Source: Verrucomicrobiales bacterium (GTDB taxonomy: Bacteria; Verrucomicrobiota; Verrucomicrobiia; Verrucomicrobiales; DEV007). From it: 64,000 bases of DNA. The position numbers and the translations under genes are program-made. The notes beneath the pieces were generated by a model. That model ran no database searches. It was not told the DNA's origin and saw only the letters and a list, made by a program, of their open reading frames with translations. Shown here piece by piece: positions 1-64,000 of the stretch; position 1 is the first letter of the stretch; each line of letters opens with the position of its first letter. The stretch is taken from contig PAAG01000013.1 in NCBI GenBank assembly GCA_002698785.1, forward strand, positions 62,001-126,000, given 5' to 3'.

Positions 1-1611
1 CGCGGCTATCTTCTTACCCTCTTTCTCGACGCCCTCCAGCCGTGCATTGCGAAGCACAATCACCCCTGCCTCTTCCGCCATCGTATCGAAAACTCTCTCC
101 GCCACGTGCGGTTCGATCGAGTAGGCTCCGCCAGTCGCCGGCCCTCCGCGTTTTCCCTTATCAAATCCCTCTCCCCAATTCAGTTCCTTTCCATAGCTAT
201 CCACCAGCCGGGTAAAATACTCGCGCGCCAATCCTCCTACGCTACGCGGCTCGCCGATGTCAACCGCACTCAAACCACCCGATGTCATTCCACCCAAATG
301 ATTTCCCGGTTCCACCAGCACCACCTTCTTACCCATTCTTGCAGCCTGGACCGCAGCAGTCACTCCTCCTGAAGTGCCACCGTATACACACACATCTGCC
401 TCGACCACTTTGTCCTTTTCTCCTGACCGAATCCACTCCAGGTTGAACCGAGCAACCGTCAACCGATCCCCTGAAAAGCTCGCTTTCTCACCCCGCCCAT
501 AGAAGCACAGAATCGTGCCTTTCTGCGTCACTGCCACATCACTGTAGGCACTCCAGCTTTCCTCAATTGATCGCTTCAACGGCCAGCTCTTTCCCTCATC
601 AGAACTCACATGAACCGTCACATTTCTTCTGTCACGGCTCTTCCCCGGCTCCGGCTCGCCTTTCGCCTTCGTCAGATTATGGGGATTGGTGAAAAGAATT
701 AGGCTCTCTCCCTCATGCTCGTAGCGCACGATCCCACCCATGCAGATCGGCTCCAGAAGGTCGTCCTGAAACTTCGGCTCGCTCCAGTTGGTGGCACCGT
801 CAGGGCTTGTCACAACGATGCGGCGGTGCGCTTTCGATTCATTCCGGACGTTCAGCATGACACTGCCGTCCTTCAATTGCACCGCGACAGTCTCGTTCGG
901 GTTCACGAACTCCTCCGTGCAGGGAACCGCAATCTCGCTCGCATGCCAGGATTTACCGCCATCATCGCTATAGATGGTAGCCGTCACCGAAGGACGATGT
1001 GCATTCCCTCCCGTTCCCGTAGAAAGCCATACCGGGACGACCAGCCTGCCATTTTCGAGCTGGATACTGTGATCCGGACCCGTCGCGAGAACCTTCCAAT
1101 CATACACATCCCGAAACCCCTCGAACGCATCAGTGATCTCCACCGGCTTGCTCCACGAAATACCATCGTCCACACTCTTCTGATAAAAGCACCTCATGTA
1201 TTCCAAGCAGAACAGCATGTGAACTGTCCCGTCTTTATCGGCGATCAGCACAGGGTTGTTGTAGGTCACGGAATTCGGATCGGTCTTTTTCAACTGAAGA
1301 GCAAAAGGGTTCTTCGTCTTTGGACCCTCCACTTCCGCAACCTTCTTCGGCTCACTCCAGGTGACGCCATCATCGGTCGAACGCCGAAGTAAAATATCGA
1401 TGTCGTCCCAATCACTCCCGTTCCGCCGGGCTTCACACCAGGCTAGCACTGTCCCCTTCGCGGTAACGACAATACCGGGAATATGATACCGCTTGTAATT
1501 GAGGTCGCCCTCCTTGAAGAGATCGATCTTCTCGAGAAATGGCTCAGCCGCGTTCGATGACGCCAGCGACAGGAAGAGCGCCATGCCAAGAATGGCAAGA
1601 GAGTTTTTCAT
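1..1611 (-). CDS. Sialidase (BNR/Asp-box) fused to FAD-dependent oxidoreductase, partial
   Basis: The reading frame stays open from the ATG at 1611 to the left window edge, so the 3' end is missing. A signal peptide (about residues 1-22) is followed by a sialidase propeller: a YHIPG motif near residue 41 matches the sialidase RIP motif, and Asp boxes of the form SxDxGxxW begin near residues 78, 146, 215, 269 and 337. From about residue 406 the same frame enters a Rossmann FAD-binding domain (VYGGTSGG, then VVLVEPG) of the FAD_oxidored type. I checked the codon phase in the lines spanning the junction and found no stop or shift. Family knowledge predicts release of sialic acid or a related sugar by the first domain; the redox substrate of the second is unknown. 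The gene starts 27 bases after the RraA gene, suggesting one operon. Confidence 0.85.
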   Translation of the reverse strand, partial: MKNSLAILGMALFLSLASSNAAEPFLEKIDLFKEGDLNYKRYHIPGIVVTAKGTVLAWCEARRNGSDWDDIDILLRRSTDDGVTWSEPKKVAEVEGPKTKNPFALQLKKTDPNSVTYNNPVLIADKDGTVHMLFCLEYMRCFYQKSVDDGISWSKPVEITDAFEGFRDVYDWKVLATGPDHSIQLENGRLVVPVWLSTGTGGNAHRPSVTATIYSDDGGKSWHASEIAVPCTEEFVNPNETVAVQLKDGSVMLNVRNESKAHRRIVVTSPDGATNWSEPKFQDDLLEPICMGGIVRYEHEGESLILFTNPHNLTKAKGEPEPGKSRDRRNVTVHVSSDEGKSWPLKRSIEESWSAYSDVAVTQKGTILCFYGRGEKASFSGDRLTVARFNLEWIRSGEKDKVVEADVCVYGGTSGGVTAAVQAARMGKKVVLVEPGNHLGGMTSGGLSAVDIGEPRSVGGLAREYFTRLVDSYGKELNWGEGFDKGKRGGPATGGAYSIEPHVAERVFDTMAEEAGVIVLRNARLEGVEKEGKKIAA

Positions 1612-1638
1612 GTTTTGTCAGGGGTATTTAATTAGAAT

Positions 1639-2391
1639 TCAGAATTCGCCATCTCGACCGAATCGTTCGCGAACGCGAGTGCCAAACTCGGCACCCGCCG
1701 CATCAATCGAATCCAAAATCTCTTCAATGCTTTTTCCGCTCGCTGAACGGGCTGCCGGGATGAGGGTGCAGCATTCGTTGGCGTCCATGAACTTCGCTGC
1801 TTCGAGAAGAAAGCCCTGTTCTTCAGCGGGTATAGTCATGAAGCCGTGTTTGTCCGCATGAATCAGATCACCTGGATTCACCTCACGTCCAAACACCTTT
1901 ACAGGCTCACCCCAGCTCACGGGATGAACATGGGCATGACCGACACACAGTCTTCGCGCCAGCGCTTTGAAACCCGCATTTGTCATCTCATCCACATCAC
2001 GAATCGCACCGTCGACAATGGTGCCGACACATCCGAGGGCACGGTGGATATTGCTGTTCACCTCGCCCCAGAAAGAACCAATCACGCTTGGCTTATCGAG
2101 GTCTTTCACGATTACGATCTTCGGCCCATCCACCGAAGCCACATACCTGCGATACTCGCTCCAGGCCTCCGGATTCTCCTCTCGATGCGCCTGATTGCGT
2201 GGCTCAATCACCACTGTCACTGCATACCCAACCATGGGCCCCATCTGAGGCATAAAGTCCTTTGTCTCTTCCAGATTGAAAGCCTCAGCCGCTGGGTCGC
2301 GCCCGGTAATCTGCTCCCAACCATTGTAGATGGTGGGAGTGTTCCAGCGCTTCAACTGAAGCAGGTCTGCGTGGGAAAGTGAATGCGTCAT
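1639..2391 (-). CDS. RraA family protein (HMG/CHA aldolase-like)
   Basis: This 250-residue protein matches the RraA / demethylmenaquinone-methyltransferase-like fold. It has the stretch WGEVNSNIHRALGCVG followed by DGAIRDVDEM, corresponding to the family's metal-binding DG-x2-RD region. Family members are divalent-metal-dependent aldolases or decarboxylases of oxo-acids, or RNase E inhibitors; in a sulfatase/sialidase operon an enzymatic role in carbon metabolism is more likely (inference). I chose the ATG at 2391 because it overlaps the upstream sulfatase stop codon by four bases (ATGA), implying translational coupling. A longer in-frame start at 2445 lies inside the sulfatase gene and would add a sequence without family resemblance. 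Confidence 0.8.
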   Translation of the reverse strand: MTHSLSHADLLQLKRWNTPTIYNGWEQITGRDPAAEAFNLEETKDFMPQMGPMVGYAVTVVIEPRNQAHREENPEAWSEYRRYVASVDGPKIVIVKDLDKPSVIGSFWGEVNSNIHRALGCVGTIVDGAIRDVDEMTNAGFKALARRLCVGHAHVHPVSWGEPVKVFGREVNPGDLIHADKHGFMTIPAEEQGFLLEAAKFMDANECCTLIPAARSASGKSIEEILDSIDAAGAEFGTRVRERFGRDGEF

Positions 2392-3785
2392 GGCTGGTAT
2401 TGGGGGTTCGGCAGCATGGGCTCGGCGTTGACTTCTTTTTGCCACTCCATCAGGTCGGCGGACAGTTCCGTCACTACCTCCGATTTCTCCCCATAAAGAT
2501 TTTTCTCTTCACCCGGATCATTACCGAGGTCATACAATTCCATTTCGCCCGTCTCGAAAAACTCGATCAATTTCCACTTCCCCTTCCTCACCACCGACAC
2601 AGGAGCACTCGATGGATGCTGGTTATAATGTGGGTAGTGCCAGTAGAGCGCTTCACGATCGACATTCTCCCCTTCTTTCAGATGCGCCGCGAGACTGATC
2701 CCATCCATGTGTTGATAGGGCATTGCAGGCATTTCTAACAAATCCAGAATCGTAGGATACAGATCATTCGAAATCACCGGGACATTGCTGATCTCCCCTT
2801 TTCTTATCCCCGGGCCGGAAACGATTAAAGGAACCCGAATCCCACCTTCGTAGAACGAGCCCTTGTTTGCCCGCAATGGGGAGTTGTCCGTCGCCTTCGC
2901 GAACCCTCCATTGTCTGAAGTGAAAACGATGTAAGTCTCATCTTCGATCCCCATCTCTTTCAACTTAGCTACCACACGACCCACATTCTGATCTACGCTC
3001 TCGACCATCGCGGCATACTTGGGGTTACCCTGCTGCTGGCTTTTCGGAACCGCCTCATACTTTCCGACCAACTCCTTCTTTGCCTGCAGCGGCGTATGGA
3101 CAGCATAAAAGGGAAAGTAGAGAAAGAAGGGCTCGTCGCTCGAATCGATCAAACCAATCGCCTCATCGGTCAGCCGGTCTGTCAGGTACTCGCCTTCCTT
3201 TCCATCGGGGAGCGTGATTTTCTTTACCACCTTGCCAGTCGTGGGAATCTTCCAATCTCCCGTGTAGGGATAAAAATAGCTACCAGGAGCACCATGTTCA
3301 CTCCCTCCCACATTCGCATCAAAACCATGTTGCTCCGGCAAAGAAAACGGAGCTCCTCCCAGATGCCACTTTCCCACATTGATGGTTTTATGAGTCTCGC
3401 GAAGCGCTTCCGCCAAGGTCGTTTCTTCCAATGGCAACCCCCGCAGAAATCGGCCTTCTCTCAGTTTGTCCTTTTTCGCATCCCAACGCCCGGCCGGCAG
3501 CCATTGGGTCAACATCAGCCGTGCTGGATACTTACCTGTCAGAATACTCGCTCGGGTCGGTGAACAAATCGCTGCCGCGGCATACGCATCGGTAAAGCGC
3601 ACTCCCTTCTCGGCAAGCGCATCGATATTCGGCGTGCGATAATAATCACTTCCCTGGCAACTCAAGTCCATCCACCCAAGATCATCCACCACGAAGAGCA
3701 CCACGTTTCTCTTCTCCTGGGCCATCGCATTTGCCCACACACCGATGGCGAGACAAAAACACAGCGAGCGAAAAAGAACGCTCAT
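2388..3785 (-). CDS. Secreted sulfatase (type I, formylglycine)
   Basis: The start at 3785 gives a 465-residue protein with a signal peptide (FRSLCFCLAIGVWANAMAQ). The sulfatase fold begins with VVLFVVDDLGW, whose paired Asp bind calcium. The CSPTRAS motif at residue 74 carries the Cys converted to formylglycine, with TGKYPAR following. These features indicate an exported arylsulfatase-type enzyme removing sulfate esters from glycans or small aromatics; the substrate cannot be read from sequence. It heads a three-gene minus-strand run with an RraA-like protein and a sialidase fusion, which suggests sulfated, sialic-acid-like glycan use (inference). Upstream in-frame codons to 3914 exist, but 3785 places the signal peptide at the terminus. 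Confidence 0.88.
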   Translation of the reverse strand: MSVLFRSLCFCLAIGVWANAMAQEKRNVVLFVVDDLGWMDLSCQGSDYYRTPNIDALAEKGVRFTDAYAAAAICSPTRASILTGKYPARLMLTQWLPAGRWDAKKDKLREGRFLRGLPLEETTLAEALRETHKTINVGKWHLGGAPFSLPEQHGFDANVGGSEHGAPGSYFYPYTGDWKIPTTGKVVKKITLPDGKEGEYLTDRLTDEAIGLIDSSDEPFFLYFPFYAVHTPLQAKKELVGKYEAVPKSQQQGNPKYAAMVESVDQNVGRVVAKLKEMGIEDETYIVFTSDNGGFAKATDNSPLRANKGSFYEGGIRVPLIVSGPGIRKGEISNVPVISNDLYPTILDLLEMPAMPYQHMDGISLAAHLKEGENVDREALYWHYPHYNQHPSSAPVSVVRKGKWKLIEFFETGEMELYDLGNDPGEEKNLYGEKSEVVTELSADLMEWQKEVNAEPMLPNPQYQP

Positions 3786-3854
3786 CGGGGGTGAGACCAT
3801 ACGCATAGGCCGATAGTAACAGGTGAGAGCCTCACCGCGATAATCGAATGCCAG

Positions 3855-3870
3855 TGGTAAATCGTTACCA
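3855..3870. promoter_or_regulatory. Inverted repeat TGGTAA-N4-TTACCA in divergent promoter region
   Basis: A perfect 6-bp inverted repeat with a 4-base spacer lies in the 201-base gap between the divergent sulfatase (start 3785) and histidine kinase (start 3987). Position and symmetry fit an operator for a dimeric regulator, but nothing else ties it to one. No clear sigma-70 promoter stood out in the rest of the gap. Confidence 0.3.
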
Positions 3871-3986
3871 GTTTGGAGTGGCGTATTCTCGCCATAGAAG
3901 CAAATTCTTACCACTCGGATCTGGCTCGAAAGAGCCGAATCGCCAGTGTCGCTACTGGCTAAGATTCATGATACCGTAAGGGCTGA

Positions 3987-5999
3987 ATGGGAAAAGGGCT
4001 ACATCTCCTCCTATGGACATTGGTTCTCAGTTGGTCGCCGCTACAGGCTGCACCTCCTGAGACGATGAAGCCGTTGCGCAATATTTCATCGATCCGTGAG
4101 CTCAACTACGCAGATGCCCGGATGGCTCCACCGGTTCAGCTACGGGTCATGGTCATCTCCCACCACGAGAACGGCTTCGACGCCCAGGACAACTCAGGAG
4201 GGCTCTTCTTCGAATACAGGGACGAAAAAATGCCGCCCCCCGGGGAGACCCTTGAGATCTTCGGAAATGTCAGCGGCGGAGTCTACGGTCCTTACGTTGT
4301 AATCGACGAACTCAAAAAATTCGGTCGCAAGAATATGCCTCGTCCACTCAATTTCCGACCGGACTTCGTCCAAACCGGAATCGGTGACAACCGCTGGATC
4401 AAGATTGAGGGCTTGATGGTTGACGTGAAGTTCAACGAAGACAAACGCTCGGGCCAGGGCCTCCTCGTCACCGGCCAGAACGACCTCGTGATTCGATTTT
4501 ACAACGAAACCGAAGATTTCGATGTAGAAAAACTCGAACGGCTTGTCGGTTCGTGGGTAGAACTTCAGGGTAGCGCTGCTCCACTTTTCAACGACCTCAG
4601 TCAGCGAATTGGTGCTGACATCATTTGTTCCAGCCATCGCTTCACCCGAGTCTTGGAAGAAGGAAAAGACACTGAGTCCGTTCCCCTCAATGAAATTGGT
4701 CGTTGGGACTCTCGCCGCTCCACCCCCGGCCTCCTAAAAACATCCGGTCGAGTCACATTGATTGAAGGCCCCAGGAGCTTCGTCGTTCAATCCGAAGAAC
4801 ACGGAGCCCGGGTGAAAACCTTGCGCCCACACCAGGTCATCGTCGACGATTCCGTAGACCTCGTAGGCATTCCGGACACGGAGGGATACTTCGTAGGTCT
4901 CCAATACGCCACTGCCACACCCGCAGAAAACAAACTCGATCCTATCGAACCCGTCACCGGAAATGCGCCGACGTCTCGAGCCCAGGCATTTCAGCTGATC
5001 AATCTATCTGGCCGACTCACCGAGCGGGAGAAAAGGATCCTCAACGTCCAGGTTGGAGAAGAAATTGTCCCCGTCCTCCTTCCCGGCGGCATACCCAACT
5101 CGGAGCTCCCTCCACAGGGCAGCGAAATCGAGGTCACCGGCGTCAAACTCGTCGATGCCGATCAGCGTGGCGAGATACGCTCGGTCAGTCTGGCCCTGCG
5201 TAGAGCCGAAGACATTGGTGTAGTCGCAACACCGTCATGGTGGACACCGAAGCGCCTCTGGACCGCGATCCTTCTCCTTGCTGCTTGTATCTTTCTTTTC
5301 ATAATCTGGACTCTCGCACTCAATCGCCGGGTAAAATCTCAGACCGGCCTCATTCAGGATCAGATCGAGTCCAACGCTGCCCTTGAGGAAAGGAACCGTA
5401 TCGCACGCGAACTCCACGACACACTTTCACAAGGCTTCTCGGGTGTGGGCTACCAGCTCGCTTCAGTCGAAAACAGCCTCTACAACGATCCTGACAAAGC
5501 GAAAGAAAAACTCAACACCGCGCGCCAGATGGTCGAGCACAGCCTCACCGAGGCACGCGATTCACTCAGCGGTCTTCGGATTCCCTCCGCCGCAGACAAA
5601 CTCGAATTTCCCGGCTCAACTCTTTCCATCGCTCAGGAGCGCTGTGGAGAAGCGGGTATCACCATGGTCCGCTACAACGGAGCTGAGATCGACACTTCCG
5701 ACTTCAATGCCGAGGTGAAATACACCTGCCATCGGATTCTTCTCGAAGCCGTCACCAATGCCATTCGTCACGGTGAACCAAGCTCGGTGACCATCGAAAT
5801 GCACGAAGAAGACAGCGGATATGTATTTTCCGTGAAGGACAATGGGAAAGGTTTCGACACCACCAAACCACCTCCCGGAGGACACTTTGGACTACAGGGC
5901 ATGGAAGAACGTGCCCGCCAGATCAATGCCACCATTTCCATCGATTCTTCTTCCGACGGAACACGAGTCGATCTTATCATTCCTAAACGCCACAAATGA
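3987..5999 (+). CDS. Membrane sensor histidine kinase, NarL/DegS-like
   Basis: This 670-residue protein has a signal peptide (about 1-22), a large extracytoplasmic region, one membrane helix (about 424-445, LWTAILLLAACIFLF), a HisKA_3 dimerisation helix with phospho-acceptor His in ARELHDTLSQ (about residue 476), and a HATPase_c domain with N box EAVTNAIRHG, G1 DNGKGFD and G2 GGHFGLQGM. The external region seems to contain several similar beta-rich segments of OB-fold character, each ending in phrases such as ETLEIFGNVS, WVELQGSAAP and EIEVTGVKL; this is a pattern judgement. It overlaps the next gene, a response regulator, by ATGA, so the two form a cognate pair. Confidence 0.9.
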   Translation: MGKGLHLLLWTLVLSWSPLQAAPPETMKPLRNISSIRELNYADARMAPPVQLRVMVISHHENGFDAQDNSGGLFFEYRDEKMPPPGETLEIFGNVSGGVYGPYVVIDELKKFGRKNMPRPLNFRPDFVQTGIGDNRWIKIEGLMVDVKFNEDKRSGQGLLVTGQNDLVIRFYNETEDFDVEKLERLVGSWVELQGSAAPLFNDLSQRIGADIICSSHRFTRVLEEGKDTESVPLNEIGRWDSRRSTPGLLKTSGRVTLIEGPRSFVVQSEEHGARVKTLRPHQVIVDDSVDLVGIPDTEGYFVGLQYATATPAENKLDPIEPVTGNAPTSRAQAFQLINLSGRLTEREKRILNVQVGEEIVPVLLPGGIPNSELPPQGSEIEVTGVKLVDADQRGEIRSVSLALRRAEDIGVVATPSWWTPKRLWTAILLLAACIFLFIIWTLALNRRVKSQTGLIQDQIESNAALEERNRIARELHDTLSQGFSGVGYQLASVENSLYNDPDKAKEKLNTARQMVEHSLTEARDSLSGLRIPSAADKLEFPGSTLSIAQERCGEAGITMVRYNGAEIDTSDFNAEVKYTCHRILLEAVTNAIRHGEPSSVTIEMHEEDSGYVFSVKDNGKGFDTTKPPPGGHFGLQGMEERARQINATISIDSSSDGTRVDLIIPKRHK

Positions 6000-6628
6000 C
6001 CACTGCCTCAGACACACTGAAAGTTATTCTCGTAGACGACCACCTCATTGTCCGCAAAGGACTGGCCAGCCTTCTGGAAGACGAGCCCGATCTCGAACTC
6101 GTAGCCGAAGCAGCGAATGGAGAAGAGGCAATCGCTCTCGCCACACAACACAAACCCGACGTCGTGGTTCTCGATCTTCGACTCCCCGACATGAGCGGTA
6201 TCGAAGTTGCCGAAGCACTTCAAGGACAGAAAATCCTCCTTCTTTCCAGCTTCATGCAGGAAGAAGATGTGCGCCGAGTCTTCGACGCCGGAGTCCTCGG
6301 CTATCTCGCCAAAGACAAAAGTAGCGACGAACTTCTGAAAGCCATCCGCGAAGTCGGAGCAGGCAAGAAATACATGCAGCCCGAAATCTCTCTTCTCCTC
6401 GCCAAGAGCGAGTGGAGTCAGCACCTTTCCGAGCGCGAACTGGAAATCCTCAAACACATCGCCCGCGGCAAAGCGAACAAGGAAATCGGCGAAGCCCTCA
6501 CCCTCTCGGAAAATACGATCAAGAACCACGTGAAGTCGATTCTGTCCAAGCTCAATGCCAAGGATCGAACCCACGCCGTTACCGAAGCGCTGAAGCGCGG
6601 AATCTTCCACCTCGGGAACAATTCCTGA
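5996..6628 (+). CDS. NarL/FixJ-type response regulator
   Basis: The 210-residue protein has an intact receiver domain: acidic pair in ILVDDH, phospho-acceptor Asp in VVVLDLRLPDMSG, a Ser in LLLSS, and Lys in YLAKDKS. A LuxR-type helix-turn-helix follows (LSERELEILKHIARGKANKEIG, TIKNHVKSILSKL). It is therefore a phosphorylation-controlled DNA-binding regulator. The ATG lies in an ATGA overlap with the kinase stop. The ECF sigma factor gene begins 68 bases downstream on the same strand, so this system probably controls or is co-expressed with the sigma factor and the cytochrome/DUF1501 genes after it (inference). Confidence 0.93.
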   Translation: MTTASDTLKVILVDDHLIVRKGLASLLEDEPDLELVAEAANGEEAIALATQHKPDVVVLDLRLPDMSGIEVAEALQGQKILLLSSFMQEEDVRRVFDAGVLGYLAKDKSSDELLKAIREVGAGKKYMQPEISLLLAKSEWSQHLSERELEILKHIARGKANKEIGEALTLSENTIKNHVKSILSKLNAKDRTHAVTEALKRGIFHLGNNS

Positions 6629-6696
6629 ATTTTCCTCAAATGCGTGCGTAATGATTTCGGGGGTCAAAACAATTACCTGCGTAGGGAACACATCCC

Positions 6697-7257
6697 ATGA
6701 CCCCCTTGAAGAAAGACAACCCGGCACCCGAGCTCGAAGACCTGATGGAATCTGTCCGTCCGCGTCTTCGAGCCTTCCTGTTGTCTCTGACCGGTAGCGA
6801 AGCCGCTGCCGAAGACCTGACCCAGGAGACTTGCCTCACGATCTGGCAGAAACGGGAAGAGTTTGACCCGACTGGAGACTTCCGAGCCTGGGCCTTTCGC
6901 ATCGGGTTTTTCCAGGCACAGAATCACAGGCGTAAAGTAGCTCGCCAGCAAAACCGCGAGCTGCCTGGTGATGAACTCTTTGAGCAGATTGCCGAGACCG
7001 TAACAGAACGGCACGGGCACGACGACCGGGAAGAATCCCGACGGACAGCTCTTCTTCTCTGTCTCGGAAAGCTCCGCGAGAACCACCGCGAACTCATCCT
7101 CCATCGTTTTCAGGACGGACGGTCACTCAAACATCTAAGCGAAGAAGCAGGTATCAATTGCAACGCCATGGCCCAGAAACTCTTTCGGCTGAAACGCACC
7201 CTCCTCACCTGCGTCGAAAAACAAATGGCGACCCGGAAAGGAGATTCCTCCAAATGA
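6697..7257 (+). CDS. ECF-family RNA polymerase sigma factor
   Basis: The 186-residue protein has sigma region 2 (AAEDLTQETCLTIWQKREEFD, FRAWAFRIGFFQAQNHRRK) and region 4 (LGKLRENHRELILHRFQDG, then a helix-turn-helix ending in KLFRLKRTLLTCVE). It lacks sigma regions 1 and 3, as expected for extracytoplasmic-function sigma factors. Its stop overlaps the start of the next gene by ATGA; that gene's N-terminus is a short acidic helical domain before a membrane helix, consistent with a dedicated anti-sigma factor. The pairing of a sigma factor with a DUF1549/DUF1553 membrane protein resembles arrangements described in Planctomycetes and Verrucomicrobia. Confidence 0.9.
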   Translation: MTPLKKDNPAPELEDLMESVRPRLRAFLLSLTGSEAAAEDLTQETCLTIWQKREEFDPTGDFRAWAFRIGFFQAQNHRRKVARQQNRELPGDELFEQIAETVTERHGHDDREESRRTALLLCLGKLRENHRELILHRFQDGRSLKHLSEEAGINCNAMAQKLFRLKRTLLTCVEKQMATRKGDSSK

Positions 7258-10200
7258 AACACGGAAACCACCAAGACGAATTTCAGGAAATCCTCGCAGC
7301 ACTCAACGAACGAGAGTTGACCGACTGGGAACGCGAACGTCTCTGGGAAATCCTCGAAAACGATCCCGAACTCATCACTGAGTTTACCGATCATTGTTTC
7401 CTCGAAGCAGATCTCTCCTCCCTTCAAACCGACGAACTCCTTCAGGCAGGAATCGAACCTCCCATCCACAACCTCGTTTCGATGCCGTCCTCAGGAAAAC
7501 AATCCCGCTCGTCTACCTGGCTGGAAAACGTGGCGATCATTGCAGGCTTGGCGGCATGTGTCGGCTTCGCTTTGATCGTGTTGAAGAACCCCTACTCCGC
7601 TCCTGACACATCTGTAGAAAACAAGGCTCGGGTTCCCGAAAGAGAACCGACTGTCTCACGTCCCATCCGTCGAGCCAACCTTAGCCTCGACGATCCCACC
7701 GACGAAGCCGTCGCTCTCAGCGGACCGGCAGCACTGGCAAACAGTCGAAATCCCAGAGGCGGAAAACCCGAGGGTGCGGCGTCCGTTCCCGAAGTCATTT
7801 CGTTCAACCATCATGTTCGACCGATCCTCTCGGAAAACTGCTTTTTCTGCCACGGTCCCGACGAGAAAACGCAGGAAGCAAACCTGCGCCTCGACAACGC
7901 TGAAGGCGCCACTGCCGATCTCGGCGGTTACGCGGCCATCGTTCCCGGCGATCCGGAAAAAAGCGAAGTCTGGATTCGTATCCTGTCAGACGATCCTGAC
8001 GAAGTCATGCCACCTCTCGATTCGCACCGCGAGCTGAGCACTGCAGACCGCGAGATTCTTCGGCGATGGATCGAAGAAGGGGCGGAGTATCAAAAACACT
8101 GGGCCTTCATTTCGCCTACCAGGCCAGAAGTTCCCAAAGTCGAATCGGCAAAAAGCCCAATCGACGCATTCATCCTTTCCCGACTCGAACGCGAAGGCCT
8201 CTGGCCAAACCCCATGGCCGATGCACGAACGATACTGCGCCGCCTTTCCCTCGACCTCATAGGATTACCTCCCACTCCGGACCAACTCGCCACATTTGAG
8301 GAAGCTTTCGCAAACGACACAAATTCCGCCATCGAAACAGCGATCGATAATCTCCTCACATCACCACATTTTGGAGAACGAATGGCTCTACCCTGGCTCG
8401 ATGCAGCTCGTTATGCTGACTCCAACGGCTTCCAGCAGGATGGTAACCGCCATCAGTGGCCATGGAGAGACTGGGTTATCCGCGCCTACAACGAAAACAA
8501 GCCATTTGACCAGTTCACGATCGAACAACTCGCCGGTGATCTACTCCCCAATGCCACGCAGGACCAGATTATCGCCACAGCATTCAATCGAAATCACATG
8601 CTCAACGGAGAGGGCGGAGCCATCAAAGAAGAACAACGCATCAACTACGTGATAGATCGAGTTGATACGACCGCCACTACCTGGCTCGCACTCACCATGG
8701 CATGCGCCCAGTGCCACTCCCACAAGTATGACCCCATCAGTCACGAAGAATACTTCCAGTTCTTCGCCTTCTTCAACAACATCCCCGAGTCCGGCGGTGT
8801 CGACAAACGGTCTGGGCAGGGATGTGCCTTTGGCTCTGGGTCAACTGTGCAGGTGGCTCGCCCCTGGCTCTCTCTTCCCTCGGATGAACAGACCGCCAAG
8901 ATTCAACAGCTGAATGGAAAGATAAAAGAAAAGGAAAAGGCCACTGACACCATCCTACCCCAACTCGATCCCCTCAGGAAAGAATGGGAATCCGGCTTCT
9001 CCACCGCGGAGCTGGTCGACCGCACCCGATTCCCTGGCTCTATCTCAAACATCCTTCGCACGCCTGAAGATCAGCGGCGCCCCAATCAACAGCGCGACAT
9101 CACCGAGTTCTATCTTCTCAGCGGGAACCACGACAACAAAGATTGGAAGGGACTTGGAGAGGAAATCAAAGACCTCCGCGCCGCCAAACGTAAGATAGAG
9201 GAGTCCATCGTCGAAATCATGGTGATGGAAGAGAACCCACCCGAGAAACAGCGAGAGACCTTTGTTCTCAATCGTGGCGACTATCAGCAACCTACGGAAA
9301 AAGTTACGGCTGGAACTCCCGCCTTCCTCCCCGCCCTTCCTGACAATGCTCCACAGAATCGACTCGGTCTCGCACAGTGGCTCGTCGACCCTCAACATCC
9401 CCTGACAGCCCGCGTCATGGTGAACCGGATCTGGCAACAGTTCTTCGGAATAGGCATTGTCAAAACCTCAGAGGATTTTGGCGTGCAGGGCGAGCTCCCG
9501 GTTCATCCGGAACTTCTCGACTGGCTCGCCGTCGAATTCGTTGAATCAGGCTGGGACATAAAACACATCGTTCACCTCATCGTATCCAGCTCTACCTATC
9601 TCCAAGACTCCAAAATCACTCCCGAAAAATACGAGCACGACCCTGACAACCGCCTACTCGCCCGAGGAGTTCGCTCCCGTCTTCCCGCGATGTTGCTTCG
9701 CGATCAAGCACTGGCTGTGTCCGGGCTTCTTAAAGAAAAAATTGGCGGCGAACCTGTCTACCCGCACCAGCCCGAAGGTCTATGGCAGGAATTCTCCTTT
9801 GGCAAAATCAGCTACCCACACCTCGAAGAGAAAACCCAACTTCATCGCCGCAGCATCTACACCTTTTGGAGACGCACGTCCTCTCCTCCTAACATGTTCG
9901 ACAGTTCTTCTCGACAAGTCTGCACCGTAAAACCTTCAACAACGAACACACCACTTCAGGCGCTCACATTGATGAACGACGAAACCTATGTCGAAGCTGC
10001 CCGAGCCCTTGCCGAACGGATCGTCCAGGAAGGCGGCGACAGGCCGGAAAGCCGCCTCATTCTCGCGTTCGAACTCGCCACAGGTCAATTGCCTGACGAG
10101 CGGGAACAACAACTCCTCGTCAATGGATACGAACGCAGCCTGAACGAATTCGAAAGCTTCAGTGAGAACGCCTCTCACTACGTGGCCCAATCGAAAACCC

Positions 10201-10286
10201 ATCAAAAGCCACCAACGGAACTCGCCGCATATACCCGCATGGCACAGGTCATCCTCAACCTTGACCAGACCCTCAACAATCCTTGA
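7254..10286 (+). CDS. Anti-sigma-like / c-type cytochrome / DUF1549-DUF1553 fusion protein
   Basis: The ATG at 7254 overlaps the sigma-factor stop (ATGA) and gives 1,010 residues. Order: an acidic helical cytoplasmic segment (1-88), a membrane helix (91-111), a linker, a PSCyt1-like domain with haem motif CFFCH at 196-200 and MPP near 260, a DUF1549 domain (about 315-520) containing a second CxxCH (CAQCH, 484-488), and a DUF1553 domain (about 720-980) with [14 protein letters not shown] and [10 protein letters not shown]. The topology places the haem and DUF domains outside the cytoplasm and the anti-sigma-like part inside, so the protein could report an external state to its sigma factor (inference). 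The biochemical role of DUF1549/1553 is not established. Confidence 0.88.
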
Positions 10287-10289
10287 CCC

Positions 10290-11759
10290 ATGATCGATAT
10301 GTTTCTCCAGGACCAGGCACGGCGACTGACTCAGACACGTCGGCAGTTTTTCGGAAAAAGCGCCACCGGCGTAGGCACCGCAGCCCTGGCATCTCTGTTA
10401 GGAAAAGAAACATTGTCCGCGGCATCGACCTCCGGAGCGGGAGTGCCGGGTTTCCCCAATCATACCGCCAAGGCGAAACGTGTGATCTACCTCATGCAGG
10501 CTGGCGGTCCCTCGCACCTCGACATTTTCGACTACAAACCACAGATGTACGGGCGTCATGGTGAGAATATTCCAGATTCCATCCGAGCAGGAGTACGCCT
10601 CAGCACCATGACCGGGAGCTATAAGGAATATCCCGTTCTCCGTCCCAAAAAAGAATTCCGCCAGGACCGCAACTCCGGCATGTGGCTGTCCGACCTCATC
10701 CCGCACACTCGCGATATATCCGACAAGATCTGCCTCATCAATTCGATGAACACCGAGGCCGTCAACCATGCCCCGGCCGTGACCTTTTTCCTGACTGGTC
10801 ACCAACTTCCCGGACGACCCAGCATGGGAGCTTGGACGAGCTATGGACTCGGCACGAGCAGCGAAGACCTTCCGTCCTTCGTCGTCATGCTGTCTCGCGA
10901 CAAAGAAAACTCCTGTGGCCAGCTCTTCTACGACTACTACTGGGGCAGCGGCTTTATCCCAAGCAAATACCAGGGGGTGAAATTTCGGAGCCAGGGCGAT
11001 CCCGTCCTCTACCTGTCCGATCCCAAGGGACTCTCCCGCGACATGAAGAAGGGCATGATCGACGACATCGCTGCCCTCAATCGCGAACACTATGAGGATG
11101 TAGCCGATCCCGAAATTCAGACCCGCATCGCACAATACGAAATGGCCTATCGCATGCAGACCAGCGTGCCCGAATTATCCGACCTTTCCAGCGAACCCCA
11201 GCACATCCTCGACATGTATGGACCCGATGTTCATCGTCCCGGATCCTTTGCACGGAACTGCCTTCTCGCACGCCGCCTCGCAGAACGCGGCACCCAATTC
11301 ATACAACTCATGCACGCAGGCTGGGATCAGCACCAGAACATACCGACCCAGTTGGAAATCCAGTGCAAAGACACCGACCAACCCGCTGCCGCCCTCGTCA
11401 AAGACCTCGACCAGCGGGGCCTTCTCGAAGACACCCTCGTCATTTGGGGCGGTGAATTCGGCCGCACCCCGTTTGGCCAGGGAGATATCAATAACCCGAA
11501 GCGCCACGGTCGCGACCACCACGGCGCCGCCTTTTCCCTGTGGATGGCCGGCGGAGGAGTGAAGCCCGGAATCCAATATGGAAAGACCGACGACTACGCC
11601 TACAATATCGTCGAAAACAAAGTCCATGTGCACGATTTTCAGGCCACCGTAATGCACCTGTTAGGTATCGATCACGAAAGATTGACCTATCGTTTTCAAG
11701 GGAGACGATTCCGCCTCACCGATGTTCACGGCCATGTCGTCAACGATATCGTGGCTTGA
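10290..11759 (+). CDS. DUF1501 family secreted protein (Tat signal)
   Basis: The 489-residue protein begins with a twin-arginine export signal (RRQFFGKSATGVGTAALASLLG), so it is folded before export. The body matches DUF1501, distantly related to the alkaline phosphatase/sulfatase superfamily: GGPSHLDIFDYKP near the N-terminus, then WGGEFGRTP and GRDHHGAAFS further on. DUF1501 genes commonly sit beside DUF1549/DUF1553 genes in Planctomycetes and Verrucomicrobia, and here the start is three bases after the preceding stop. The paired proteins probably act together outside the cytoplasm; their reaction is unknown. Confidence 0.9.
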   Translation: MIDMFLQDQARRLTQTRRQFFGKSATGVGTAALASLLGKETLSAASTSGAGVPGFPNHTAKAKRVIYLMQAGGPSHLDIFDYKPQMYGRHGENIPDSIRAGVRLSTMTGSYKEYPVLRPKKEFRQDRNSGMWLSDLIPHTRDISDKICLINSMNTEAVNHAPAVTFFLTGHQLPGRPSMGAWTSYGLGTSSEDLPSFVVMLSRDKENSCGQLFYDYYWGSGFIPSKYQGVKFRSQGDPVLYLSDPKGLSRDMKKGMIDDIAALNREHYEDVADPEIQTRIAQYEMAYRMQTSVPELSDLSSEPQHILDMYGPDVHRPGSFARNCLLARRLAERGTQFIQLMHAGWDQHQNIPTQLEIQCKDTDQPAAALVKDLDQRGLLEDTLVIWGGEFGRTPFGQGDINNPKRHGRDHHGAAFSLWMAGGGVKPGIQYGKTDDYAYNIVENKVHVHDFQATVMHLLGIDHERLTYRFQGRRFRLTDVHGHVVNDIVA

Positions 11760-11790
11760 AGTTGTCCGCCAGATTGCCTACCTTTCTCGC

Positions 11791-12150
11791 ATGAAAACAG
11801 CGTGCTCCCTTCTGCTCACTGCCAGCTTGGCTTTCCTTTTCACAGCTTGCGAGAAAGCGGACCCAGAGTCCCCAAGCGCCGAAGCCGCTCCCGCAGTCGG
11901 AGTCCTGAAAACCATCAGCTACGAAATTACCCTTCACAGCACGGCGGACGGACCACTCTACAGCGTCCGTGACAAGGAAGGCAAAGAACTCGCCACCGAA
12001 GTCTCCAAGGAAGACCTCGCCGCCAACTATCCGGAAATCCATGAAGAGCTGAAATCTCTCTGGGCTGGTAACGATGCCGCACCGGTGAAAGCAGAGAACC
12101 TCCTTCCCGCCTCAGCACTCGACGGCTTGAAAGAAGCCTTCAAACCCTGA
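11791..12150 (+). CDS. Small lipoprotein of unknown function
   Basis: The ATG at 11791 places a lipoprotein signal at the N-terminus (MKTACSLLLTASLAFLFTAC), with FTAC as the lipobox. The mature protein of about 100 residues is acidic and Ala/Pro-rich at first, then has a short globular segment (SYEITLHSTADGPLYSVRDKEG, ELATEVSKEDLAANYPEIHEEL). I do not recognise the family. It starts 31 bases after the DUF1501 gene, so it is likely in the same transcript. An alternative ATG at 11722 would overlap DUF1501 and bury the signal peptide. Confidence 0.72.
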   Translation: MKTACSLLLTASLAFLFTACEKADPESPSAEAAPAVGVLKTISYEITLHSTADGPLYSVRDKEGKELATEVSKEDLAANYPEIHEELKSLWAGNDAAPVKAENLLPASALDGLKEAFKP

Positions 12151-12194
12151 TCGCGCCTACCGGTCTCCTCCCGGAGTTTGCTACTCTCCGGGCA

Positions 12195-14147
12195 ATGTCC
12201 CGCCTGACGTTTCTCTCGCTCTTCCTCCTGTCCGCTTTTTCCGCCGCCGGGCAGGAACACACCTTCACGCCCCGCATTCTACCTCCCGATTTTAATCAGG
12301 ATCGCGAGCAGCAGATGATGCGCTCCTATCTGCGGGAAAAAGCCCACAAGCACTTCCACAACCGTCGAAAGAAACTCGAGCAGCTCGACACTCCGGAGAA
12401 AATCGCGGCTTACCAGGCAGAGCTTCGAGCCTTCTTCCGCGAAACCGTCGATCTCGACTCTTTCCCCCAATCTCCCCTCAGTCCCCAAGTCACAGGCATC
12501 CTTGAACGAGACGGATACCGAGTCGAAAAAGTCCTCTTCGAATCCCAACCCGGCTTTCACGTTTCCGCCAACCTCTACCTACCGGAAGGTAACGGCCCCT
12601 TCCCGGGTATCCTTCACCCCTGTGGCCATTCCGAAAACGGGAAGGCCTACGAAAGCTACCAGCTCGCAAACCAACTCCTCGTCAAAAATGGATTCGCGGT
12701 CCTATGCTACGATCCCATCGGCCAGGGCGAGAGAAAACAACTCCTCAACGAGAAAGGAGCCGGCCTCCTCAAATCCACCAGTGAACACCAGATCCTTGGA
12801 CGTGCGCCCGTCCTCCTTGGCCGAGGCCTCGCCGGATACATGATCCACGACGGCATCCGCGCGCTCGATTACCTTGCCTCTCGTCCAGAAGTCGATTCCG
12901 AACGCCTCGGCTGCACCGGCAACTCTGGCGGAGGAAACATGACCGCCTTCCTCATGGCACTAGACCCTCGCATCAAAGCGGCAGCGCCCGGTTGCTTCAT
13001 CACCACACTCAAGATTAAGAACGAACGCCCCGGCCCCGGCGACCCCGAACAGATCCTCTTCAGTCAGATCGCCGCAGGACTCGATCACCCAGACTTCGCC
13101 ATCATACGTGCTCCAAAACCAACCCTCATCCTTGCCGCCACCAACGACTTCGTCCCGATCGAAGGAACATGGGACGCCTTTCGCCAAGCAAAACGCATCT
13201 ACGGCAACCTTGGCTATCCAGAGCGCATCGACCTCATCGAAGCCAACGAGAAGCATGGATACTCTCGTCTCCTTCGCGAAGGAGCAGCCCGCTTTTTTTC
13301 CCGTTGGCTACAGGACCGAAATACGGAGATCATCGAACCAGATTCATTACAGCCAGAGAAAGAAGAAGACTTACTGGCATCTCCTAAAGGACAGGTTCTC
13401 AGCCTCCCGGAAGAAAGATCCCTATTCGACCTCAACGCGGCCTACGCAACTCACCTCAAGAAGAATCGCGAAGCAAAATGGAATTCCATGTCTCTCGAGG
13501 AGAAGCGATCCACCATTCGGAAGCTTCTCAATATCGAAGACATCAAGCTCACACAAACGCCAATAGCTAGAAGAGATCTGCCGCCCCATCATTCCACCTC
13601 TATCATCAAAGCAGGCCGCCTCACTCTGCCTCGTCTCGACATCACGAGGCCAGATGGCAAAAAAGAAGCCACCTACCTCGTGCTCGACGACCGCGGAATT
13701 CCCGCCGCATACAAGTCCTACCAGCAATCCTTGGACGCCCACGATATCACTCAAGTTTCCTTCATCGACCTCTGCGACATTGGCGAAACAAAAACCAGCA
13801 ACTGGAGATTCTACGGAGCCGACTGGGCCATTAGCCTCATGCTGGGCGAATCCTTTTTGAAGTATCGAGTCGAAGAAATACTCGCCATTGCACGCGCCGA
13901 AAGCGGTAAACCCCTCCACCTCTTTGCCACCGGCGAACTCGCTCCCGCCGTCCTCCATGCCGCAGTACTCGAACCAGATCTATTCAGCTCAATCACTCTC
14001 CACAAATCCATTCATTCATGGGAGGACTTGATGAGAAAATCGGATCCAACTCCTGACACACATACCGTTGTTCATGGCATTCTCCATCACTACGATCTAC
14101 CTGATCTGAAAGAACTGATTCCCTGCCCACTGACGCAATTGCAGTAA
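12195..14147 (+). CDS. Secreted alpha/beta hydrolase, acetyl-xylan-esterase-like
   Basis: A signal peptide (1-19) precedes an alpha/beta-hydrolase domain with LPEGNGPFPGILHPCGHSE, YDPIGQGER and the nucleophile elbow GCTGNSGGGN (Ser about residue 243). The acid/His region is probably ILAATNDFVPIEG and EKHGYSRLLREGAARFFSRW. From about residue 400 a second, weaker hydrolase-like module follows without a clear GxSxG. This two-part layout resembles acetyl-xylan-esterase-type carbohydrate esterases in polysaccharide-degrading bacteria. It starts 44 bases after the lipoprotein gene and may close the plus-strand block that begins at 3987. The ester substrate is not determinable from sequence. Confidence 0.78.
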   Translation: MSRLTFLSLFLLSAFSAAGQEHTFTPRILPPDFNQDREQQMMRSYLREKAHKHFHNRRKKLEQLDTPEKIAAYQAELRAFFRETVDLDSFPQSPLSPQVTGILERDGYRVEKVLFESQPGFHVSANLYLPEGNGPFPGILHPCGHSENGKAYESYQLANQLLVKNGFAVLCYDPIGQGERKQLLNEKGAGLLKSTSEHQILGRAPVLLGRGLAGYMIHDGIRALDYLASRPEVDSERLGCTGNSGGGNMTAFLMALDPRIKAAAPGCFITTLKIKNERPGPGDPEQILFSQIAAGLDHPDFAIIRAPKPTLILAATNDFVPIEGTWDAFRQAKRIYGNLGYPERIDLIEANEKHGYSRLLREGAARFFSRWLQDRNTEIIEPDSLQPEKEEDLLASPKGQVLSLPEERSLFDLNAAYATHLKKNREAKWNSMSLEEKRSTIRKLLNIEDIKLTQTPIARRDLPPHHSTSIIKAGRLTLPRLDITRPDGKKEATYLVLDDRGIPAAYKSYQQSLDAHDITQVSFIDLCDIGETKTSNWRFYGADWAISLMLGESFLKYRVEEILAIARAESGKPLHLFATGELAPAVLHAAVLEPDLFSSITLHKSIHSWEDLMRKSDPTPDTHTVVHGILHHYDLPDLKELIPCPLTQLQ

Positions 14148-14219
14148 CTTACCCATACATCCGTAGATTACTCGTCGCCTCGTTTTACAAAACATTTACT
14201 GTTCCTCACTGCTGGTGCA

Positions 14220-14249
14220 TTGACAATTTTCAGCGGCTCCTTCCATACT
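14220..14249 (+). promoter_or_regulatory. Possible sigma-70 promoter of the LysM gene
   Basis: A perfect -35 hexamer TTGACA (14220-14225) is followed after 18 bases by CATACT (14244-14249), four of six matches to TATAAT. It lies in the 109-base gap before the LysM gene. Transcription would begin within a few bases of the ATG at 14257, implying a very short or absent leader. Confidence 0.35.
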
Positions 14250-14256
14250 CTGAAGG

Positions 14257-15834
14257 ATGAGATCGATCCTTTTGTGGTGTGCTTTTCTTTGTGTAGTAGT
14301 CTCGATCGGAAAAAGCGAAGAACTCTATACTAATGTTTACGTAGTTCCTCCGACCTTTCTCGAGCAAAGAGACAATCTCCCAACAATGCCCGAGGCAAAA
14401 GCCATCCTGGAAGCAGCCGGCATTCAGTTCTCTCAAGGCACTTCCGCCATCTTCAATCCGAAAACCAGCCAACTCATCGTCCGTAATACTGAAGACCAGA
14501 TGGAACTGGTCGAGGCATATATCGATAGCCTAAAGAGTGGCGTAGCAAAACAAATCCACATCAGTGTCCGTGAAGCAACGTTCGATCCGAAGAACAGCCC
14601 TGAATTGCTGAAGTGGATTGTATCAGGACCTCTGGGTGGGACAGGGCGGATCGAACTTCCCTCCCAGGCGAAATCTGAAGATCCCATTCGTGACTTTGAA
14701 AACAAATTGAGCAGACCACCCCTGACAGAGGATCTTTCCAGCCCACCTTCCCAGCGCGGAATCGCGGGAGTCTTCACCGATCCCCAATTTCAAGTGCTGA
14801 TCCGAGAGATAGAGAAAAACGAGGAGATAGGATACCTCCAGGCGCCTTCAACCATGTGTCGTTCTGGACAACCAGCTTTGGTCCAGGTGAAAGAGAAACG
14901 ATGGGGAGTCATCCCCGTCATCGGTTCAGATGAATTTACCATCGATCTGACACTCTATCTGCCCTCTCCAGGGAAAGCTCTACCGAATGGACATCCCTCG
15001 AACCAGGTCACTATCTGGGATGGGCAAACGGTCGCATACGCAGAAGACTTGAACGATGGAACTCGTCGCATCTCGTTCATCACCGCACGATTAGTGGACG
15101 CAGCAGGTAAGGCCATCATACCGGAAAAAAAGAAACGCCCGGAGCCCCTGAGCGAAGCAGATTCAAAAAGAGTCGAAAAGGCCGATGAAGCAGCACTAGC
15201 TGGTTCCCAGGCCCTGTCCGACGAGAATTACAAAGAAGCAGAAAAACGATATCAAACAGCCCTCGATCTCCTCCCCAGTCACGAGCTCACAAAGGCGAGA
15301 AGAGAGGCTTATGAAAAGCAGTTTGTCCTGATACGAAAGAAACTCCTCGAACAACGGCAGCAGGCCGGGATCTCGTCATTCCGTACTCACATCGTCCAAG
15401 CTGGGGAAACCCTCCACGACATTGCTAGACGTTACGATCTCAGTGTTTCCAAACTCGAAGGAGCCAACCGCTTGGCCTCCAATACCATCCGGCTCGGCCA
15501 ACTCCTAATCATCCCCGAAAGCCCTTCGGACTCACGACTCGGCAAAGCTCTGAAAACACTGATCATTCCAAAAATAGAATGGAGAGACGTCCCGCTCCAA
15601 CAAGGTTTGGGACAGATCCAGAGCCAAATCCTTCAGACTACGGAGGGTGGGCTGTTTCCGGATATCAAATGCGAAATGATTCTAGAGATCCCAAAAGAAC
15701 TATTGGAAGGCCAAATCACTCTTCGCCTCACGAACGTCCCCGCTACCGAAGCACTTCGTTACACAACGGCCCTCGCTCGGTGCCGATACGAACTGCGCGG
15801 AAACTCAATCGTAATACTGCCGGAAAAAGAGTAG
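14257..15834 (+). CDS. Secreted LysM protein with secretin/STN-like end domains
   Basis: The 525-residue protein has a signal peptide (1-20). A short N-terminal module (about 45-92) has the wording of secretin-associated domains: AKAILEAAGIQF, then SQLIVRNTEDQMELVEAYIDSL. A middle region follows, then a charged TPR-like helical stretch (about 300-365), a LysM peptidoglycan-binding domain (about 375-420, HIVQAGETLHDIARRYDLS) and a C-terminal STN-like module (ITLRLTNVPATEALRYTTAL). Family knowledge suggests a periplasmic wall-anchored component, perhaps of a secretion or pilus-like apparatus, but no secretin pore domain or neighbouring secretion gene is visible. It is convergent with the DUF1501 gene at 15838. 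Confidence 0.72.
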   Translation: MRSILLWCAFLCVVVSIGKSEELYTNVYVVPPTFLEQRDNLPTMPEAKAILEAAGIQFSQGTSAIFNPKTSQLIVRNTEDQMELVEAYIDSLKSGVAKQIHISVREATFDPKNSPELLKWIVSGPLGGTGRIELPSQAKSEDPIRDFENKLSRPPLTEDLSSPPSQRGIAGVFTDPQFQVLIREIEKNEEIGYLQAPSTMCRSGQPALVQVKEKRWGVIPVIGSDEFTIDLTLYLPSPGKALPNGHPSNQVTIWDGQTVAYAEDLNDGTRRISFITARLVDAAGKAIIPEKKKRPEPLSEADSKRVEKADEAALAGSQALSDENYKEAEKRYQTALDLLPSHELTKARREAYEKQFVLIRKKLLEQRQQAGISSFRTHIVQAGETLHDIARRYDLSVSKLEGANRLASNTIRLGQLLIIPESPSDSRLGKALKTLIIPKIEWRDVPLQQGLGQIQSQILQTTEGGLFPDIKCEMILEIPKELLEGQITLRLTNVPATEALRYTTALARCRYELRGNSIVILPEKE

Positions 15835-15837
15835 TCG

Positions 15838-17124
15838 CTACACAAACAAACCCACCACCGGCTTTCCTTTGTCCGCCACCGTGAAAGGACGCATGCTCGG
15901 TGAATACAAAACCTGATCGAGAGGCAATCCTAACGCGTAACCAATAGTTGCATTAAGATCCTGAACTCGGACCGGATTCTCGAGGATCTTCGACCCGCGC
16001 TCATCTGTCTTTCCGTAAACCTTTCCTCCGCGAATTCCGCCACCTGCCATCACACAGCTAAATGCTTGCGGGTGGTGATCACGACCTTCGTTTGCATTGA
16101 TCTCAGGAGTTCTCCCAAACTCGGTAGCCAGCACGATCAGCGTCTCATCGAGCATTCCACGAAGCTCCAGATCCTTCAGCAGAGTGGAAAACGCCACGTC
16201 CAGCTCACCCGCCTTTTCAGGCACATTCACGAAGTTTGAGTTGTGCGTATCCCATCCATTCAAAGAAACTTCCACATACCGCACTCCATTCTCGACCAGC
16301 CTGCGAGCCAGCAGACATCCCTGACCAAACGAGTTCTTTCCATACAACTCCCTCGCCGCATCCGATTCCTTGCTGATATCAAACGCCGCCAAGTCCTTGC
16401 TCCGCATCAGCTTCACCGCATCCTCATACATATCGGTGTAAGCGCGGACATTCTTCTGGTCGTATCGCTCCACAAAGGGAGCATCGAGCTTCTGAGCCAG
16501 ATCACGGTGAAAATCAAAACGTCCCTGAGACAATCCACGAGGCATCTCGCTATTCTGTAAACCACCTTCCGGATCCTGAATCACCAGAGGAGATAGACTG
16601 CTCTCGAAAAATCCCGAGCCAGGATGATTCGAATCATTTCCGATCATCACATTGCCCGGTAATGTTGGGTTGTTCTTCTCCTGAAACTTCAGCAACCATG
16701 CGCCCATAGCGGGATGCCGAATCGAGCTACGCAGTTCATAACTCGTGTGCATGAAATAATTTCCCTGCTTATGCGCCCCCTGTGTCGACGTCATTGAATT
16801 GATAATCGCCAGCTTCTCTGCCTGCTTCGCCAACAAAGGAAGGTTATCCGAAAGCACCATACCATCGACGGCAGTGCGAACCTGCTTGGTCGGTCCCATG
16901 CACTCTCCACCCGATTTCGGATCGAAAGTATCCAAGTGAGACATCCCTCCGTTCATGTAGAGGTAGATCACATTCTTGGCCGTGGCGATCTGCTTCAGTG
17001 GAGAAGCCCCCACACCAGCAGAACGAGCCAACCCTGGCAAGCCACTCAAAGCGCTGACACCGAGGAAAGATTTCGCCGCCTTTGAAAGGAACTGACGACG
17101 TGAGGATTCAGAATCAAATTTCAT
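15838..17124 (-). CDS. DUF1501 family secreted protein (Tat signal), second copy
   Basis: The 428-residue protein starts with a Tat signal (SSRRQFLSKAAKSFLGVSALSG). Family landmarks are YLYMNGGMSHLDTFDPK, INSMTSTQGAHKQGNYFMHT, the segment VSLNGWDTHN, and ATEFGRTPEINANEGRDHHP. It is shorter than the 10290 copy and clearly diverged, so not a recent duplicate. Its start lies 19 bases after the stop of the DUF1549/DUF1553 gene at 17144, so the two form a minus-strand operon with the same pairing as the first locus. Its function is likely tied to its partner but is unknown. Confidence 0.9.
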   Translation of the reverse strand: MKFDSESSRRQFLSKAAKSFLGVSALSGLPGLARSAGVGASPLKQIATAKNVIYLYMNGGMSHLDTFDPKSGGECMGPTKQVRTAVDGMVLSDNLPLLAKQAEKLAIINSMTSTQGAHKQGNYFMHTSYELRSSIRHPAMGAWLLKFQEKNNPTLPGNVMIGNDSNHPGSGFFESSLSPLVIQDPEGGLQNSEMPRGLSQGRFDFHRDLAQKLDAPFVERYDQKNVRAYTDMYEDAVKLMRSKDLAAFDISKESDAARELYGKNSFGQGCLLARRLVENGVRYVEVSLNGWDTHNSNFVNVPEKAGELDVAFSTLLKDLELRGMLDETLIVLATEFGRTPEINANEGRDHHPQAFSCVMAGGGIRGGKVYGKTDERGSKILENPVRVQDLNATIGYALGLPLDQVLYSPSMRPFTVADKGKPVVGLFV

Positions 17125-17143
17125 TTGGACAAAGAGAAAAGTG

Positions 17144-19465
17144 TTATTGGATGAAAAGGAACTGGCGCGTGTTCAACAACGTCCACACGATCCCGGGAAC
17201 AGTCCCGGACTCCGGATCCGCTTCCCATGCATTCCGAAAGATCGCCCTCTCCTCCGGCGTTGGCAGTCGACTCAGCATCGACATGTAAATGATGTCGAGG
17301 CGATCCTTAAAGTTGTGCCCCTTCATGTCGCGGGTCAGAACAGAGTACTTGTTAGTCACCGCACCAAGAGTCGGTCCATTCAACATCGCCAGCGCCTGAG
17401 TGATGGATGCCTGATCGCTGGCATTTTCCACCAACTCACGGTCACTTTGTCCAAACTCCCGCAGGAAGTGTCCGGGAGGCGCTGGAGAATTAATCTCCGA
17501 TGCCCGCTTCAGACGCTTCGACACCTGCTTGAAATTCCGGTAGGCAGAGCGGTCCTTTTTGTCCTTCGCAATACCCCATTTCCGCTTCTGCCTCTTGTCG
17601 TTTTGCACTCGTTGCTCGATCAAAGCATCCCGCTTCTCAGCAGTAATCGCATCGACTAACTGATTCACAATCCCACTGCCTTCGTTACTTCCCACAATCT
17701 CCGACATGCCCTCATCAAACGAACGATCATCCTGCAACACCGCCTCAGCCAGTTCCGTGAGAAAGGCGTCCTCCGTAGACAGATCAGTCGATTCACTGTC
17801 GTTCGCAAAAACCACAGGTTCCCATTCGGAAAGCTTGTCTTGCAGACCTTCTCGATAGACACGCTCCTCGATCAGGTTGGCGAGCCGCTTCCTGATTTCC
17901 TTCACTTCACTACTCGCTTGTCGAATCAAATCCGGGTCGCCCTCTTCTCGAGCCTGCATCACTTTTTGCTGAGCCAACTCGATCTCTTCTGAGAGATCCT
18001 TTTGAATCGCGGATACCTCCCTCGCATTTTCCAACATCTGGCGAGGGGACTGGTCGTATATCGCCTCCGCAATAAGTTGTACTGTCAGGACTTTTCGCTC
18101 TGCTAACAGCTTACGTTCCGCATCCGGCTCGTCCGGATTCTCTAACACGAGAGCCACGATGGAGTCCCAAACCTGCTCTGCAGTCATCCTGCGAAGAATT
18201 GGCCCAGCAAAATAATACGGTGCTCCCGGCACAGGTTCCTCCAGATTCGATTCCCTCTGGTAGGTCTTTGTGTTGTAAAGAACACGCTGAAATTCCTGCA
18301 GGTCATAATCCAGATCGACCATCAACTTCTCCAGATACTCCATCAGCTCGGGATTGTGTGCCGTGGTGCCACTCTTGAAATCATCTACGGGTTCGATCAC
18401 CCCTACTCCCATCGCCTTCTTCCAGAGACGGTTTGCCATCACCTTGGTAAACCTCGGGTTTTCCGAGGATGTCAGCCATTCCCCAAAAGCAGTCAGCGGG
18501 CTTGAGGCTCCACTCAGCACCGCCTCATTACCAAAAGGTGTCGCCGGATCTACCTTGTCCTTGGGGTTGGCATCATCGTATTGGTAATCGTGTGGCAGCC
18601 TCAATTGCCGCCTCGTCTCAACTACGTTATTAAAACGAACCGGAAAGAAAATTTCAGAAAAAGCCTTCTTCAAATCCTTCTCGTCATCGTTCCCCCCAGC
18701 CATCATGGAGGTCATTTCCATGTCAGCCTGTTTCCCTTTCTTCTTCGCCTTACGGTTGGTTTTCTTTCCGACGTTGAGAGCCTGCTTCTGCAACGGATGC
18801 CCATTGGTCGTCACCAACGGATAAGTGAAAGCGGACAAATGGTAATAATCCATCTGCGTCCACTCATCGAAAGGATGATCATGACACTGAGCACAGACAA
18901 TTTGTGTGCCGAGAAACACCTGCGAAGTGATCGCCAGATTATCCAGTGGCATCCCGAAATCGCGAATGTAGTATCCAACCGCCGGATTCTCCCACGTGCT
19001 ACCAGAAGCTGTTACCAGCTCATAGACGAGATCATCATACGGTTTGTTCTCACGAATCGCATCCTTCAGCCACATCTCGTAGGCATATCCCGCAGGAGCA
19101 CTGTTTCCATTTCCTGAAAGAGTTGTGCGTGCGCGCAATAGATCCGCCCAGTAGTTGTATTGGTGCGAGACATACCCGTCCGACCCAATCAGCGAATCGA
19201 TCAGCTTGGAACGCTTCTCAGCATCCGCAGACTCGATAAAAGCCACCGCTTCCTGCCTCGTCGGAATCCGGCCGATCAGATCCAGATATATCCGGCGCAC
19301 GAAAACCTCGTCACTCGTCAACTTATTTGGCTTCAATTCATTTTCCCGCAACTGCTTGACCACCAACTGGTCGATTCGCTCCTCAGGAGAAATTTTCGGC
19401 CCAGCCGTTCCCAAAATGGGAAAAGCAAAAATCACCGCAAGGCACAGAAATCGCGACTTCATCAT
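17144..19465 (-). CDS. DUF1549/DUF1553 secreted protein with charged helical insertion
   Basis: Adjacent ATGs at 19465 and 19462 precede a signal peptide (KSRFLCLAVIFAFPILGTAG). The protein of about 773 residues contains DUF1549 (RIDQLVVKQLRENELKPNK, YLDLIGRIPTRQEAVAF, CAQCHDHPFDEW with one CxxCH) and DUF1553 (NPRFTKVMANRLWKKAMGVG, MTAEQVWDSIVALV). Unlike the 7254 protein it lacks the PSCyt1 cytochrome and anti-sigma parts. Two insertions stand out: a Lys/Met-rich stretch (KKTNRKAKKKGKQADMEM) and a long charged coiled-coil-like segment within DUF1553, roughly 200 residues. A TTG-initiated extension to 19522 is unlikely, since it would enter the repeat upstream. Confidence 0.87.
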   Translation of the reverse strand: MMKSRFLCLAVIFAFPILGTAGPKISPEERIDQLVVKQLRENELKPNKLTSDEVFVRRIYLDLIGRIPTRQEAVAFIESADAEKRSKLIDSLIGSDGYVSHQYNYWADLLRARTTLSGNGNSAPAGYAYEMWLKDAIRENKPYDDLVYELVTASGSTWENPAVGYYIRDFGMPLDNLAITSQVFLGTQIVCAQCHDHPFDEWTQMDYYHLSAFTYPLVTTNGHPLQKQALNVGKKTNRKAKKKGKQADMEMTSMMAGGNDDEKDLKKAFSEIFFPVRFNNVVETRRQLRLPHDYQYDDANPKDKVDPATPFGNEAVLSGASSPLTAFGEWLTSSENPRFTKVMANRLWKKAMGVGVIEPVDDFKSGTTAHNPELMEYLEKLMVDLDYDLQEFQRVLYNTKTYQRESNLEEPVPGAPYYFAGPILRRMTAEQVWDSIVALVLENPDEPDAERKLLAERKVLTVQLIAEAIYDQSPRQMLENAREVSAIQKDLSEEIELAQQKVMQAREEGDPDLIRQASSEVKEIRKRLANLIEERVYREGLQDKLSEWEPVVFANDSESTDLSTEDAFLTELAEAVLQDDRSFDEGMSEIVGSNEGSGIVNQLVDAITAEKRDALIEQRVQNDKRQKRKWGIAKDKKDRSAYRNFKQVSKRLKRASEINSPAPPGHFLREFGQSDRELVENASDQASITQALAMLNGPTLGAVTNKYSVLTRDMKGHNFKDRLDIIYMSMLSRLPTPEERAIFRNAWEADPESGTVPGIVWTLLNTRQFLFIQ

Positions 19466-19500
19466 TACACGTAAGTTTTCAGCAGAATAAACACCTCCAC

Positions 19501-19560
19501 TGGGCCGCGGTTGTAGGCGCAATCACGGCTACAACATCTCCGTAAAGTATAGCCGCGGCT
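19501..19560. repeat. REP-like GC-rich palindromic element
   Basis: The spacer between two minus-strand genes holds CCGCGG, an inverted repeat GTTGTAG (19510-19516) / CTACAAC (19529-19535), and a perfect 10-bp palindrome AGCCGCGGCT (19551-19560) that touches the stop of the PIN/TRAM gene. Stacked palindromes in a spacer look like an interspersed REP-type element. I found no second copy in this window. Confidence 0.4.
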
Positions 19561-20569
19561 AATTCAGCTCCGCAAAAATCAGGCGTCCCGCACTAGTCTG
19601 CACGGCACCGGCTACCACCACGTTTTTCGTCTTTCCGATATGCGGACGACCACGGTTCACCACAATCATTGTCCCGTCTGGCAAATAACCGACCGCCTGG
19701 TGATCGTCTTTTCCCTCTTTCACCAGTTCCAGTTCCAACTCATCTCCAGGCGAGACAATCGGCCGAATCGCCATCGCCAGCTCATTCAAGTTCAAAACGA
19801 CGATCCCTTTTAGCCTAGCCACTTTTCCTAGATTCGAATCGTTCGTCACGATACGGGCACCGAGAAGATCGGCCAACTCCACCAATTTCCCATCCGTGGA
19901 AAGCCCGGGTTCGAAAGTTTCGTCGTGAATGATCACTTCCAGGCTATCGGTGGACTGCATCCGGTTCAGGCTGTCGAGGCCACGTTTGCCCCGCGCTCTC
20001 TTCAATTCATCCGTCGAATCTGTCAGAGCCTGCAGCTCATCGAGCACAAAACGGGGAACAATTAGCGATCCCCCAAGGAATCCTGCCGAGCAGATGCCCG
20101 GAATCCGACCATCAATGATGACGTTCGTATCCAGCAAAGTCGGAAGATCCTGGAGCGCATCCTGTCGGAAACGAACATAGGGAATCAATAGAGAAAATTC
20201 TTCCCGCTTACTCCGCAACGCCAGCATCACCCCAATAAACCCAAAACCCAGATACATTGCTAGATTGAACACATTCGACGCCAGAGTGAACTGCTCAGCC
20301 CAACCCGCTTCGAAAAAACCGATTCGTGTCACCAACCAGGCACACAGCAAGCCGATCAACAACCCAATGGTCCCGTAAGAAAAAGTGCGAATACTGAAAT
20401 ACCGGAGACCAATATCCAGCACGATCATCACCGAAGAAAACCCCAGCCCACAAATCGAGCCAAACCACCAGATCTCCGGGTCGATACCCATGGCCACCGA
20501 CGCACCGATGAATCCCGACAAAAGCAGGAAAAACATCCGGATAACATTCAATAGTGCGGCAGTATTCAT
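19559..20569 (-). CDS. PIN/TRAM domain membrane protein (YacL-like)
   Basis: From the ATG at 20569 the protein has four N-terminal membrane helices (about 1-140), a PIN nuclease domain starting LLDTNVIIDGRI with further acidic residues in VLDELQAL, LVELADLLGARIVTNDSNLGKVA, and a C-terminal TRAM domain (GYLPDGTMIVVNRGRPHIGKTKNVVVAG). This is the YacL/PilT-like membrane PIN-TRAM architecture. Members are predicted nucleases, probably acting on RNA at the membrane; activity here is unproven. The start was chosen because it begins the first hydrophobic helix; the in-frame start at 20608 adds 13 residues. It lies downstream of prmA on the same strand with a 54-base gap. Confidence 0.88.
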   Translation of the reverse strand: MNTAALLNVIRMFFLLLSGFIGASVAMGIDPEIWWFGSICGLGFSSVMIVLDIGLRYFSIRTFSYGTIGLLIGLLCAWLVTRIGFFEAGWAEQFTLASNVFNLAMYLGFGFIGVMLALRSKREEFSLLIPYVRFRQDALQDLPTLLDTNVIIDGRIPGICSAGFLGGSLIVPRFVLDELQALTDSTDELKRARGKRGLDSLNRMQSTDSLEVIIHDETFEPGLSTDGKLVELADLLGARIVTNDSNLGKVARLKGIVVLNLNELAMAIRPIVSPGDELELELVKEGKDDHQAVGYLPDGTMIVVNRGRPHIGKTKNVVVAGAVQTSAGRLIFAELN

Positions 20570-20623
20570 AAATAAGTAAGCAAGTCCCGAAGAACAATAT
20601 ACTCCCATCCAGAGAGGATGCGA

Positions 20624-21499
20624 TTAGTCCTTTTTCTCAGTCCGCGCCATGGCTGCCACCCATTTCCCACGTCTTAGGTAATCATCAAAAGGCAAACCCG
20701 ACTCCTCCGCACAACGAGATACGTCACCCGCTTGAGAAGTGAGAAAGCCAGACACAATCACCTCTCCACCTGAGTTCAGGGATCCCTGACAAGAAGGCAG
20801 AATCCGCATCAGCAACTCACTGAAAAGATTCGCCGCAATCACATCAAAAGCCCCAAACCTCTGCTCATCCAGCACCTCAATTGCATCATCCGTGCTAAAG
20901 GAAATCTTATCCGCCACACCATGTCGCTCCGCATTTCGCACCGCGTAGGAGAGAGCCATCTCATCGATTTCCACCGCATAGACCTCAGCCGCACCCAGCA
21001 ACGCCGCTGCGATGGCAAGAATTCCACTCCCGCATCCCAGGTCCAGAACGCGCCATGGCTTGCCCTTTCTCGTTGCCGCCGTATCCGCTAGAAACCTCAG
21101 GCAACCTGCCGTCGTCGGGTGTCCTCCCGTCCCGAAAGCCATCTGGGGAGGAAAACTCATTACGATTCGGTCGGGAAATTCCACCTTCAGGCTTTCCCAT
21201 ACCGCATCGTCCCCCGCTTCGGTAACCAGGAGCGAATCCCGGATTTTCAATCGCGACTCTGCACCGGCCTCGGCAGAGGGCTGCCAGTCACCCGGACGCA
21301 TCTCCGTCACACCCCCACCAAATCGAGCACGCAATTCATCCGCCTCGTCTCGAGTTGTCGTGTAGGTGGATAGCTGCCAACGCTTTCGATTCACCTGTTT
21401 CTCAGCGGAATACGTGATGTCCGCCATAATGAGTCGCGACTCCCACTCTTCGAGTCGGTCTTCCTCGACATACTTGGACCAGCGAAAAAGCGTTTCCAT
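20624..21499 (-). CDS. prmA: Ribosomal protein L11 methyltransferase
   Basis: The 291-residue protein carries the PrmA signatures AFGTGGHPTTAGCLRFL and the SAM-binding motif VLDLGCGSGILAIAAALLGA followed by VYAVEIDEMAL, with the motif IAANLFSELL corresponding to the substrate-site NPPY-like region. It trimethylates ribosomal protein L11 using S-adenosylmethionine in the cytoplasm. The length is near the usual of about 290 residues. It is followed on the same strand by the PIN/TRAM gene; tRNA-Gly lies upstream on the same strand after a repeat-containing spacer. Confidence 0.93.
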   Translation of the reverse strand: METLFRWSKYVEEDRLEEWESRLIMADITYSAEKQVNRKRWQLSTYTTTRDEADELRARFGGGVTEMRPGDWQPSAEAGAESRLKIRDSLLVTEAGDDAVWESLKVEFPDRIVMSFPPQMAFGTGGHPTTAGCLRFLADTAATRKGKPWRVLDLGCGSGILAIAAALLGAAEVYAVEIDEMALSYAVRNAERHGVADKISFSTDDAIEVLDEQRFGAFDVIAANLFSELLMRILPSCQGSLNSGGEVIVSGFLTSQAGDVSRCAEESGLPFDDYLRRGKWVAAMARTEKKD

Positions 21500-21549
21500 T
21501 CAGAAACTGAAAACAAAAAAAACTCACCCCAGAGACCGGAGAGCAGTGA

Positions 21550-21584
21550 CTGATTACTGATAACCGATTACAGATCACTGACCA
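21550..21584. repeat. Degenerate 7-bp tandem repeat (CTGATTA/CTGATAA type)
   Basis: Five contiguous heptamers in exact register begin at 21550, 21557, 21564, 21571 and 21578; the first two are CTGATTA and CTGATAA and the rest differ at one to three positions. The array lies five bases beyond the CCA end of tRNA-Gly, in the spacer before prmA. The same unit recurs at 22646-22659. Confidence 0.6.
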
Positions 21585-21588
21585 AAAA

Positions 21589-21663
21589 TGGAGCGGGTGA
21601 TGAGATTCGAACTCACGACATCAACCTTGGCAAGGTTGCGCTCTACCCCTGAGCTACACCCGC
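21589..21663 (-). tRNA. tRNA-Gly (GCC)
   Basis: The minus strand reads GCGGGTG as the acceptor 5' strand, D-arm GTAGCTCAGGGGTAGAGC, an anticodon loop CTTGCCAA with anticodon GCC, a T-arm GTTCGAATC, and the acceptor 3' strand CACCCGC. Discriminator T and an encoded CCA follow (the CCA is at 21589-21591). All four stems pair. It decodes GGC and GGT glycine codons. Confidence 0.95.
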
Positions 21664-21810
21664 TTTTGCTGCCTTCGGAAACTCCCTCTGGCAGCGGGAC
21701 GGGTAATTTGGGTTCAATCGTCAAATTTTCAAGCCAAAAATTTAGATCAAACTATCAGATTACAGTAGCACCCGCAGAGGACCGGCGCTATCCATGGCCC
21801 CCAGCTCACT

Positions 21811-22638
21811 ATGAAAACCTTTGGGAACAAACTCGACGAAATCCTGGCCGACAAGCGAGACGAGGTCGAACGCCTCCTCCCACGCATCGATAAACTCCAG
21901 TTTTCTGCCCAGGCCAGAGAAGACTTTCGCTCCTTTTCCACTGCCCTCGGCGGAGCTCTCCGCGATCAGGGAGAAGGCGAAGGCTACGGCACCAATCCGC
22001 TCGCCGTCATTGCTGAAGTAAAGAAAGCCTCGCCTTCCGCTGGCACGATCGAGCCCAATTTTAATCCCGTCGAAATCGCCAAATCCTACGCCGCAGCTGG
22101 GGCAGACGCCCTATCCATCCTCACCGACGAGAAATATTTTCAGGGAAACCTCTCCTACCTCTCCGCCATTCGCGAGGCAGTTGACCTTCCCCTCCTCCGA
22201 AAAGACTTCATCATCCACGAAGTTCAGATCTATGAGGCCGTCGTAGCCGGTGCCGACGCCATTCTCCTCATAGTGGGAGCCCTTGAGCAGGAGGAACTTG
22301 TCCATCTCCTCGATGTCGCCCGCACCTACCAACTCGACGCCCTCGTCGAAGTCCACGACTTGGAGGAAATGGAACGCGCTCTCGAGACCGACGCCCAGAT
22401 CATTGGCGTCAACAACCGCAACCTCAAGACCTTCGAAGTCGACCTCAGCTCGACCGAGAAGCTCAGTCAGGAAGTCGGCCCGTATCACATTCTTGTCAGT
22501 GAAAGCGGCATTTACACCGGCGAAGACACCGCAAAAATCCAGTCCTGGGGAGCAGACGCCATCCTCGTGGGAGAAGCCCTCATGCGCGCCGAAGACCGCA
22601 CTGCCAAAGTCGCAGAGCTCAAAGGCATCGAAGCGTAG
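21811..22638 (+). CDS. trpC: Indole-3-glycerol-phosphate synthase
   Basis: The 275-residue TIM-barrel protein has the IGPS landmarks: VIAEVKKASPSAG, ILTDEKYFQGNL, PLLRKDFIIHEVQIYEA, ADAILLIV, LVEVHDLEE, IIGVNNRNLKTFEVDL, and VSESGIYTGED. It closes the indole ring in tryptophan biosynthesis. No other trp gene is adjacent, so the pathway is scattered in this genome. It lies between tRNA-Gly (divergent) and the flavoprotein gene (convergent), with 7-bp repeats in the spacers on both sides. Confidence 0.95.
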   Translation: MKTFGNKLDEILADKRDEVERLLPRIDKLQFSAQAREDFRSFSTALGGALRDQGEGEGYGTNPLAVIAEVKKASPSAGTIEPNFNPVEIAKSYAAAGADALSILTDEKYFQGNLSYLSAIREAVDLPLLRKDFIIHEVQIYEAVVAGADAILLIVGALEQEELVHLLDVARTYQLDALVEVHDLEEMERALETDAQIIGVNNRNLKTFEVDLSSTEKLSQEVGPYHILVSESGIYTGEDTAKIQSWGADAILVGEALMRAEDRTAKVAELKGIEA

Positions 22639-22639
22639 T

Positions 22640-22659
22640 CTGAAACTGATAACTGATTA
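22640..22659. repeat. Second locus of the CTGATAA/CTGATTA heptamer repeat
   Basis: Immediately after the trpC stop, a 6-base CTGAAA is followed by CTGATAA (22646-22652) and CTGATTA (22653-22659), the same units as at 21550-21563. It occupies the 18-base gap between trpC and the convergent flavoprotein gene and overlaps the latter's stop. Confidence 0.5.
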
Positions 22660-23769
22660 CCGGCAAAACTGCTCCATAAACTTCTTGTCGATCCGGTCCT
22701 TCCATCGCCACATACCACGCGAATACCACGAAAACGGGCCATACGAAGCCACTGCTTTCCCATCCGCCGTCCCAATCAGCGCCAGCGTCTTCCTCTGCGG
22801 ATCGTAATCACTCAGCTCTTCGCCTGACAAAAACGCCCGCACATTTCTCTCCAGCGGCACCGCCATCCGCACCGCATACACTCCGGATTTCGGTAAAGGA
22901 TCCGACTCGATCGTCGCCACATCCCCCGCCGCAAAAATCCACGGATGCTTCACCGTCTGCAGAGTCGGCTTTACCCGGATGAATCCCTTCTCCGTTAAAT
23001 CCAGACCGCTTTCCGACAGCCATTCCGGCGGAGCTGGTTGCGTCACCCAGAAAACAGAATCAGCGTTCAATTCGCCCCCATCCCTCAGTACAACCGATTT
23101 CTCCTGCACTTCCGTCACTCGATCTCCCAGCCGCAGTTCCACACCTCTCTTCCTCAAAACCCCGGTCAGATGCCGAGCCACCCGATCATTGTGCCACTCC
23201 AGCAACCGCTCATGCGAATGGACCAGCACAAATCTCGTCCGTTCAGGCACCTGCGACTGCATCGCGATCGTCAATTCCACACCACCTGCCCCACCACCGA
23301 CCACCACGATTGTCCACTCAAACTCGCGGCATTCCTCTTTCACCCGGGACCACCCCTCCAACAGCTCCGGAACCGGCTTCGACGGGATCGCATACTCACT
23401 CGCACCCGGCACCGAACTCACCTTCGGATGACTCCCCACATTGATCGACAGCAGATCCGGGGAAAAATCCAGCACCTCACCCGAGTCCGTACGCAAGACC
23501 CTCGACTGCGGATCCATCGCTATGACCTTTCCGGCCACGAACTTCGCTCCCGCCGCCTCGCATACCAGTGGCAGATCGATATGCATTTCCCGATGGGAAT
23601 AAAATCCCGCCACATGCCCCGGCAACATTCCCGAATACGGCGCATCCCTCACATCACTCACCAGAGTGATGTCTACACCCTCCAGCGGCTCTTCAACCAG
23701 CCGATTCAGCAGCAGCGCATGAGTATGTCCGCCTCCCACAAGAACGAGCTGTTTCCTACTGGAAGTCAT
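22657..23769 (-). CDS. NAD(P)/FAD-dependent oxidoreductase, SelD-N-terminal-like family
   Basis: From the ATG at 23769 the 370-residue protein has the FAD motif LVLVGGGHTHALLL, a second nucleotide motif VVVGGGAGGVELTIAM, and ATG-type motif IFAAGDVATI. The GGGHTHALLL start and the C-terminal KDRIDKKFMEQF are characteristic of the flavoprotein family that also occurs fused to the N-terminus of selenide, water dikinase SelD, and of the related NDH-2-like enzymes. It is likely a membrane-peripheral NAD(P)H-oxidising flavoprotein. No selD or selenoprotein gene is visible nearby, so a selenium role is not supported here. Confidence 0.82.
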   Translation of the reverse strand: MTSSRKQLVLVGGGHTHALLLNRLVEEPLEGVDITLVSDVRDAPYSGMLPGHVAGFYSHREMHIDLPLVCEAAGAKFVAGKVIAMDPQSRVLRTDSGEVLDFSPDLLSINVGSHPKVSSVPGASEYAIPSKPVPELLEGWSRVKEECREFEWTIVVVGGGAGGVELTIAMQSQVPERTRFVLVHSHERLLEWHNDRVARHLTGVLRKRGVELRLGDRVTEVQEKSVVLRDGGELNADSVFWVTQPAPPEWLSESGLDLTEKGFIRVKPTLQTVKHPWIFAAGDVATIESDPLPKSGVYAVRMAVPLERNVRAFLSGEELSDYDPQRKTLALIGTADGKAVASYGPFSWYSRGMWRWKDRIDKKFMEQFCR

Positions 23770-23796
23770 TCCCTCACCATGCACGAAACTCCACAA

Positions 23797-23876
23797 TTCG
23801 AAATCCTTCGTTCAACATTCATCATTCCCATCTTCAACCACTTGAACGTTTAAAGTTCAAAGTTGGACGTTGAACG
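23797..23876. repeat. 7-bp-period repeat tract (TTGAACG/TTCAAAG type)
   Basis: The 134-base gap between two divergent genes shows a 7-base period for about 80 bases. The clearest part has heptamers starting at 23842 (TTGAACG), 23849 (TTTAAAG), 23856 (TTCAAAG), 23863 (TTGGACG) and 23870 (TTGAACG). Weaker TTC-initial units in the same period run from 23797 to about 23831. Confidence 0.55.
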
Positions 23877-23903
23877 TTCCCTCCCCCACGTCTTTCTTGC
23901 CCC

Positions 23904-24719
23904 ATGCGTCTTTACCTAGCGGCACTGTCTCTTTTTGCCACAGCACTCTCCGGTCACGCCCAACAGCCCATCGTTGCCATCCCCATCACCGAGCCGGTCA
24001 CCGCTGCAGAAAGCGTCTGCCTCATCGACGCCACTACCGGTCAGGTCATCTATGAGAAAAATGCCGACCAGAAACGCGCCGTCGCCAGCACCCAGAAACT
24101 GATGACTGCCATCCTCGTTGCCGAAGCCGGAAACCTCGACGAGAAAATCGCCGTCAAACACACCGACGGACAGGTTCCTCCCCGCAACATCTGGATCACC
24201 CAGGGCAGCTACTACACACGCAAAAAGCTCCTCGAGGTCATGCTAGTCCGTAGCTACAACGACGTCACCAAGTGCCTTGCTCGTGACCACTCAGGCAGCT
24301 CCGATCAGTTCGCCACGGCCATGCGCGCAAAAGCCACCGCACTTGGCATGACCAACTCCCATTTCCTCAATCCCCATGGCCTCACCGTCGAAGGCCAGTA
24401 TTCCACCGCCCGCGACATGGCCGTTCTCGCTAGAGTTGCCTGGGCCAATCCCACCATCCGCCAGTTCGTGGGAACCAAACAGACGACCTTCACCTATCAC
24501 GGAGGCAAAACCGTCAAAGTCGACAACAGCAACGAACTCCTCAAACGCTACCCCGAGTGTGTTGGAATGAAGACCGGCTACACACAAGCCGCTGGGCGTT
24601 GCCTCGTCGGCGCCGCCACCCGAGGAAACAAGACCGTCATCGCCGTCCTCCTCGGCAGCACCGAAGAAGCCATCTGGGACGACGCAGAAAGTGCCCTGCG
24701 GTGGGGATTGGATCGTTAA
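23904..24719 (+). CDS. D-alanyl-D-alanine carboxypeptidase (PBP5 family, S11)
   Basis: The 271-residue secreted serine peptidase has a signal peptide (1-19) and the three penicillin-binding motifs: SxxK as STQK in RAVASTQKLMTAILV, SxN as SYND, and KTG as GMKTGYTQAAG. It trims the terminal D-Ala from peptidoglycan stem peptides in the periplasm. It lacks the C-terminal beta domain and amphipathic anchor of E. coli PBP5, being only about 270 residues. It is divergent from the flavoprotein gene across the repeat tract. Confidence 0.92.
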   Translation: MRLYLAALSLFATALSGHAQQPIVAIPITEPVTAAESVCLIDATTGQVIYEKNADQKRAVASTQKLMTAILVAEAGNLDEKIAVKHTDGQVPPRNIWITQGSYYTRKKLLEVMLVRSYNDVTKCLARDHSGSSDQFATAMRAKATALGMTNSHFLNPHGLTVEGQYSTARDMAVLARVAWANPTIRQFVGTKQTTFTYHGGKTVKVDNSNELLKRYPECVGMKTGYTQAAGRCLVGAATRGNKTVIAVLLGSTEEAIWDDAESALRWGLDR

Positions 24720-24785
24720 ACCTCCCTCCCAGTAGCAGGTGCAAATTCCCAAGACAACAACCTCTTATCCTGCTAAATTCCAGTC

Positions 24786-25007
24786 ATGGCCTCAGTGACC
24801 GACATTATCAATGACGCTCTCACCTTACCTCGATCAGATAGAGGGTACTTGGCCCAGAAGCTAATTGAGAGTCTCGATGATCGGGACGACTTCACCGACG
24901 AAGAAAAAGCCACCCTCGACCGCCGATCTCAAGAAATGAAAGATGGCACAGTCGAACCACTCACCCTTGAGCAACTCAAGCAGCAGGTGCGCGTAAATCT
25001 CGGATGA
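24786..25007 (+). CDS. Addiction-module antitoxin of a RelE/ParE-type system
   Basis: The 73-residue acidic helical protein (ALTLPRSDRGYLAQKLIESLDD, EKATLDRRSQEMKDG) resembles the short addiction-module proteins that pair with RelE/ParE toxins. The stop overlaps the next ATG by ATGA, the typical antitoxin-toxin coupling. The downstream toxin is truncated to 34 residues, so this antitoxin is probably an orphan. The acidic first half and KDGTVEPLTLEQL tail are usual for the group. Confidence 0.72.
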   Translation: MASVTDIINDALTLPRSDRGYLAQKLIESLDDRDDFTDEEKATLDRRSQEMKDGTVEPLTLEQLKQQVRVNLG

Positions 25008-25108
25008 CCAATTTGAGAATCCATCCCGAGGTCTCTCAAGACCTCACTCGGGGTGCAAAATGGTATCGGAATATCGATCCCGAGCTCGCCGAGAACTTTC
25101 AGAGCTGA
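25004..25108 (+). pseudogene. Truncated RelE/ParE-type toxin remnant
   Basis: The ATG in the ATGA overlap opens a 34-codon frame: MTNLRIHPEVSQDLTRG then AKWYRNIDPELAENF. This matches the start of RelE/ParE toxins (a HPE-x4-DL-x2-A-x-WY-x4-PELA-x2-F pattern), but a TGA ends it where a family member would continue for about 60 more residues. A different frame just after the stop reads AERIHPQSLRYAP, reminiscent of the following helix of the family, so an internal deletion with frameshift is possible. The catalytic C-terminal half is absent, so toxicity is unlikely. Confidence 0.65.
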
Positions 25109-25159
25109 ACGCATTCACCCCCAAAGCCTCCGATACGCACCCGCAATCGTCCCCGCCAC

Positions 25160-25546
25160 CTAATCAAGTTCCTCTCGTGGCGGATGAATATCCCAATCCG
25201 CCACCAGCTTGAACGGATCTCCTTTGAATCTCGTGAACACATGCATGTGAAGGTGAAAGATTTCCTGAAAGGCCGCTTCCCCATCGGCGAGGAATAAATT
25301 GACCCCCTCGCATTTCACCCCGGATTCCCGAATCGCCGCCGCTGTCCTCTGCGTCACCGTAAAAAGCTGCCGCCCCGTTTCCTCATCCATATCCGCAAGG
25401 TAGGTCGCATGCTTCTTGGGTATGATCATTGCATGCCCAGTATTCACTGGACCGAGCGTCATCAGACCTAGAACCAAGTCATCCTGGTAAAAGGAACTCA
25501 CTTCAGCTGTTCCGGCCACAATATCGCAGAATACACAATCACTCAT
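25160..25546 (-). CDS. HIT family nucleotide-binding hydrolase
   Basis: From the ATG at 25546 (128 residues), CVFCDIVAG opens the protein and HLHMHVF supplies the histidine triad HxHxHxx near the C-terminus, with GHAMIIPKKHATYL as the usual beta strand. HIT proteins hydrolyse or transfer nucleoside phosphoramidates or dinucleoside polyphosphates. The start overlaps the stop of the upstream small gene by ATGA in the frame that gene would use if a one-base lesion were repaired. The CxxC is a partial zinc motif seen in many HIT proteins. Confidence 0.9.
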   Translation of the reverse strand: MSDCVFCDIVAGTAEVSSFYQDDLVLGLMTLGPVNTGHAMIIPKKHATYLADMDEETGRQLFTVTQRTAAAIRESGVKCEGVNLFLADGEAAFQEIFHLHMHVFTRFKGDPFKLVADWDIHPPREELD

Positions 25547-25670
25547 ACAATCAGAAACGTTCCCCTCTCGTTCCACCATTCCCCCCCATAAACCTTCTTT
25601 GCCTTCTCAATCCGAGCCGCCCACACCCGATCTCCAGGTATTCATCCACAGTCTTCGGTTTCTCGGGCAT
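25543..25670 (-). pseudogene. Small gene upstream of HIT, disrupted by a one-base frameshift
   Basis: The ATG at 25670 reads MPEKPKTVDEYLE, then loses sense. A one-base insertion near 25629-25634 would join it to DRVWAARIEKAKKVYGGEWW and a short tail ending LIV, whose TGA overlaps the HIT start codon as ATGA. The repaired protein would be 42 residues. Both halves look protein-like, and the exact coupling to HIT argues that it was a real gene. I do not recognise the family. Whether the shift is genuine, a sequencing error or programmed cannot be told from this sequence. Confidence 0.5.
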
Positions 25671-25683
25671 AGCTCAAAGTAAC

Positions 25684-25860
25684 TCACTTCCGCTTCTGTT
25701 TCCCATCTCTAAGCGGCCAATCCATCGCAAAGTGAAACAGGGGAAAAGCAGAAATCCCCATCGCTATCAATATCCCGAAAGCGGCATACTCCCACCCCAA
25801 GGCCCAGGCAACTGCACAAGCCACTCCAAGGGCTACACAAAACCAGAGCAAAGACTTCAT
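25684..25860 (-). CDS. Small membrane protein, 58 residues
   Basis: The ATG at 25860 opens a 58-residue frame: MKSLLWFCVALGVACAVAWA, then a turn, AAFGILIAMGISAFPLF, and a charged tail ending DGKQKRK before TGA. Two hydrophobic segments (about 3-22 and 27-44) predict a hairpin membrane protein with a positive C-terminus. It ends 13 bases before the disrupted 42-residue gene and is the first of a probable three-gene minus-strand operon with HIT. No family recognised. Confidence 0.55.
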   Translation of the reverse strand: MKSLLWFCVALGVACAVAWALGWEYAAFGILIAMGISAFPLFHFAMDWPLRDGKQKRK

Positions 25861-25952
25861 CCCAAAACCCTACAGAAGTTTCATCCACTTCGTCAATTCA
25901 CTACCGCAATACCTAACAAACACACATTTTTACAGACATACTGCGTAATTTC

Positions 25953-25972
25953 TGATACAATTCACTATTGTA
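25953..25972 (+). promoter_or_regulatory. Extended -10 promoter overlapping a TACAAT-N5-ATTGTA dyad
   Basis: TGATACAAT (25953-25961) fits an extended -10 element. Its TACAAT (25956-25961) forms a perfect 6-bp dyad with ATTGTA (25967-25972). It lies in the 264-base gap between the small membrane gene and the first ceramidase-like gene, so an operator overlapping a promoter is plausible. No good -35 was seen at 17 bases. Confidence 0.35.
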
Positions 25973-25985
25973 CAGCCCCTTGTAC

Positions 25986-26031
25986 GGGAAATGATGAAAT
26001 CGAAAATCCCTTCATTTCCCCTCATTTTCGA
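25986..26031. promoter_or_regulatory. Interleaved inverted repeats in ceramidase-operon leader
   Basis: Two inverted repeats interlock: GGGAAATGA (25986-25994) with TTCATTTCCC (26011-26020), and TCGAAAAT (26000-26007) with ATTTTCGA (26024-26031). In RNA these could form mutually exclusive hairpins about 95 bases before the ceramidase start. The function is not known. The remaining 26032-26124 holds nothing I recognise. Confidence 0.35.
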
Positions 26032-26124
26032 AACCGACGGCAAACCGATTTCCGCCAACCAATTACTCGTTTCCGTCCCACGAATCACTCGCCTTCCCCT
26101 CATCACCCGAACTACCCTTCTTTT

Positions 26125-27633
26125 ATGAAACGGCTCATCTCGATCCTCTCTCTTCTCGTGATCGCCCTGTCTGCCACAGCCGCACCCGTCAAAACAGGAT
26201 TCGCCGACGTCGACATTTCTCCCGACATCGGCATGGAGCGACCCGGTGGATACGGGAAGGCATTCCACCAGAAGTTTCACGACCCCTGCAAAGCTCGCGC
26301 TGTTGTCTTCGATGATGGAGAGAAAGCTGTCGCCATGGTCAGCCTCGACGCCCTCATCATCATGGAGCAGCAAGTCGCAGAAGTTAGAAAAAGAGTCGCC
26401 GGAAAAACCGACCTTCTCCCCGAAGCCATCCTCATCGGTGCCTCGCACTCCCACTCCTCCGGCCCCACCGGAATGATCCTCCCCGGCCAAGTCGACCATG
26501 CCAGCGAACTTGTGCAGGACCTCGCCTACGAACAATCCTCCATGGCCGATCCCGTCTACCTCGAACGCATGGTTACCGGAATCACAGAAGCCATCGTCGA
26601 AGCCTGGGAATCCCGCACCGAACTCGCCCTCGGATTCGGTAGCGGTGAAGAAGCTGATATCTCTTTCAACCGTCGCTGGCGCATGAAAAACGGCCTTACA
26701 TTCACACATCCACGCTACGGAAATCCCGACATGATAAAAGAAGCCGGGCCCATTGATCCCGAGGTCGGCGTCATCGGAGCATGGGACCACGAAGGCAAAC
26801 TCATCGGCTGCGTCGTAAACTTCGCCTGCCACGCCACCGCCAGCCCTCCCGGCATATCCGCCAACTGGCCCTGGGGACTCGAAAAGGTCATCGACGGCGC
26901 TTTTGGCGAAGACACTGTCGTCGTCTTCCTCAACGGAAACTCTGGCGACGTCACACAAGTCGACAACTCTTCCCCCTATCGACGCGTCGGTGGCGAGTCT
27001 GATGCTCTTCGCGTCGGCGGCAGCGTCGGTGCCGAAGCCGTGAAGGTTCTTGTCGGAATTAATCCCCTGGCTCGCAGCAATGAATACACCGTCGATCACA
27101 AGCAGGCCTTCCTAGACATCCCCCGACGGAAACCATCTCCCGAGCGCCTCGCTAAATGCAAAGAAATGGTCCAAGAGAAACCCACCGAAGCCAAGGCCAT
27201 CAACGACTGGATCTGGGCAAAAGAAATCGTCATCCTCGATGCTCTGATCGCCAAAGAACCCATCCGGAAAGTCGAAGTCCAGACCATCCAGATTGGGCCC
27301 GCCGTCTTTATCACTAATCCCGCCGAATACTTCTGCGAGTTCGGGCTCCAGCAAAAAGAAGCCTCCAAATTCCCTTTCACCTGGCCAGTCAGTCTCGCCA
27401 ACGGCTGCGTCGGCTACGTCCCCACCACCGAAGCACTCAGCAAAAGCGGAGGAGGATATGAAACCCGCCTCACTTCTTACAGTAACCTCGTCCCTGAAGC
27501 AGGTGACCAGATCCGCGACAAGGGAATCGATCTGGCGAACAGCATGACTCCTGACAAACCCACAGATGGCGAACCCGTCCCGGAATTCACCGCGGGCTGG
27601 CGATATGGAGATGTCCCTCCGGAACTTGAGTAA
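26125..27633 (+). CDS. Neutral/alkaline ceramidase-like secreted protein, copy 1
   Basis: The ATG at 26125 gives a signal peptide (RLISILSLLVIALSATA) and 502 residues. The N-terminal neutral-ceramidase-type domain shows GFADVDISPDIGMERPGGYG, the metal-binding region IGASHSHSSGPTG, FACHATASPPGISA and VVVFLNGNSGDVTQVDN. Neutral ceramidases cleave the amide of ceramides with zinc, but many bacterial relatives in Verrucomicrobia and Planctomycetes lack tested substrates. The frame is open far upstream, to about 25429, but those codons lie across other genes and do not resemble the family. The next gene is a diverged paralog overlapping by one base. Confidence 0.8.
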   Translation: MKRLISILSLLVIALSATAAPVKTGFADVDISPDIGMERPGGYGKAFHQKFHDPCKARAVVFDDGEKAVAMVSLDALIIMEQQVAEVRKRVAGKTDLLPEAILIGASHSHSSGPTGMILPGQVDHASELVQDLAYEQSSMADPVYLERMVTGITEAIVEAWESRTELALGFGSGEEADISFNRRWRMKNGLTFTHPRYGNPDMIKEAGPIDPEVGVIGAWDHEGKLIGCVVNFACHATASPPGISANWPWGLEKVIDGAFGEDTVVVFLNGNSGDVTQVDNSSPYRRVGGESDALRVGGSVGAEAVKVLVGINPLARSNEYTVDHKQAFLDIPRRKPSPERLAKCKEMVQEKPTEAKAINDWIWAKEIVILDALIAKEPIRKVEVQTIQIGPAVFITNPAEYFCEFGLQQKEASKFPFTWPVSLANGCVGYVPTTEALSKSGGGYETRLTSYSNLVPEAGDQIRDKGIDLANSMTPDKPTDGEPVPEFTAGWRYGDVPPELE

Positions 27634-28976
27634 TGAAACGTCTCCTCTTAGCACTGATCTTCCTGGCCACATCAGCCTACGCTGATCAAGACTGGCAAGC
27701 CGGAGTCTCAACCACAACGATCACTCCCGACCAGCCCATATGGATGGCCGGCTACGGCTCTCGAAAAACTCCCTCCACCGGGAAGCGAACCGAGCTCTTC
27801 GCGAAAGCACTAACCCTGCAAGACGCCGAGGGTAAGAAGTGTATCATCATCACACTCGACCTCGTCGGCATTGATCGAGAATTCTCTCTGGCACTCACAC
27901 AAAATCTCAAAGAAAAATACGGTCTAGAGCGCAACCAGATCGCTCTCTGTACATCACACACCCACAGCGGACCCGTTGTCGGAAAAAACCTCGGACCGCT
28001 ACACTACTGGGTCGTAGACGAAGACCAACAGAAACTCATCGACGACTACGCTTCTGGACTTCATGGCAAACTGGTTACCTTGGTCGGCGAAGCCCTCGCC
28101 GATCTCGAACCCGTTCGAGTCCAGGCAGGATCCGGTAAATGCACCTTTGCCGTGAACCGAAGAGAGAACAAACCCTACTCCGACGTTCCAGCAAACCGCT
28201 CCAAAGGACTCCTGAAGGGCCCTGTGGATCATGACGTCCCCGTCCTCACTGCCCGTAACTCAGCAGGAGAACTCAAAGCCATTCTCTTTGGCTACGCCTG
28301 CCACGCCACAGTCCTGTCATTCAGCGAATGGAATGGCGACTACCCCGGCTACGCCCAGGCGAAACTCGAAGCCGATCACCCCGGAGCTACAGCCCTTTTC
28401 TGGGCCGGGTGTGGTGGCGATCAAAATCCACTCCCTCGGAGCGAAATCTACCTGGCCGAGGAATACGGCGCCGAACTCGCCGATCGAGTCAGCGACGTTA
28501 TCAAGGCACCTATGACCGAACTCACCCCGAGTCTCATCGCCGAGTACACAGAAATCAACGCACCACTCAGCACCCCGCCCACCAGGAAAGAACTCCTGAC
28601 AAACACAGAATCTACCAATCGTTTCGAAGTCGCTCGCGCTAATTACCTCCTACGCGAAATGGAGAAAAAAGGTGCTATCGGCGACACCTATCCCTATCCC
28701 ATTGGAGTCTGGAAAATCGGAGACCAAATCGACTTCGTCTTTCTCGGAGGAGAAGTCGTCATCGACTATGCTATCCGCCTCAAGAAAGAGCGCCACGGCA
28801 CCAACACCTGGGTTGCGGGTTACTCCAACGACGTCATGGCCTACATCCCGTCCCTCCGCGTCCTGAAAGAAGGCGGCTACGAAGGAGGAGGCTCCAACAC
28901 TTATTACGGTCTGCCCTCGCTCTGGGCAGAATCCATTGAAGAAACAATCGTCGATGCAGTTGATGAGACTCACTGA
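27633..28976 (+). CDS. Neutral/alkaline ceramidase-like secreted protein, copy 2
   Basis: The 447-residue protein starts in a TAATG overlap with copy 1. It has a short signal peptide (RLLLALIFLATSAYA) and the same landmarks: AGVSTTTITPDQPIWMAGYG, CTSHTHSGPVVG with the metal-site histidines, YACHATVLSF, and FWAGCGGDQNPLPR. Identity with copy 1 looks low, so the duplication is old. The adjacent, coupled paralogs may form a complex or act on related amides (inference). The signal peptide points to a periplasmic or outer location. Confidence 0.8.
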   Translation: MKRLLLALIFLATSAYADQDWQAGVSTTTITPDQPIWMAGYGSRKTPSTGKRTELFAKALTLQDAEGKKCIIITLDLVGIDREFSLALTQNLKEKYGLERNQIALCTSHTHSGPVVGKNLGPLHYWVVDEDQQKLIDDYASGLHGKLVTLVGEALADLEPVRVQAGSGKCTFAVNRRENKPYSDVPANRSKGLLKGPVDHDVPVLTARNSAGELKAILFGYACHATVLSFSEWNGDYPGYAQAKLEADHPGATALFWAGCGGDQNPLPRSEIYLAEEYGAELADRVSDVIKAPMTELTPSLIAEYTEINAPLSTPPTRKELLTNTESTNRFEVARANYLLREMEKKGAIGDTYPYPIGVWKIGDQIDFVFLGGEVVIDYAIRLKKERHGTNTWVAGYSNDVMAYIPSLRVLKEGGYEGGGSNTYYGLPSLWAESIEETIVDAVDETH

Positions 28977-28977
28977 C

Positions 28978-29766
28978 TCAGTAGGCTTCCACCATCGCTC
29001 CATCGATCAGGATATTCTGTCCTGACAAATACGCATTCGCTTCCGAACAAAGAAACGCTACGATTTTTCCAAAGTCAGCCGGCGACCCATACTTCCCAAG
29101 TGGAATCGAAGCCTGAGACTGAGCCCGCTGATCCTCATAAGAAATCCCTGCCTTCTCCGCCCAGATCGTATCGAGTTGCTCAATCCGCTCCGTATCAATA
29201 CGCCCCGGTCCGACCGTGTTTACCAGGATCCCATCTGGACCCAGCTCGCGAGCCAATGACTTGCCTAATCCGACCAGCCCCGAACGAAACACATTCGACA
29301 GCAGCAGCGAATCGATTGCCTGCTTCGTCGAAACCGAAGTGTTATTGACGATCCTCCCTCCCCCGCCGGAGCGAAAATGCGGCAACACCGCTCGGATCGC
29401 ACGGACATATCCCAGCATCGTCAGCTCAAAAGCCGACTGCCAGGCAGCGTCATCAAAATGATCGAAACCACCCGCAGGCGGCCCTCCCGTATTATTGAAA
29501 AGCGCCCAGAGCCCACCAAAGGCATCCGCAGCCTTGGCTACTACGCTCTCCACATCCTCCGCACTCGTGATACTGCCTACCGTAAACAAAGGACGATTCC
29601 CCGTCTCCTTTTCGATTTCATCAGCCGTCGCCGCCAGCTTGTCCGCTGACCGAGCAAAAAGCATCACTTTCGCCCCTTCGCTCGCCAACTCCATCGCCAC
29701 GCCACGACCGATGCCCCCACTCGAAGCCATCACGACGACACCTTTATCCTTGAGACCAAAATCCAT
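28978..29766 (-). CDS. SDR-family protein with degenerate catalytic tetrad
   Basis: The 262-residue Rossmann protein has MASSGGIGRGVAMELASEGA as cofactor motif (the usual leading TG replaced by AS), FNNTGGP (in place of NNAG) and TSVSTKQAI for the catalytic Ser. Aligning on LVGLGKSLA puts Ser157 where the catalytic Tyr belongs and Arg161 in place of Lys. This matches a subgroup of ketoacyl-reductase-like SDRs known to lack a perfect tetrad. It may use another chemistry or have lost reductase activity. It lies 51 bases downstream of valS on the same strand. Confidence 0.85.
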   Translation of the reverse strand: MDFGLKDKGVVVMASSGGIGRGVAMELASEGAKVMLFARSADKLAATADEIEKETGNRPLFTVGSITSAEDVESVVAKAADAFGGLWALFNNTGGPPAGGFDHFDDAAWQSAFELTMLGYVRAIRAVLPHFRSGGGGRIVNNTSVSTKQAIDSLLLSNVFRSGLVGLGKSLARELGPDGILVNTVGPGRIDTERIEQLDTIWAEKAGISYEDQRAQSQASIPLGKYGSPADFGKIVAFLCSEANAYLSGQNILIDGAMVEAY

Positions 29767-29817
29767 GGGGAGACTCTACGAAGGGTTTGGAAAAGCCACA
29801 AGGCTCTTCCCCGCTCG

Positions 29818-32535
29818 TCAGCTACCAAGATTAGCAATCATCTTGTTCAGCTCGTCGACTTTCTCCTGCCACTGTCCCTGACGTTCCTTCATTTCGTTGA
29901 CCACCTCTTCAGGGGCACGAGTCACGAAGTTCTCGTTCTTGAGCTTGGCGTTTACCTTCTTCAGTTCGTCGTCCGCTTTCTTGAGTTCCTTTCCAAGGCG
30001 CTGTTTCTCAGCTTCCACGTCGATCAAACCCTCGAGAGGCAGATAAATCTTACCGATGTCGGTCAAAGCAGTCGGAACCCCTTTCTCCGCTTCGAAGCCG
30101 GGCTCGACTTCCACGCTCTTCGCTCCCGCAAGAATCTGGAACACTGAGTAATCCTCGATACCCGAATCAGCAGGATCGATGATGAACTTCACATTGCGGT
30201 TCGCCGCCAATCCGTATTCAGCTTTCAGGTTACGGGCACGACCAACCGCTTCGTAAATCTGCTTCACTTGCTCCTGAGCAGCCGAAACAGCATCCTCGTC
30301 CAAACCTTCGAGAACGGACTCTTCAGGCAACTGAGTCAGCATCAGGAAATCGGCATCTCCGTCTCCAAATCCCATCTTCTCCCACAACTCTTCTGTGATG
30401 TGAGGCATGTAAGGATGGAGAAGAAGAAGGAATCGCTTCAACACCTTATCGATCGTAGCGAGTGTCGCCGCCTTCGCTTTCGGGTCGGCATCGTCAGCAA
30501 AATCACCTTTGATGGACTCCAGGTACCAGTCGCAATACTGACCCCACCAGAATTCGTAGAGAAGCTGCGCCAGCTCATTGAACCGGTAGTCTTCGTACGC
30601 AGCCACCATGTCGGCTTCCAGCTTGTCGAGCTTCGCCAGGATATCGATCGCGTAGATAGAGAGAGTCGAAGGGTCCGCCTCTTCCGAAGTACCGCCCTGC
30701 ATCTGGCGGTACCGAGCCGCATTCCAGATTTTATTGGCAAAGTTACGGCCTTCTACCACTTGAGGATAGACTTCCTTGTCGCCCTCCTTGGTAATTTCAA
30801 AACGGATGTCAGAACCGAGTGGAGCCGTCTTCATAATCGCGAAACGCAGCGCATCGGCTCCGTATTCGGCGATAATATGTAGAGGGTCGGGGGAGTTCCC
30901 CAGGCTCTTCGACATCTTACGACCTTTTCCGTCCCGAACGATTCCGGTAAAGAACACATTTTTGAACGGCAATTCACCACGCCAGCGATATCCGGCCATA
31001 ATCATCCGCGCCACCCAGAAGAAGATAATCTCCGGAGCAGTAACGAGGTCGGTCGTGGGATAAAATTTCTTCTCTGTCTGTGACGGTTCCTCGCCGGAAT
31101 TCGTCATCGTCGCGAAAGGCCACAACCAGCTGCTGAACCAGGTATCCAGAACGTCACCGTCCCGCACCCAGTTCTCTTCGTCTGCCGGCGGTTCGATACC
31201 GACATGGATGTCCCCACCAGCACTCTCAGAATCAAGACTTTCCCGAGCCTGGAGTTCTGCCGCTTTCTCCTTTTTGTACCAAACCGGAATCTGGTGGCCC
31301 CACCACAACTGGCGGCTGATGCACCAGTCCTGGATGCCATCCATCCAGTGCGCATAGGTCTTCTTCCAACGATCCGGGCGGAAACGAATCTCATCGTTGG
31401 CCACCGCGTTGGCAGCTTGTTCCACACAGGGATATTTCAAGAACCACTGCATCGAAATACGCGGCTCGATCGGCACATCGGCACGCTCGCTGAAGCCTAC
31501 GTTGTTCTCGTATTCCTCCACCTTCACGAGCTGGCCCATTTCTTCCAGCTTCTCGGCAGCGGCCTTACGAGCCTTAAATCGATCCATGCCCTCGAACTCC
31601 GGACCAGCAAAGGCATTCAAGGTCCCGTCAGGATTGAGCACATCGATGATCTCGAGATTGTTTTTTAACCCGATATCGAAGTCAGCTTTGTCGTGAGCCG
31701 GGGTAACCTTCAACACACCTGTTCCGAACTCAGGATCGATGTGATCGTCTGCTACCACAGGAATCTCCGCTTCAGGGAAAGGACGCAGCACTTTCTTTCC
31801 GACAAGATCGCCGTATCTCTCGTCTTTCGGATTCACGGCCACCCCAGTGTCGCCCATCAGAGTCTCCGGGCGAGTCGTAGCGATTTCTACCCAGCGGTCT
31901 TTCTCGCCTACCACCTTGTAGCGCATGTAGTAGAGCTTCGACTTCTGAGGCTTCATGATCACCTCTTCGTCACTCAGAGCCGTGAGAGACTTCGGACACC
32001 AGTTCACCATCCGCTTACCGCGGTAGATGAGGCCTTCTTCAAAGAGATCGACAAAAATCTTCGTGATCCACTTGGTGTATTCCGGATCCATCGTAAAGCG
32101 CTCACGACTCCAGTCACAGGAGCAACCCATGCGCTTCAACTGCTGGATGATGATGCCACCATGCTTCTCTTTCCACTCCCACACCTTTTCGAGAAATGCC
32201 TCACGGCCGAGGTCATGGCGCGTCTTCTTTTCCTCTTTCCGAAGCTGCTGCTCTACCTTCGCCTGCGTAGCGATACCGGCGTGGTCGGTTCCTGGGAGCC
32301 AAAGCACGTCTTTACCTTCCATGCGGGCACGGCGGGCCAGGATATCCTGGATCGTATTGTTGAGGACGTGCCCCAAGTGGAGAATACCCGTCACATTCGG
32401 CGGAGGAATCACGATCGAATAGGATTCGCCCTCGCCATTCTCGTCACCACGAAAACAATCTGCTTCGACCCAGCGGTCGTACCACTGGGTTTCCACATCG
32501 CCGGGTTGATAACCTTTTGGAATTTCTGCGCTCAT
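29818..32535 (-). CDS. valS: Valyl-tRNA synthetase
   Basis: The 905-residue class I synthetase has the HIGH signature as HLGH in PPPNVTGILHLGHVLNN (about residues 53-56) and KMSKS in GRKMSKSLGNSPDP (about 540-544). The editing domain (WVEIATTRPETLMGDT) and C-terminal coiled-coil arm (KKADDELKKVNAKLKNENF) are those of ValRS. It charges tRNA-Val in the cytoplasm. The start at 32535 follows GAAATTCC with no strong ribosome site. It is divergent from the amidase gene across a 151-base gap. Confidence 0.97.
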   Translation of the reverse strand: MSAEIPKGYQPGDVETQWYDRWVEADCFRGDENGEGESYSIVIPPPNVTGILHLGHVLNNTIQDILARRARMEGKDVLWLPGTDHAGIATQAKVEQQLRKEEKKTRHDLGREAFLEKVWEWKEKHGGIIIQQLKRMGCSCDWSRERFTMDPEYTKWITKIFVDLFEEGLIYRGKRMVNWCPKSLTALSDEEVIMKPQKSKLYYMRYKVVGEKDRWVEIATTRPETLMGDTGVAVNPKDERYGDLVGKKVLRPFPEAEIPVVADDHIDPEFGTGVLKVTPAHDKADFDIGLKNNLEIIDVLNPDGTLNAFAGPEFEGMDRFKARKAAAEKLEEMGQLVKVEEYENNVGFSERADVPIEPRISMQWFLKYPCVEQAANAVANDEIRFRPDRWKKTYAHWMDGIQDWCISRQLWWGHQIPVWYKKEKAAELQARESLDSESAGGDIHVGIEPPADEENWVRDGDVLDTWFSSWLWPFATMTNSGEEPSQTEKKFYPTTDLVTAPEIIFFWVARMIMAGYRWRGELPFKNVFFTGIVRDGKGRKMSKSLGNSPDPLHIIAEYGADALRFAIMKTAPLGSDIRFEITKEGDKEVYPQVVEGRNFANKIWNAARYRQMQGGTSEEADPSTLSIYAIDILAKLDKLEADMVAAYEDYRFNELAQLLYEFWWGQYCDWYLESIKGDFADDADPKAKAATLATIDKVLKRFLLLLHPYMPHITEELWEKMGFGDGDADFLMLTQLPEESVLEGLDEDAVSAAQEQVKQIYEAVGRARNLKAEYGLAANRNVKFIIDPADSGIEDYSVFQILAGAKSVEVEPGFEAEKGVPTALTDIGKIYLPLEGLIDVEAEKQRLGKELKKADDELKKVNAKLKNENFVTRAPEEVVNEMKERQGQWQEKVDELNKMIANLGS

Positions 32536-32616
32536 CTTTTTCGCGGTCCTTTTACAGGGGGCGAAACTATTTGTTGCCTATGCCCGATTGTAAAACTGAA
32601 ATCCCGATTTCGACCG

Positions 32617-32645
32617 TTGCGTAACCGGAATCATTCGTTTAAGAT
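32617..32645 (+). promoter_or_regulatory. Sigma-70-type promoter of the amidase gene
   Basis: TTGCGT (32617-32622) and TAAGAT (32640-32645) are separated by 17 bases, the optimal spacing, with four of six and five of six consensus bases. Transcription would start near 32652, leaving a leader of about 35 bases before the ATG at 32687. Confidence 0.5.
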
Positions 32646-32686
32646 TTGCGTCCTATTCCCCTCGAGAAGTTCCAGGCTCTTACTCC

Positions 32687-33694
32687 ATGCGATCCCTCGC
32701 ACGACAATACAGCTCCTCGATTGCACCTAGATTTCTGGCCTTCCTCTTGGTCTGCGGCGCGGTTTTTTCTCTTCCCGAAGCCAGTTTCGCGAGAGATTGG
32801 CAGATCTATAAGATGGGTGGCCGTGACTACGTATCCGACGAAAACGTAGCGAAATTCTATCAGTTTCAGCGCTTCGCCAAAGAAGACGACGACCGTATTT
32901 TCCAGCACCCGAGCCTGATTATGACCTGGAAAATCGGATCCCAGGCCATCTACGTGAACAACATCAAGTTCAACCTCAGCTTTCCCGTTGTGGAGAACGA
33001 TGGCAAAGCGATGCTCTCCACCGTTGATCTCGCCAAGCTCGTCGATCCGGTCGTTCGCCCCAGCTACATCAAAAAACCGATCAATTTCGATACTGTTGTT
33101 CTCGATGCCGGCCACGGAGCCCACGATTCCGGTGCCAAGGGCATCTATGGACGGGAGAAGGATTACGCCCTCGACATGGCCCTTCGAGTGGAAGCCGAGT
33201 TGAAAAAGCGGAAATTCAAAACCCTTCTCACTCGCCGCACAGACGTCTTTCTCACTCTGGGTGAACGAGTTGCGATCGCAAACCAGCAGAGAAATGCCAT
33301 TTTCGTCAGCCTCCACTTCAATTCCTCCGGTTCTCGCACAGCGAATGGCATCGAAACCTACGCTCTCGCTCCTCAGGGAACTCGGTCCACCAACGGAGGC
33401 AGCCCGTGGAGTTCACCACTGAATGGAAATGTCCGCGATGCAGAGAATATCGCGCTCGCTACTGCTGTTCACGCCCATGTCATTCACGATCTTAAATCTG
33501 TCGACCGAGGGATTAAGCGAGCCCGATTCAACGTCCTTCGTGGAATCAATAAGCCCGCCATTCTCTTTGAAGGTGGTTTCGTCACCAACCCGACCGAGGG
33601 AAAACTGATCAACGACGAGGCCTACCGTCAGCGCGTTGCCGAATCGATCGCCAACGCGATTGTGAAATTCAAGGCAGCTGTTGGCAGTCGATAA
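32687..33694 (+). CDS. N-acetylmuramoyl-L-alanine amidase (Amidase_3)
   Basis: The 335-residue secreted protein has a signal peptide (about 1-37), an N-terminal beta-rich domain (40-140) resembling copper-amine-oxidase-N-like wall-binding modules, then Amidase_3: VVLDAGHGAHDSGA (first zinc His), REKDYALDMALRVEAEL (zinc Glu), FVSLHFNSSG (second zinc His) and ILFEGGFVTNPTEG (catalytic Glu). It cleaves between MurNAc and L-Ala in peptidoglycan, usually at division. A good promoter lies upstream. It is convergent with the PQQ-propeller gene, five bases apart. Confidence 0.93.
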   Translation: MRSLARQYSSSIAPRFLAFLLVCGAVFSLPEASFARDWQIYKMGGRDYVSDENVAKFYQFQRFAKEDDDRIFQHPSLIMTWKIGSQAIYVNNIKFNLSFPVVENDGKAMLSTVDLAKLVDPVVRPSYIKKPINFDTVVLDAGHGAHDSGAKGIYGREKDYALDMALRVEAELKKRKFKTLLTRRTDVFLTLGERVAIANQQRNAIFVSLHFNSSGSRTANGIETYALAPQGTRSTNGGSPWSSPLNGNVRDAENIALATAVHAHVIHDLKSVDRGIKRARFNVLRGINKPAILFEGGFVTNPTEGKLINDEAYRQRVAESIANAIVKFKAAVGSR

Positions 33695-33698
33695 GGAA

Positions 33699-35039
33699 TC
33701 AATTCGAGAGATCGACTCGCACGATTTCCTTATCGTTCCGGACAAACGCTGATTTCATTGCGTAAGCAGGAGCGGCCCAGACGACTGGACGACCGAATGC
33801 CTCATTCGTCGGCTCGAGGATGTGTGCTCGGCTTTTCTCCGAATATCCACTTTCACTCAGGTCCGCCACGATGAGATCACCTGTTTCGGAAAAAAGGAAA
33901 TACATGCCACTCTCCTCGTGCCGCGTGATGAAAGCCGTACCGTGCCTGCCTCCCCGTTCGGGATTTTCCTCACCGAGCGTGGGAACAGTAGTCGTCCAGA
34001 GGCGCTCTCCGTCCGAGAGACGAGCCGCAATGAGGCTGCTGGTATCGACATCACTTCCGTAAACGATACCGTCATGGATGAAAGGCGAGCTGTTCGCACA
34101 GAAAACAGATTCTTTTGGCGTCGCTTTCCAAATGATCTCCGCAGCCGGCTTCTCATCATCTAATTTCACAAGAGCCGCCACACGACCGATACTGCTGGCG
34201 AAAAGAAGATTCCCTACCTTCCTCGGCGACATGATCGCCATCGCATACTGTGGCTTCAACGGAACCGACCAGTAAATCGACCCATCTTCGGGATTCAGGG
34301 ATACGAAATCCTGAGAATGCCAGATCAATAGCTGCTCAACACCAGCATGCTCGATCATTGTAGGAGGGCAATACCCTGGTTCAACGGCCGAAAGCGCCTT
34401 CCACTTCTCTTCTCCCGTGTCCTTATCAAACGCCACGGCGACGCTTCCCTCGCCACCGACCACACAGTAGAGCGTATCACCCTTCACGAGCGGATGCGCA
34501 GAGTGTCCCCACATCGGAGTCTCTGCCCCGTACTCCTCGAGAAAGTTCTTTTCCCAGACAGTCTCTCCCGTTGCGGCATCGAGACAACGCAGATCACCCT
34601 CCGCGCCAAGAAAATAGACCTTTCCGTCCGCGATGGTCGGCATGGCTCGTGGCCCTCCTGCATAAGACAGGAAATACGGGCGGTCCCACTCCCGACTCCA
34701 GACAGGCTCTCCAGACTCCGCGTTGAAACAGTGGATTCGCTCCTTGCCCTCGAGTTTGCTTTTCCCACCGGGATTATTCTCGATCTCTCCGGAAGTAATC
34801 TCGTAATCGGTTACATAAACCTTTCCCCCTTCTACAGCGGGACTGCTGTAGCCATGGCCTAGGGGCGCACGCCAAGCAATCGTCGGTCCAGACTCGGGAA
34901 ATTCAGTGACAACGCCAGTCTCCTTCCATACAGCATCCTGATCTGGACCCAGCCACTTTGGCCAGTCATCTGCCTGAACCATTTGTAATCCAAGAAGTAA
35001 AGTCCCAACTGACAAGATGAAGAAACGACGAGCAACCAT
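33699..35039 (-). CDS. Secreted PQQ-like beta-propeller protein
   Basis: The 446-residue protein has a signal peptide (ARRFFILSVGTLLLGLQMVQA) and repeated propeller blades marked by GEPVWSREW, GETVWEKNF, GEEKWKAL, GSIYWSVPL and GERLWTTTV. These Trp-docking repeats are typical of PQQ-like/outer-membrane-assembly-BamB-like propellers. The blades do not guarantee PQQ binding, and no quinoprotein catalytic residues stand out. Proteins starting DDWPKWLGPDQDAVWKETG are common in Verrucomicrobia and Planctomycetes without known function. It follows dnaE on the same strand, separated by a hairpin at 35054-35095. Confidence 0.88.
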   Translation of the reverse strand: MVARRFFILSVGTLLLGLQMVQADDWPKWLGPDQDAVWKETGVVTEFPESGPTIAWRAPLGHGYSSPAVEGGKVYVTDYEITSGEIENNPGGKSKLEGKERIHCFNAESGEPVWSREWDRPYFLSYAGGPRAMPTIADGKVYFLGAEGDLRCLDAATGETVWEKNFLEEYGAETPMWGHSAHPLVKGDTLYCVVGGEGSVAVAFDKDTGEEKWKALSAVEPGYCPPTMIEHAGVEQLLIWHSQDFVSLNPEDGSIYWSVPLKPQYAMAIMSPRKVGNLLFASSIGRVAALVKLDDEKPAAEIIWKATPKESVFCANSSPFIHDGIVYGSDVDTSSLIAARLSDGERLWTTTVPTLGEENPERGGRHGTAFITRHEESGMYFLFSETGDLIVADLSESGYSEKSRAHILEPTNEAFGRPVVWAAPAYAMKSAFVRNDKEIVRVDLSN

Positions 35040-35053
35040 AGCAGCAGTATATA

Positions 35054-35095
35054 GAAATCAGTAACTGGACGAAAGTTACGGTCCAGACTGATTTC
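35054..35095 (-). terminator. Long hairpin between dnaE and the PQQ-propeller gene
   Basis: GAAATCAGT-AA-CTGGAC (35054-35070) pairs with GTCCAGACTGATTTC (35081-35095): a 15-bp stem with a two-base bulge and a 10-base loop. It lies 42 bases past the dnaE stop and 15 bases before the next ATG. There is no U-tract after it, so an intrinsic terminator is uncertain; a processing or translation-control structure is equally possible. Confidence 0.45.
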
Positions 35096-35136
35096 CTAGA
35101 CGGCATCAATTTCGATACCTGACGGAAAATGTAGAA

Positions 35137-38100
35137 TCAGGCGAGCCACGAACGGATTTCTTCCGCTTCGGCAAACTCGTCAGAAACTCGGAACGAAGCC
35201 CCAGCCTCAAGAGTGATCTGCTGGCCATTCGCACGTCGCACTTCCAGTCGCAGCGGTCGTTCACCCGGGAAAGTCACAGCCACTTCCCGAATCATGTCGA
35301 TGGCAGAAAGAGTATCCCTCACTGCATCCAGTCGCACCAATACAGGAGGAAGACCATTCGGTGCCGTGTGATGGGATCCATTTGACCCGTTGGCACCATT
35401 CTGACCGTTGTGATGGCCATTGGGAATCCCCGTTTGTGGCTGAGCCGGAACGAGAGCTGGATCCAGCTCGATGATTTTGACCTCATCGGCAGTCAGGCGG
35501 TTCATTTCCGACATGTTGTCCTGCTCGATTTTCGCCTTTACGGCGATCACGTTCCCTTTCTCCAGAAACTGGTTACATTTCTGGTAGGTCTCGTTCCAGA
35601 TCATCACATCTGTCGAGCCGGTAAAGTCTTCCAAAAGAAGAATCGCGAACGGCTTTCCTTCTCTCTTGGTGTATTTCACCGTCGCTTCGCCAATAATTCC
35701 GGCAAAGACCTGAGCCTTTTTTCCAGGCTTCATCTGCTGGAGGTCGCCGATGTTGGAATAGTTCCCTCGCTCCAGCATGATGCGGTATTCGTCGAGAGGG
35801 TGGCCCGTTACATAGAAGCCGAGCAGGTTCTTCTCGTGCGTGAGATACTCTCTCTGGTTCCACTCCACCTTATCCACCTCCTGAACCTCCGGAGCGGGAG
35901 CAGCAGTCATGAGCTCGTTCATGTCGAAGAGCGCTCCCTGACCTGTGACACGGTCTTTTTGCGCTGCGCTCGATCCAGCGATTACCTGCCCCACACGGGA
36001 GAACATATCGTCTCTCCTCTCATACGTGAAATCAAAGGCACCCGCCTTGATCAGGTTTTCCAGAATCTTCCTGTTCACCGACTTGCTATCGAGTCGGCTC
36101 GCAAAGTCCTCCATCGATTTGAATTCGCCATTCGCTTCTCGCTCTTTGATTGCGACAGCCATTGCTGCGCCACCGACGTTCTTGATCGCGGCGAGACCAA
36201 AACGAATCCCTTTCTTCCCATCCGGTAGTTTCTCCGGAGCGAACTTAAGCATGCTTCGGTTCACGTCCGGGGCCAAAATCTCCATTCCCATGCGCTGGCA
36301 CTCCGCCACAAAAACCGAAATCTTCTCCGTGTTGTTAATCTCGTTACTCAAGACCGCGGCCATGAATTCGACCGGGTAATTCGCCTTGAGATAGGCCGTG
36401 TGGTAACTGAGCAGACCGTACGCCGCCGAGTGAGATTTGTTGAAACCGTATCCAGCGAATTTTTCCAACAAGTCGAAAATGTCGTTCGCCTGTTTCTCGG
36501 GGATTTTGTTCACGTCGGCACAGCCAGCCACGAACTTCTTCCGCTGCTTCACCATCTCCGAGACTTTCTTCTTACCCATCGCACGGCGGAGAAGGTCAGC
36601 CTCACCGAGTGAGTATCCCGCGAGAAGGTTGGCTGCTCGCTGCACCTGCTCCTGGTAGATGAGAATCCCGTAGGTTTCCTTACTCGCCTCTTCGAGAAGG
36701 GGGTGAAGATACTGGACTTTCTTCTTCCCTTTTTTCCGGTCAATGAAGTCCGGGATAAGGTCCATCGGGCCCGGACGATAGAGGGCGATCAACGCGATGA
36801 TGTCCTCGATTCGATTTACGTCGAACTGGCGACACAAACTCATCATACCACCGGATTCCAACTGGAACACAGCGGTCGTCTCCCCCCGGTTCAGCAGATC
36901 AAAAGTAGCGGCATCGTCATAGCCTTTGTTATCCAGTTCGAAATCCGGCGTATGGACGTGCACCAGGTCGACCGCATCCTGAATCACGGTCAATGTCTTC
37001 AGACCGAGGAAGTCCATCTTCAACATCCCCAGGTCGGTCAGCGGGCTCATCGCAAACTGGGTCACGACCTCCCCTTCCTTACCACGGATGAGCGGAACGT
37101 GTTCGGTTAGTTCCCGATCCCCGATCACGACACCCGCCGCGTGGATACCTGTGCCTCGAGTCAGGCCCTCCAGGTATTCCGAGAACTTCCACAACTCGGC
37201 AGCCGTCGGGTTGTTTTCGAGTTCCTGTTTCAGATCAGGATTCTTCTTCCGAGCGTCCGCGAGTGTGATGTTCAGCTCGTTCGGAATCATCTTCGCCATC
37301 CGGTCGCCTTCGGAAAAGCTGAGTCCCATCACACGAGACACGTCTCGAACCACACTCTTCGCACCCAATGTCTGGAAAGTAATGATGTGGGAAACGGCTC
37401 GCTCGCCATATTTCCGGCGCACATACTCGATCACCTCAGGGCGACGAGTCTGGCAAAAGTCGATATCGATATCGGGAGGAGAGACACGTTCCGGGTTGAG
37501 GAATCGCTCGAAAATCAACCCGAATCGAAGCGGACAAAGGTCGGTAATTCCCAGCACATACGCCACCAGCGAACCTGCCGCCGAACCACGCCCCGGACCT
37601 ACCGGCACCCCGTTGTCTTTTGCCCATTTTACAAAGTCCCACGTAATCAGGAAGTAAGAGACGAATCCCATGCTTTCCATGATCCCGATTTCATAATCGA
37701 GACGTGTGCGGAGTTCCTGATCGGAATTTGCCCTGTCTCCATAACGCCACTCCAGTCCCTCAAAGCAGACTTTCCGGAAATAGGCTTCCCGCGGGCTGCC
37801 ATCTGGCGAATCGAACTGCGGATACTTTTCTGAACTCGTCGAATCCAGGTGAATCTCCACATTACACATCTCCGCAATACGAAGGGTGTTCGTGACCGCC
37901 TCGGGAATCTCTTTGAAGAGCTTCCGCATTTCGTTGGTCGTCTTGAAATATACCTCGGGGGAATACTTCATCCGGTTCTCATCCATCAGGAGAGATCCGG
38001 TACCGATACAGATCATTACATCGTGGGCATCGTGATCGGCGGCATTGAGAAAGTGGACGTCATTCGCCGCCACGAGGCCGAGGTCGAACTCTTTGCTGAA

Positions 38101-38718
38101 CTCCACCATCTGCTTTGTACAGGTGGCCTGCTCACTGAATCCGTGGTCGTGCACTTCCAGGAAAAAGTTATCTTTCCCGAAAATATCGACGAACTCACCA
38201 ATGCTCTTACGTGCGCCGTCGATATCGCCATTCTGGATGAACTGATTGACCTCTCCGTTGATACAGCCACTCAGGCAGATCAGACCATCCGCATGCTCCG
38301 CGAGCGCCTCCTTGTCGATCCGGGGCTTGTAATACATCCCCTCAAGGTGACCGATACTGGTCAGCTTCATCAGGTTGGCATATCCCTGATTCGTTGAAGA
38401 AAGGAGCGTCAGGTGGGAATTGCGCTTCTTTTTTGTTTTGCCCCCCCCTGCGACGGCTACAGGCTCCGTTTTCTTGTCGGTCAAACGAGTCCCGGGAGGA
38501 GTCAGGTAGGCTTCAAATCCAATGATCGGTTTGATGTCTGCTGCCTTGGCTTTCTGGTAAAAGTCAATGGCACCAAAGATGTTACCGTGATCTGTCATCG
38601 CGACCGCCGGCATCTTGCAGCGGTCGACCTTTTTCATCAGTTCACCAATCCGCACAGCTCCATCCAGCGTCGAGTATTCCGTGTGCAGATGAAGGTGGAT
38701 GAAGGGATCGGTGGGCAT
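35137..38718 (-). CDS. dnaE: DNA polymerase III subunit alpha
   Basis: The 1,193-residue replicative polymerase begins with a PHP domain (FIHLHLHTEYSTLDGAVR, AVAMTDHGNIFGAIDF). The palm has PDIDIDFCQTRRPEVIEYVR (about residues 410-430) carrying catalytic Asp residues, and VGPGRGSAAGSLVAYVLGI. A clamp-binding-like QGALF occurs near residue 926, and an OB-fold domain follows (FAILLLEDFTGSTDVMIW). Between the OB fold and the C-terminal domain is a Gly/Asn/His-rich linker (about 1097-1122) encoded near 35350-35430. It synthesises the chromosome with the beta clamp. The start at 38718 is the first ATG before the PHP motif. Confidence 0.97.
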   Translation of the reverse strand: MPTDPFIHLHLHTEYSTLDGAVRIGELMKKVDRCKMPAVAMTDHGNIFGAIDFYQKAKAADIKPIIGFEAYLTPPGTRLTDKKTEPVAVAGGGKTKKKRNSHLTLLSSTNQGYANLMKLTSIGHLEGMYYKPRIDKEALAEHADGLICLSGCINGEVNQFIQNGDIDGARKSIGEFVDIFGKDNFFLEVHDHGFSEQATCTKQMVEFSKEFDLGLVAANDVHFLNAADHDAHDVMICIGTGSLLMDENRMKYSPEVYFKTTNEMRKLFKEIPEAVTNTLRIAEMCNVEIHLDSTSSEKYPQFDSPDGSPREAYFRKVCFEGLEWRYGDRANSDQELRTRLDYEIGIMESMGFVSYFLITWDFVKWAKDNGVPVGPGRGSAAGSLVAYVLGITDLCPLRFGLIFERFLNPERVSPPDIDIDFCQTRRPEVIEYVRRKYGERAVSHIITFQTLGAKSVVRDVSRVMGLSFSEGDRMAKMIPNELNITLADARKKNPDLKQELENNPTAAELWKFSEYLEGLTRGTGIHAAGVVIGDRELTEHVPLIRGKEGEVVTQFAMSPLTDLGMLKMDFLGLKTLTVIQDAVDLVHVHTPDFELDNKGYDDAATFDLLNRGETTAVFQLESGGMMSLCRQFDVNRIEDIIALIALYRPGPMDLIPDFIDRKKGKKKVQYLHPLLEEASKETYGILIYQEQVQRAANLLAGYSLGEADLLRRAMGKKKVSEMVKQRKKFVAGCADVNKIPEKQANDIFDLLEKFAGYGFNKSHSAAYGLLSYHTAYLKANYPVEFMAAVLSNEINNTEKISVFVAECQRMGMEILAPDVNRSMLKFAPEKLPDGKKGIRFGLAAIKNVGGAAMAVAIKEREANGEFKSMEDFASRLDSKSVNRKILENLIKAGAFDFTYERRDDMFSRVGQVIAGSSAAQKDRVTGQGALFDMNELMTAAPAPEVQEVDKVEWNQREYLTHEKNLLGFYVTGHPLDEYRIMLERGNYSNIGDLQQMKPGKKAQVFAGIIGEATVKYTKREGKPFAILLLEDFTGSTDVMIWNETYQKCNQFLEKGNVIAVKAKIEQDNMSEMNRLTADEVKIIELDPALVPAQPQTGIPNGHHNGQNGANGSNGSHHTAPNGLPPVLVRLDAVRDTLSAIDMIREVAVTFPGERPLRLEVRRANGQQITLEAGASFRVSDEFAEAEEIRSWLA

Positions 38719-38869
38719 GGCGAGGACGGGAAAGAAGAAGGTGCGAAACTCACCTTAAATCCCTCCCGATCCACGGCAAGACTTTGTCCTTAAAATTCTG
38801 TTTTTCCTCGATTTCTCTTCAGAAAGCGATACAGAAAGCAGACCCCAACTCTGTCCCGCACTTGTGACA

Positions 38870-39889
38870 ATGACCGAATCCAGCCAATTCATTCGGAAGA
38901 GACTCGTATATCTGCTGCAATTTCTCGCAGTCGCCTTGCTCCTACCTCTCACCGGTTGTGTCACCATGACACCGGCTTCCAAAGAGAAGCCGGCAATCAA
39001 TGAAGCTCCTCCCGAGTCGAGCTTCACCAAGTTGGAAATCACCGTTCCCGGTAGCGACCGCACCTATCCCACATGGAGAACGAAGTCCTACGGGAAGCCC
39101 ATTCTTCTCCTCCACCCCATCAACGGACTGAACCCGGACCTGCTCCATTTCGCTCTCGAACTCGAAGACTGGGGCTACCGTGTCTATATGCCAAGCCTCT
39201 ACGGCGACCCGATTCTCGGGAAACCTGCCTACGGATACGACAAAGGCATGGCCACCATCAAAGTCATTCGCAAAGACGGAAATTGGAACCCTATCGCTAC
39301 CGACACTCTCGGGCCCGTAACTGATGATGTGGCTTACCTGGCTCGCTGGGTCTCTCGAAAGGAAGGGCGAAACATTGCCGTAATGGGAAACAGCCTCACT
39401 GGAAGCTTTCCCCTCGCCATTCTCGACGAACCGAGCGTAAAGGTCGCGGTCCTCGCACAGCCGGCAACCCCGGTCATGAAAGTGCCGCAGATCATGATGC
39501 GCATTCCGCAATCGGAAGAAATGCAGCGCTCCCTCTCCATGTCGGAGTCTGATTGGGGCAAGACAGTCTCTGCTCTGCGTCGCTATCCCTCCAAACGCAT
39601 CATCGGTTTCCACTACTCAAACGATCCCATTGCACCCATCGCCAAGTTTGACGAGCTGCACGATCGCCTGGCTGATGCTGGCCTTTCAAGCCGCTTCAAA
39701 GCCTACGTGAAGAGCCCGGCAGATAGCGACTACGCCAAAGAGCGTTCCGGATGGGTCGTAGGCAGTGAAACGGCCGAGAAGCGAAAAATGCTGACTCCTC
39801 ACTCCACCTACATCGTTCCCGAGAACTTCGAAGACCAGGAGTGGTTCCGCCGAAAGCTGAAGTCCTCCCTCGGGCAACTCTGGTGGTAG
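38870..39889 (+). CDS. Lipoprotein alpha/beta hydrolase (dienelactone-hydrolase-like)
   Basis: The ATG at 38870 gives 339 residues with a lipoprotein signal ending LLLPLTGC. The hydrolase core has ILLLHPINGLNPDLLHFALELEDWGY, the nucleophile elbow VMGNSLTGSFPL (GxSxxG with Ser in GNSLTG), FHYSNDPIAPIAKFDEL for the acid region, and a C-terminal HSTY. It is probably membrane-anchored and faces the periplasm. The substrate is unknown. The in-frame GTG at 38864 would add two residues. It is divergent from dnaE across a 151-base spacer in which I see no clear promoter. Confidence 0.75.
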   Translation: MTESSQFIRKRLVYLLQFLAVALLLPLTGCVTMTPASKEKPAINEAPPESSFTKLEITVPGSDRTYPTWRTKSYGKPILLLHPINGLNPDLLHFALELEDWGYRVYMPSLYGDPILGKPAYGYDKGMATIKVIRKDGNWNPIATDTLGPVTDDVAYLARWVSRKEGRNIAVMGNSLTGSFPLAILDEPSVKVAVLAQPATPVMKVPQIMMRIPQSEEMQRSLSMSESDWGKTVSALRRYPSKRIIGFHYSNDPIAPIAKFDELHDRLADAGLSSRFKAYVKSPADSDYAKERSGWVVGSETAEKRKMLTPHSTYIVPENFEDQEWFRRKLKSSLGQLWW

Positions 39890-39894
39890 CAAAT

Positions 39895-40671
39895 TCAGTT
39901 CTCCGAAAAGGAGAACTCATACGACCCCTGGTAGCAGGGAACCAGAATTTTTGATCCTTCTTTGATCACCAGATCGGCGGCAGTCTTTAACTGCGATTTC
40001 TTCAGCGTCTTGCCATTCCCCTTGTCGATCACGAAAAGAAAATCATCCTCATCGGTAAAGCCATAGTGAGAGATGATATGCTGGTCTTCGACGAGGAAAT
40101 TCCCGTGAGAAGTACCGGCCTCCGAACGCCACAGCTCGACCCCTTCCTTTGTCGAGAAAGCATGGATCCTGGCCTTGTCCTTTCCGTCCAGATTCCCTTC
40201 CACAACCGAGTAATAGAGAATCCCAGTCTCGGGATCGAAAATCGCCCGGGCAATGTTCTCCACGGAGAAAGCCGAAATCAGAGCCACTTCTTTTCTCGTC
40301 TCATCAATGATCGAAATGGCTTTCGTCTGGTAATGATCGGGACCGTAATGCGCATAGATCAATCGTCCTGACTCATACACATCTGTGCAGGGAAGGACCT
40401 CTTCCCCACCCACTTCAATCTCTGGAGAAATGAATCCGGGCAGTTCACCATGCCACACATTTCCCGGTCGATACGATTCGTACACCGATCCGCTGAGAGC
40501 CTTTGCTCCAGATACCCCACCAGAAGGGTTGAACTTCAATTGCTCCAATACAAACCCCTCGCTTGCAGCTTCGGCTTTACCTCCACTCTCGGTAGATAGA
40601 ACAATAGGTTCAGCGGACAAAAAGTGAGGAACTAAAAGACCGGACAGAAGAAGCAAAGTGAGTCGTGTCAT
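39895..40671 (-). CDS. Secreted propeller-like protein of unknown function
   Basis: The ATG at 40671 gives 258 residues with a signal peptide (RLTLLLLSGLLVPHFLSA). The body has repeated strands of the type GRLIYAHYGPDHY, ETGILYYSVVEG, IHAFSTKEGVELWRSE and FLFVIDKGNGKTLKKS, resembling PQQ/WD-type blades with EGVELW in place of the usual GxxxW. It is too short for a full eight-bladed propeller. I do not recognise the family. It is convergent with the lipoprotein hydrolase, five bases apart. Confidence 0.6.
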   Translation of the reverse strand: MTRLTLLLLSGLLVPHFLSAEPIVLSTESGGKAEAASEGFVLEQLKFNPSGGVSGAKALSGSVYESYRPGNVWHGELPGFISPEIEVGGEEVLPCTDVYESGRLIYAHYGPDHYQTKAISIIDETRKEVALISAFSVENIARAIFDPETGILYYSVVEGNLDGKDKARIHAFSTKEGVELWRSEAGTSHGNFLVEDQHIISHYGFTDEDDFLFVIDKGNGKTLKKSQLKTAADLVIKEGSKILVPCYQGSYEFSFSEN

Positions 40672-40762
40672 CGTCAATGAAGTTAGAATGGTGAATCTCA
40701 GAGATCACCATTCTAACAGACGAACGAGAGCACAAGCCGAATCGATATTTTTCGACCGAGCG

Positions 40763-42265
40763 CTACAACTCCGGCGCTTCCCACTTCGGAATACCGCCAT
40801 TCGCCATCTGCTCCTCATACCACACGTGGAAAGGGCGTGTTGGGGACATCGGTGCATCTTCGTTCACCATCAAAGGGCGAGCCTCTTTCCAGAATTCATC
40901 AAAAGCTGCCCTCAATTCCTCAACCACCTCAGGATGATCTGCGCTGATATCCTTCTCCTGGCCCGGATCCGCCTTCATATCGAAAAGAGCATCGCCAACC
41001 AAACGGTACTGGGAATTTCGCACCGCAAAACTGTTCCACTGGTAGTCGTTCGGTTCCTCGCCTGTTTTCCATCGGCCTCTGTGGGTGAAAAGAAAGCGAT
41101 CTGCCCAGCCTTCATTGTTCCCCTGAATCAAAGGAATCAGGCTCCTGCCCTCCACCTGTTCCTCCGGAATCTCCGCTCCGGCCAATCCCGCCAGGGTAGG
41201 AAGAATGTCGATATGGGCAGCAAGCGAATCGATGTCTTTTCCTGCCTCGATATGACCGTCCCACCGAACAAAGAATGGTACGCGCACACCACCCTCGTCC
41301 GAACTGCCTTTGGCACCCTTCATTCCTGCATTGTAGGGAAAAATGGGTGAACCATTCTCGTCGGTCCCCATAGGCTCATCTCTTTTCTTCCCACGCTTCG
41401 CCAGTCCCAAACCGCCACCGGCCGCACCATTGTCGGACATGAAGATAACCAATGTGTCCTCGAACAACTCCCACTCTTCCAGCTTCTCCAACAGCAGACC
41501 CATGTTTTCGTCGATGTTCTCGATCATTCCATAGAATCCAGCCGGATCCTCCGGGAATCCCATGTCAGTAAATCGCTTCTTGTTCTTCTCCGGAGCGATA
41601 TAGGGAGCATGCGGAGCATTGGTGGAAATGTAGGCAAAGAACGGAGCATCTCCCTCTTTCGCCTCTTTGATCCAGCCCAACCCTGCCTGGAAAAATACAT
41701 CAGTGCAGAAACCCTCCGTCTTCACGAAGGATCCATTGTGCCGCACCACCGGATCGAAATATTTATTGTCCGGGGCATCCGCACAACTGCAGTCGTAAGC
41801 CTGCCCAATACCTCCCGCACCGTGGATAAACGCCTCGTCAAACCCGCGCTGATCCGGCTGATATTCCTCCTCGTCGCCGAGGTGCCACTTGCCAAAAATA
41901 CCCGTGGTGTAGCCCGCGCTCTTCAGCACCTGGGGGAGGATCGTCGCATCCAGAGTCATGCGCTCGCGTTCGAGGATAGTATGAGTGATCCCATTCTTCA
42001 TAGGATGCCGACCCGTCATCAAAGCCGCCCGAGTCGGAGAGCAAGTCGGGCTCACCAGGAACCGATCGAATCGAAGGGATGTGTCATAGAGTGCATCCAG
42101 GTTCGGCGTCTTAATCCAGGAATTCCCATGCCGGCCCACCGGCGCATACCCCTGGTCGTCCGTAATCACGAGAATGATGTTCGGCTTGGAACCTTCTAAC
42201 TCGGCCGAGCGGCCAATCGAACAAACCAGACTCAAAACCAGGAAAAAGGGCAGGCAGTATCTCAT
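40763..42265 (-). CDS. Secreted sulfatase (type I), second copy
   Basis: From the ATG at 42265 the 500-residue protein has a signal peptide (RYCLPFFLVLSLVCSIGRSA) and sulfatase motifs: NIILVITDDQGYAPVGRHGN (calcium Asp pair at 36-37), CSPTRAALMTGRHP with the formylglycine Cys at residue 75, TGIFGKWHLGD, and MSDNGAAGGG for the second metal site. It is exported and removes sulfate esters; the substrate is unknown. It differs substantially from the 2388 sulfatase, so likely another subfamily. No maturase gene is nearby. Confidence 0.9.
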   Translation of the reverse strand: MRYCLPFFLVLSLVCSIGRSAELEGSKPNIILVITDDQGYAPVGRHGNSWIKTPNLDALYDTSLRFDRFLVSPTCSPTRAALMTGRHPMKNGITHTILERERMTLDATILPQVLKSAGYTTGIFGKWHLGDEEEYQPDQRGFDEAFIHGAGGIGQAYDCSCADAPDNKYFDPVVRHNGSFVKTEGFCTDVFFQAGLGWIKEAKEGDAPFFAYISTNAPHAPYIAPEKNKKRFTDMGFPEDPAGFYGMIENIDENMGLLLEKLEEWELFEDTLVIFMSDNGAAGGGLGLAKRGKKRDEPMGTDENGSPIFPYNAGMKGAKGSSDEGGVRVPFFVRWDGHIEAGKDIDSLAAHIDILPTLAGLAGAEIPEEQVEGRSLIPLIQGNNEGWADRFLFTHRGRWKTGEEPNDYQWNSFAVRNSQYRLVGDALFDMKADPGQEKDISADHPEVVEELRAAFDEFWKEARPLMVNEDAPMSPTRPFHVWYEEQMANGGIPKWEAPEL

Positions 42266-42314
42266 GCCCCGAGTCTTAGCTGGACAAAGGAATTCAGACA
42301 AGACCGCGAACGAG

Positions 42315-42353
42315 GATATCCGATTTCGTAAGATTTGCCCGAAATGTGATATC
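42315..42353. promoter_or_regulatory. Imperfect 14-bp inverted repeat in divergent spacer
   Basis: GATATC-N2-ATTTCG (42315-42328) is mirrored by CGAAAT-N2-GATATC (42340-42353), 12 of 14 positions pairing, with an 11-base centre. It sits in the 143-base gap between the divergent sulfatase and the secreted-protein/cyclase operon. This suggests an operator for a dimeric or tetrameric regulator. Confidence 0.4.
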
Positions 42354-42408
42354 TACGCGAACCAATGCCCCTTGACGCCCCCACACAATCGACGGACCTT
42401 TCCCCGCG

Positions 42409-43200
42409 ATGAGGTTCCAACGTATTTTATGTCTTCTCGGTGGGGTATTTGCCCTTTTTTCGGTGCACTCGGGCAACGCCGAAGAGGCCAACGCGACTCT
42501 TTACATCGTTGACCAATCTCCTGAACATGCCGAGATGGGTGGAGCCTGTATTCCCTACACACCGCTCGAAAAACCCGGCGAGAATCGAGAACTTCTCGCC
42601 TTCGCAAAGGGTCCTGCCGGTTCGACGATCGTCATGCTCGCACTTCAGGGAGATGCTGTTTACGGCGGACTGGAACCAGTCATCACCAAAATGACAGAGG
42701 ACTCGAAAGCGGCCCGCTTCCCCAATCCGGAAAGCGAGAAAAAATGGGCATTTACAGAGAAAACTCCAAAAGTTGATCTCTACGTTCTCGCCTTCACCGA
42801 AGGCGACCCGCAGTTGGAAAAGATCGGCGAATATCTTGAGTGGCTGAAAGATTCCCTCAAAGAAGGAGACGATGAAACCGCGATGCTGCACACGCACGCC
42901 ATCAAGAACCGCCTTTCCAACATCATGCGGCAGCAGAGCACAGATTCCTATCTTGAGACCTATGGTGATTCTCTCCTCGCCAACACCGACACCATAGTGG
43001 GCGAAGGAAAAGCCGCCGTAACTCGGGGTGCCACCAAAAATCTTCTACAGAATGAGGACACGAAACCAAGCGCTGCTGTCGCTGCCGTCCGGAGAGGCCT
43101 GAAGTCTATCGACGCGGAATGGAAAGAGGACAGCCGCGCCATCAAGTTCGGGCTCAATAGCCCCGGACTGCTTGTTTTCCCTATCACAACTACTCCTTGA
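42409..43200 (+). CDS. Secreted protein of unknown function upstream of a cyclase
   Basis: The 263-residue protein has a signal peptide (RILCLLGGVFALFSVHSGNA). The mature part is alpha/beta with no motif I recognise; it contains MGGACIPYTPLEKPGEN, TIVMLALQGDAVYGGLEP and a helical region LEKIGEYLEWLKDSLKEGDD. Its TGA overlaps the TTG start of the CHASE2 cyclase gene by three bases in TTGA, which points to coupled expression. It may interact with the extracytoplasmic CHASE2 domain (inference). Confidence 0.68.
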   Translation: MRFQRILCLLGGVFALFSVHSGNAEEANATLYIVDQSPEHAEMGGACIPYTPLEKPGENRELLAFAKGPAGSTIVMLALQGDAVYGGLEPVITKMTEDSKAARFPNPESEKKWAFTEKTPKVDLYVLAFTEGDPQLEKIGEYLEWLKDSLKEGDDETAMLHTHAIKNRLSNIMRQQSTDSYLETYGDSLLANTDTIVGEGKAAVTRGATKNLLQNEDTKPSAAVAAVRRGLKSIDAEWKEDSRAIKFGLNSPGLLVFPITTTP

Positions 43201-45308
43201 GCCAATCACAAGAGACCGCTGGCGATCCGGTAAAAGGGGGATTTGATCCCGTCCATGCGGCGTGGTTTTTCCCCCTGTTTGTCCTCATATTCGTCGGAGC
43301 ATTCCGGGCCTTCTTCCCGTCGCTCGCCGAAAAGCCAGAGCTTCTGTGGTTCGACACCGCTCTGCAAGTCCGCGCAAAGGCAGGGTTCGCGGAGCCGCTC
43401 GATCCGACGATCCGCTTCGTCGAGTTCAAGATGAACGAGGAAATGGCGCGCCGTTTTGCCACCCAGGGAGAATACGCTACCGCCGCCGGCATCCTGAAAA
43501 CTCTCGCCGAACTCAAAGTCCGCGCGATCGCACTCGATATTATCTACACCTACGGTCTCGAAGAGGACCAGAATTTACTCGCCTCCACCATTCGGGAAAT
43601 CGAAGCTTCAGGCGAGACATCGGTCGTTCTTCCGATCAGTTTGGAGAAAGGAGCTGATCCCCCCTACATTCTCCGTTCCCTTCCAGCCGTCGAAGGCGAC
43701 CCGTTTCAGATTGGGGTCGTGAACGCCGAAGAAGGCCATCGCTGGCGCAAATATCGCCGCGCCGACACCTTTGAAGGGGAAACATTTCCCTCCCTCGCTC
43801 TTGCGGCACTGGCTGCCGACCGCCCGGCTCCTCTCCGACCCAAGGCCACTTCACCTGGCCACATGGAATGGAAAGTCATCGGTTCCAATGGCAAGCCCAT
43901 CACCAAGTCTGTCGATGATTCGACCGTTCTGCTGAATATCCCTCACTCATTCAATGATGGCTCTTTCGATCGAGCCGCCGGTATCACCCAGCGAGTCTGG
44001 TCCGTTGAAGAACTGGAGGCATTCGCTCAGCAGCCCGAGGGTGCTGATGCACTGCGGGATACCATTTTCTTCGTCGGTTACGACCAGGAAGTCGACAACA
44101 AACCCAACGCCCACGGGAAACAGGAAGCCGGTATGTTTGTCCACGGCGTAGCCCTGAATGATCTCCTCCACAATCGAGCCGTTCACACTCTGCCGCTCTG
44201 GCAGGATCTCACCATTTACGCGATAGTGACAATGGTAGTCGCCATCTTATTCTCGGTCATTCGGAGAAAGCGATGGATCATCATCTCAGCACTCGGGGGA
44301 ATCGCCATCCTTCTACTCTTTGGCTGGTTGGCCACCTGGTTCGTCTGCCAACTTCCTGATTCCATACTGCCCGCCTTGATATGGTCTGGGGCCGTAGTCT
44401 TGGAAATTGGGCGACGCTGGACCTACGAGCAACGGGAACGCACGCAAAGAGATGCTATGTTAGGGTTCTATTTTTCCCCCGCTGTTCTCAAGCAGGTGAC
44501 AAAGGATCTCGATATGATCCGCCCGCAGGGAACCAGCTTTGCCATTCTCCTCAGTGACTTGCGGGGCTTCACCACATTCTGCGAAGCACAACCCGTCGAA
44601 CGAGTTTTCGAGCTGCTTAACCGTCTCTTCGGAGTCGAAACGGACGCAGCCCTTCGCGAAAACGGAAGTCTTGCCCGCTTCGCAGGTGACCAATTCCTCG
44701 CCTATTGGGGAGCTCCCGAACCCTGCGAAGATGCGCCGGACCGATCCCTTCGTGCTTCCATTGAGATTCAGAAAATCCTCGCCGAACACCGGGCAAATCC
44801 TAAGGACGATATCGATCCCTGGCTGAAAATCGGTATCGGGCTTCACTATGGCCGAGCTCTCGTGGGTCACGTCGGTTCACGATCCTATCGTGACTACAAT
44901 CTTGTCGGAGATTCTGTGAATACCACCGCTAGAGTCGAGAGCCAGACAAAGAATTACGGTGCTCCAATCCTAACGACTGGAGAGTTCATGGAAGCCTTGA
45001 AGATGCCCGTATCTTCATTTCAGGTCGATTACGTCACCGTGAAAGGGAAAGCACTTCCCACCGAATTCCACGCTGTTGTTCTCGAGGACACACCCGAAAA
45101 CCTCTCTGCCTGTCGAGCCTACGAGAATGCCTTCGCCCTGTACAAAGAAGGTTCGTTCGAAATTGCCGCCGAATCCTTTCGAGTGCTGAGAGATCACCCG
45201 TTCGAAACGGTTGCGACCTCTGCTCGTATGCTAACGGAACGTTGCGACGAATTGATCGCGCAGCCTCCAGAAGACTGGACCGGCGTCTACACACTAACCT
45301 CGAAGTAA
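43197..45308 (+). CDS. CHASE2-domain adenylate/guanylate cyclase
   Basis: The 703-residue protein begins at a TTG in a TTGA overlap with the preceding stop; the next in-frame Met is at residue 78, past the first membrane helix (about 22-41). A CHASE2 extracytoplasmic domain follows (VRAIALDIIYT, FVGYDQEVDNK), then a bundle of membrane helices (about 335-395), and a class III cyclase domain (about 430-600): LLSDLRGFTTFCE with metal Asp, RFAGDQFLAYWG with the second Asp, IGLHYGRALVGHVGSRSYRDYN and VGDSVNTTARVE. It makes cAMP or cGMP in response to an external signal. The tail has TPR-like helices. Confidence 0.9.
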   Translation: MSQSQETAGDPVKGGFDPVHAAWFFPLFVLIFVGAFRAFFPSLAEKPELLWFDTALQVRAKAGFAEPLDPTIRFVEFKMNEEMARRFATQGEYATAAGILKTLAELKVRAIALDIIYTYGLEEDQNLLASTIREIEASGETSVVLPISLEKGADPPYILRSLPAVEGDPFQIGVVNAEEGHRWRKYRRADTFEGETFPSLALAALAADRPAPLRPKATSPGHMEWKVIGSNGKPITKSVDDSTVLLNIPHSFNDGSFDRAAGITQRVWSVEELEAFAQQPEGADALRDTIFFVGYDQEVDNKPNAHGKQEAGMFVHGVALNDLLHNRAVHTLPLWQDLTIYAIVTMVVAILFSVIRRKRWIIISALGGIAILLLFGWLATWFVCQLPDSILPALIWSGAVVLEIGRRWTYEQRERTQRDAMLGFYFSPAVLKQVTKDLDMIRPQGTSFAILLSDLRGFTTFCEAQPVERVFELLNRLFGVETDAALRENGSLARFAGDQFLAYWGAPEPCEDAPDRSLRASIEIQKILAEHRANPKDDIDPWLKIGIGLHYGRALVGHVGSRSYRDYNLVGDSVNTTARVESQTKNYGAPILTTGEFMEALKMPVSSFQVDYVTVKGKALPTEFHAVVLEDTPENLSACRAYENAFALYKEGSFEIAAESFRVLRDHPFETVATSARMLTERCDELIAQPPEDWTGVYTLTSK

Positions 45309-45315
45309 TTCGAGA

Positions 45316-46740
45316 TTACTTTTTCGCAGCCGCCGCTTTCTTCGTAGGGGCAGAAATGTATTTCTTCGCTTCGGTTTTACTGAGGCCGATGAGTTCCGCC
45401 GCTTCCGCTGCGTCTCCGGTGTCTTCAGTTGCCACTGCGATCATCTCCCGGATAGCCAACTCCAAAGGAGTCTTCCCGGAATCCTTGGCCGCACTGAGAA
45501 ATCGACGCGCAGCTCGTTTCATTAGGGCTGGCGGCACCTCATTGGCATGGTTCGCATCGAATGGCAAATCGCCTGGCAGAAGCACATTTCCCGTCGCAAG
45601 AACGCAGGCTCGCTGAATCAGGTTTTCCAATTCTCGAACGTTCCCAGGCCAGGTATATGACTCCAGCAATTCCATCGCCTCCTTGGAAAACTGCATGGGA
45701 CGCACTTTTCCTTTTTCCGTCTGACGATTGAGGAAATGCTCAGCCAGAAGACGAATATCTTCCGAACGTCGACGTAGCGGTGGAATGTGGATCCGAACCA
45801 CATTGAGACGGTAGAAAAGATCTTCTCGAAACGTGCCGTTCTCTACTTCTTCTTCGAGACGCTTGTTAGTCGCCGCGAGAATCCGCACATCACTCTGCAT
45901 CGTCTGATTGCCACCAACTCGAGAGAACTCACCACTCTGGAGAACGCGCAGAAGTTTACTCTGCACATCAAGAGGCATGTCACCGATCTCATCGAGGAAA
46001 AGAGTCCCGTTGTCGCACTGTTCGAAACGACCGACACGCTGGCTCACAGCACCGGTAAAGGCGCCCTTTTCATGACCAAAAAGCTCGCTTTCCAGCAAAT
46101 TGCTCGGAATCGCCGCACAGTTGATCGCAACATACTCCGACTTCGAACGGCGTGAGAATTTGTGGATCGCGTTGGATACCACTTCCTTACCCACACCACT
46201 CTCACCGGTGATCAGCACCGGAGCGTCGGCACGGGCTACACGCCCGATCAGCTTATAAACGTCCTGCATGGCCGGTGACCGGCCAATAATCAGGTCGTCC
46301 GAAGGCTGGGGTGGCACGATTGAACCAGACGAAGTTCTCTCCCGGTCAGCGACACGCATTTGCTCTGCCGCCTGGAGGGCGCGCTCTGCTACTTGGCGGA
46401 TTTCAAAGTTGATCGACTCCCGCCTCAAAACATCGAAAGCTCCAATCCGCATAGATTCGATCACAGCGTTCGTAGAAGTGATCAAACCATTCAAGATCAC
46501 CATCGCGTTTGGCTTGGCCATACGCGTCTTTTTGAGAAGGTCCACACCGTCAAAAGGACGCAGGTGAAACTCCGCAATCAGCAGATCGGCATCGTTATCT
46601 TTGAACAATTTCAGCGCCTCCTCTGACGAATTTGTGGTAAGAATTTCCACAGTATCCGCCTCGAGGTGCTTGGAGAGCCACTCAAGAAAGTCGGGGTCGT
46701 TGTCAGCGACAACTACCGTTTGTTTCTGGATATCTTCCAT
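45316..46740 (-). CDS. NtrC-type sigma-54 activator with degenerate receiver domain
   Basis: The 474-residue protein has an N-terminal receiver fold (1-120) in which the phospho-acceptor Asp is replaced: ADLLIAEFHLRPFDG puts Glu57 at that site, the conserved Thr/Ser region is VILNGL, and the conserved Lys is Arg in FDVLRRES. The acidic pair in VVADNDPD is kept. The AAA+ domain is intact: Walker A GESGVGKE, GAFTGA for sigma-54 contact, LFLDEIGDMP, and R fingers in LRRRSEDIR. The C-terminus has a weak Fis-type HTH (AAELIGLSKTEAKKYI) and a Lys/Ala tail. It probably activates sigma-54 promoters without phosphorylation control (inference). Confidence 0.92.
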   Translation of the reverse strand: MEDIQKQTVVVADNDPDFLEWLSKHLEADTVEILTTNSSEEALKLFKDNDADLLIAEFHLRPFDGVDLLKKTRMAKPNAMVILNGLITSTNAVIESMRIGAFDVLRRESINFEIRQVAERALQAAEQMRVADRERTSSGSIVPPQPSDDLIIGRSPAMQDVYKLIGRVARADAPVLITGESGVGKEVVSNAIHKFSRRSKSEYVAINCAAIPSNLLESELFGHEKGAFTGAVSQRVGRFEQCDNGTLFLDEIGDMPLDVQSKLLRVLQSGEFSRVGGNQTMQSDVRILAATNKRLEEEVENGTFREDLFYRLNVVRIHIPPLRRRSEDIRLLAEHFLNRQTEKGKVRPMQFSKEAMELLESYTWPGNVRELENLIQRACVLATGNVLLPGDLPFDANHANEVPPALMKRAARRFLSAAKDSGKTPLELAIREMIAVATEDTGDAAEAAELIGLSKTEAKKYISAPTKKAAAAKK

Positions 46741-46844
46741 AAAGGGTTGAAAGTCAGAACGCTGAGAGTCGGTTCCTGCTCCTCTCTCGGGGTTCTGCGG
46801 GCAAGTATAACACAGTACCCTGTTTTCACTTCAAATATTGGCTA

Positions 46845-48161
46845 ATGAAATACCGCAAAATTCCTTCGGAACTCTTTATTTCCAACCGGTCCAGATTAGC
46901 AGATGAGCTCCCCGAAAAGGCCCTCGCAGTGCTCCATTCGGCCGATATTCCCTGGAGATCCGCAGATGGATCGATGCGTTTCATCCAAAACAGCGACCTC
47001 TTTTACCTCAGCGGAATCGATCAGGAAGAAACGATCCTGATCCTTTTCCCGAGTCACCCCGACCCAAAAATGAGGGAAATCCTTTTCGTTCGGGAAACGT
47101 CGGAGCTCATCTCCATCTGGGAAGGCTTCAAAGTCACTAAAGAACAGGCCACCGAAATCTCAGGAATTCAGCACGTGGAATGGACGGATCGTTTCGATTC
47201 TGCCCTCCGCCAACTGGCTCGCGACGCAGAATCCATTTTTCTCAATCACAACGAGCACTCCCGCTCGGCTGCTCCCATCAACGGATCACTGGACGACCGT
47301 TTCCGCATCCGGTGTCAGGATTTGTATCCCGACCATTCCTACCGTCGTCTTGCACCGATTCTTCACAAACTGCGCGTGACGAAGACACAGGAAGAAATAG
47401 ACCTCCTCCAGCATGCCTGCGACATCACCGAAGAAGGCTTCCGCAGGATTCTCGGGTTCGTGAAGCCAGGCGTCATGGAATACGAAGTCGAGGCCGAATA
47501 CATCCACGAGTTCATAAAGCGCGGATCACGCGGATTTGCCTACGAGCCAATTGTCGCATCGGGTGAAAACGGCTGCGTTCTCCACTACCTCTCCAACGAC
47601 CAGCCCTGCAAGGATGGCGATCTACTCCTCATGGACGTTGGCGCTGAATACGCGAACTACAACGCAGACCTCACGCGCACCATTCCCGTAAACGGAAAAT
47701 TCACCGAAAGGCAGCGAGCCGTCTACGACGCCGTTCACCGTATCGTGCGTCTGTGCATCGACGAGCTGATCGTCCCGGGAAAGGCAATTCGTAAAGAATA
47801 TCACGCTGAAGTCGCGCGAAAAATGGAGGACGAACTCATCGCACTCGACCTCATCGACCCGGCAGTGGTTGAGGAAGAACGCGCAACCCCCGACCTCCCT
47901 GAGGAAAAACGCGCCTATCGAAAATACTTCATGCACGGCGTCAGCCACAGCCTCGGCATCGACGTGCACGACGTCACCCCTGTCGAACCTGTTTTTGTCG
48001 AAAACATGGTCGTCACTGTCGAACCCGGCATCTACATCCGTGAAGAAGGTATTGCCGTCCGAATCGAAAACGACATTGTAGTCCGGTCCTCCGGCAATCT
48101 GGACCTCATGGCATCAATCCCAATCGACGCAGATGAGATCGAATCTTTGATGGCCGGGTAA
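46845..48161 (+). CDS. pepP: Xaa-Pro aminopeptidase (M24B)
   Basis: The 438-residue protein has an N-terminal AMP_N domain (RSRLADELPEKALAVLHSADI, FYLSGIDQEETILIL) and a C-terminal pita-bread M24 domain. Metal ligands are visible: Asp in LLMDVGAEYANYNADLTRT (two Asp), His in HGVSHSLGIDVHD, Glu in VTVEPGIYI and Glu in VRIENDI. It removes N-terminal residues before proline. It starts a plus-strand run of four genes with gaps of 23, 8 and an overlap of 8 bases, though its role seems unrelated to the sugar enzymes that follow. Confidence 0.93.
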   Translation: MKYRKIPSELFISNRSRLADELPEKALAVLHSADIPWRSADGSMRFIQNSDLFYLSGIDQEETILILFPSHPDPKMREILFVRETSELISIWEGFKVTKEQATEISGIQHVEWTDRFDSALRQLARDAESIFLNHNEHSRSAAPINGSLDDRFRIRCQDLYPDHSYRRLAPILHKLRVTKTQEEIDLLQHACDITEEGFRRILGFVKPGVMEYEVEAEYIHEFIKRGSRGFAYEPIVASGENGCVLHYLSNDQPCKDGDLLLMDVGAEYANYNADLTRTIPVNGKFTERQRAVYDAVHRIVRLCIDELIVPGKAIRKEYHAEVARKMEDELIALDLIDPAVVEEERATPDLPEEKRAYRKYFMHGVSHSLGIDVHDVTPVEPVFVENMVVTVEPGIYIREEGIAVRIENDIVVRSSGNLDLMASIPIDADEIESLMAG

Positions 48162-48184
48162 TCCTTCCATGCTACCTATCCGGA

Positions 48185-49579
48185 ATGTCTTCTTCGAAAA
48201 CAGCAAAGATTTGCGACGTTTCCCTCTATTTTCTGCCCGTAGTCATGCGGGTTCCCCTCAAATTCGGCAGTCAGGTCGTTGAATCTGTCACCTGCGCCCG
48301 CGCTTCCGTCACTATTGAAGATGGAAACGGAAAAACTGCGACAGGATGGGGTGAGACTCCGCTCTCCGTCGCCTGGGTCTGGCCATCTTCCCTCGATTAC
48401 GAAGATCGCCATGAAGCCCTGAAATCATTCACAAAGGCGATTGCAGAAGAACTTCCGAAATCAAACACCATCGGTCACCCCATCGAGATCAGCCACGATT
48501 TTATCGAAGGACAGCTCGAAGAACTACAGCGTTCGGTCAATGAACAGCGCCCGGAAGGAGCCGAAATCCCTCATCTCGCAGCGCTTGTCTGCTACTCACT
48601 CTTCGACATCGCAATTCACGATGCCTACGGCCGACTGAACGAATGTCCGACCTACGACACCTACGGCCCTGAGTTTCTCACGCTCGATCTTTCTCATTTT
48701 CTGGCACCGATCAGCAAAGATATCAGCTTCAAAGGCAAATACCTGTCTGATTTTCTCGTTCCCAAGCCAGAGAAGAAACTTCCGGTCTGGCATCTTGTCG
48801 GTGGCCTCGACCCCTTGGATCCAGGTGAACTAACCGGCTCAGAGCCGGACGATGGATATCCTGTCACGCTAGTCGATTGGATCGATCAAGACGGCCTCGA
48901 CTGCCTCAAGATCAAACTCCGCGGAAACGACGCCGAGTGGGACTACGAACGCCTTACGAAAATCGGCAGCATCTCGCAGGAAAAAGACGTCACTTGGCTC
49001 ACAACGGACTTCAACTGCACCGTCACCGATCCCTCCTACGTGAACGACATTCTCGACCGTCTCAAGATCGACGATCCCGTCACCTACCAGAAGATCCTCT
49101 ACGTCGAACAGCCTTTCCCCTACGACCTCGAAGCCAATCGCATCGACGTCCACAGCGTCAGCGCACGAAAGCCGCTCTTTATGGACGAGAGCGCGCACGA
49201 CTGGAAATTTGTGAAAATGGGCCGTGAACTCGGTTGGAACGGTGTCGCCCTGAAGACCTGCAAGACACAGACCGGAGCACTACTCAGCCTGTGCTGGGCC
49301 AAAGCCCATGGGATGACGCTCATGGTCCAGGACCTCACCAACCCTATGCTCGCGCAGATTCCTCATTTTCTGCTCGCAGCTCACGCAGGCACCATAATGG
49401 GCGTAGAATCCAACGGCATGCAGTTCTACCCCGAAGCCAGCGCTCCGGAGCGAGAAGTCCATCCCGGCCTCTACAAGCGAAACAACGGCATTCTCGATGG
49501 TTCTACCCTCGGTCCAACCGGATTCGGATATCGCGAAGACGAAGTCGAACGTAACCTCCCCAAACCAGTCATCGGCTAA
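48185..49579 (+). CDS. Enolase-superfamily (mandelate racemase/MLE-type) enzyme
   Basis: The 464-residue protein has the capping domain and barrel of the MR/MLE superfamily. Catalytic motifs seen are KIKL in CLKIKLRGND (KxK-type base), metal ligands in TTDFN, ILYVEQPFPYD and LFMDESAHD, and a second Lys in ALKTCKTQTGAL. It is longer than the usual 350-380 residues because of an inserted segment at about residues 170-230. It abstracts a proton alpha to a carboxylate; whether it is a dehydratase, epimerase or cycloisomerase is unknown. The gluconokinase gene starts eight bases on, hinting at a sugar-acid substrate (inference). Confidence 0.8.
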   Translation: MSSSKTAKICDVSLYFLPVVMRVPLKFGSQVVESVTCARASVTIEDGNGKTATGWGETPLSVAWVWPSSLDYEDRHEALKSFTKAIAEELPKSNTIGHPIEISHDFIEGQLEELQRSVNEQRPEGAEIPHLAALVCYSLFDIAIHDAYGRLNECPTYDTYGPEFLTLDLSHFLAPISKDISFKGKYLSDFLVPKPEKKLPVWHLVGGLDPLDPGELTGSEPDDGYPVTLVDWIDQDGLDCLKIKLRGNDAEWDYERLTKIGSISQEKDVTWLTTDFNCTVTDPSYVNDILDRLKIDDPVTYQKILYVEQPFPYDLEANRIDVHSVSARKPLFMDESAHDWKFVKMGRELGWNGVALKTCKTQTGALLSLCWAKAHGMTLMVQDLTNPMLAQIPHFLLAAHAGTIMGVESNGMQFYPEASAPEREVHPGLYKRNNGILDGSTLGPTGFGYREDEVERNLPKPVIG

Positions 49580-49587
49580 AGGAAGCA

Positions 49588-50109
49588 ATGAACCATCCTT
49601 TCATCGTCATCATGGGAGTCTCCGGCTGCGGGAAGACGACCATCGCCAGCTCACTTGCCGAAAAACTCGGTGGTCGCTATCTCGAAGGCGATTCCTTTCA
49701 TCCTCCAGAGAACAAGGAAAAGATGGGAGCAGGCATTCCGCTCACCGACGAAGATCGGTGGCCCTGGTTCGACGAACTTCGTTCTGCCGCATCAGAAGCG
49801 ATCAATGATGGCAAAACAGCCGTCCTCTCCTGTTCCGCGCTAAAACAGGTCTATCGCGATTACCTCTTCCAAGGATTCGATGAACCCCGCCTCGTCTACC
49901 TCGAAGGTTCTTTCGATCTCATCAAATCGAGAATGGATGCCAGGAATCACGAATACATGACGTCCACCTTGCTCAAGAGTCAGTTCGATACCCTCGAAGA
50001 GCCACAGGCCGAAGCAAATTGTCTCGCCGTTTCCATCGAACTTTCCCCAGAGGAAATTCTGGAACAAATCGAGAGCTGGCTTTCAGCTGCCGAAGTATCC
50101 AATGGGTAA
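49588..50109 (+). CDS. gntK: Gluconokinase (GntK/IdnK type)
   Basis: The 173-residue P-loop kinase has Walker A GVSGCGKTT, LEGDSFHPPENKEKMGAGIPLTDEDRW, which is the gluconate-kinase signature, and CSALKQVYRDYL. It phosphorylates gluconate to 6-phosphogluconate, feeding the pentose phosphate or Entner-Doudoroff route. Length and motifs are usual. It overlaps the following glycosyltransferase gene by eight bases. Confidence 0.92.
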   Translation: MNHPFIVIMGVSGCGKTTIASSLAEKLGGRYLEGDSFHPPENKEKMGAGIPLTDEDRWPWFDELRSAASEAINDGKTAVLSCSALKQVYRDYLFQGFDEPRLVYLEGSFDLIKSRMDARNHEYMTSTLLKSQFDTLEEPQAEANCLAVSIELSPEEILEQIESWLSAAEVSNG

Positions 50110-51028
50110 GGTGCTTTTCATCCGCGGAGGTGCAGTGGGCGATTTCATCCTCACACTTCCCGCCATCAAATTGATGCGGGACTGCCTCCCTGAGAACGAA
50201 ATCGAAATTCTCGGCTACCCCTCGATTACCGAACTCGCAACCACAACAGGGCTCGCCGATCGCACACGATCCATCGAAGACGCCCGCCTCGCGACCTTCT
50301 TCGCACCAGGAGCCAAACTCGACGAGGAATGGTGCGACTACTTCTCCAGCTTTGACGTCGTCGTAAGTTACCTCTACGACCCGGATGGCTACTTTTCGGG
50401 AAACCTCGAAAAAGCCGGAGTGAAAACCCTCCTTCGAGGCATCTTCCGTCCCGAGGAATCGGAACCATTTGTCTCAGCCTCCCGCCAGTTGGCTCGACCA
50501 CTTGAGACCCTGGCACTGTTTCTCGAAGATCCAGCACCAGCCCTCGACTACGAGAAAACCGAAAACACGTTTCCTGGCAATCCAGTCATCGCCCTTCACC
50601 CCGGTAGTGGTAGCCCCTCCAAAAACTGGTCATTCGAATCCTGGGCCAATGTCATCAAGGGCATCTCAGAAAAACACCACGAAGCTCATTTCCTCATCAC
50701 TGCCGGCGAAGCTGAACTCGAACGCATCGAACAGTTCCATGCTCTCATAGATCCACTCGGCATTTCCTGGGAATCCGTTTCTGGCAAATCACTCACTGAC
50801 CTAGCCTCGCTCTATCGCTCCATAGATTTCTATCTGGGACACGATAGTGGCATCTCACACCTTGCTGCGAGTGCCGGGAGTAAAGGACTTCTCCTCTTTG
50901 GTCCTACCAATCCTTCCATATGGGCTCCAGAGACGAATAGAATGGAGATCATTGCTTCTCCTTCCAAGTCGCTGGGAGACATCTCAGTGGCTCAAGTTCT
51001 CGATCGAATTGAGTTATCCACATCGTAG
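50102..51028 (+). CDS. Glycosyltransferase family 9 (heptosyltransferase-like)
   Basis: The 308-residue GT-B protein starts KVLFIRGGAVGDFILTLPAI, the GT9 N-terminal signature, and has the nucleotide-sugar region HPGSGSPSKNW and GHDSGISHLAAS followed by LLLFGPTNPSIW. GT9 enzymes add heptose or related sugars to lipopolysaccharide core. The ATG overlaps gntK by eight bases. The last codons contain an exact DnaA-box sequence (51014-51022). Confidence 0.87.
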   Translation: MGKVLFIRGGAVGDFILTLPAIKLMRDCLPENEIEILGYPSITELATTTGLADRTRSIEDARLATFFAPGAKLDEEWCDYFSSFDVVVSYLYDPDGYFSGNLEKAGVKTLLRGIFRPEESEPFVSASRQLARPLETLALFLEDPAPALDYEKTENTFPGNPVIALHPGSGSPSKNWSFESWANVIKGISEKHHEAHFLITAGEAELERIEQFHALIDPLGISWESVSGKSLTDLASLYRSIDFYLGHDSGISHLAASAGSKGLLLFGPTNPSIWAPETNRMEIIASPSKSLGDISVAQVLDRIELSTS

Positions 51029-51237
51029 AAGAATAAAATAAATTTAGAGGGAAATGGATTATCTTATTATAGATGTGAATAACTGTGAGATACGTTCACA
51101 ACTCACTGAAAAAGAGCATTTCATCGATCCTTTTTAAATGTGAGAAAGCTCCTGAAAGTATTGAGAGCAACTGACCTTCGCTGTGAGTAACCCGAAGTTG
51201 TTCAAAACTTTTCCCAGTTCTTCCGAGGTTATTCACA
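51014..51237. other. DnaA-box cluster in AT-rich intergenic region, candidate oriC
   Basis: Exact matches to TTATNCACA occur at 51014-51022 (TTATCCACA, plus), 51074-51082 (TGTGAATAA, i.e. minus-strand TTATTCACA) and 51229-51237 (TTATTCACA, plus). A one-mismatch copy, TGTGAGTAA, is at 51182-51190. The spacer begins with an AT-rich tract (51029-51075), which could serve as an unwinding element. The two outer boxes overlap the 3' ends of the convergent GT9 and rnc genes. Three exact boxes in about 224 bases is far above chance. Whether it is the origin, a DnaA-titration site or another control region is inference. Confidence 0.6.
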
Positions 51238-51927
51238 CACTTTTTCATCCTTCCAGGACTCGTTTTCAAGGGCATTGGCAGCAGCTTGGGTTTCCGCTTC
51301 CTTTTTGCTTTTTCCAGTGCCGCGACCAAGAATCGTTCCTTCCCAGGTAACCTCGGCTACGAAAGATTTGCTGTGGTCGGGACCTTCCTGAGAAACGATG
51401 GAATACGAGGGGCTGGTCGGAGCGATAGATTGGAGCTGCTCCTGCAGTTCACCCTTTGGGTTATTCTCTTCAGGCTCATCGACGATCTGTTCGATGAATT
51501 CGGAAAAGTTGTTTAGCAGAAACTCGCGAGCCTTTCCGATACCACCATCGAGATAGATGGCACCTGCCAGGGCTTCAATGGCATCAGCAAGATTGGAAGG
51601 TCGCTTGCGACCCCCGCTCGCCGATTCCCCTTTGCCCAGGAGAAGATACTCACCCAGATCGATCTTGTGGGCGTAGCGGCAGAGAGCACTCCGTGATACA
51701 AGCCGACTTCTGAGCTTAGTCAGTCTCCCTTCGCTGAAAGAGGGAAAAAGACGAAACAACTCATCTGTCAGGATCAACTGGATCACCGCATCGCCAAGAT
51801 ACTCTAACCGCTGGTTGTCGAAATGAGGCCTCTTCGACTCATAAGCAAGACTGGGATGAGTGAGTGCCTCGGCTAGTAGGAGCGAGTTAGTAAATTTGTA
51901 TCCTATTCGTTCCTCAATAGATTCCAT
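51229..51927 (-). CDS. rnc: Ribonuclease III
   Basis: The ATG at 51927 gives 232 residues. The endonuclease domain has the RNase III signature QRLEYLGDAVIQLILTDEL with catalytic acidic residues, and LADAIEALAGAIYLDGG. The dsRBD is FVAEVTWEGTILGRGTGKSKKEAETQAAANALE. It processes rRNA precursors and structured RNAs. The frame continues upstream through tRNA-His and has no family resemblance there, so the longer start is rejected. The TAA stop overlaps the rightmost DnaA box. Confidence 0.95.
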   Translation of the reverse strand: MESIEERIGYKFTNSLLLAEALTHPSLAYESKRPHFDNQRLEYLGDAVIQLILTDELFRLFPSFSEGRLTKLRSRLVSRSALCRYAHKIDLGEYLLLGKGESASGGRKRPSNLADAIEALAGAIYLDGGIGKAREFLLNNFSEFIEQIVDEPEENNPKGELQEQLQSIAPTSPSYSIVSQEGPDHSKSFVAEVTWEGTILGRGTGKSKKEAETQAAANALENESWKDEKVCE

Positions 51928-51941
51928 CGACGGTTCAATGA

Positions 51942-52017
51942 TGGGGTGGCTGACGGGATTTGAACCCGCGACAACCGGAACCACAAACCGGGGCTCTACC
52001 CCTGAGCTACAGCCACC
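51942..52017 (-). tRNA. tRNA-His (GTG)
   Basis: The minus strand reads GGTGGCTG, with the extra 5' G (G-1) characteristic of tRNA-His at 52017, a D-arm GTAGCTCAGGGGTAGAGC, anticodon loop TTGTGGT with anticodon GTG, T-arm GGTTCAAATCC, acceptor CAGCCAC, C73 opposite G-1, and encoded CCA. It lies 14 bases upstream of the rnc ATG on the same strand, so the two may share a transcript. Confidence 0.95.
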
Positions 52018-52151
52018 ATCGGAGCGGGACGACCAGAAGGCCAATCCGAGCCGAAGCGGAAAGTAAAACACTCGTCGGGTTTTTCCAGTGGAAAATCACA
52101 GGCTCTTGCAATTCTCCCAAACGCCGGGATCGTTCCCCCTCAACCGTTTTC

Positions 52152-52727
52152 ATGAACAAAGTCGATTCAGATTGGCGCCCGGTCGCCTTCAAAGAATGGG
52201 TCCTCGTGGCAGATGCCCTCGCTTCCGGTGAACAGACCGTGATTTTGAGAAAAGGGGGGATTTCTGAAGGGAAGGCGGGATTCCAATGGATCCACGACCG
52301 TTTTTTCCTGTTTCCCAGCCGATTCCATGAGCAGGCTGAGCAAGTAAAACCGGCATCCGACGGCTCGTCTCGCGCTCTCCCGGAAGAGAAAGAGGAGGGA
52401 ATGGTAGAGTTCTCCGTATATGCCGAAACCATCAAAACCGGTCGACTCACCGACTGGAGCGAAGTTTGTGGTCTTGAGCCTTATCACATTTGGAAAGAAG
52501 AAATCGTCCGCGATCGATTCGAATGGGGCGACGAACACGGGATTTCCTACGCGATTGTGAAAGCCTACCAGCTCACCGACCCTTGGCTTCTCGAAGATCG
52601 GAAAACCTTCGGAGGCTGTCGCTCCTGGTTCGGCCTTCCTCCCGAAGAAGGGGGCGGCTGGAAACACCGCTTGGAGTCGGCAACCGAAGCCACCCCGCAA
52701 TGCGGTTTTCCCGAATGGTTGATGTAG
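52152..52727 (+). CDS. DUF1802 family protein
   Basis: The ATG at 52152 gives 191 residues. The family signature is AFKEWVLVADALASGEQTVILRKGGISEG, followed by FQWIHDRFFLFPSRFHE and YHIWKEEIVRDRFEWGD. DUF1802 proteins are cytoplasmic and have no assigned function. It is divergent from tRNA-His; upstream codons in frame overlap the tRNA and are excluded. The end, GWKHRLESATEATPQCGFP, is unusually polar. Confidence 0.8.
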   Translation: MNKVDSDWRPVAFKEWVLVADALASGEQTVILRKGGISEGKAGFQWIHDRFFLFPSRFHEQAEQVKPASDGSSRALPEEKEEGMVEFSVYAETIKTGRLTDWSEVCGLEPYHIWKEEIVRDRFEWGDEHGISYAIVKAYQLTDPWLLEDRKTFGGCRSWFGLPPEEGGGWKHRLESATEATPQCGFPEWLM

Positions 52728-52802
52728 ATTCGACTGAATTAGATTGGCAAATCCCCGGTGCTGCGGTTTCATAACCGCGAACCGTATCCTTCTCCCAACA
52801 TC

Positions 52803-53540
52803 ATGCTGCCCGAAGTCGAAAAACTTCTCCGAGTCCAACACCACGATCAAAAGATCAAATCCCTCGAAAAAGAAATCGCCGGGATCCCATTGGAAGCGGA
52901 AGACATTCAGGAACGTCTTGTGGCTGACGGAAAAGCCCTCGAAGAGGCCAAACTCGCACTCCAGCAGACTGAGGTCGCCATCAAAAACCTCGAAATCGAC
53001 GTTCAGACCCGCAAGGACAGCATTGCCAAACTAAAGGTGCAGCAGTTCGAAACGCGGAAGAACGAAGAATTCCAGAAAATGGGGACTGAGATCGAGAACT
53101 ACGAGTCTGAGATTACAGGACTCGAAGATCGCGAGATCGAACTCATGGAAGCTGCCGAAGAGCAGAAAAATGCCTTCAAAACTGCCCGGGAAAAATATCA
53201 GGAAGAAGAGACTTCAGTGAAAGAAGAGCTCGAAGACCTGGAGTCTCTCAAGAAAAAGCTCGAGTCCGATGTAGAGGCAGAGACAGAATCTCGAAATAAG
53301 CTCGCTGCCGGCGTCGACGACGATGTCCTCTACAATTACGACCGTCTTTTCAAAGGCAAAAATGGCGTCGCTGTTGTCGGCTTGGTCGACGAAGTCTGCC
53401 AGGGTTGCCACATGAAAGTCGTCAAATCGACCGTCGTGGACGTGAAAGCCGAGAAGCAGATCGCCCACTGCGAAAACTGCGGCCGCATCCTCTACTGGTG
53501 GACCGACGCCGCTGTCGGCAAGAATATGGGGGATTACTGA
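52803..53540 (+). CDS. Coiled-coil zinc-ribbon protein (C4-type, CT398-like)
   Basis: The 245-residue protein is a long alpha-helical coiled coil (about 5-175: LLRVQHHDQKIKSLEKEIAG, KLKVQQFETRKNEEFQKMG) followed by a C4 zinc ribbon, with Cys pairs in VCQGCHMKV and HCENCGRILYW. This is the family known from Chlamydia CT398 and Helicobacter HP0958, implicated in flagellar or transport roles elsewhere. In a non-flagellate its role is unknown. The start at 52803 begins the conserved helix; an upstream start at 52758 adds 15 residues. Confidence 0.88.
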   Translation: MLPEVEKLLRVQHHDQKIKSLEKEIAGIPLEAEDIQERLVADGKALEEAKLALQQTEVAIKNLEIDVQTRKDSIAKLKVQQFETRKNEEFQKMGTEIENYESEITGLEDREIELMEAAEEQKNAFKTAREKYQEEETSVKEELEDLESLKKKLESDVEAETESRNKLAAGVDDDVLYNYDRLFKGKNGVAVVGLVDEVCQGCHMKVVKSTVVDVKAEKQIAHCENCGRILYWWTDAAVGKNMGDY

Positions 53541-53585
53541 GATTCCTCAAATTCTCCAGCTTTCTTCAACGTCCTACAGGGTGAA

Positions 53586-53816
53586 ATGGGGAAGAGAGCG
53601 ATCCACATATCGTGTGTCATCCTTGTCGTGGTGGCTCATGTCGGGATTTTTATTCGGGTTTCTACGGAACCTGCTAGGAACGTTTTCACTCCAGAACGCG
53701 CCAGATACGAGTGGGGAGAAGGCCTAAGTAGATATATCAATCCTCGCTCAACGATTCGACCAGGTAGCTCATCAGAAGCCGGAAGCTTCCATTTCCTTCG
53801 TGGAAGCGATTTCTAG
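53586..53816 (+). CDS. Small single-pass membrane protein, hypothetical
   Basis: The 76-residue frame has an N-terminal hydrophobic segment (HISCVILVVVAHVGIFI, about 7-23) and a polar tail (ERARYEWGEGLSRYINPRS). A purine-rich AGGGTGAA lies just before the ATG, a fair ribosome site. No family recognised. It is followed 39 bases later by another secreted protein gene on the same strand. Confidence 0.45.
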   Translation: MGKRAIHISCVILVVVAHVGIFIRVSTEPARNVFTPERARYEWGEGLSRYINPRSTIRPGSSSEAGSFHFLRGSDF

Positions 53817-53855
53817 GAATTTCTTAGTGTGGTGGATCGTCCTCAAACTTCCTTT

Positions 53856-54281
53856 ATGAGATTGATCACCACTATCTTTGTGGCGTTTCTCACCTGCCAT
53901 CTTTCGGGAGAAGAGATTTCGAAACAACTCATTGTCGAGTGTGTAACCAAGAAGCCCGATGACAAGGGTTTTATATGTCTGAGAATCACAAACAGTGGTC
54001 CGCAAGATTACTCCTTTTGGGCATTCGATGATTCAGAGACTCCCAACATCAAAATTGCTGAGTACTACCTGTTGAGATACGATAAGAAGTATGACCAGTG
54101 GCTACCAACACCCATGACAAAAGGAAGCTTTCTGCGAGCTAAAAACGAGATAATCGTGAAATCAGGAAGCGTTCAGAATTTTCAGCACTTCTGTCCCGGT
54201 TTTCGATATTTCGAATCTCACCGGCTGAGCGATTCTAAAAGAAATTTGATATTCGAGGTAATGCCCGCTTGGGAGGATTAG
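53856..54281 (+). CDS. Secreted protein of unknown function
   Basis: The ATG at 53856 gives 141 residues with a signal peptide (RLITTIFVAFLTCHLSG). The mature part resembles a small beta-sandwich: LIVECVTKKPDDKGFICLRITNSG and WAFDDSETPNIKIAEYYLLRYD. No family recognised. The longer start at 53829 adds nine polar residues before the hydrophobic stretch. The 160-base gap that follows, before aspS, is GC-rich with CCCCCACCCCC but no clear promoter. Confidence 0.55.
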   Translation: MRLITTIFVAFLTCHLSGEEISKQLIVECVTKKPDDKGFICLRITNSGPQDYSFWAFDDSETPNIKIAEYYLLRYDKKYDQWLPTPMTKGSFLRAKNEIIVKSGSVQNFQHFCPGFRYFESHRLSDSKRNLIFEVMPAWED

Positions 54282-54441
54282 TCCGGTTCACATTCAGACC
54301 AATCGGCGGTGAAAAAGATTCCCCCACCCCCAAGCTTGCGGAATGGGGATTGGAGGGTAGTTTCTCGGCCACTTCGGAACCGGGGCCAAATCGCGGCCCG
54401 GAAAAAACGATTCCGGAAATCAAAAACGACCCTGATTAGTC

Positions 54442-56235
54442 ATGTACAGAACCCACCACTGCAACGAACTGCGTAAGTCCGATGTCGGCGAAAACGTCAC
54501 GCTTGTCGGTTGGGTGAATACCGTGCGCGACCAGGGCGGCGTGATTTTCGTAGATATACGTGACCGTGAGGGAGTTACGCAGTGCGTATTTCGTCCGGAG
54601 GAAAACGCTGACGCAGCAAAAATCAGTCACTCTCTCCGCTCGGAAGACGTCATTCAGGTCACCGGTCGCGTCGATGATCGTCCCGAATTCGACGGTATCA
54701 CTACCGTAAACGAGAAGATCGACACCGGCGAAATCGAAGTCGTTGCCACCGATCTCAAGGTTCTCAACAAAGCCCAGGTCCTTCCGTTCCAGCTCGACAA
54801 AGAGCTCAGCAACGAGGACTTGCGCATGAAGCATCGCTACCTCGACCTGCGCCGTCCGCGTATGGCGAGCAACCTGCGCATGCGTCACACCATCACGAAA
54901 GCCATTCGCGACGTTCTCGACGACCAGGGATTCCTCGAAATCGAAACCCCGATTCTTTCGAAGTCCACACCTGAAGGTGCACGTGACTTCCTCGTTCCTT
55001 CCCGCCTGAACCCGGGCAAATTCTACGCTCTTCCACAGGCTCCGCAGCAATACAAGCAGCTGCTCATGGTGGCTGGCGTCGAGCGCTACTTCCAGATTGC
55101 TCGCTGTTTCCGGGATGAGGATCTTCGTGCCGACCGTCAGCCTGAATTTACCCAGGTCGATATCGAAGCCAGCTTCGTAGACGACGAGGACATTTTCGCC
55201 ACGATCGAATCTCTCCTTCAGGACGTCTTTAAGAAAGCACGCGGAGTCGATGTGCCGACACCATTCCCTCGCATCACCTATCAGGAAGCGATGGACAAAT
55301 ACGGCAGCGACAAACCCGAGCGCCGTATCGGAACCGAGATCGTTGATTTCTCTGACGTATTTGCTGAGTCTGGATTTAAGGTTTTCTCTGGCACCATCAA
55401 AAAGGGCGGTTTCGTCCGTGCCATCAATGCAAAAGGTTTCGCATGCATCACCACGGGTCAGATCAAGCGTCTCGAAGAGATCGCCCGCGAAGCCGGCGCC
55501 GGAGGCCTGGCCTACATCAAGGTTGAAGGCGGTGAGTGGAAATCCCCGATCGTGAAATTCTTCACCGACGAGGAAAAAGAAGCCCTCACCGAGCGCCTCG
55601 CTGTCGAAGAAGGCGACCTCATCCTCTTCGGTTGCGACAAATGGGAAGTCGTTTGTGACGTCCTCGGTCGCCTCCGCCTTGAAGTGGCCGACATTTGCAA
55701 TCTCTACGACGGCAAAGAAGACGAACTCGATTTCCACTGGGTCATCGATTTCCCACTTCTTGGCTATGATGAGGAAGAAGGAAAGTGGAACGCCGTTCAC
55801 CACCCCTTCACTCGCCCGCACCCCGACGATGTGGCTCTCCTCGACAACGAGGAAGATTTTGGAAAAATCCGAGGAGCTGCTTACGACGTAGTTCTCAACG
55901 GAAACGAACTCGGTGGAGGAAGCCTTCGAATTCACGAGAGCGATCTTCAGGCGAAAATGTTCAATGTGCTCGGTGTCGATGACGAAGAGCAGGCCGAAAA
56001 CTTCGGTCACATCCTGGGCGCATTCCAGTACGGCGCACCGCCTCACGGTGGTATCGCTCTTGGCCTTGACCGACTCGTCATGCTGGCCTGCAAAGAAGAC
56101 AGCATTCGCGAAGTCATCGCCTTTCCGAAGAACAACAAGGGCGTCGACCTCATGTCAGCCAGCCCTGCCGAAGTCGATTTCAAACAACTCCGTGAGTTGT
56201 ATGTGAAGTCGACCGTTCAGGAAAAGAAGAGCTGA
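54442..56235 (+). CDS. aspS: Aspartyl-tRNA synthetase
   Basis: The 597-residue class II synthetase has an N-terminal OB anticodon-binding domain (VTLVGWVNTVRDQGGVIFVDIRDREG), motif 2 (FQIARCFRDEDLRADRQPEF), a bacterial-type GAD insertion (about 290-420), and motif 3 (GIALGLDRLVMLACKEDSIR). It charges tRNA-Asp. It is the full bacterial length. A 536-residue frame on the opposite strand is a composition artefact. The following gene starts 22 bases later. Confidence 0.97.
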   Translation: MYRTHHCNELRKSDVGENVTLVGWVNTVRDQGGVIFVDIRDREGVTQCVFRPEENADAAKISHSLRSEDVIQVTGRVDDRPEFDGITTVNEKIDTGEIEVVATDLKVLNKAQVLPFQLDKELSNEDLRMKHRYLDLRRPRMASNLRMRHTITKAIRDVLDDQGFLEIETPILSKSTPEGARDFLVPSRLNPGKFYALPQAPQQYKQLLMVAGVERYFQIARCFRDEDLRADRQPEFTQVDIEASFVDDEDIFATIESLLQDVFKKARGVDVPTPFPRITYQEAMDKYGSDKPERRIGTEIVDFSDVFAESGFKVFSGTIKKGGFVRAINAKGFACITTGQIKRLEEIAREAGAGGLAYIKVEGGEWKSPIVKFFTDEEKEALTERLAVEEGDLILFGCDKWEVVCDVLGRLRLEVADICNLYDGKEDELDFHWVIDFPLLGYDEEEGKWNAVHHPFTRPHPDDVALLDNEEDFGKIRGAAYDVVLNGNELGGGSLRIHESDLQAKMFNVLGVDDEEQAENFGHILGAFQYGAPPHGGIALGLDRLVMLACKEDSIREVIAFPKNNKGVDLMSASPAEVDFKQLRELYVKSTVQEKKS

Positions 56236-56257
56236 TTTCTTCCTTCGATTGCGAGAA

Positions 56258-56950
56258 ATGAAAGGGAAAGCCAACGCCATCCGCTGGGTTCTCCTTCTCA
56301 TCATTGCCGCCGCCGTTTACCTGCGTCGGAACGATCTGCCTCTCTCCGGAAACGGAGAAAAGTCGGCTCCCAGAGTAGAAGTCACTCCCATCGCACCCTC
56401 TGCGAATTCTGCTTCTGAGAAAGTCCGAGGATACGACAAATTCACGAACGTGAAACTCGTCGAGGACGACGGCAACGACGGAGACAGTTTCATCGTCAAC
56501 GCAGGCGGAGAGCAATTCCAGCTGCGCCTCTATTTCGTCGACACTCCCGAAAAGTATCTCAGCGATCGCTACGAGAACCAGCGCCGACGCGTTGCCGAAC
56601 AGGCCCGTGAGATGGGTGGCATTTCCGTCGACGACGCAGTGATTGTTGGCCTCGCGGCAAAGAAATACACCGAGTCTCAGCTCAAAGGAAAGACCTTCAC
56701 CGTTTATACCTACTGGGAAGAAGTCTATGACGGTGACCGTTACTACGGCTTCGTCGAATTACCTGACGGCAGCTACCTGGGAACTCGACTCGTCGAGCAA
56801 GGGCTCGCCCGCATCCACACAAAAGGACCCGGTTCCAAAGAAAACCCCGTCCCCACTCCCGACGGCAAGTCTTTCCACCAGCACCGCGACATGCTCTACG
56901 GTCGCGAACGCCAGGCCCAGAAAGCTAAGAACGGCGCTTGGGGACTCTAA
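56258..56950 (+). CDS. Thermonuclease-like (SNase) membrane-anchored protein
   Basis: The ATG at 56258 gives 230 residues with an N-terminal membrane segment (about 8-24, WVLLLIIAAAVYL), a linker, and an SNase-like OB domain: VEDDGNDGDSFIV, LRLYFVDTPEKYLSD with the active-site Arg/Asp region, and LGTRLVEQGLARIHTKG. SNase proteins hydrolyse DNA and RNA with calcium; the VDTPE motif has the conserved Asp. Activity is probable. It follows aspS closely. Confidence 0.75.
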   Translation: MKGKANAIRWVLLLIIAAAVYLRRNDLPLSGNGEKSAPRVEVTPIAPSANSASEKVRGYDKFTNVKLVEDDGNDGDSFIVNAGGEQFQLRLYFVDTPEKYLSDRYENQRRRVAEQAREMGGISVDDAVIVGLAAKKYTESQLKGKTFTVYTYWEEVYDGDRYYGFVELPDGSYLGTRLVEQGLARIHTKGPGSKENPVPTPDGKSFHQHRDMLYGRERQAQKAKNGAWGL

Positions 56951-56959
56951 CAGGAGAGT

Positions 56960-57007
56960 AAAGCTCCAGCTTTGTCCCCATAAGCCTTGTCTCTTCGGCT
57001 GGCCGGA
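56960..57007. terminator. Possible bidirectional hairpins between convergent genes
   Basis: AAAGCT-CC-AGCTTT (56960-56973) and an imperfect stem CTTCGGC-TG-GCCGGAG (near 56992-57007) lie in the 59-base gap between the convergent SNase and DUF3137 genes. Neither has a T-tract, so the terminator assignment is weak. Confidence 0.25.
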
Positions 57008-57009
57008 GA

Positions 57010-57984
57010 TCAATGCTTCGTCCAGATCCTGGTGTTGAGATCAAGCTCCTCAATCGTATCCAGGAAATACCGTAACTCTTCTAACAAGCCATCCACCTGG
57101 CTTGTCTCCGTCGCCGCAATCTTCGTATTGGGCTCCAGGTAACTTTTCCCGTATGGCACCGCGAGGAGCAGGTTCGAGTCCTTGAAACCCATCCTGACAT
57201 CTTTCCCAAACCGGTCACGCATTTCCACCAGGCGTTCCATCAGCGAGGTGCTCAGAATGTATCGAGCTTCGATCTCGTCGGTGGCATAAACGGCGAACCG
57301 CTTTTCGAATTCCACGTTCTCCAGTTGGATCAAATCTGTCTCTTTTCTCCCGCCCAGTTTCTGGAAGAAGCGACCGACTCCACCGAACAGCTTCTCTGCT
57401 TTGTCAGGAAAAACGAAAGTCCTCCCTTGGAAGTGTTTGTTAAAGTCGGCAATTAAGAGCAGTCCCTTGAAGATCGTCACATAGGTCGTACGAGTCCGGC
57501 CCTTGCTGTCGGTGGTGGTCCTACGGTCTTCGGCATGGACTTCAGCGAGTCGCAGCGCCGTTTTTCCGTAGTAACCGAAAATCAGATCCTCTGTGCTGTA
57601 GCGATCCGGGGATGTCTTGAAGAGCTCGCTGTAAGAGAATTCGTTGGATGGAATCCCGCCCTCGGGATTGAACTCGAGTTGCGAATCGATCAACGACAAC
57701 AGCGCGGGCACCACCGTGTTCTTGTAGTTCGTGCAGTACTGTTTCTTCACACTACCGGCGCGGATTTGATAGATGATCAGGCTGATCACGAACCAGAGCC
57801 CCCCTCCGATCCAGAAAAACATGGCCGAGTCGTGCAGGAGAAATCCTCCTGCGATCAGGCCAACGAGAGGAACCCACACCAGAGTTCCGTAGATTTTGCT
57901 GCGCTTTCGGTAGAGCTTTCTGGATGGCTCCAATCCTTCCAGTGTTGATCGGATCTCGTCGTGGATTCGGGAAAGTTCCTTCAT
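57010..57984 (-). CDS. DUF3137 membrane protein, copy 1
   Basis: The 324-residue protein has two membrane helices (about 32-75, LVWVPLVGLIAGGFLL and MFFWIGGGLWFVISLIIY) and a cytoplasmic body with FSYSELFKTSPDRYSTEDLIFG, FKGLLLIADFNKHFQGRTFVFPD and VEFEKRFAVYATDEIEARYILS. These are DUF3137 landmarks. The ATG overlaps the LemA stop by four bases (ATGA), so the pair is coupled. DUF3137 and LemA genes often neighbour each other; the role is unknown but membrane-associated. Confidence 0.87.
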   Translation of the reverse strand: MKELSRIHDEIRSTLEGLEPSRKLYRKRSKIYGTLVWVPLVGLIAGGFLLHDSAMFFWIGGGLWFVISLIIYQIRAGSVKKQYCTNYKNTVVPALLSLIDSQLEFNPEGGIPSNEFSYSELFKTSPDRYSTEDLIFGYYGKTALRLAEVHAEDRRTTTDSKGRTRTTYVTIFKGLLLIADFNKHFQGRTFVFPDKAEKLFGGVGRFFQKLGGRKETDLIQLENVEFEKRFAVYATDEIEARYILSTSLMERLVEMRDRFGKDVRMGFKDSNLLLAVPYGKSYLEPNTKIAATETSQVDGLLEELRYFLDTIEELDLNTRIWTKH

Positions 57985-58541
57985 GACTTCATGTCGATAT
58001 CAACGGGAGCTCGAACAGCTTCAGTTGCCTCGAAAAAGTCATGCCGTTGAAATCCAAACGTGCTCGCCACAAGGTTGGAGGGAAAGCTTTCCACCGAATT
58101 ATTGATGTCCATCACAGCAGCATTATAGGCCCGGCGCGCCGCAGAGATCTGTTCTTCGATCTCGGTCAGGTTTCGCTGCAGATTCAAAAAGTGATTACTC
58201 GACTTCAACTCCGGGTAGTCTTCTGCCACCGCTAGCAGGCGTTGCATACGTGGACCGATTTGCTCTTCCAGCCGGAGGCGCTCCGATTCGGAGAGATTCC
58301 CGGACTGTATCTGATTTCGAGCCTCGATCAGTCCGGCAAAGGTCTCCTTCTCATGTTTCGCAAAACCCTTCACCGTTTCGACAAGCGAGGGAATCAGATC
58401 ATGGCGTTTCCGGAGATTCACATCGATGGAGCTGAACGCATTACGAACCATGTTCCGCTTACCGACAAGTCTGTTGTAAATCACGATGGCGAACAGGGCT
58501 ATCGCCCCAAAAATCACCAGAATCAAAATCGTAGATCTCAT
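57981..58541 (-). CDS. LemA family protein
   Basis: The 186-residue protein has an N-terminal membrane helix (TILILVIFGAIALFAIVIYN) followed by the LemA helical bundle: RNMVRNAFSSIDVNLRKRHDLIPSLVETVKGFAKHEKETF and AEDYPELKSSNHFLNLQRNLTEIEEQISAARRAYN. LemA proteins are membrane-anchored with a helical domain of unknown function. It is flanked by two DUF3137 genes on the same strand, overlapping the downstream one by ATGA. Confidence 0.92.
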   Translation of the reverse strand: MRSTILILVIFGAIALFAIVIYNRLVGKRNMVRNAFSSIDVNLRKRHDLIPSLVETVKGFAKHEKETFAGLIEARNQIQSGNLSESERLRLEEQIGPRMQRLLAVAEDYPELKSSNHFLNLQRNLTEIEEQISAARRAYNAAVMDINNSVESFPSNLVASTFGFQRHDFFEATEAVRAPVDIDMKS

Positions 58542-58625
58542 AGCAGTTGGCCCACTCTACCGCCGAAATGGACGAACGGGCCACTACAAATATGAAGCGG
58601 AATTGGAGTCTATCGTCGTGTTAGG

Positions 58626-59576
58626 TCAAACAGTCTCCGGAGCACAGCGATCGCGCATCAGTCCGTCAAACTCCTGGAGTATTTCTAGACGACGAGAAAT
58701 GATGTCACCGAAACGGGTCAATTGCTTGAGATCATCGGCCGGACAATTCAATGAAGGCTCGAGCGATTGATTGGTAAGGGGAAGTGCGAGCAGTATCCGA
58801 CGATTGAAAAACTGAGCACGCACCGTGTCCCCAAATTCTGATTGGAGGGCGACCATGAACTCCTGCATTTCTTTCCGAAGAAGGACTTTTGTTTCTTCTT
58901 CAGAGAAGGAGAAAACAGAGAACTGCTTATCAAAATCCGTGTCACCGAGTGAGATAAGTTCCGTTTTAGGCGGTTTTCCCCAAGTGTGAAAAAACTGCGA
59001 AAAACGCCCGAGAGATCTTTCAATTTTTTTCGGAAGCAAGTAGGTTCGCGATTCGAGGCCACAATCACAATCGACCGAGAGAAACAGAAATCGCTGTGTT
59101 TCGGATTGTCTACCAGTTCTGAGGATAATGTCTCCCTCTAAAAATTGCCCTCCTTTTCCAGACATCAGGACAGCAGGCTTCATCTCGATCTTTTGAAGGA
59201 AATCAGACGCTGGCGTAAAGAGTCCGCCTGCATTCCAATCGAACGTTTCTTTGGTGAGCTCAAAGCGGTATTCAAGATCTTCATCGATCAAACGAATTAG
59301 ATGGGGAAACACGTCATCTCGAAACCGCTGGATGTAGTTGGATCGCTTACGACGAATGAGAAATTCATAAACACAAACTTCAGCAGCAACAGTAAGAAGG
59401 AACGCCCAGAAAGCACTGGTTTCCGAACTTACGGCGTACGTTATCAGCAAAACGATACAGGGAAGGAGAACACAAAGAATGAGAAAGACTTTCTCGAAGA
59501 GAAGATACTCACGCCTGGCCGCCTCAAGGTTCTCGAAGGTAGCAGGGATCTTTTCGAGTAGCGCTTCAAACTTCAT
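58626..59576 (-). CDS. DUF3137-like membrane protein, copy 2
   Basis: From the ATG at 59576 the 316-residue protein has two membrane helices (FLILCVLLPCIVLLITYAV and FWAFLLTVAAEVCVYEFLI), then the same landmarks as copy 1: AVLMSGKGGQFLEGDIIL, LFLSVDCDCGLESRTYLLP, SLGRFSQFFHTWGKPPKTELISLGD and FDKQFSVFSFSEEETKVLL. Identity to copy 1 looks low. An in-frame start at 59597 adds seven residues. It precedes LemA by 84 bases on the same strand. Confidence 0.75.
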   Translation of the reverse strand: MKFEALLEKIPATFENLEAARREYLLFEKVFLILCVLLPCIVLLITYAVSSETSAFWAFLLTVAAEVCVYEFLIRRKRSNYIQRFRDDVFPHLIRLIDEDLEYRFELTKETFDWNAGGLFTPASDFLQKIEMKPAVLMSGKGGQFLEGDIILRTGRQSETQRFLFLSVDCDCGLESRTYLLPKKIERSLGRFSQFFHTWGKPPKTELISLGDTDFDKQFSVFSFSEEETKVLLRKEMQEFMVALQSEFGDTVRAQFFNRRILLALPLTNQSLEPSLNCPADDLKQLTRFGDIISRRLEILQEFDGLMRDRCAPETV

Positions 59577-59673
59577 GGATTCGAGAATTAGCCTCAAATA
59601 TTGCTGAAAAGCGATTATAACAGAATACCGTTTTTCGACTGCTGGAAATGGTGAGACCGTCTCTGAAGAAGAG

Positions 59674-60246
59674 ATGACGACAGGAAAGAACGAAGAGGGC
59701 GTGCCAGAGTATGGTCAGTCGAAACCACTCCCGGATCAGAAGGAAGAATACTACCAGCAGAATTCCAAACCGGCGGTCTGCCTCGTTGCCAGTATAACGG
59801 GATTCCTCGGGCTAATGTTTGTGATCGGGATTCTCGATCGCCTTCCTCACATCGGTATAGACGATTGCTCCCTGATTCTTTTCGCCGCGGTCTTTCTCGG
59901 CTTTACGGTTCTGTTTCTTCGTTTCAGCCTCAGGCCATCTGTCGTGCTGTCCGATAGGGAGTTCCTCGTCCGCAAATTTTTTGGATCCCTGAAATGGAAA
60001 TACGAAGACATCACCGAACTCGGGGACTTCGATATGAAATTTCATCCCAAAGACGCACGCGGACGTCGAATGGGAAACACGATCACAACCGAACATGTCG
60101 TGATCAAATCACGAGACGGCAAAACGAAGAAGTTCACCCTGCCGACTTTCGGCAGGAACGCTCAAATTTTGGCATCCTTGTCAGAGCGAACAGGACTGGA
60201 AATTGAGACCCTCCCAATGGTGGATAAGACCCAGTCCGCTCGCTGA
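59674..60246 (+). CDS. Membrane protein with PH-like domain, hypothetical
   Basis: The 190-residue protein has two membrane helices (about 35-55 and 65-84: VCLVASITGFLGLMFVIGIL, LILFAAVFLGFTVLFL) and a C-terminal beta domain (VVLSDREFLVRKFFGSLKWKYEDITEL) resembling bacterial PH-like domains. Purine-rich GAAGAAGAG precedes the ATG. It is divergent from the DUF3137 copy 2 gene across 97 bases and convergent with argG. No function assigned. Confidence 0.6.
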   Translation: MTTGKNEEGVPEYGQSKPLPDQKEEYYQQNSKPAVCLVASITGFLGLMFVIGILDRLPHIGIDDCSLILFAAVFLGFTVLFLRFSLRPSVVLSDREFLVRKFFGSLKWKYEDITELGDFDMKFHPKDARGRRMGNTITTEHVVIKSRDGKTKKFTLPTFGRNAQILASLSERTGLEIETLPMVDKTQSAR

Positions 60247-60251
60247 AAAAA

Positions 60252-61562
60252 TTAGCTCTCTTGCGACAAGCGCCGAGCTGCTTCGCTCTTCAGGCGAAGG
60301 CCGTTCAGGCGGATGAAGCCAGTAGCATCGTCCTGGTTGTAGGCATGCTCGGCGCCGCCTTCCATCGTGGCCACATCCTCATTGTAGAGGCTGAGTGCAG
60401 AGCGACGTCCGGCAGTAATGATGTTGCCCTTGTAGAGCTTCAATCGCACTTCGCCGGAGACATCCTTCTGCGACTCAGTCACAAGTGCCTGCAGGGCTTC
60501 CCGCTCGGGAGCAAACCAGAATCCGTTGTAGACCAGTTGAGCGTACTTCGGAATCAATGAATCACGAAGGTGCATGACTTCACGATCCACAGTGAGGCTC
60601 TCCATCTGGCGATGAGCATCGAGAAGAATGGTTCCGCCCGGAGTTTCGTAAATGCCACGGCTCTTCATTCCGACGAAACGGTTTTCCACCATATCGATCC
60701 GGCCGATGCCGTTAGTTCCACCGAGGTAGTTCAGCACCCGCATTACACCGTAGGGGTTCAGCAGGGTATATTCGCTCTGAGTTCCTTCGCTCTTTACGTC
60801 ACCAAGAGTAGAAAGCACCTCGTCCATTCCTTCGAGTGCTAGACCGATACAGTCACCTTTCTCGAAGAGAAGTTGCACGTAGGTTGGCTTGTCTGGTGCT
60901 TCTTCAGGAGAAACACTCAGCACATACATGTCGCGATCTGCCTCAGTGGTAGCGTCGTACCAGACATCTTCGAGACTTCCGCTTTCGAAGCTGATGTGCA
61001 GGAGGTTCCGGTCCATCGAGTAAGACTTTTTCGCCGAAGCCTGAACTGGGATGTTGTGCTCCGCAGCGTAAGCAATCATCTCCGCACGGCCGGGGAATTG
61101 CTCACGGAAGCGCTTCTGTCTCCAGGGAGCGATCACTTCGATATCCGGAGCGAGCGCAGCGGTGGAAAGCTCAAAGCGAACCTGGTCGTTTCCTTTTCCT
61201 GTAGCCCCGTGGGCGATGGCATCGGCTCCGAACTCACGCGCAACTCTTACCATTCCTTCGGAAATACACGGACGGGCGATGGAGGTTCCCAGTAGATACT
61301 GACCCTCGTAAATCGCGCCAGCTTGGATCATGGGATAAATGAAATCCGCGGCAAACTTGTCTTTCAGATCATCGATAATGCAGTGCGACGCACCTGTGTT
61401 CAGCGCCTTCTCTTCGAGACCGTCGAGTTCTTCCTGCTGACCGACATCGGCACAATAAGCGATCACTTCAGCTTGGTAAGTATCTCGCAACCAGGTAAGC
61501 AGTACAGAAGTATCCAGACCACCTGAGTAGGCAACGACGATTTTGTTGATGGATTCGCTCAT
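60252..61562 (-). CDS. argG: Argininosuccinate synthase
   Basis: The 436-residue protein begins with the ATP pyrophosphatase motif [17 protein letters not shown], and has [14 protein letters not shown] and [16 protein letters not shown] for citrulline and aspartate binding. It joins citrulline and aspartate with ATP in arginine biosynthesis. It is about 30 residues longer than the usual 400, the extra lying at the C-terminus ([19 protein letters not shown]). A 10-bp hairpin lies just upstream of its ATG. Confidence 0.96.
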
Positions 61563-61566
61563 AAGA

Positions 61567-61598
61567 AAAGTGCCGCATTTTTAGCAGGGCGGCACTTT
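61567..61598 (-). promoter_or_regulatory. Hairpin immediately upstream of argG
   Basis: AAAGTGCCGC (61567-61576) and GCGGCACTTT (61589-61598) form a perfect 10-bp stem with a 12-base loop. On the argG strand the stem is followed by TTTTCTT-like bases and then the ATG four bases later, resembling an attenuator or a structure that hides the start region. No protein-binding assignment is made. Confidence 0.5.
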
Positions 61599-61645
61599 AC
61601 TTGCGGGGGATGGGAGTGCAAATAGGATTCATTATGGAGCTGGCT

Positions 61646-62131
61646 ATGAATCATTTCCCGATCTTGAAACGCCTGTTCGGCATGGCGTCTGTCATCTTTA
61701 TTACGGTTTTTTGCGTTCATAGTGCGTACGCCCAGAGAGTGACCGAGCGGGAAGTGCGGGAATTCATGGGCTTATACAAAGGGAGATCGAAAATCCTCGT
61801 TCGTGCCGGTGGCGAAGTATTTCGAGGGAAAGAAAAATTCCGCTATCGTGCTCGATGGAAACCCAAAGGTAGCGGCGTCGTGCGATTTGAAAACGGCAGC
61901 TACAAACCTGTCGCCACGCGGGCTCGTTACTCGAATCGGTCCATACGTTCGCTGACGCTCCTTTCGGGAAGTGTGACGGATCCCGATAGTGGGGCGTACG
62001 GAACCGTCCGGGGTATCCAGAGCACGTCACTCAAGAGAAGGGGAGCGAGAAGATTTACCATTAAGTTTTACCAGAAAATCCATTTCGGTCCGTTTGCAAC
62101 CAGAGTCGTGAAGGCAACCGGTAAGAAATAG
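61646..62131 (+). CDS. Secreted basic protein of unknown function
   Basis: The ATG at 61646 gives 161 residues with a signal peptide (FGMASVIFITVFCVHSAYA). The mature part is basic and beta-rich: MGLYKGRSKILVRAGGEVF, FRYRARWKPKGSGVVRF and RRFTIKFYQKIHFGPFATRVV. No family recognised. Nearby ATGs at 61634 and 61610 are alternatives. It is divergent from argG and convergent with nth. Confidence 0.6.
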   Translation: MNHFPILKRLFGMASVIFITVFCVHSAYAQRVTEREVREFMGLYKGRSKILVRAGGEVFRGKEKFRYRARWKPKGSGVVRFENGSYKPVATRARYSNRSIRSLTLLSGSVTDPDSGAYGTVRGIQSTSLKRRGARRFTIKFYQKIHFGPFATRVVKATGKK

Positions 62132-62137
62132 CGATCC

Positions 62138-62788
62138 CTACTTCTTCGTTTTCACTCCACGCTTTCGATCGGGAAAAACTTCTCGGCAGATCGGGCACAC
62201 TGTTCCGTCGCACCCACGGGCGGTGCAGTATTCGCGCCCGTAGTAAATGATCTGCAGGTGCAGCTTGTTCCAGCTCTCTTCGGGAAAGGCACGCTTCAAA
62301 TCTTTCTCCGTCTGCACCACATTCTTTCCATTCGTCAGCTTCCATCGCTGCGCGAGGCGGTGAATGTGGGTATCCACAGGAAAGGCAGGCACCCCAAAGG
62401 CCTGGCTCATCACCACGGAAGCAGTCTTGTGCCCGACTCCAGGTAGCTCTTCCAGCGCCTCCATATCGGCAGGAACTTCGCCGTCGTATTTCTCCATCAG
62501 GATCTTCGATAGCTCGGAAATGGCGACCGACTTCCTTGGGGAGAGTCCACAGGGCTTGATGATCTCACGAATGTCCTCTACCGGCACTTTGGCCATGTCA
62601 GCCGCTTTATCCGCGACGGCAAAGAGCAGGGGAGTGATCTTGTTTACTCTCTCATCCGTGCATTGGGCCGAGAGCAACACTGCGATGAGCAGGGTATAGG
62701 GATCCTTATGATCGAGAGGGATCGGAGTCTCGGGATACAGTTCCTCCAATCGTGAGAGAATATGAGCGGCGCGTTCCGCTTTCGTCAT
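62138..62788 (-). CDS. nth: Endonuclease III, non-canonical Fe-S motif
   Basis: The 216-residue HhH-GPD glycosylase has the catalytic Lys in LPGVGHKTASVVMSQ and Asp in FPVDTHIHRLAQRW, with HhH features. It excises oxidised pyrimidines and nicks DNA. The C-terminal Cys spacing is unusual: Cys at 188, 193, 198 and 201 (C-x4-C-x4-C-x2-C), not the classical C-x6-C-x2-C-x5-C of the 4Fe-4S loop, and the fourth classical Cys is absent. Confidence 0.9.
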   Translation of the reverse strand: MTKAERAAHILSRLEELYPETPIPLDHKDPYTLLIAVLLSAQCTDERVNKITPLLFAVADKAADMAKVPVEDIREIIKPCGLSPRKSVAISELSKILMEKYDGEVPADMEALEELPGVGHKTASVVMSQAFGVPAFPVDTHIHRLAQRWKLTNGKNVVQTEKDLKRAFPEESWNKLHLQIIYYGREYCTARGCDGTVCPICREVFPDRKRGVKTKK

Positions 62789-62809
62789 GGGAGGGGAAAA
62801 GAAGCCGAA

Positions 62810-63577
62810 TCAGGCGTTTCCTCCAGAAGTAGGGGTCAAGTATCCGGCCTTACCCTTCTTCTCAATTTCGTAAAGCATCTTGCGAACGTGATGCGCATGC
62901 TTCACGTGCTTACGAGAATCAAGAATCTTGCGGCTTTCTTCAAACGATCCCCACTCGAGAACTTTGATGGGGACGTTGCGAGCGCCCCACTGGCCGATAC
63001 CTGCAAGGTTAGGCTTATAAATGTCGATCGTCTCCGTTCCGCAAAGAGCGCTGCCGTAATCGTCGATCACATACTCGTAAGGAAGACCCTCGATCATGAA
63101 ACGGGTTCCAAGCGGATACTTCGACCAGTCTGCCGCAGCACTGCGGACGCGGGATCCATACTGGAGATCGTTACCTGCCGCACTCTTGCGACCGTAGGGA
63201 AGACTGTCTGCCTGGAGATGGCTGTATGCCGTTGTCCGAACCATCATGATCTGATTGGTTGGGCGACTCTCGACTGGCGTGCGTGGAACGGAAGCAAGAA
63301 GAATGGGAGGCTTGGACGGCGCAGGGCGCTCGATCGCTACCGGATCCGGCTGGGCCAGTGTTTCCGGAGTTCCTACGATTGTGTCGGAAGGTTCTGGAGT
63401 CGTTTCTTCCTGTGGGGCTTCCGCAGCGGGTTCCTGAGCGATGCGATTGACCGCTTGGATATTAGAGTTCGAGATAGCGGACAGGTTGGAAGTAGTTGTG
63501 CACGCCGAAAAAGGCAGAACACTAACAGTTCCCAAAACCAGCATCCATACTGTCGATGATCGATCGGACTCTCGCAT
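62810..63577 (-). CDS. 3D-domain lipoprotein (RlpA/MltA-like double-psi barrel)
   Basis: The ATG at 63577 gives 255 residues with a lipoprotein signal ending LPFSAC, a Pro/Glu-rich linker (AEAPQEETTPEPSDT), and a C-terminal 3D domain: MVRTTAYSH, SKYPLGTRFMIEGLPYEYVIDDYGSA and ETIDIYKP, whose Asp residues (DDYG, DIY) are the signature. Related domains act in lytic transglycosylases or cell-wall hydrolases. It is probably an outer-membrane-anchored wall-remodelling factor. Confidence 0.78.
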   Translation of the reverse strand: MRESDRSSTVWMLVLGTVSVLPFSACTTTSNLSAISNSNIQAVNRIAQEPAAEAPQEETTPEPSDTIVGTPETLAQPDPVAIERPAPSKPPILLASVPRTPVESRPTNQIMMVRTTAYSHLQADSLPYGRKSAAGNDLQYGSRVRSAAADWSKYPLGTRFMIEGLPYEYVIDDYGSALCGTETIDIYKPNLAGIGQWGARNVPIKVLEWGSFEESRKILDSRKHVKHAHHVRKMLYEIEKKGKAGYLTPTSGGNA

Positions 63578-63651
63578 CTCGTTTGAACTTCCCCTTTGTA
63601 AATGGTTCCCTGTAAAAGTCAACGTTGCTCAAGATGAGCTTATAAAAAGAT

Positions 63652-63671
63652 ACACCTAAACTATCAGGTGT
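63652..63671. repeat. Short inverted repeat ACACCT-N8-AGGTGT
   Basis: A 6-bp inverted repeat with an 8-base loop lies in the AT-rich 180-base gap between the 3D lipoprotein gene and the right-edge gene. It has no T-tract. I see nothing else I recognise in this gap. Confidence 0.2.
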
Positions 63672-63757
63672 GCCAAAACTTTACGGCTGGTTTGTCGAAA
63701 ACCTGCGAAGACCAGAACGGAACAGGGAAAAAGTTATTAGAAAACTTATCGTAAAAG

Positions 63758-64000
63758 TCACTCCTGTTCAGTCAGTTCTACCCCTGAATCTGGATTCGAA
63801 TACGGATTCACCACAAGACTTCCGGATTTCGCAGACAAAGTCACCATCCCTGCTTTGTCTAAGGTAAACAGGCTAGTTCCTCTCCGCTTGAGATTTTCGC
63901 GCAAAGATTCCGAAATTATTTCGCTCACAGGGTAGTCGGAATGAGAACTCACCACGATTCGCGGGTCGACTTCACTCACAAATTCCTCGAGACCGGAAGG
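63758..64000 (-). CDS. C-terminal fragment, possible ComEC/Rec2-type protein
   Basis: The frame is open from the right window edge to the TGA at 63758, so only about 80 C-terminal residues are visible: PRIVVSSHSDYPVSEIISES, LKRRGTSLFTLDKAGMVTLS. The sequence resembles the end of the metallo-beta-lactamase-like domain of ComEC-type DNA-uptake proteins (a serine-rich strand, a helix, then a T-x-D/K-x-G strand). The catalytic part lies outside the window, so the identity is tentative. Confidence 0.4.
   Translation of the reverse strand, partial: PSGLEEFVSEVDPRIVVSSHSDYPVSEIISESLRENLKRRGTSLFTLDKAGMVTLSAKSGSLVVNPYSNPDSGVELTEQE

Follow-up and report, generated by a model that had tools for sequence, protein, structure and literature searches.

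The closest described counterparts of the element reported here are the BUS of B. subtilis oriC, composed of DnaA boxes 6 and 7 and the DnaA-trios, and the origins of E. coli, H. pylori and C. difficile. In the BUS model, as set out in the passages cited, DnaA bound at a box delivers an oligomer to the triplets of a single strand and pulls the two strands apart (PMC8287927, PMC10721633, PMC6669920). The origin models in the literature consulted open from one side. Two papers from 2023 call the loading of two helicases unclear in the passages cited (PMC10201434, PMC10721633), and for B. subtilis DnaD has been proposed to serve the second strand (PMC10201434). In H. pylori and C. difficile, two clusters of DnaA boxes make up a bipartite origin, with the trio in one of them (PMC8235120, PMC7561715); the C. 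difficile trio, 5'-CTACTACTA, is placed in oriC2 alone in the part of that work cited here (PMC7561715). The two oppositely oriented box arrays of E. coli are described as one cluster beside the DUE (PMC8235120). A published search for BUS elements, by the account cited, retained for each origin its single best candidate (PMC8287927), and a two-sided case would therefore probably not stand out there. In the literature that we searched (open-licence papers, mostly by listing), neither a study of a verrucomicrobial oriC nor a two-sided BUS was recognised.

Here, we analysed a window of 64 kb (the whole stretch of DNA under study, G000:C16:62001-126000) from a 7.0-Mb draft assembly of 60 contigs, the named relatives of which are Verrucomicrobiota, for the most part metagenome assemblies. 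A sequence-only reading of the window had pointed to a candidate origin in the gap between a GT9 glycosyltransferase gene and rnc, citing exact DnaA boxes at 51014 (+), 51074 (-) and 51229 (+) and a one-mismatch site at 51182. A motif search returned all four (Table 1) and no other exact match to TTATNCACA in the window. The outer boxes do overlap the ends of the two convergent genes, as had been remarked: box 1 lies on the end of the GT9 gene and the last box on that of rnc. A tRNA-His gene (gtg, 51942-52016) lies immediately upstream of rnc and shares its strand.

Table 1 Features of the GT9/rnc gap (window coordinates) and of the one-sided unit in genome G027
Feature	Position	Strand	Remarks
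GT9 glycosyltransferase gene	50102..51028	+	Pfam PF01075, E 3.6e-18; end overlaps box 1
DnaA box 1, TTATCCACA	51014..51022	+	exact; CACA end points right into AT-rich core
AT-rich core, proposed DNA unwinding element	51023..51073		51 bp between facing boxes; 76% AT
Box-1-side triplet array, 3'-CAT CTT CTT ATT-5'	51025..51036	-	strand predicted for DnaA filament from box 1
Box-2-side triplet array, 3'-GAT ATT ATT CTA-5'	51061..51072	+	strand predicted for DnaA filament from box 2
DnaA box 2, TTATTCACA	51074..51082	-	exact; CACA end points left into core; 60 bp start-to-start from box 1
Weak DnaA box, TTACTCACA	51182..51190	-	one mismatch; member of array towards rnc
DnaA box, TTATTCACA	51229..51237	+	exact; overlaps rnc end
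rnc (ribonuclease III)	51229..51927	-	Pfam PF14622, PF00636, PF00035; convergent with GT9 gene
One-sided box and CTT-triplet unit, two tandem copies ~0.5 kb apart	G027:C1:497126-497866 (L093 9126-9866)		skew minimum

The number of exact boxes was in itself mildly unusual, with three found against 0.81 expected from dinucleotide shuffles of the window and at least three present anywhere in 5 of 100 shuffles; one-mismatch matches were near expectation (28 versus 23.4). Their clustering, rather than their number, is the strong part of the signal. Given the 71 exact sites of the 7.0-Mb genome, 0.0002 clusters of three within 224 bp would be expected genome-wide by a simple Poisson estimate, so that the gap carries a box cluster well above chance, as a bacterial oriC does. 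The earlier estimate of less than one exact site per 30 kb proved conservative, the expected frequency in the window being about 1 per 79 kb, and its description of the clustering as strongly non-random was borne out.

The DNA between the facing boxes is among the most easily melted in the window. By nearest-neighbour stability the core ranks 14th of 63,950 stretches of 51 bp (the least stable starts at 51032), and the AT content of the window peaks in the gap at all three scales taken, the richest stretches of 50, 100 and 200 bp starting at 51033, 51014 and 51014, in agreement with the AT-rich tract noted before. The box cluster is thus joined by the adjacent, easily melted element typical of oriC.

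Triplets were read inward from each box on the presumed filament strand, in frames that we picked ourselves, across the cores of 18 genomes of the same genus. On the box-1 side, the first triplet was GAT in seven and GAG in six, the second NAT in 14 and the third CTT in 15; on the box-2 side, the first was GAT in 10, and the second and the third were each CTT or ATT in 17. The motif AGAAG was seen on the box strand no more than 18 nt from box 1 in 14 of the 18 genomes (0.2 in shuffled cores) and no more than 18 nt from box 2 in 11 (0.25 in shuffled cores). This pattern suggests that the core consists of two opening units that face each other, each inward-pointing box being followed by triplets of the NAT-CTT-CTT type. 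Arm-to-arm similarity beyond the boxes was modest genome by genome (p ≤ 0.05 in 9 of 18; p = 0.03 in the window). When a profile built from the 18 cores was matched to the reverse strand, four loci scored at E < 0.01 (L188, L184, L020 and L032) and nine at E < 0.1, from which it follows that the element resembles its own mirror image; the reverse-strand match of the window itself had an E of 1.2. This mirror-image design of the core is an addition to the sequence-only reading.

Several features are shared with the BUS of B. subtilis: a box lies 1–2 nt from repeated triplets, the triplets read away from the box on the presumed filament strand, AT-rich DNA follows beyond them, and the first triplet is frequently 3'-GAT-5', more so beside box 2 than beside box 1. 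The two elements differ in that here two units face each other on opposite strands around one shared core, each unit has one box where B. subtilis has a tandem pair, the later triplets are mostly CTT or ATT rather than GAT, and the element does not lie beside dnaA. They differ further in that no protein of the DnaD/DnaB-type family PF07261 was found in any of the 11 genomes of the order searched (0/11), with B. subtilis as the positive control.

The spacing of 1–2 nt between box and first triplet, in analyst-chosen frames, falls on both sides within the 16 bp of the BUS definition. The accompanying published rule, a run of three or more NAN triplets inside 16 bp (PMC8287927), fails in the window, where the longest runs are one (box 1) and two (box 2). 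Of the 18 genomes, 15 show such a run beside box 1, seven beside box 2 and six beside both, and G000 (the genome of the window) and G009 show none; most of these runs begin 9–16 nt out, in the AT core. Shuffled cores show one in 9.8 of 18, and in cores as AT-rich as these the rule therefore says little. Because it fails in the window and does not discriminate, we describe the element as BUS-like or trio-like rather than as a BUS, and a reading of it as canonical GAT trios throughout was dropped on the same grounds. A second candidate, TAG on the box strand as the trio, was also discarded, since the polarity of the C. difficile trio, together with that known from E. coli, places DnaA on the opposite strand.

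In E. coli, the CACA end of box R1 faces the unwinding element, and oriC is not next to dnaA, as here, whereas all boxes lie on one side of the unwinding element, unlike here. As in the gap, the T-rich strand of the E. coli unwinding element lies next to that box (PMC13220808). The two-part origins of H. pylori and C. difficile are described as having the same components (DnaA boxes, trio and unwinding element; PMC8235120, PMC7561715), and differ in that both units here lie within 69 bp.

Conservation was assessed at rnc, which we sought in 36 genomes; it was matched in 34, and 30 loci were fetched. Of 23 genomes from the same genus, two had no rnc (G002, G006) and in two the gap was cut off (G018, G019), leaving 19 assessable. 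All 19 carry facing boxes 59–61 bp apart around an AT-rich core in the same GT9/rnc gap, with a box of 0–1 mismatch at the box-1 place in each. A script that required a plus-strand box followed 59–61 bp on by a minus-strand box, with at most one mismatch each, found 18 of them; the nineteenth, G010, has a run of N in its sequence and boxes 60 bp apart. The AT fraction between the facing boxes ranged from 0.67 to 0.81 in the 18. At the same-genus loci with the box-pair pattern (n = 18), rnc was present in 17 and GT9 in 18. In relatives, additional boxes are again found between the core and rnc, though not at fixed places; by manual count, 11 of 19 gaps have a plus-strand box of no more than one mismatch lying 40 bp or less from the rnc end. 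The conservation of the gap that the sequence-only reading had proposed to check was thus found, with the boxes kept within the genus and an altered form in other families.

Beyond the genus, the strict pair was present downstream of rnc at 14 of 79 assessable named verrucomicrobial loci (an 80th was too short) and absent from the other 65. The 14 loci, which in part represent the same genus again (L179 is a contig of G007), include records labelled Chthoniobacter, Chthoniobacteraceae, Spartobacteria and Verrucomicrobiaceae. Control sequence from the same loci, away from the gap, contained no strict pair in 214,719 bp, and box density downstream of rnc was nine times that of the control (1.14 versus 0.127 per 520 bp). 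In family f4, three genomes (G028, G035 and G032) have facing one-mismatch boxes 62 bp apart and G025 has none such; the gaps of this family carry boxes such as TTATGCCCA. When the profile of the 18 cores was searched against 2.53 Mb of sequence, all matches at E < 0.01 fell in rnc-linked gaps, including a partial one 0.44 kb from rnc in the f3 genome G024, save a second copy in G007. The two 69-bp copies in G007 (G007:C58:252356-252424 and 256493-256561, L082) are 4.1 kb apart; the second is close to the end of a contig, and no further rnc accompanies it. The stretch of identity measures exactly 127 bp (51+69+7), which is the largest word that assemblers usually employ, and for this reason the second copy is probably an assembly artefact.

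Of 288 genomes of the order, 47 contain the pattern TTCACN{52,54}GTGAATAAC, against nine for the same pattern backwards (manual count). The 47 include 18 of 33 same-genus genomes; others of the genus, G000 among them, have variant boxes and so escape the pattern. Outside the genus, the matches in G150, G163, G223 and G130 show, as judged by eye, the same inner AGAAG/CTTCTT-like motifs, and those in the remaining 25 genomes look like coding sequence or chance, also by eye. In G223, G163 and G130 the design is kept next to genes other than rnc, presumably ribD in G163 and G223 and rplU and tsaE in G130, going by the look of their translations; G163 and G223, both of family f2, thereby show the two-sided form recurring in a different gene context. 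Judged from these alignments and patterns, the element is conserved as DNA in relatives, including other families and other gene contexts, and appears to retain its design while the neighbouring genes change, moving with the origin.

We then compared the position of the element with local GC-skew minima in 13 relatives, computed over fetched stretches of about 40–160 kb, not whole chromosomes. The minimum lay within 0.31 kb of the element in four (G223, 27 bp; G130, 183 bp; G008, 271 bp; G012, 307 bp) and within 1–4 kb in another four (G028, about 1.3 kb; G163, 2.1 kb, near a contig end; G035, about 3.2 kb; G021, 3.6 kb). Two of the four closest, G223 and G130, carry the element beside genes other than rnc. 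In the other five relatives, the minimum fell at contig ends (G004, G010), 22.7 kb away (G015) or 8 kb away (G025, which has no box pair), or no clear flip was seen in the stretches taken before contig ends (G007). A skew minimum is thus at or near the site in 8 of 13 relatives. On the contig of the window itself, skew weakens at the gap, where about -0.11 gives way to about 0, and is negative again 12 kb on, with the minimum at the contig end. This break without a clean flip is the main weakness of the case for oriC; the skew check suggested beforehand, made here on fetched stretches, came out in favour of the site in relatives.

Skew also weighed on two other places considered for the origin. 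That dnaA is not adjacent to the gap was correct: it lies on another contig (C41:134557), followed by a frame that we take by eye to be dnaN. An origin at dnaA was dropped, as skew there is uniformly positive over 40 kb, and the dnaA region of G012 is likewise uniform. All 16 DnaA proteins of the order that we examined, including that at G000:C41:134557 (L009), carry the signature DHGTV in domain IV, where E. coli DnaA has DHTTV, and box preference may have shifted in this order. The second place emerged from the genome scan for TTATNCACA that had been proposed, which found two clusters of at least three boxes within 300 bp besides the gap. The denser, with four exact TTATTCACA boxes in 296 bp of AT-rich DNA (G000:C50:10444-10739, L006 10444-10739), lies between an AI-2E-type transporter gene and obgE and at first was the better candidate. 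It was abandoned on skew, which is uniform across both flanks in G008, G004 and G000; in G035, skew near obgE is below zero to the left and to the right, and the 39-kb stretch has its lowest point 18 kb off, near a contig end, and in G012 the left flank alone was taken.

With a conserved array, an easily melted core and skew minima at or near the element in relatives, the gap is very probably the chromosomal oriC of this verrucomicrobial lineage, some 0.2 kb of DNA flanked by the GT9 gene and rnc, with dnaA located elsewhere, much as the sequence-only reading had suggested. The overall best explanation, to which we assign a probability of about 0.88, is an oriC in which DnaA would open the DNA inward from the facing boxes. 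That both arms are used for opening is a proposition we slightly favour.

The alternative that fares best is an ordinary one-sided oriC, in which a single facing box with its triplets opens the DNA, in the manner of E. coli and B. subtilis, and the other has an accessory or pausing role. To our knowledge, the well-studied origins are all one-sided. Box 2 has the slightly more canonical arm, with GAT as first triplet in 10 rather than 7 of 18 genomes, and in the f4 genomes G028, G035 and G032 box 1 is kept while its triplets are not clearly recognisable. A single arm is also what is seen in the complete, one-contig genome G027 (family f6). Sampled round the chromosome, its skew stays below zero from 1 to 497 kb, is positive up to 2.13 Mb and for the most part negative beyond, with the exception of a sample at 2.98 Mb (+0.03); the minimum of the stretch 328–500 kb, at 497,358, coincides with two tandem units of the box-2 type, away from rnc (Table 1). 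The origin of G027 therefore looks one-sided and is not at rnc. Against a single working arm in the genus of the window stand the fixed spacing of box 1 in 19 of 19 genomes, the AGAAG motif beside box 1 in 14 of 18, and the return of the two-sided form next to other genes in G163 and G223. Weighing these, we give one-sided opening odds somewhat below even.

A second alternative is that the gap serves as a DnaA titration or reactivation site (datA/DARS-like) or as a DnaA-controlled regulatory region, with the origin elsewhere. The genus has two other conserved DnaA-box clusters that are probably of such a kind. The obgE cluster, a candidate DnaA-controlled obgE promoter or titration site, recurs as at least two exact boxes within 700 bp upstream of obgE in 16 of 17 same-genus genomes extracted (none in G016). 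The other (G000:C16:145135-145426, L001 19135-19426) consists of three boxes inside a DUF2851 gene (Pfam), 32 kb from the origin gap. Across 18 same-genus loci, that gene and its surroundings hold at least two exact boxes in 12, one in three (outside the gene in L320) and none in three. In 16 aligned DUF2851 genes, TTA encodes the leucine at 14 of 14 KLFT sites and 28 of all 767 leucine codons, 14 of them there; this retention of a rare, box-preserving codon is the reason why the boxes appear to be selected as DNA within the gene, and they are possibly datA/DARS-like. Both clusters look regulatory. The distance of the gap from dnaA and the lack of a clean skew flip on its own contig would also fit a regulatory site. 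Against such a role, which calls for a place away from the origin, skew minima fall at or near the gap in 8 of 13 relatives, and none was seen at the obgE cluster in the genomes with both flanks covered. Facing boxes that enclose triplets and an AT-rich core also resemble an origin, and no better origin candidate was found among the genomes examined. We regard a titration or regulatory site as improbable, and oriC remains the preferred reading of the gap.

The mirror symmetry could also be the stem of a two-way transcription terminator or RNA hairpin between the convergent GT9 and rnc genes, perhaps an RNase III site in the transcript of rnc itself. An 88-nt stretch does fold well as minus-strand RNA (z = -5.9; plus strand, z = -1.7), but the arms show no covariation: 86.6% of cells were paired versus 86.7% after shuffling, and one of 17 pairs had changed on both sides. 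The arms are therefore not maintained as a hairpin, and each seems to be conserved as a protein-binding sequence. The terminator scan was empty in the core, and a weak terminator hit (50944-50961) and a weak promoter-like hit (51043-51070) were both at chance level; Rfam returned the tRNA alone. In G223 and G130, moreover, reading frames place the element outside convergent gene pairs. An RNA hairpin or terminator is thus rejected as very improbable. Finally, a chance cluster in AT-rich intergenic filler, for which the tendency of the motif to occur in AT-rich DNA, the near-expected count of one-mismatch sites and the 5 of 100 shuffles with three exact sites might speak, is refuted by the 0.0002 clusters expected and by conservation across 19 genomes and into other families, and has a negligible probability.

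Returning to an oriC with facing boxes, the near-mirror-image build of the core means that the DNA may open from both sides at once. In the mechanism that we propose, DnaA would bind box 1 and box 2, and from each box an oligomer would run inward over the adjoining triplets, the one from box 1 along the lower strand and the one from box 2 along the upper. Jointly, the two oligomers would pull the 51-bp AT-rich core apart from its two ends, and the complex would be nucleated or stabilised by the weaker boxes on the rnc side. The outcome would be one DnaA-coated strand for each of two replicative helicases. In this order, DciA was found in 9 of 11 genomes and not in G000 and G014, and so no lineage-wide statement on the helicase loader can be made. 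As a generalisation, we put forward tentatively, with the balance leaning against it, that verrucomicrobial origins are two-sided, with oligomers from facing boxes advancing towards each other, one on each strand, over CTT-type triplets particular to the lineage, so that one strand is made ready for each helicase. Symmetric loading of two helicases is, as a separate step, less likely than not.

If an opening unit does stand at each end of one AT-rich core, the two-helicase question would become testable arm by arm, and the element would represent a symmetric solution to placing the two helicases that two-way replication needs, in a lineage whose searched genomes gave no match to a DnaD-type protein. 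The position proposed here places the origin for a group rich in uncultured genomes. It also bears on how their genomes are used: in the three one-contig genomes examined (G027, G030 and G034) the record starts at dnaA, and in G027 the skew flip lies 497 kb from that start, a discrepancy that matters for estimates of growth rate from read depth.
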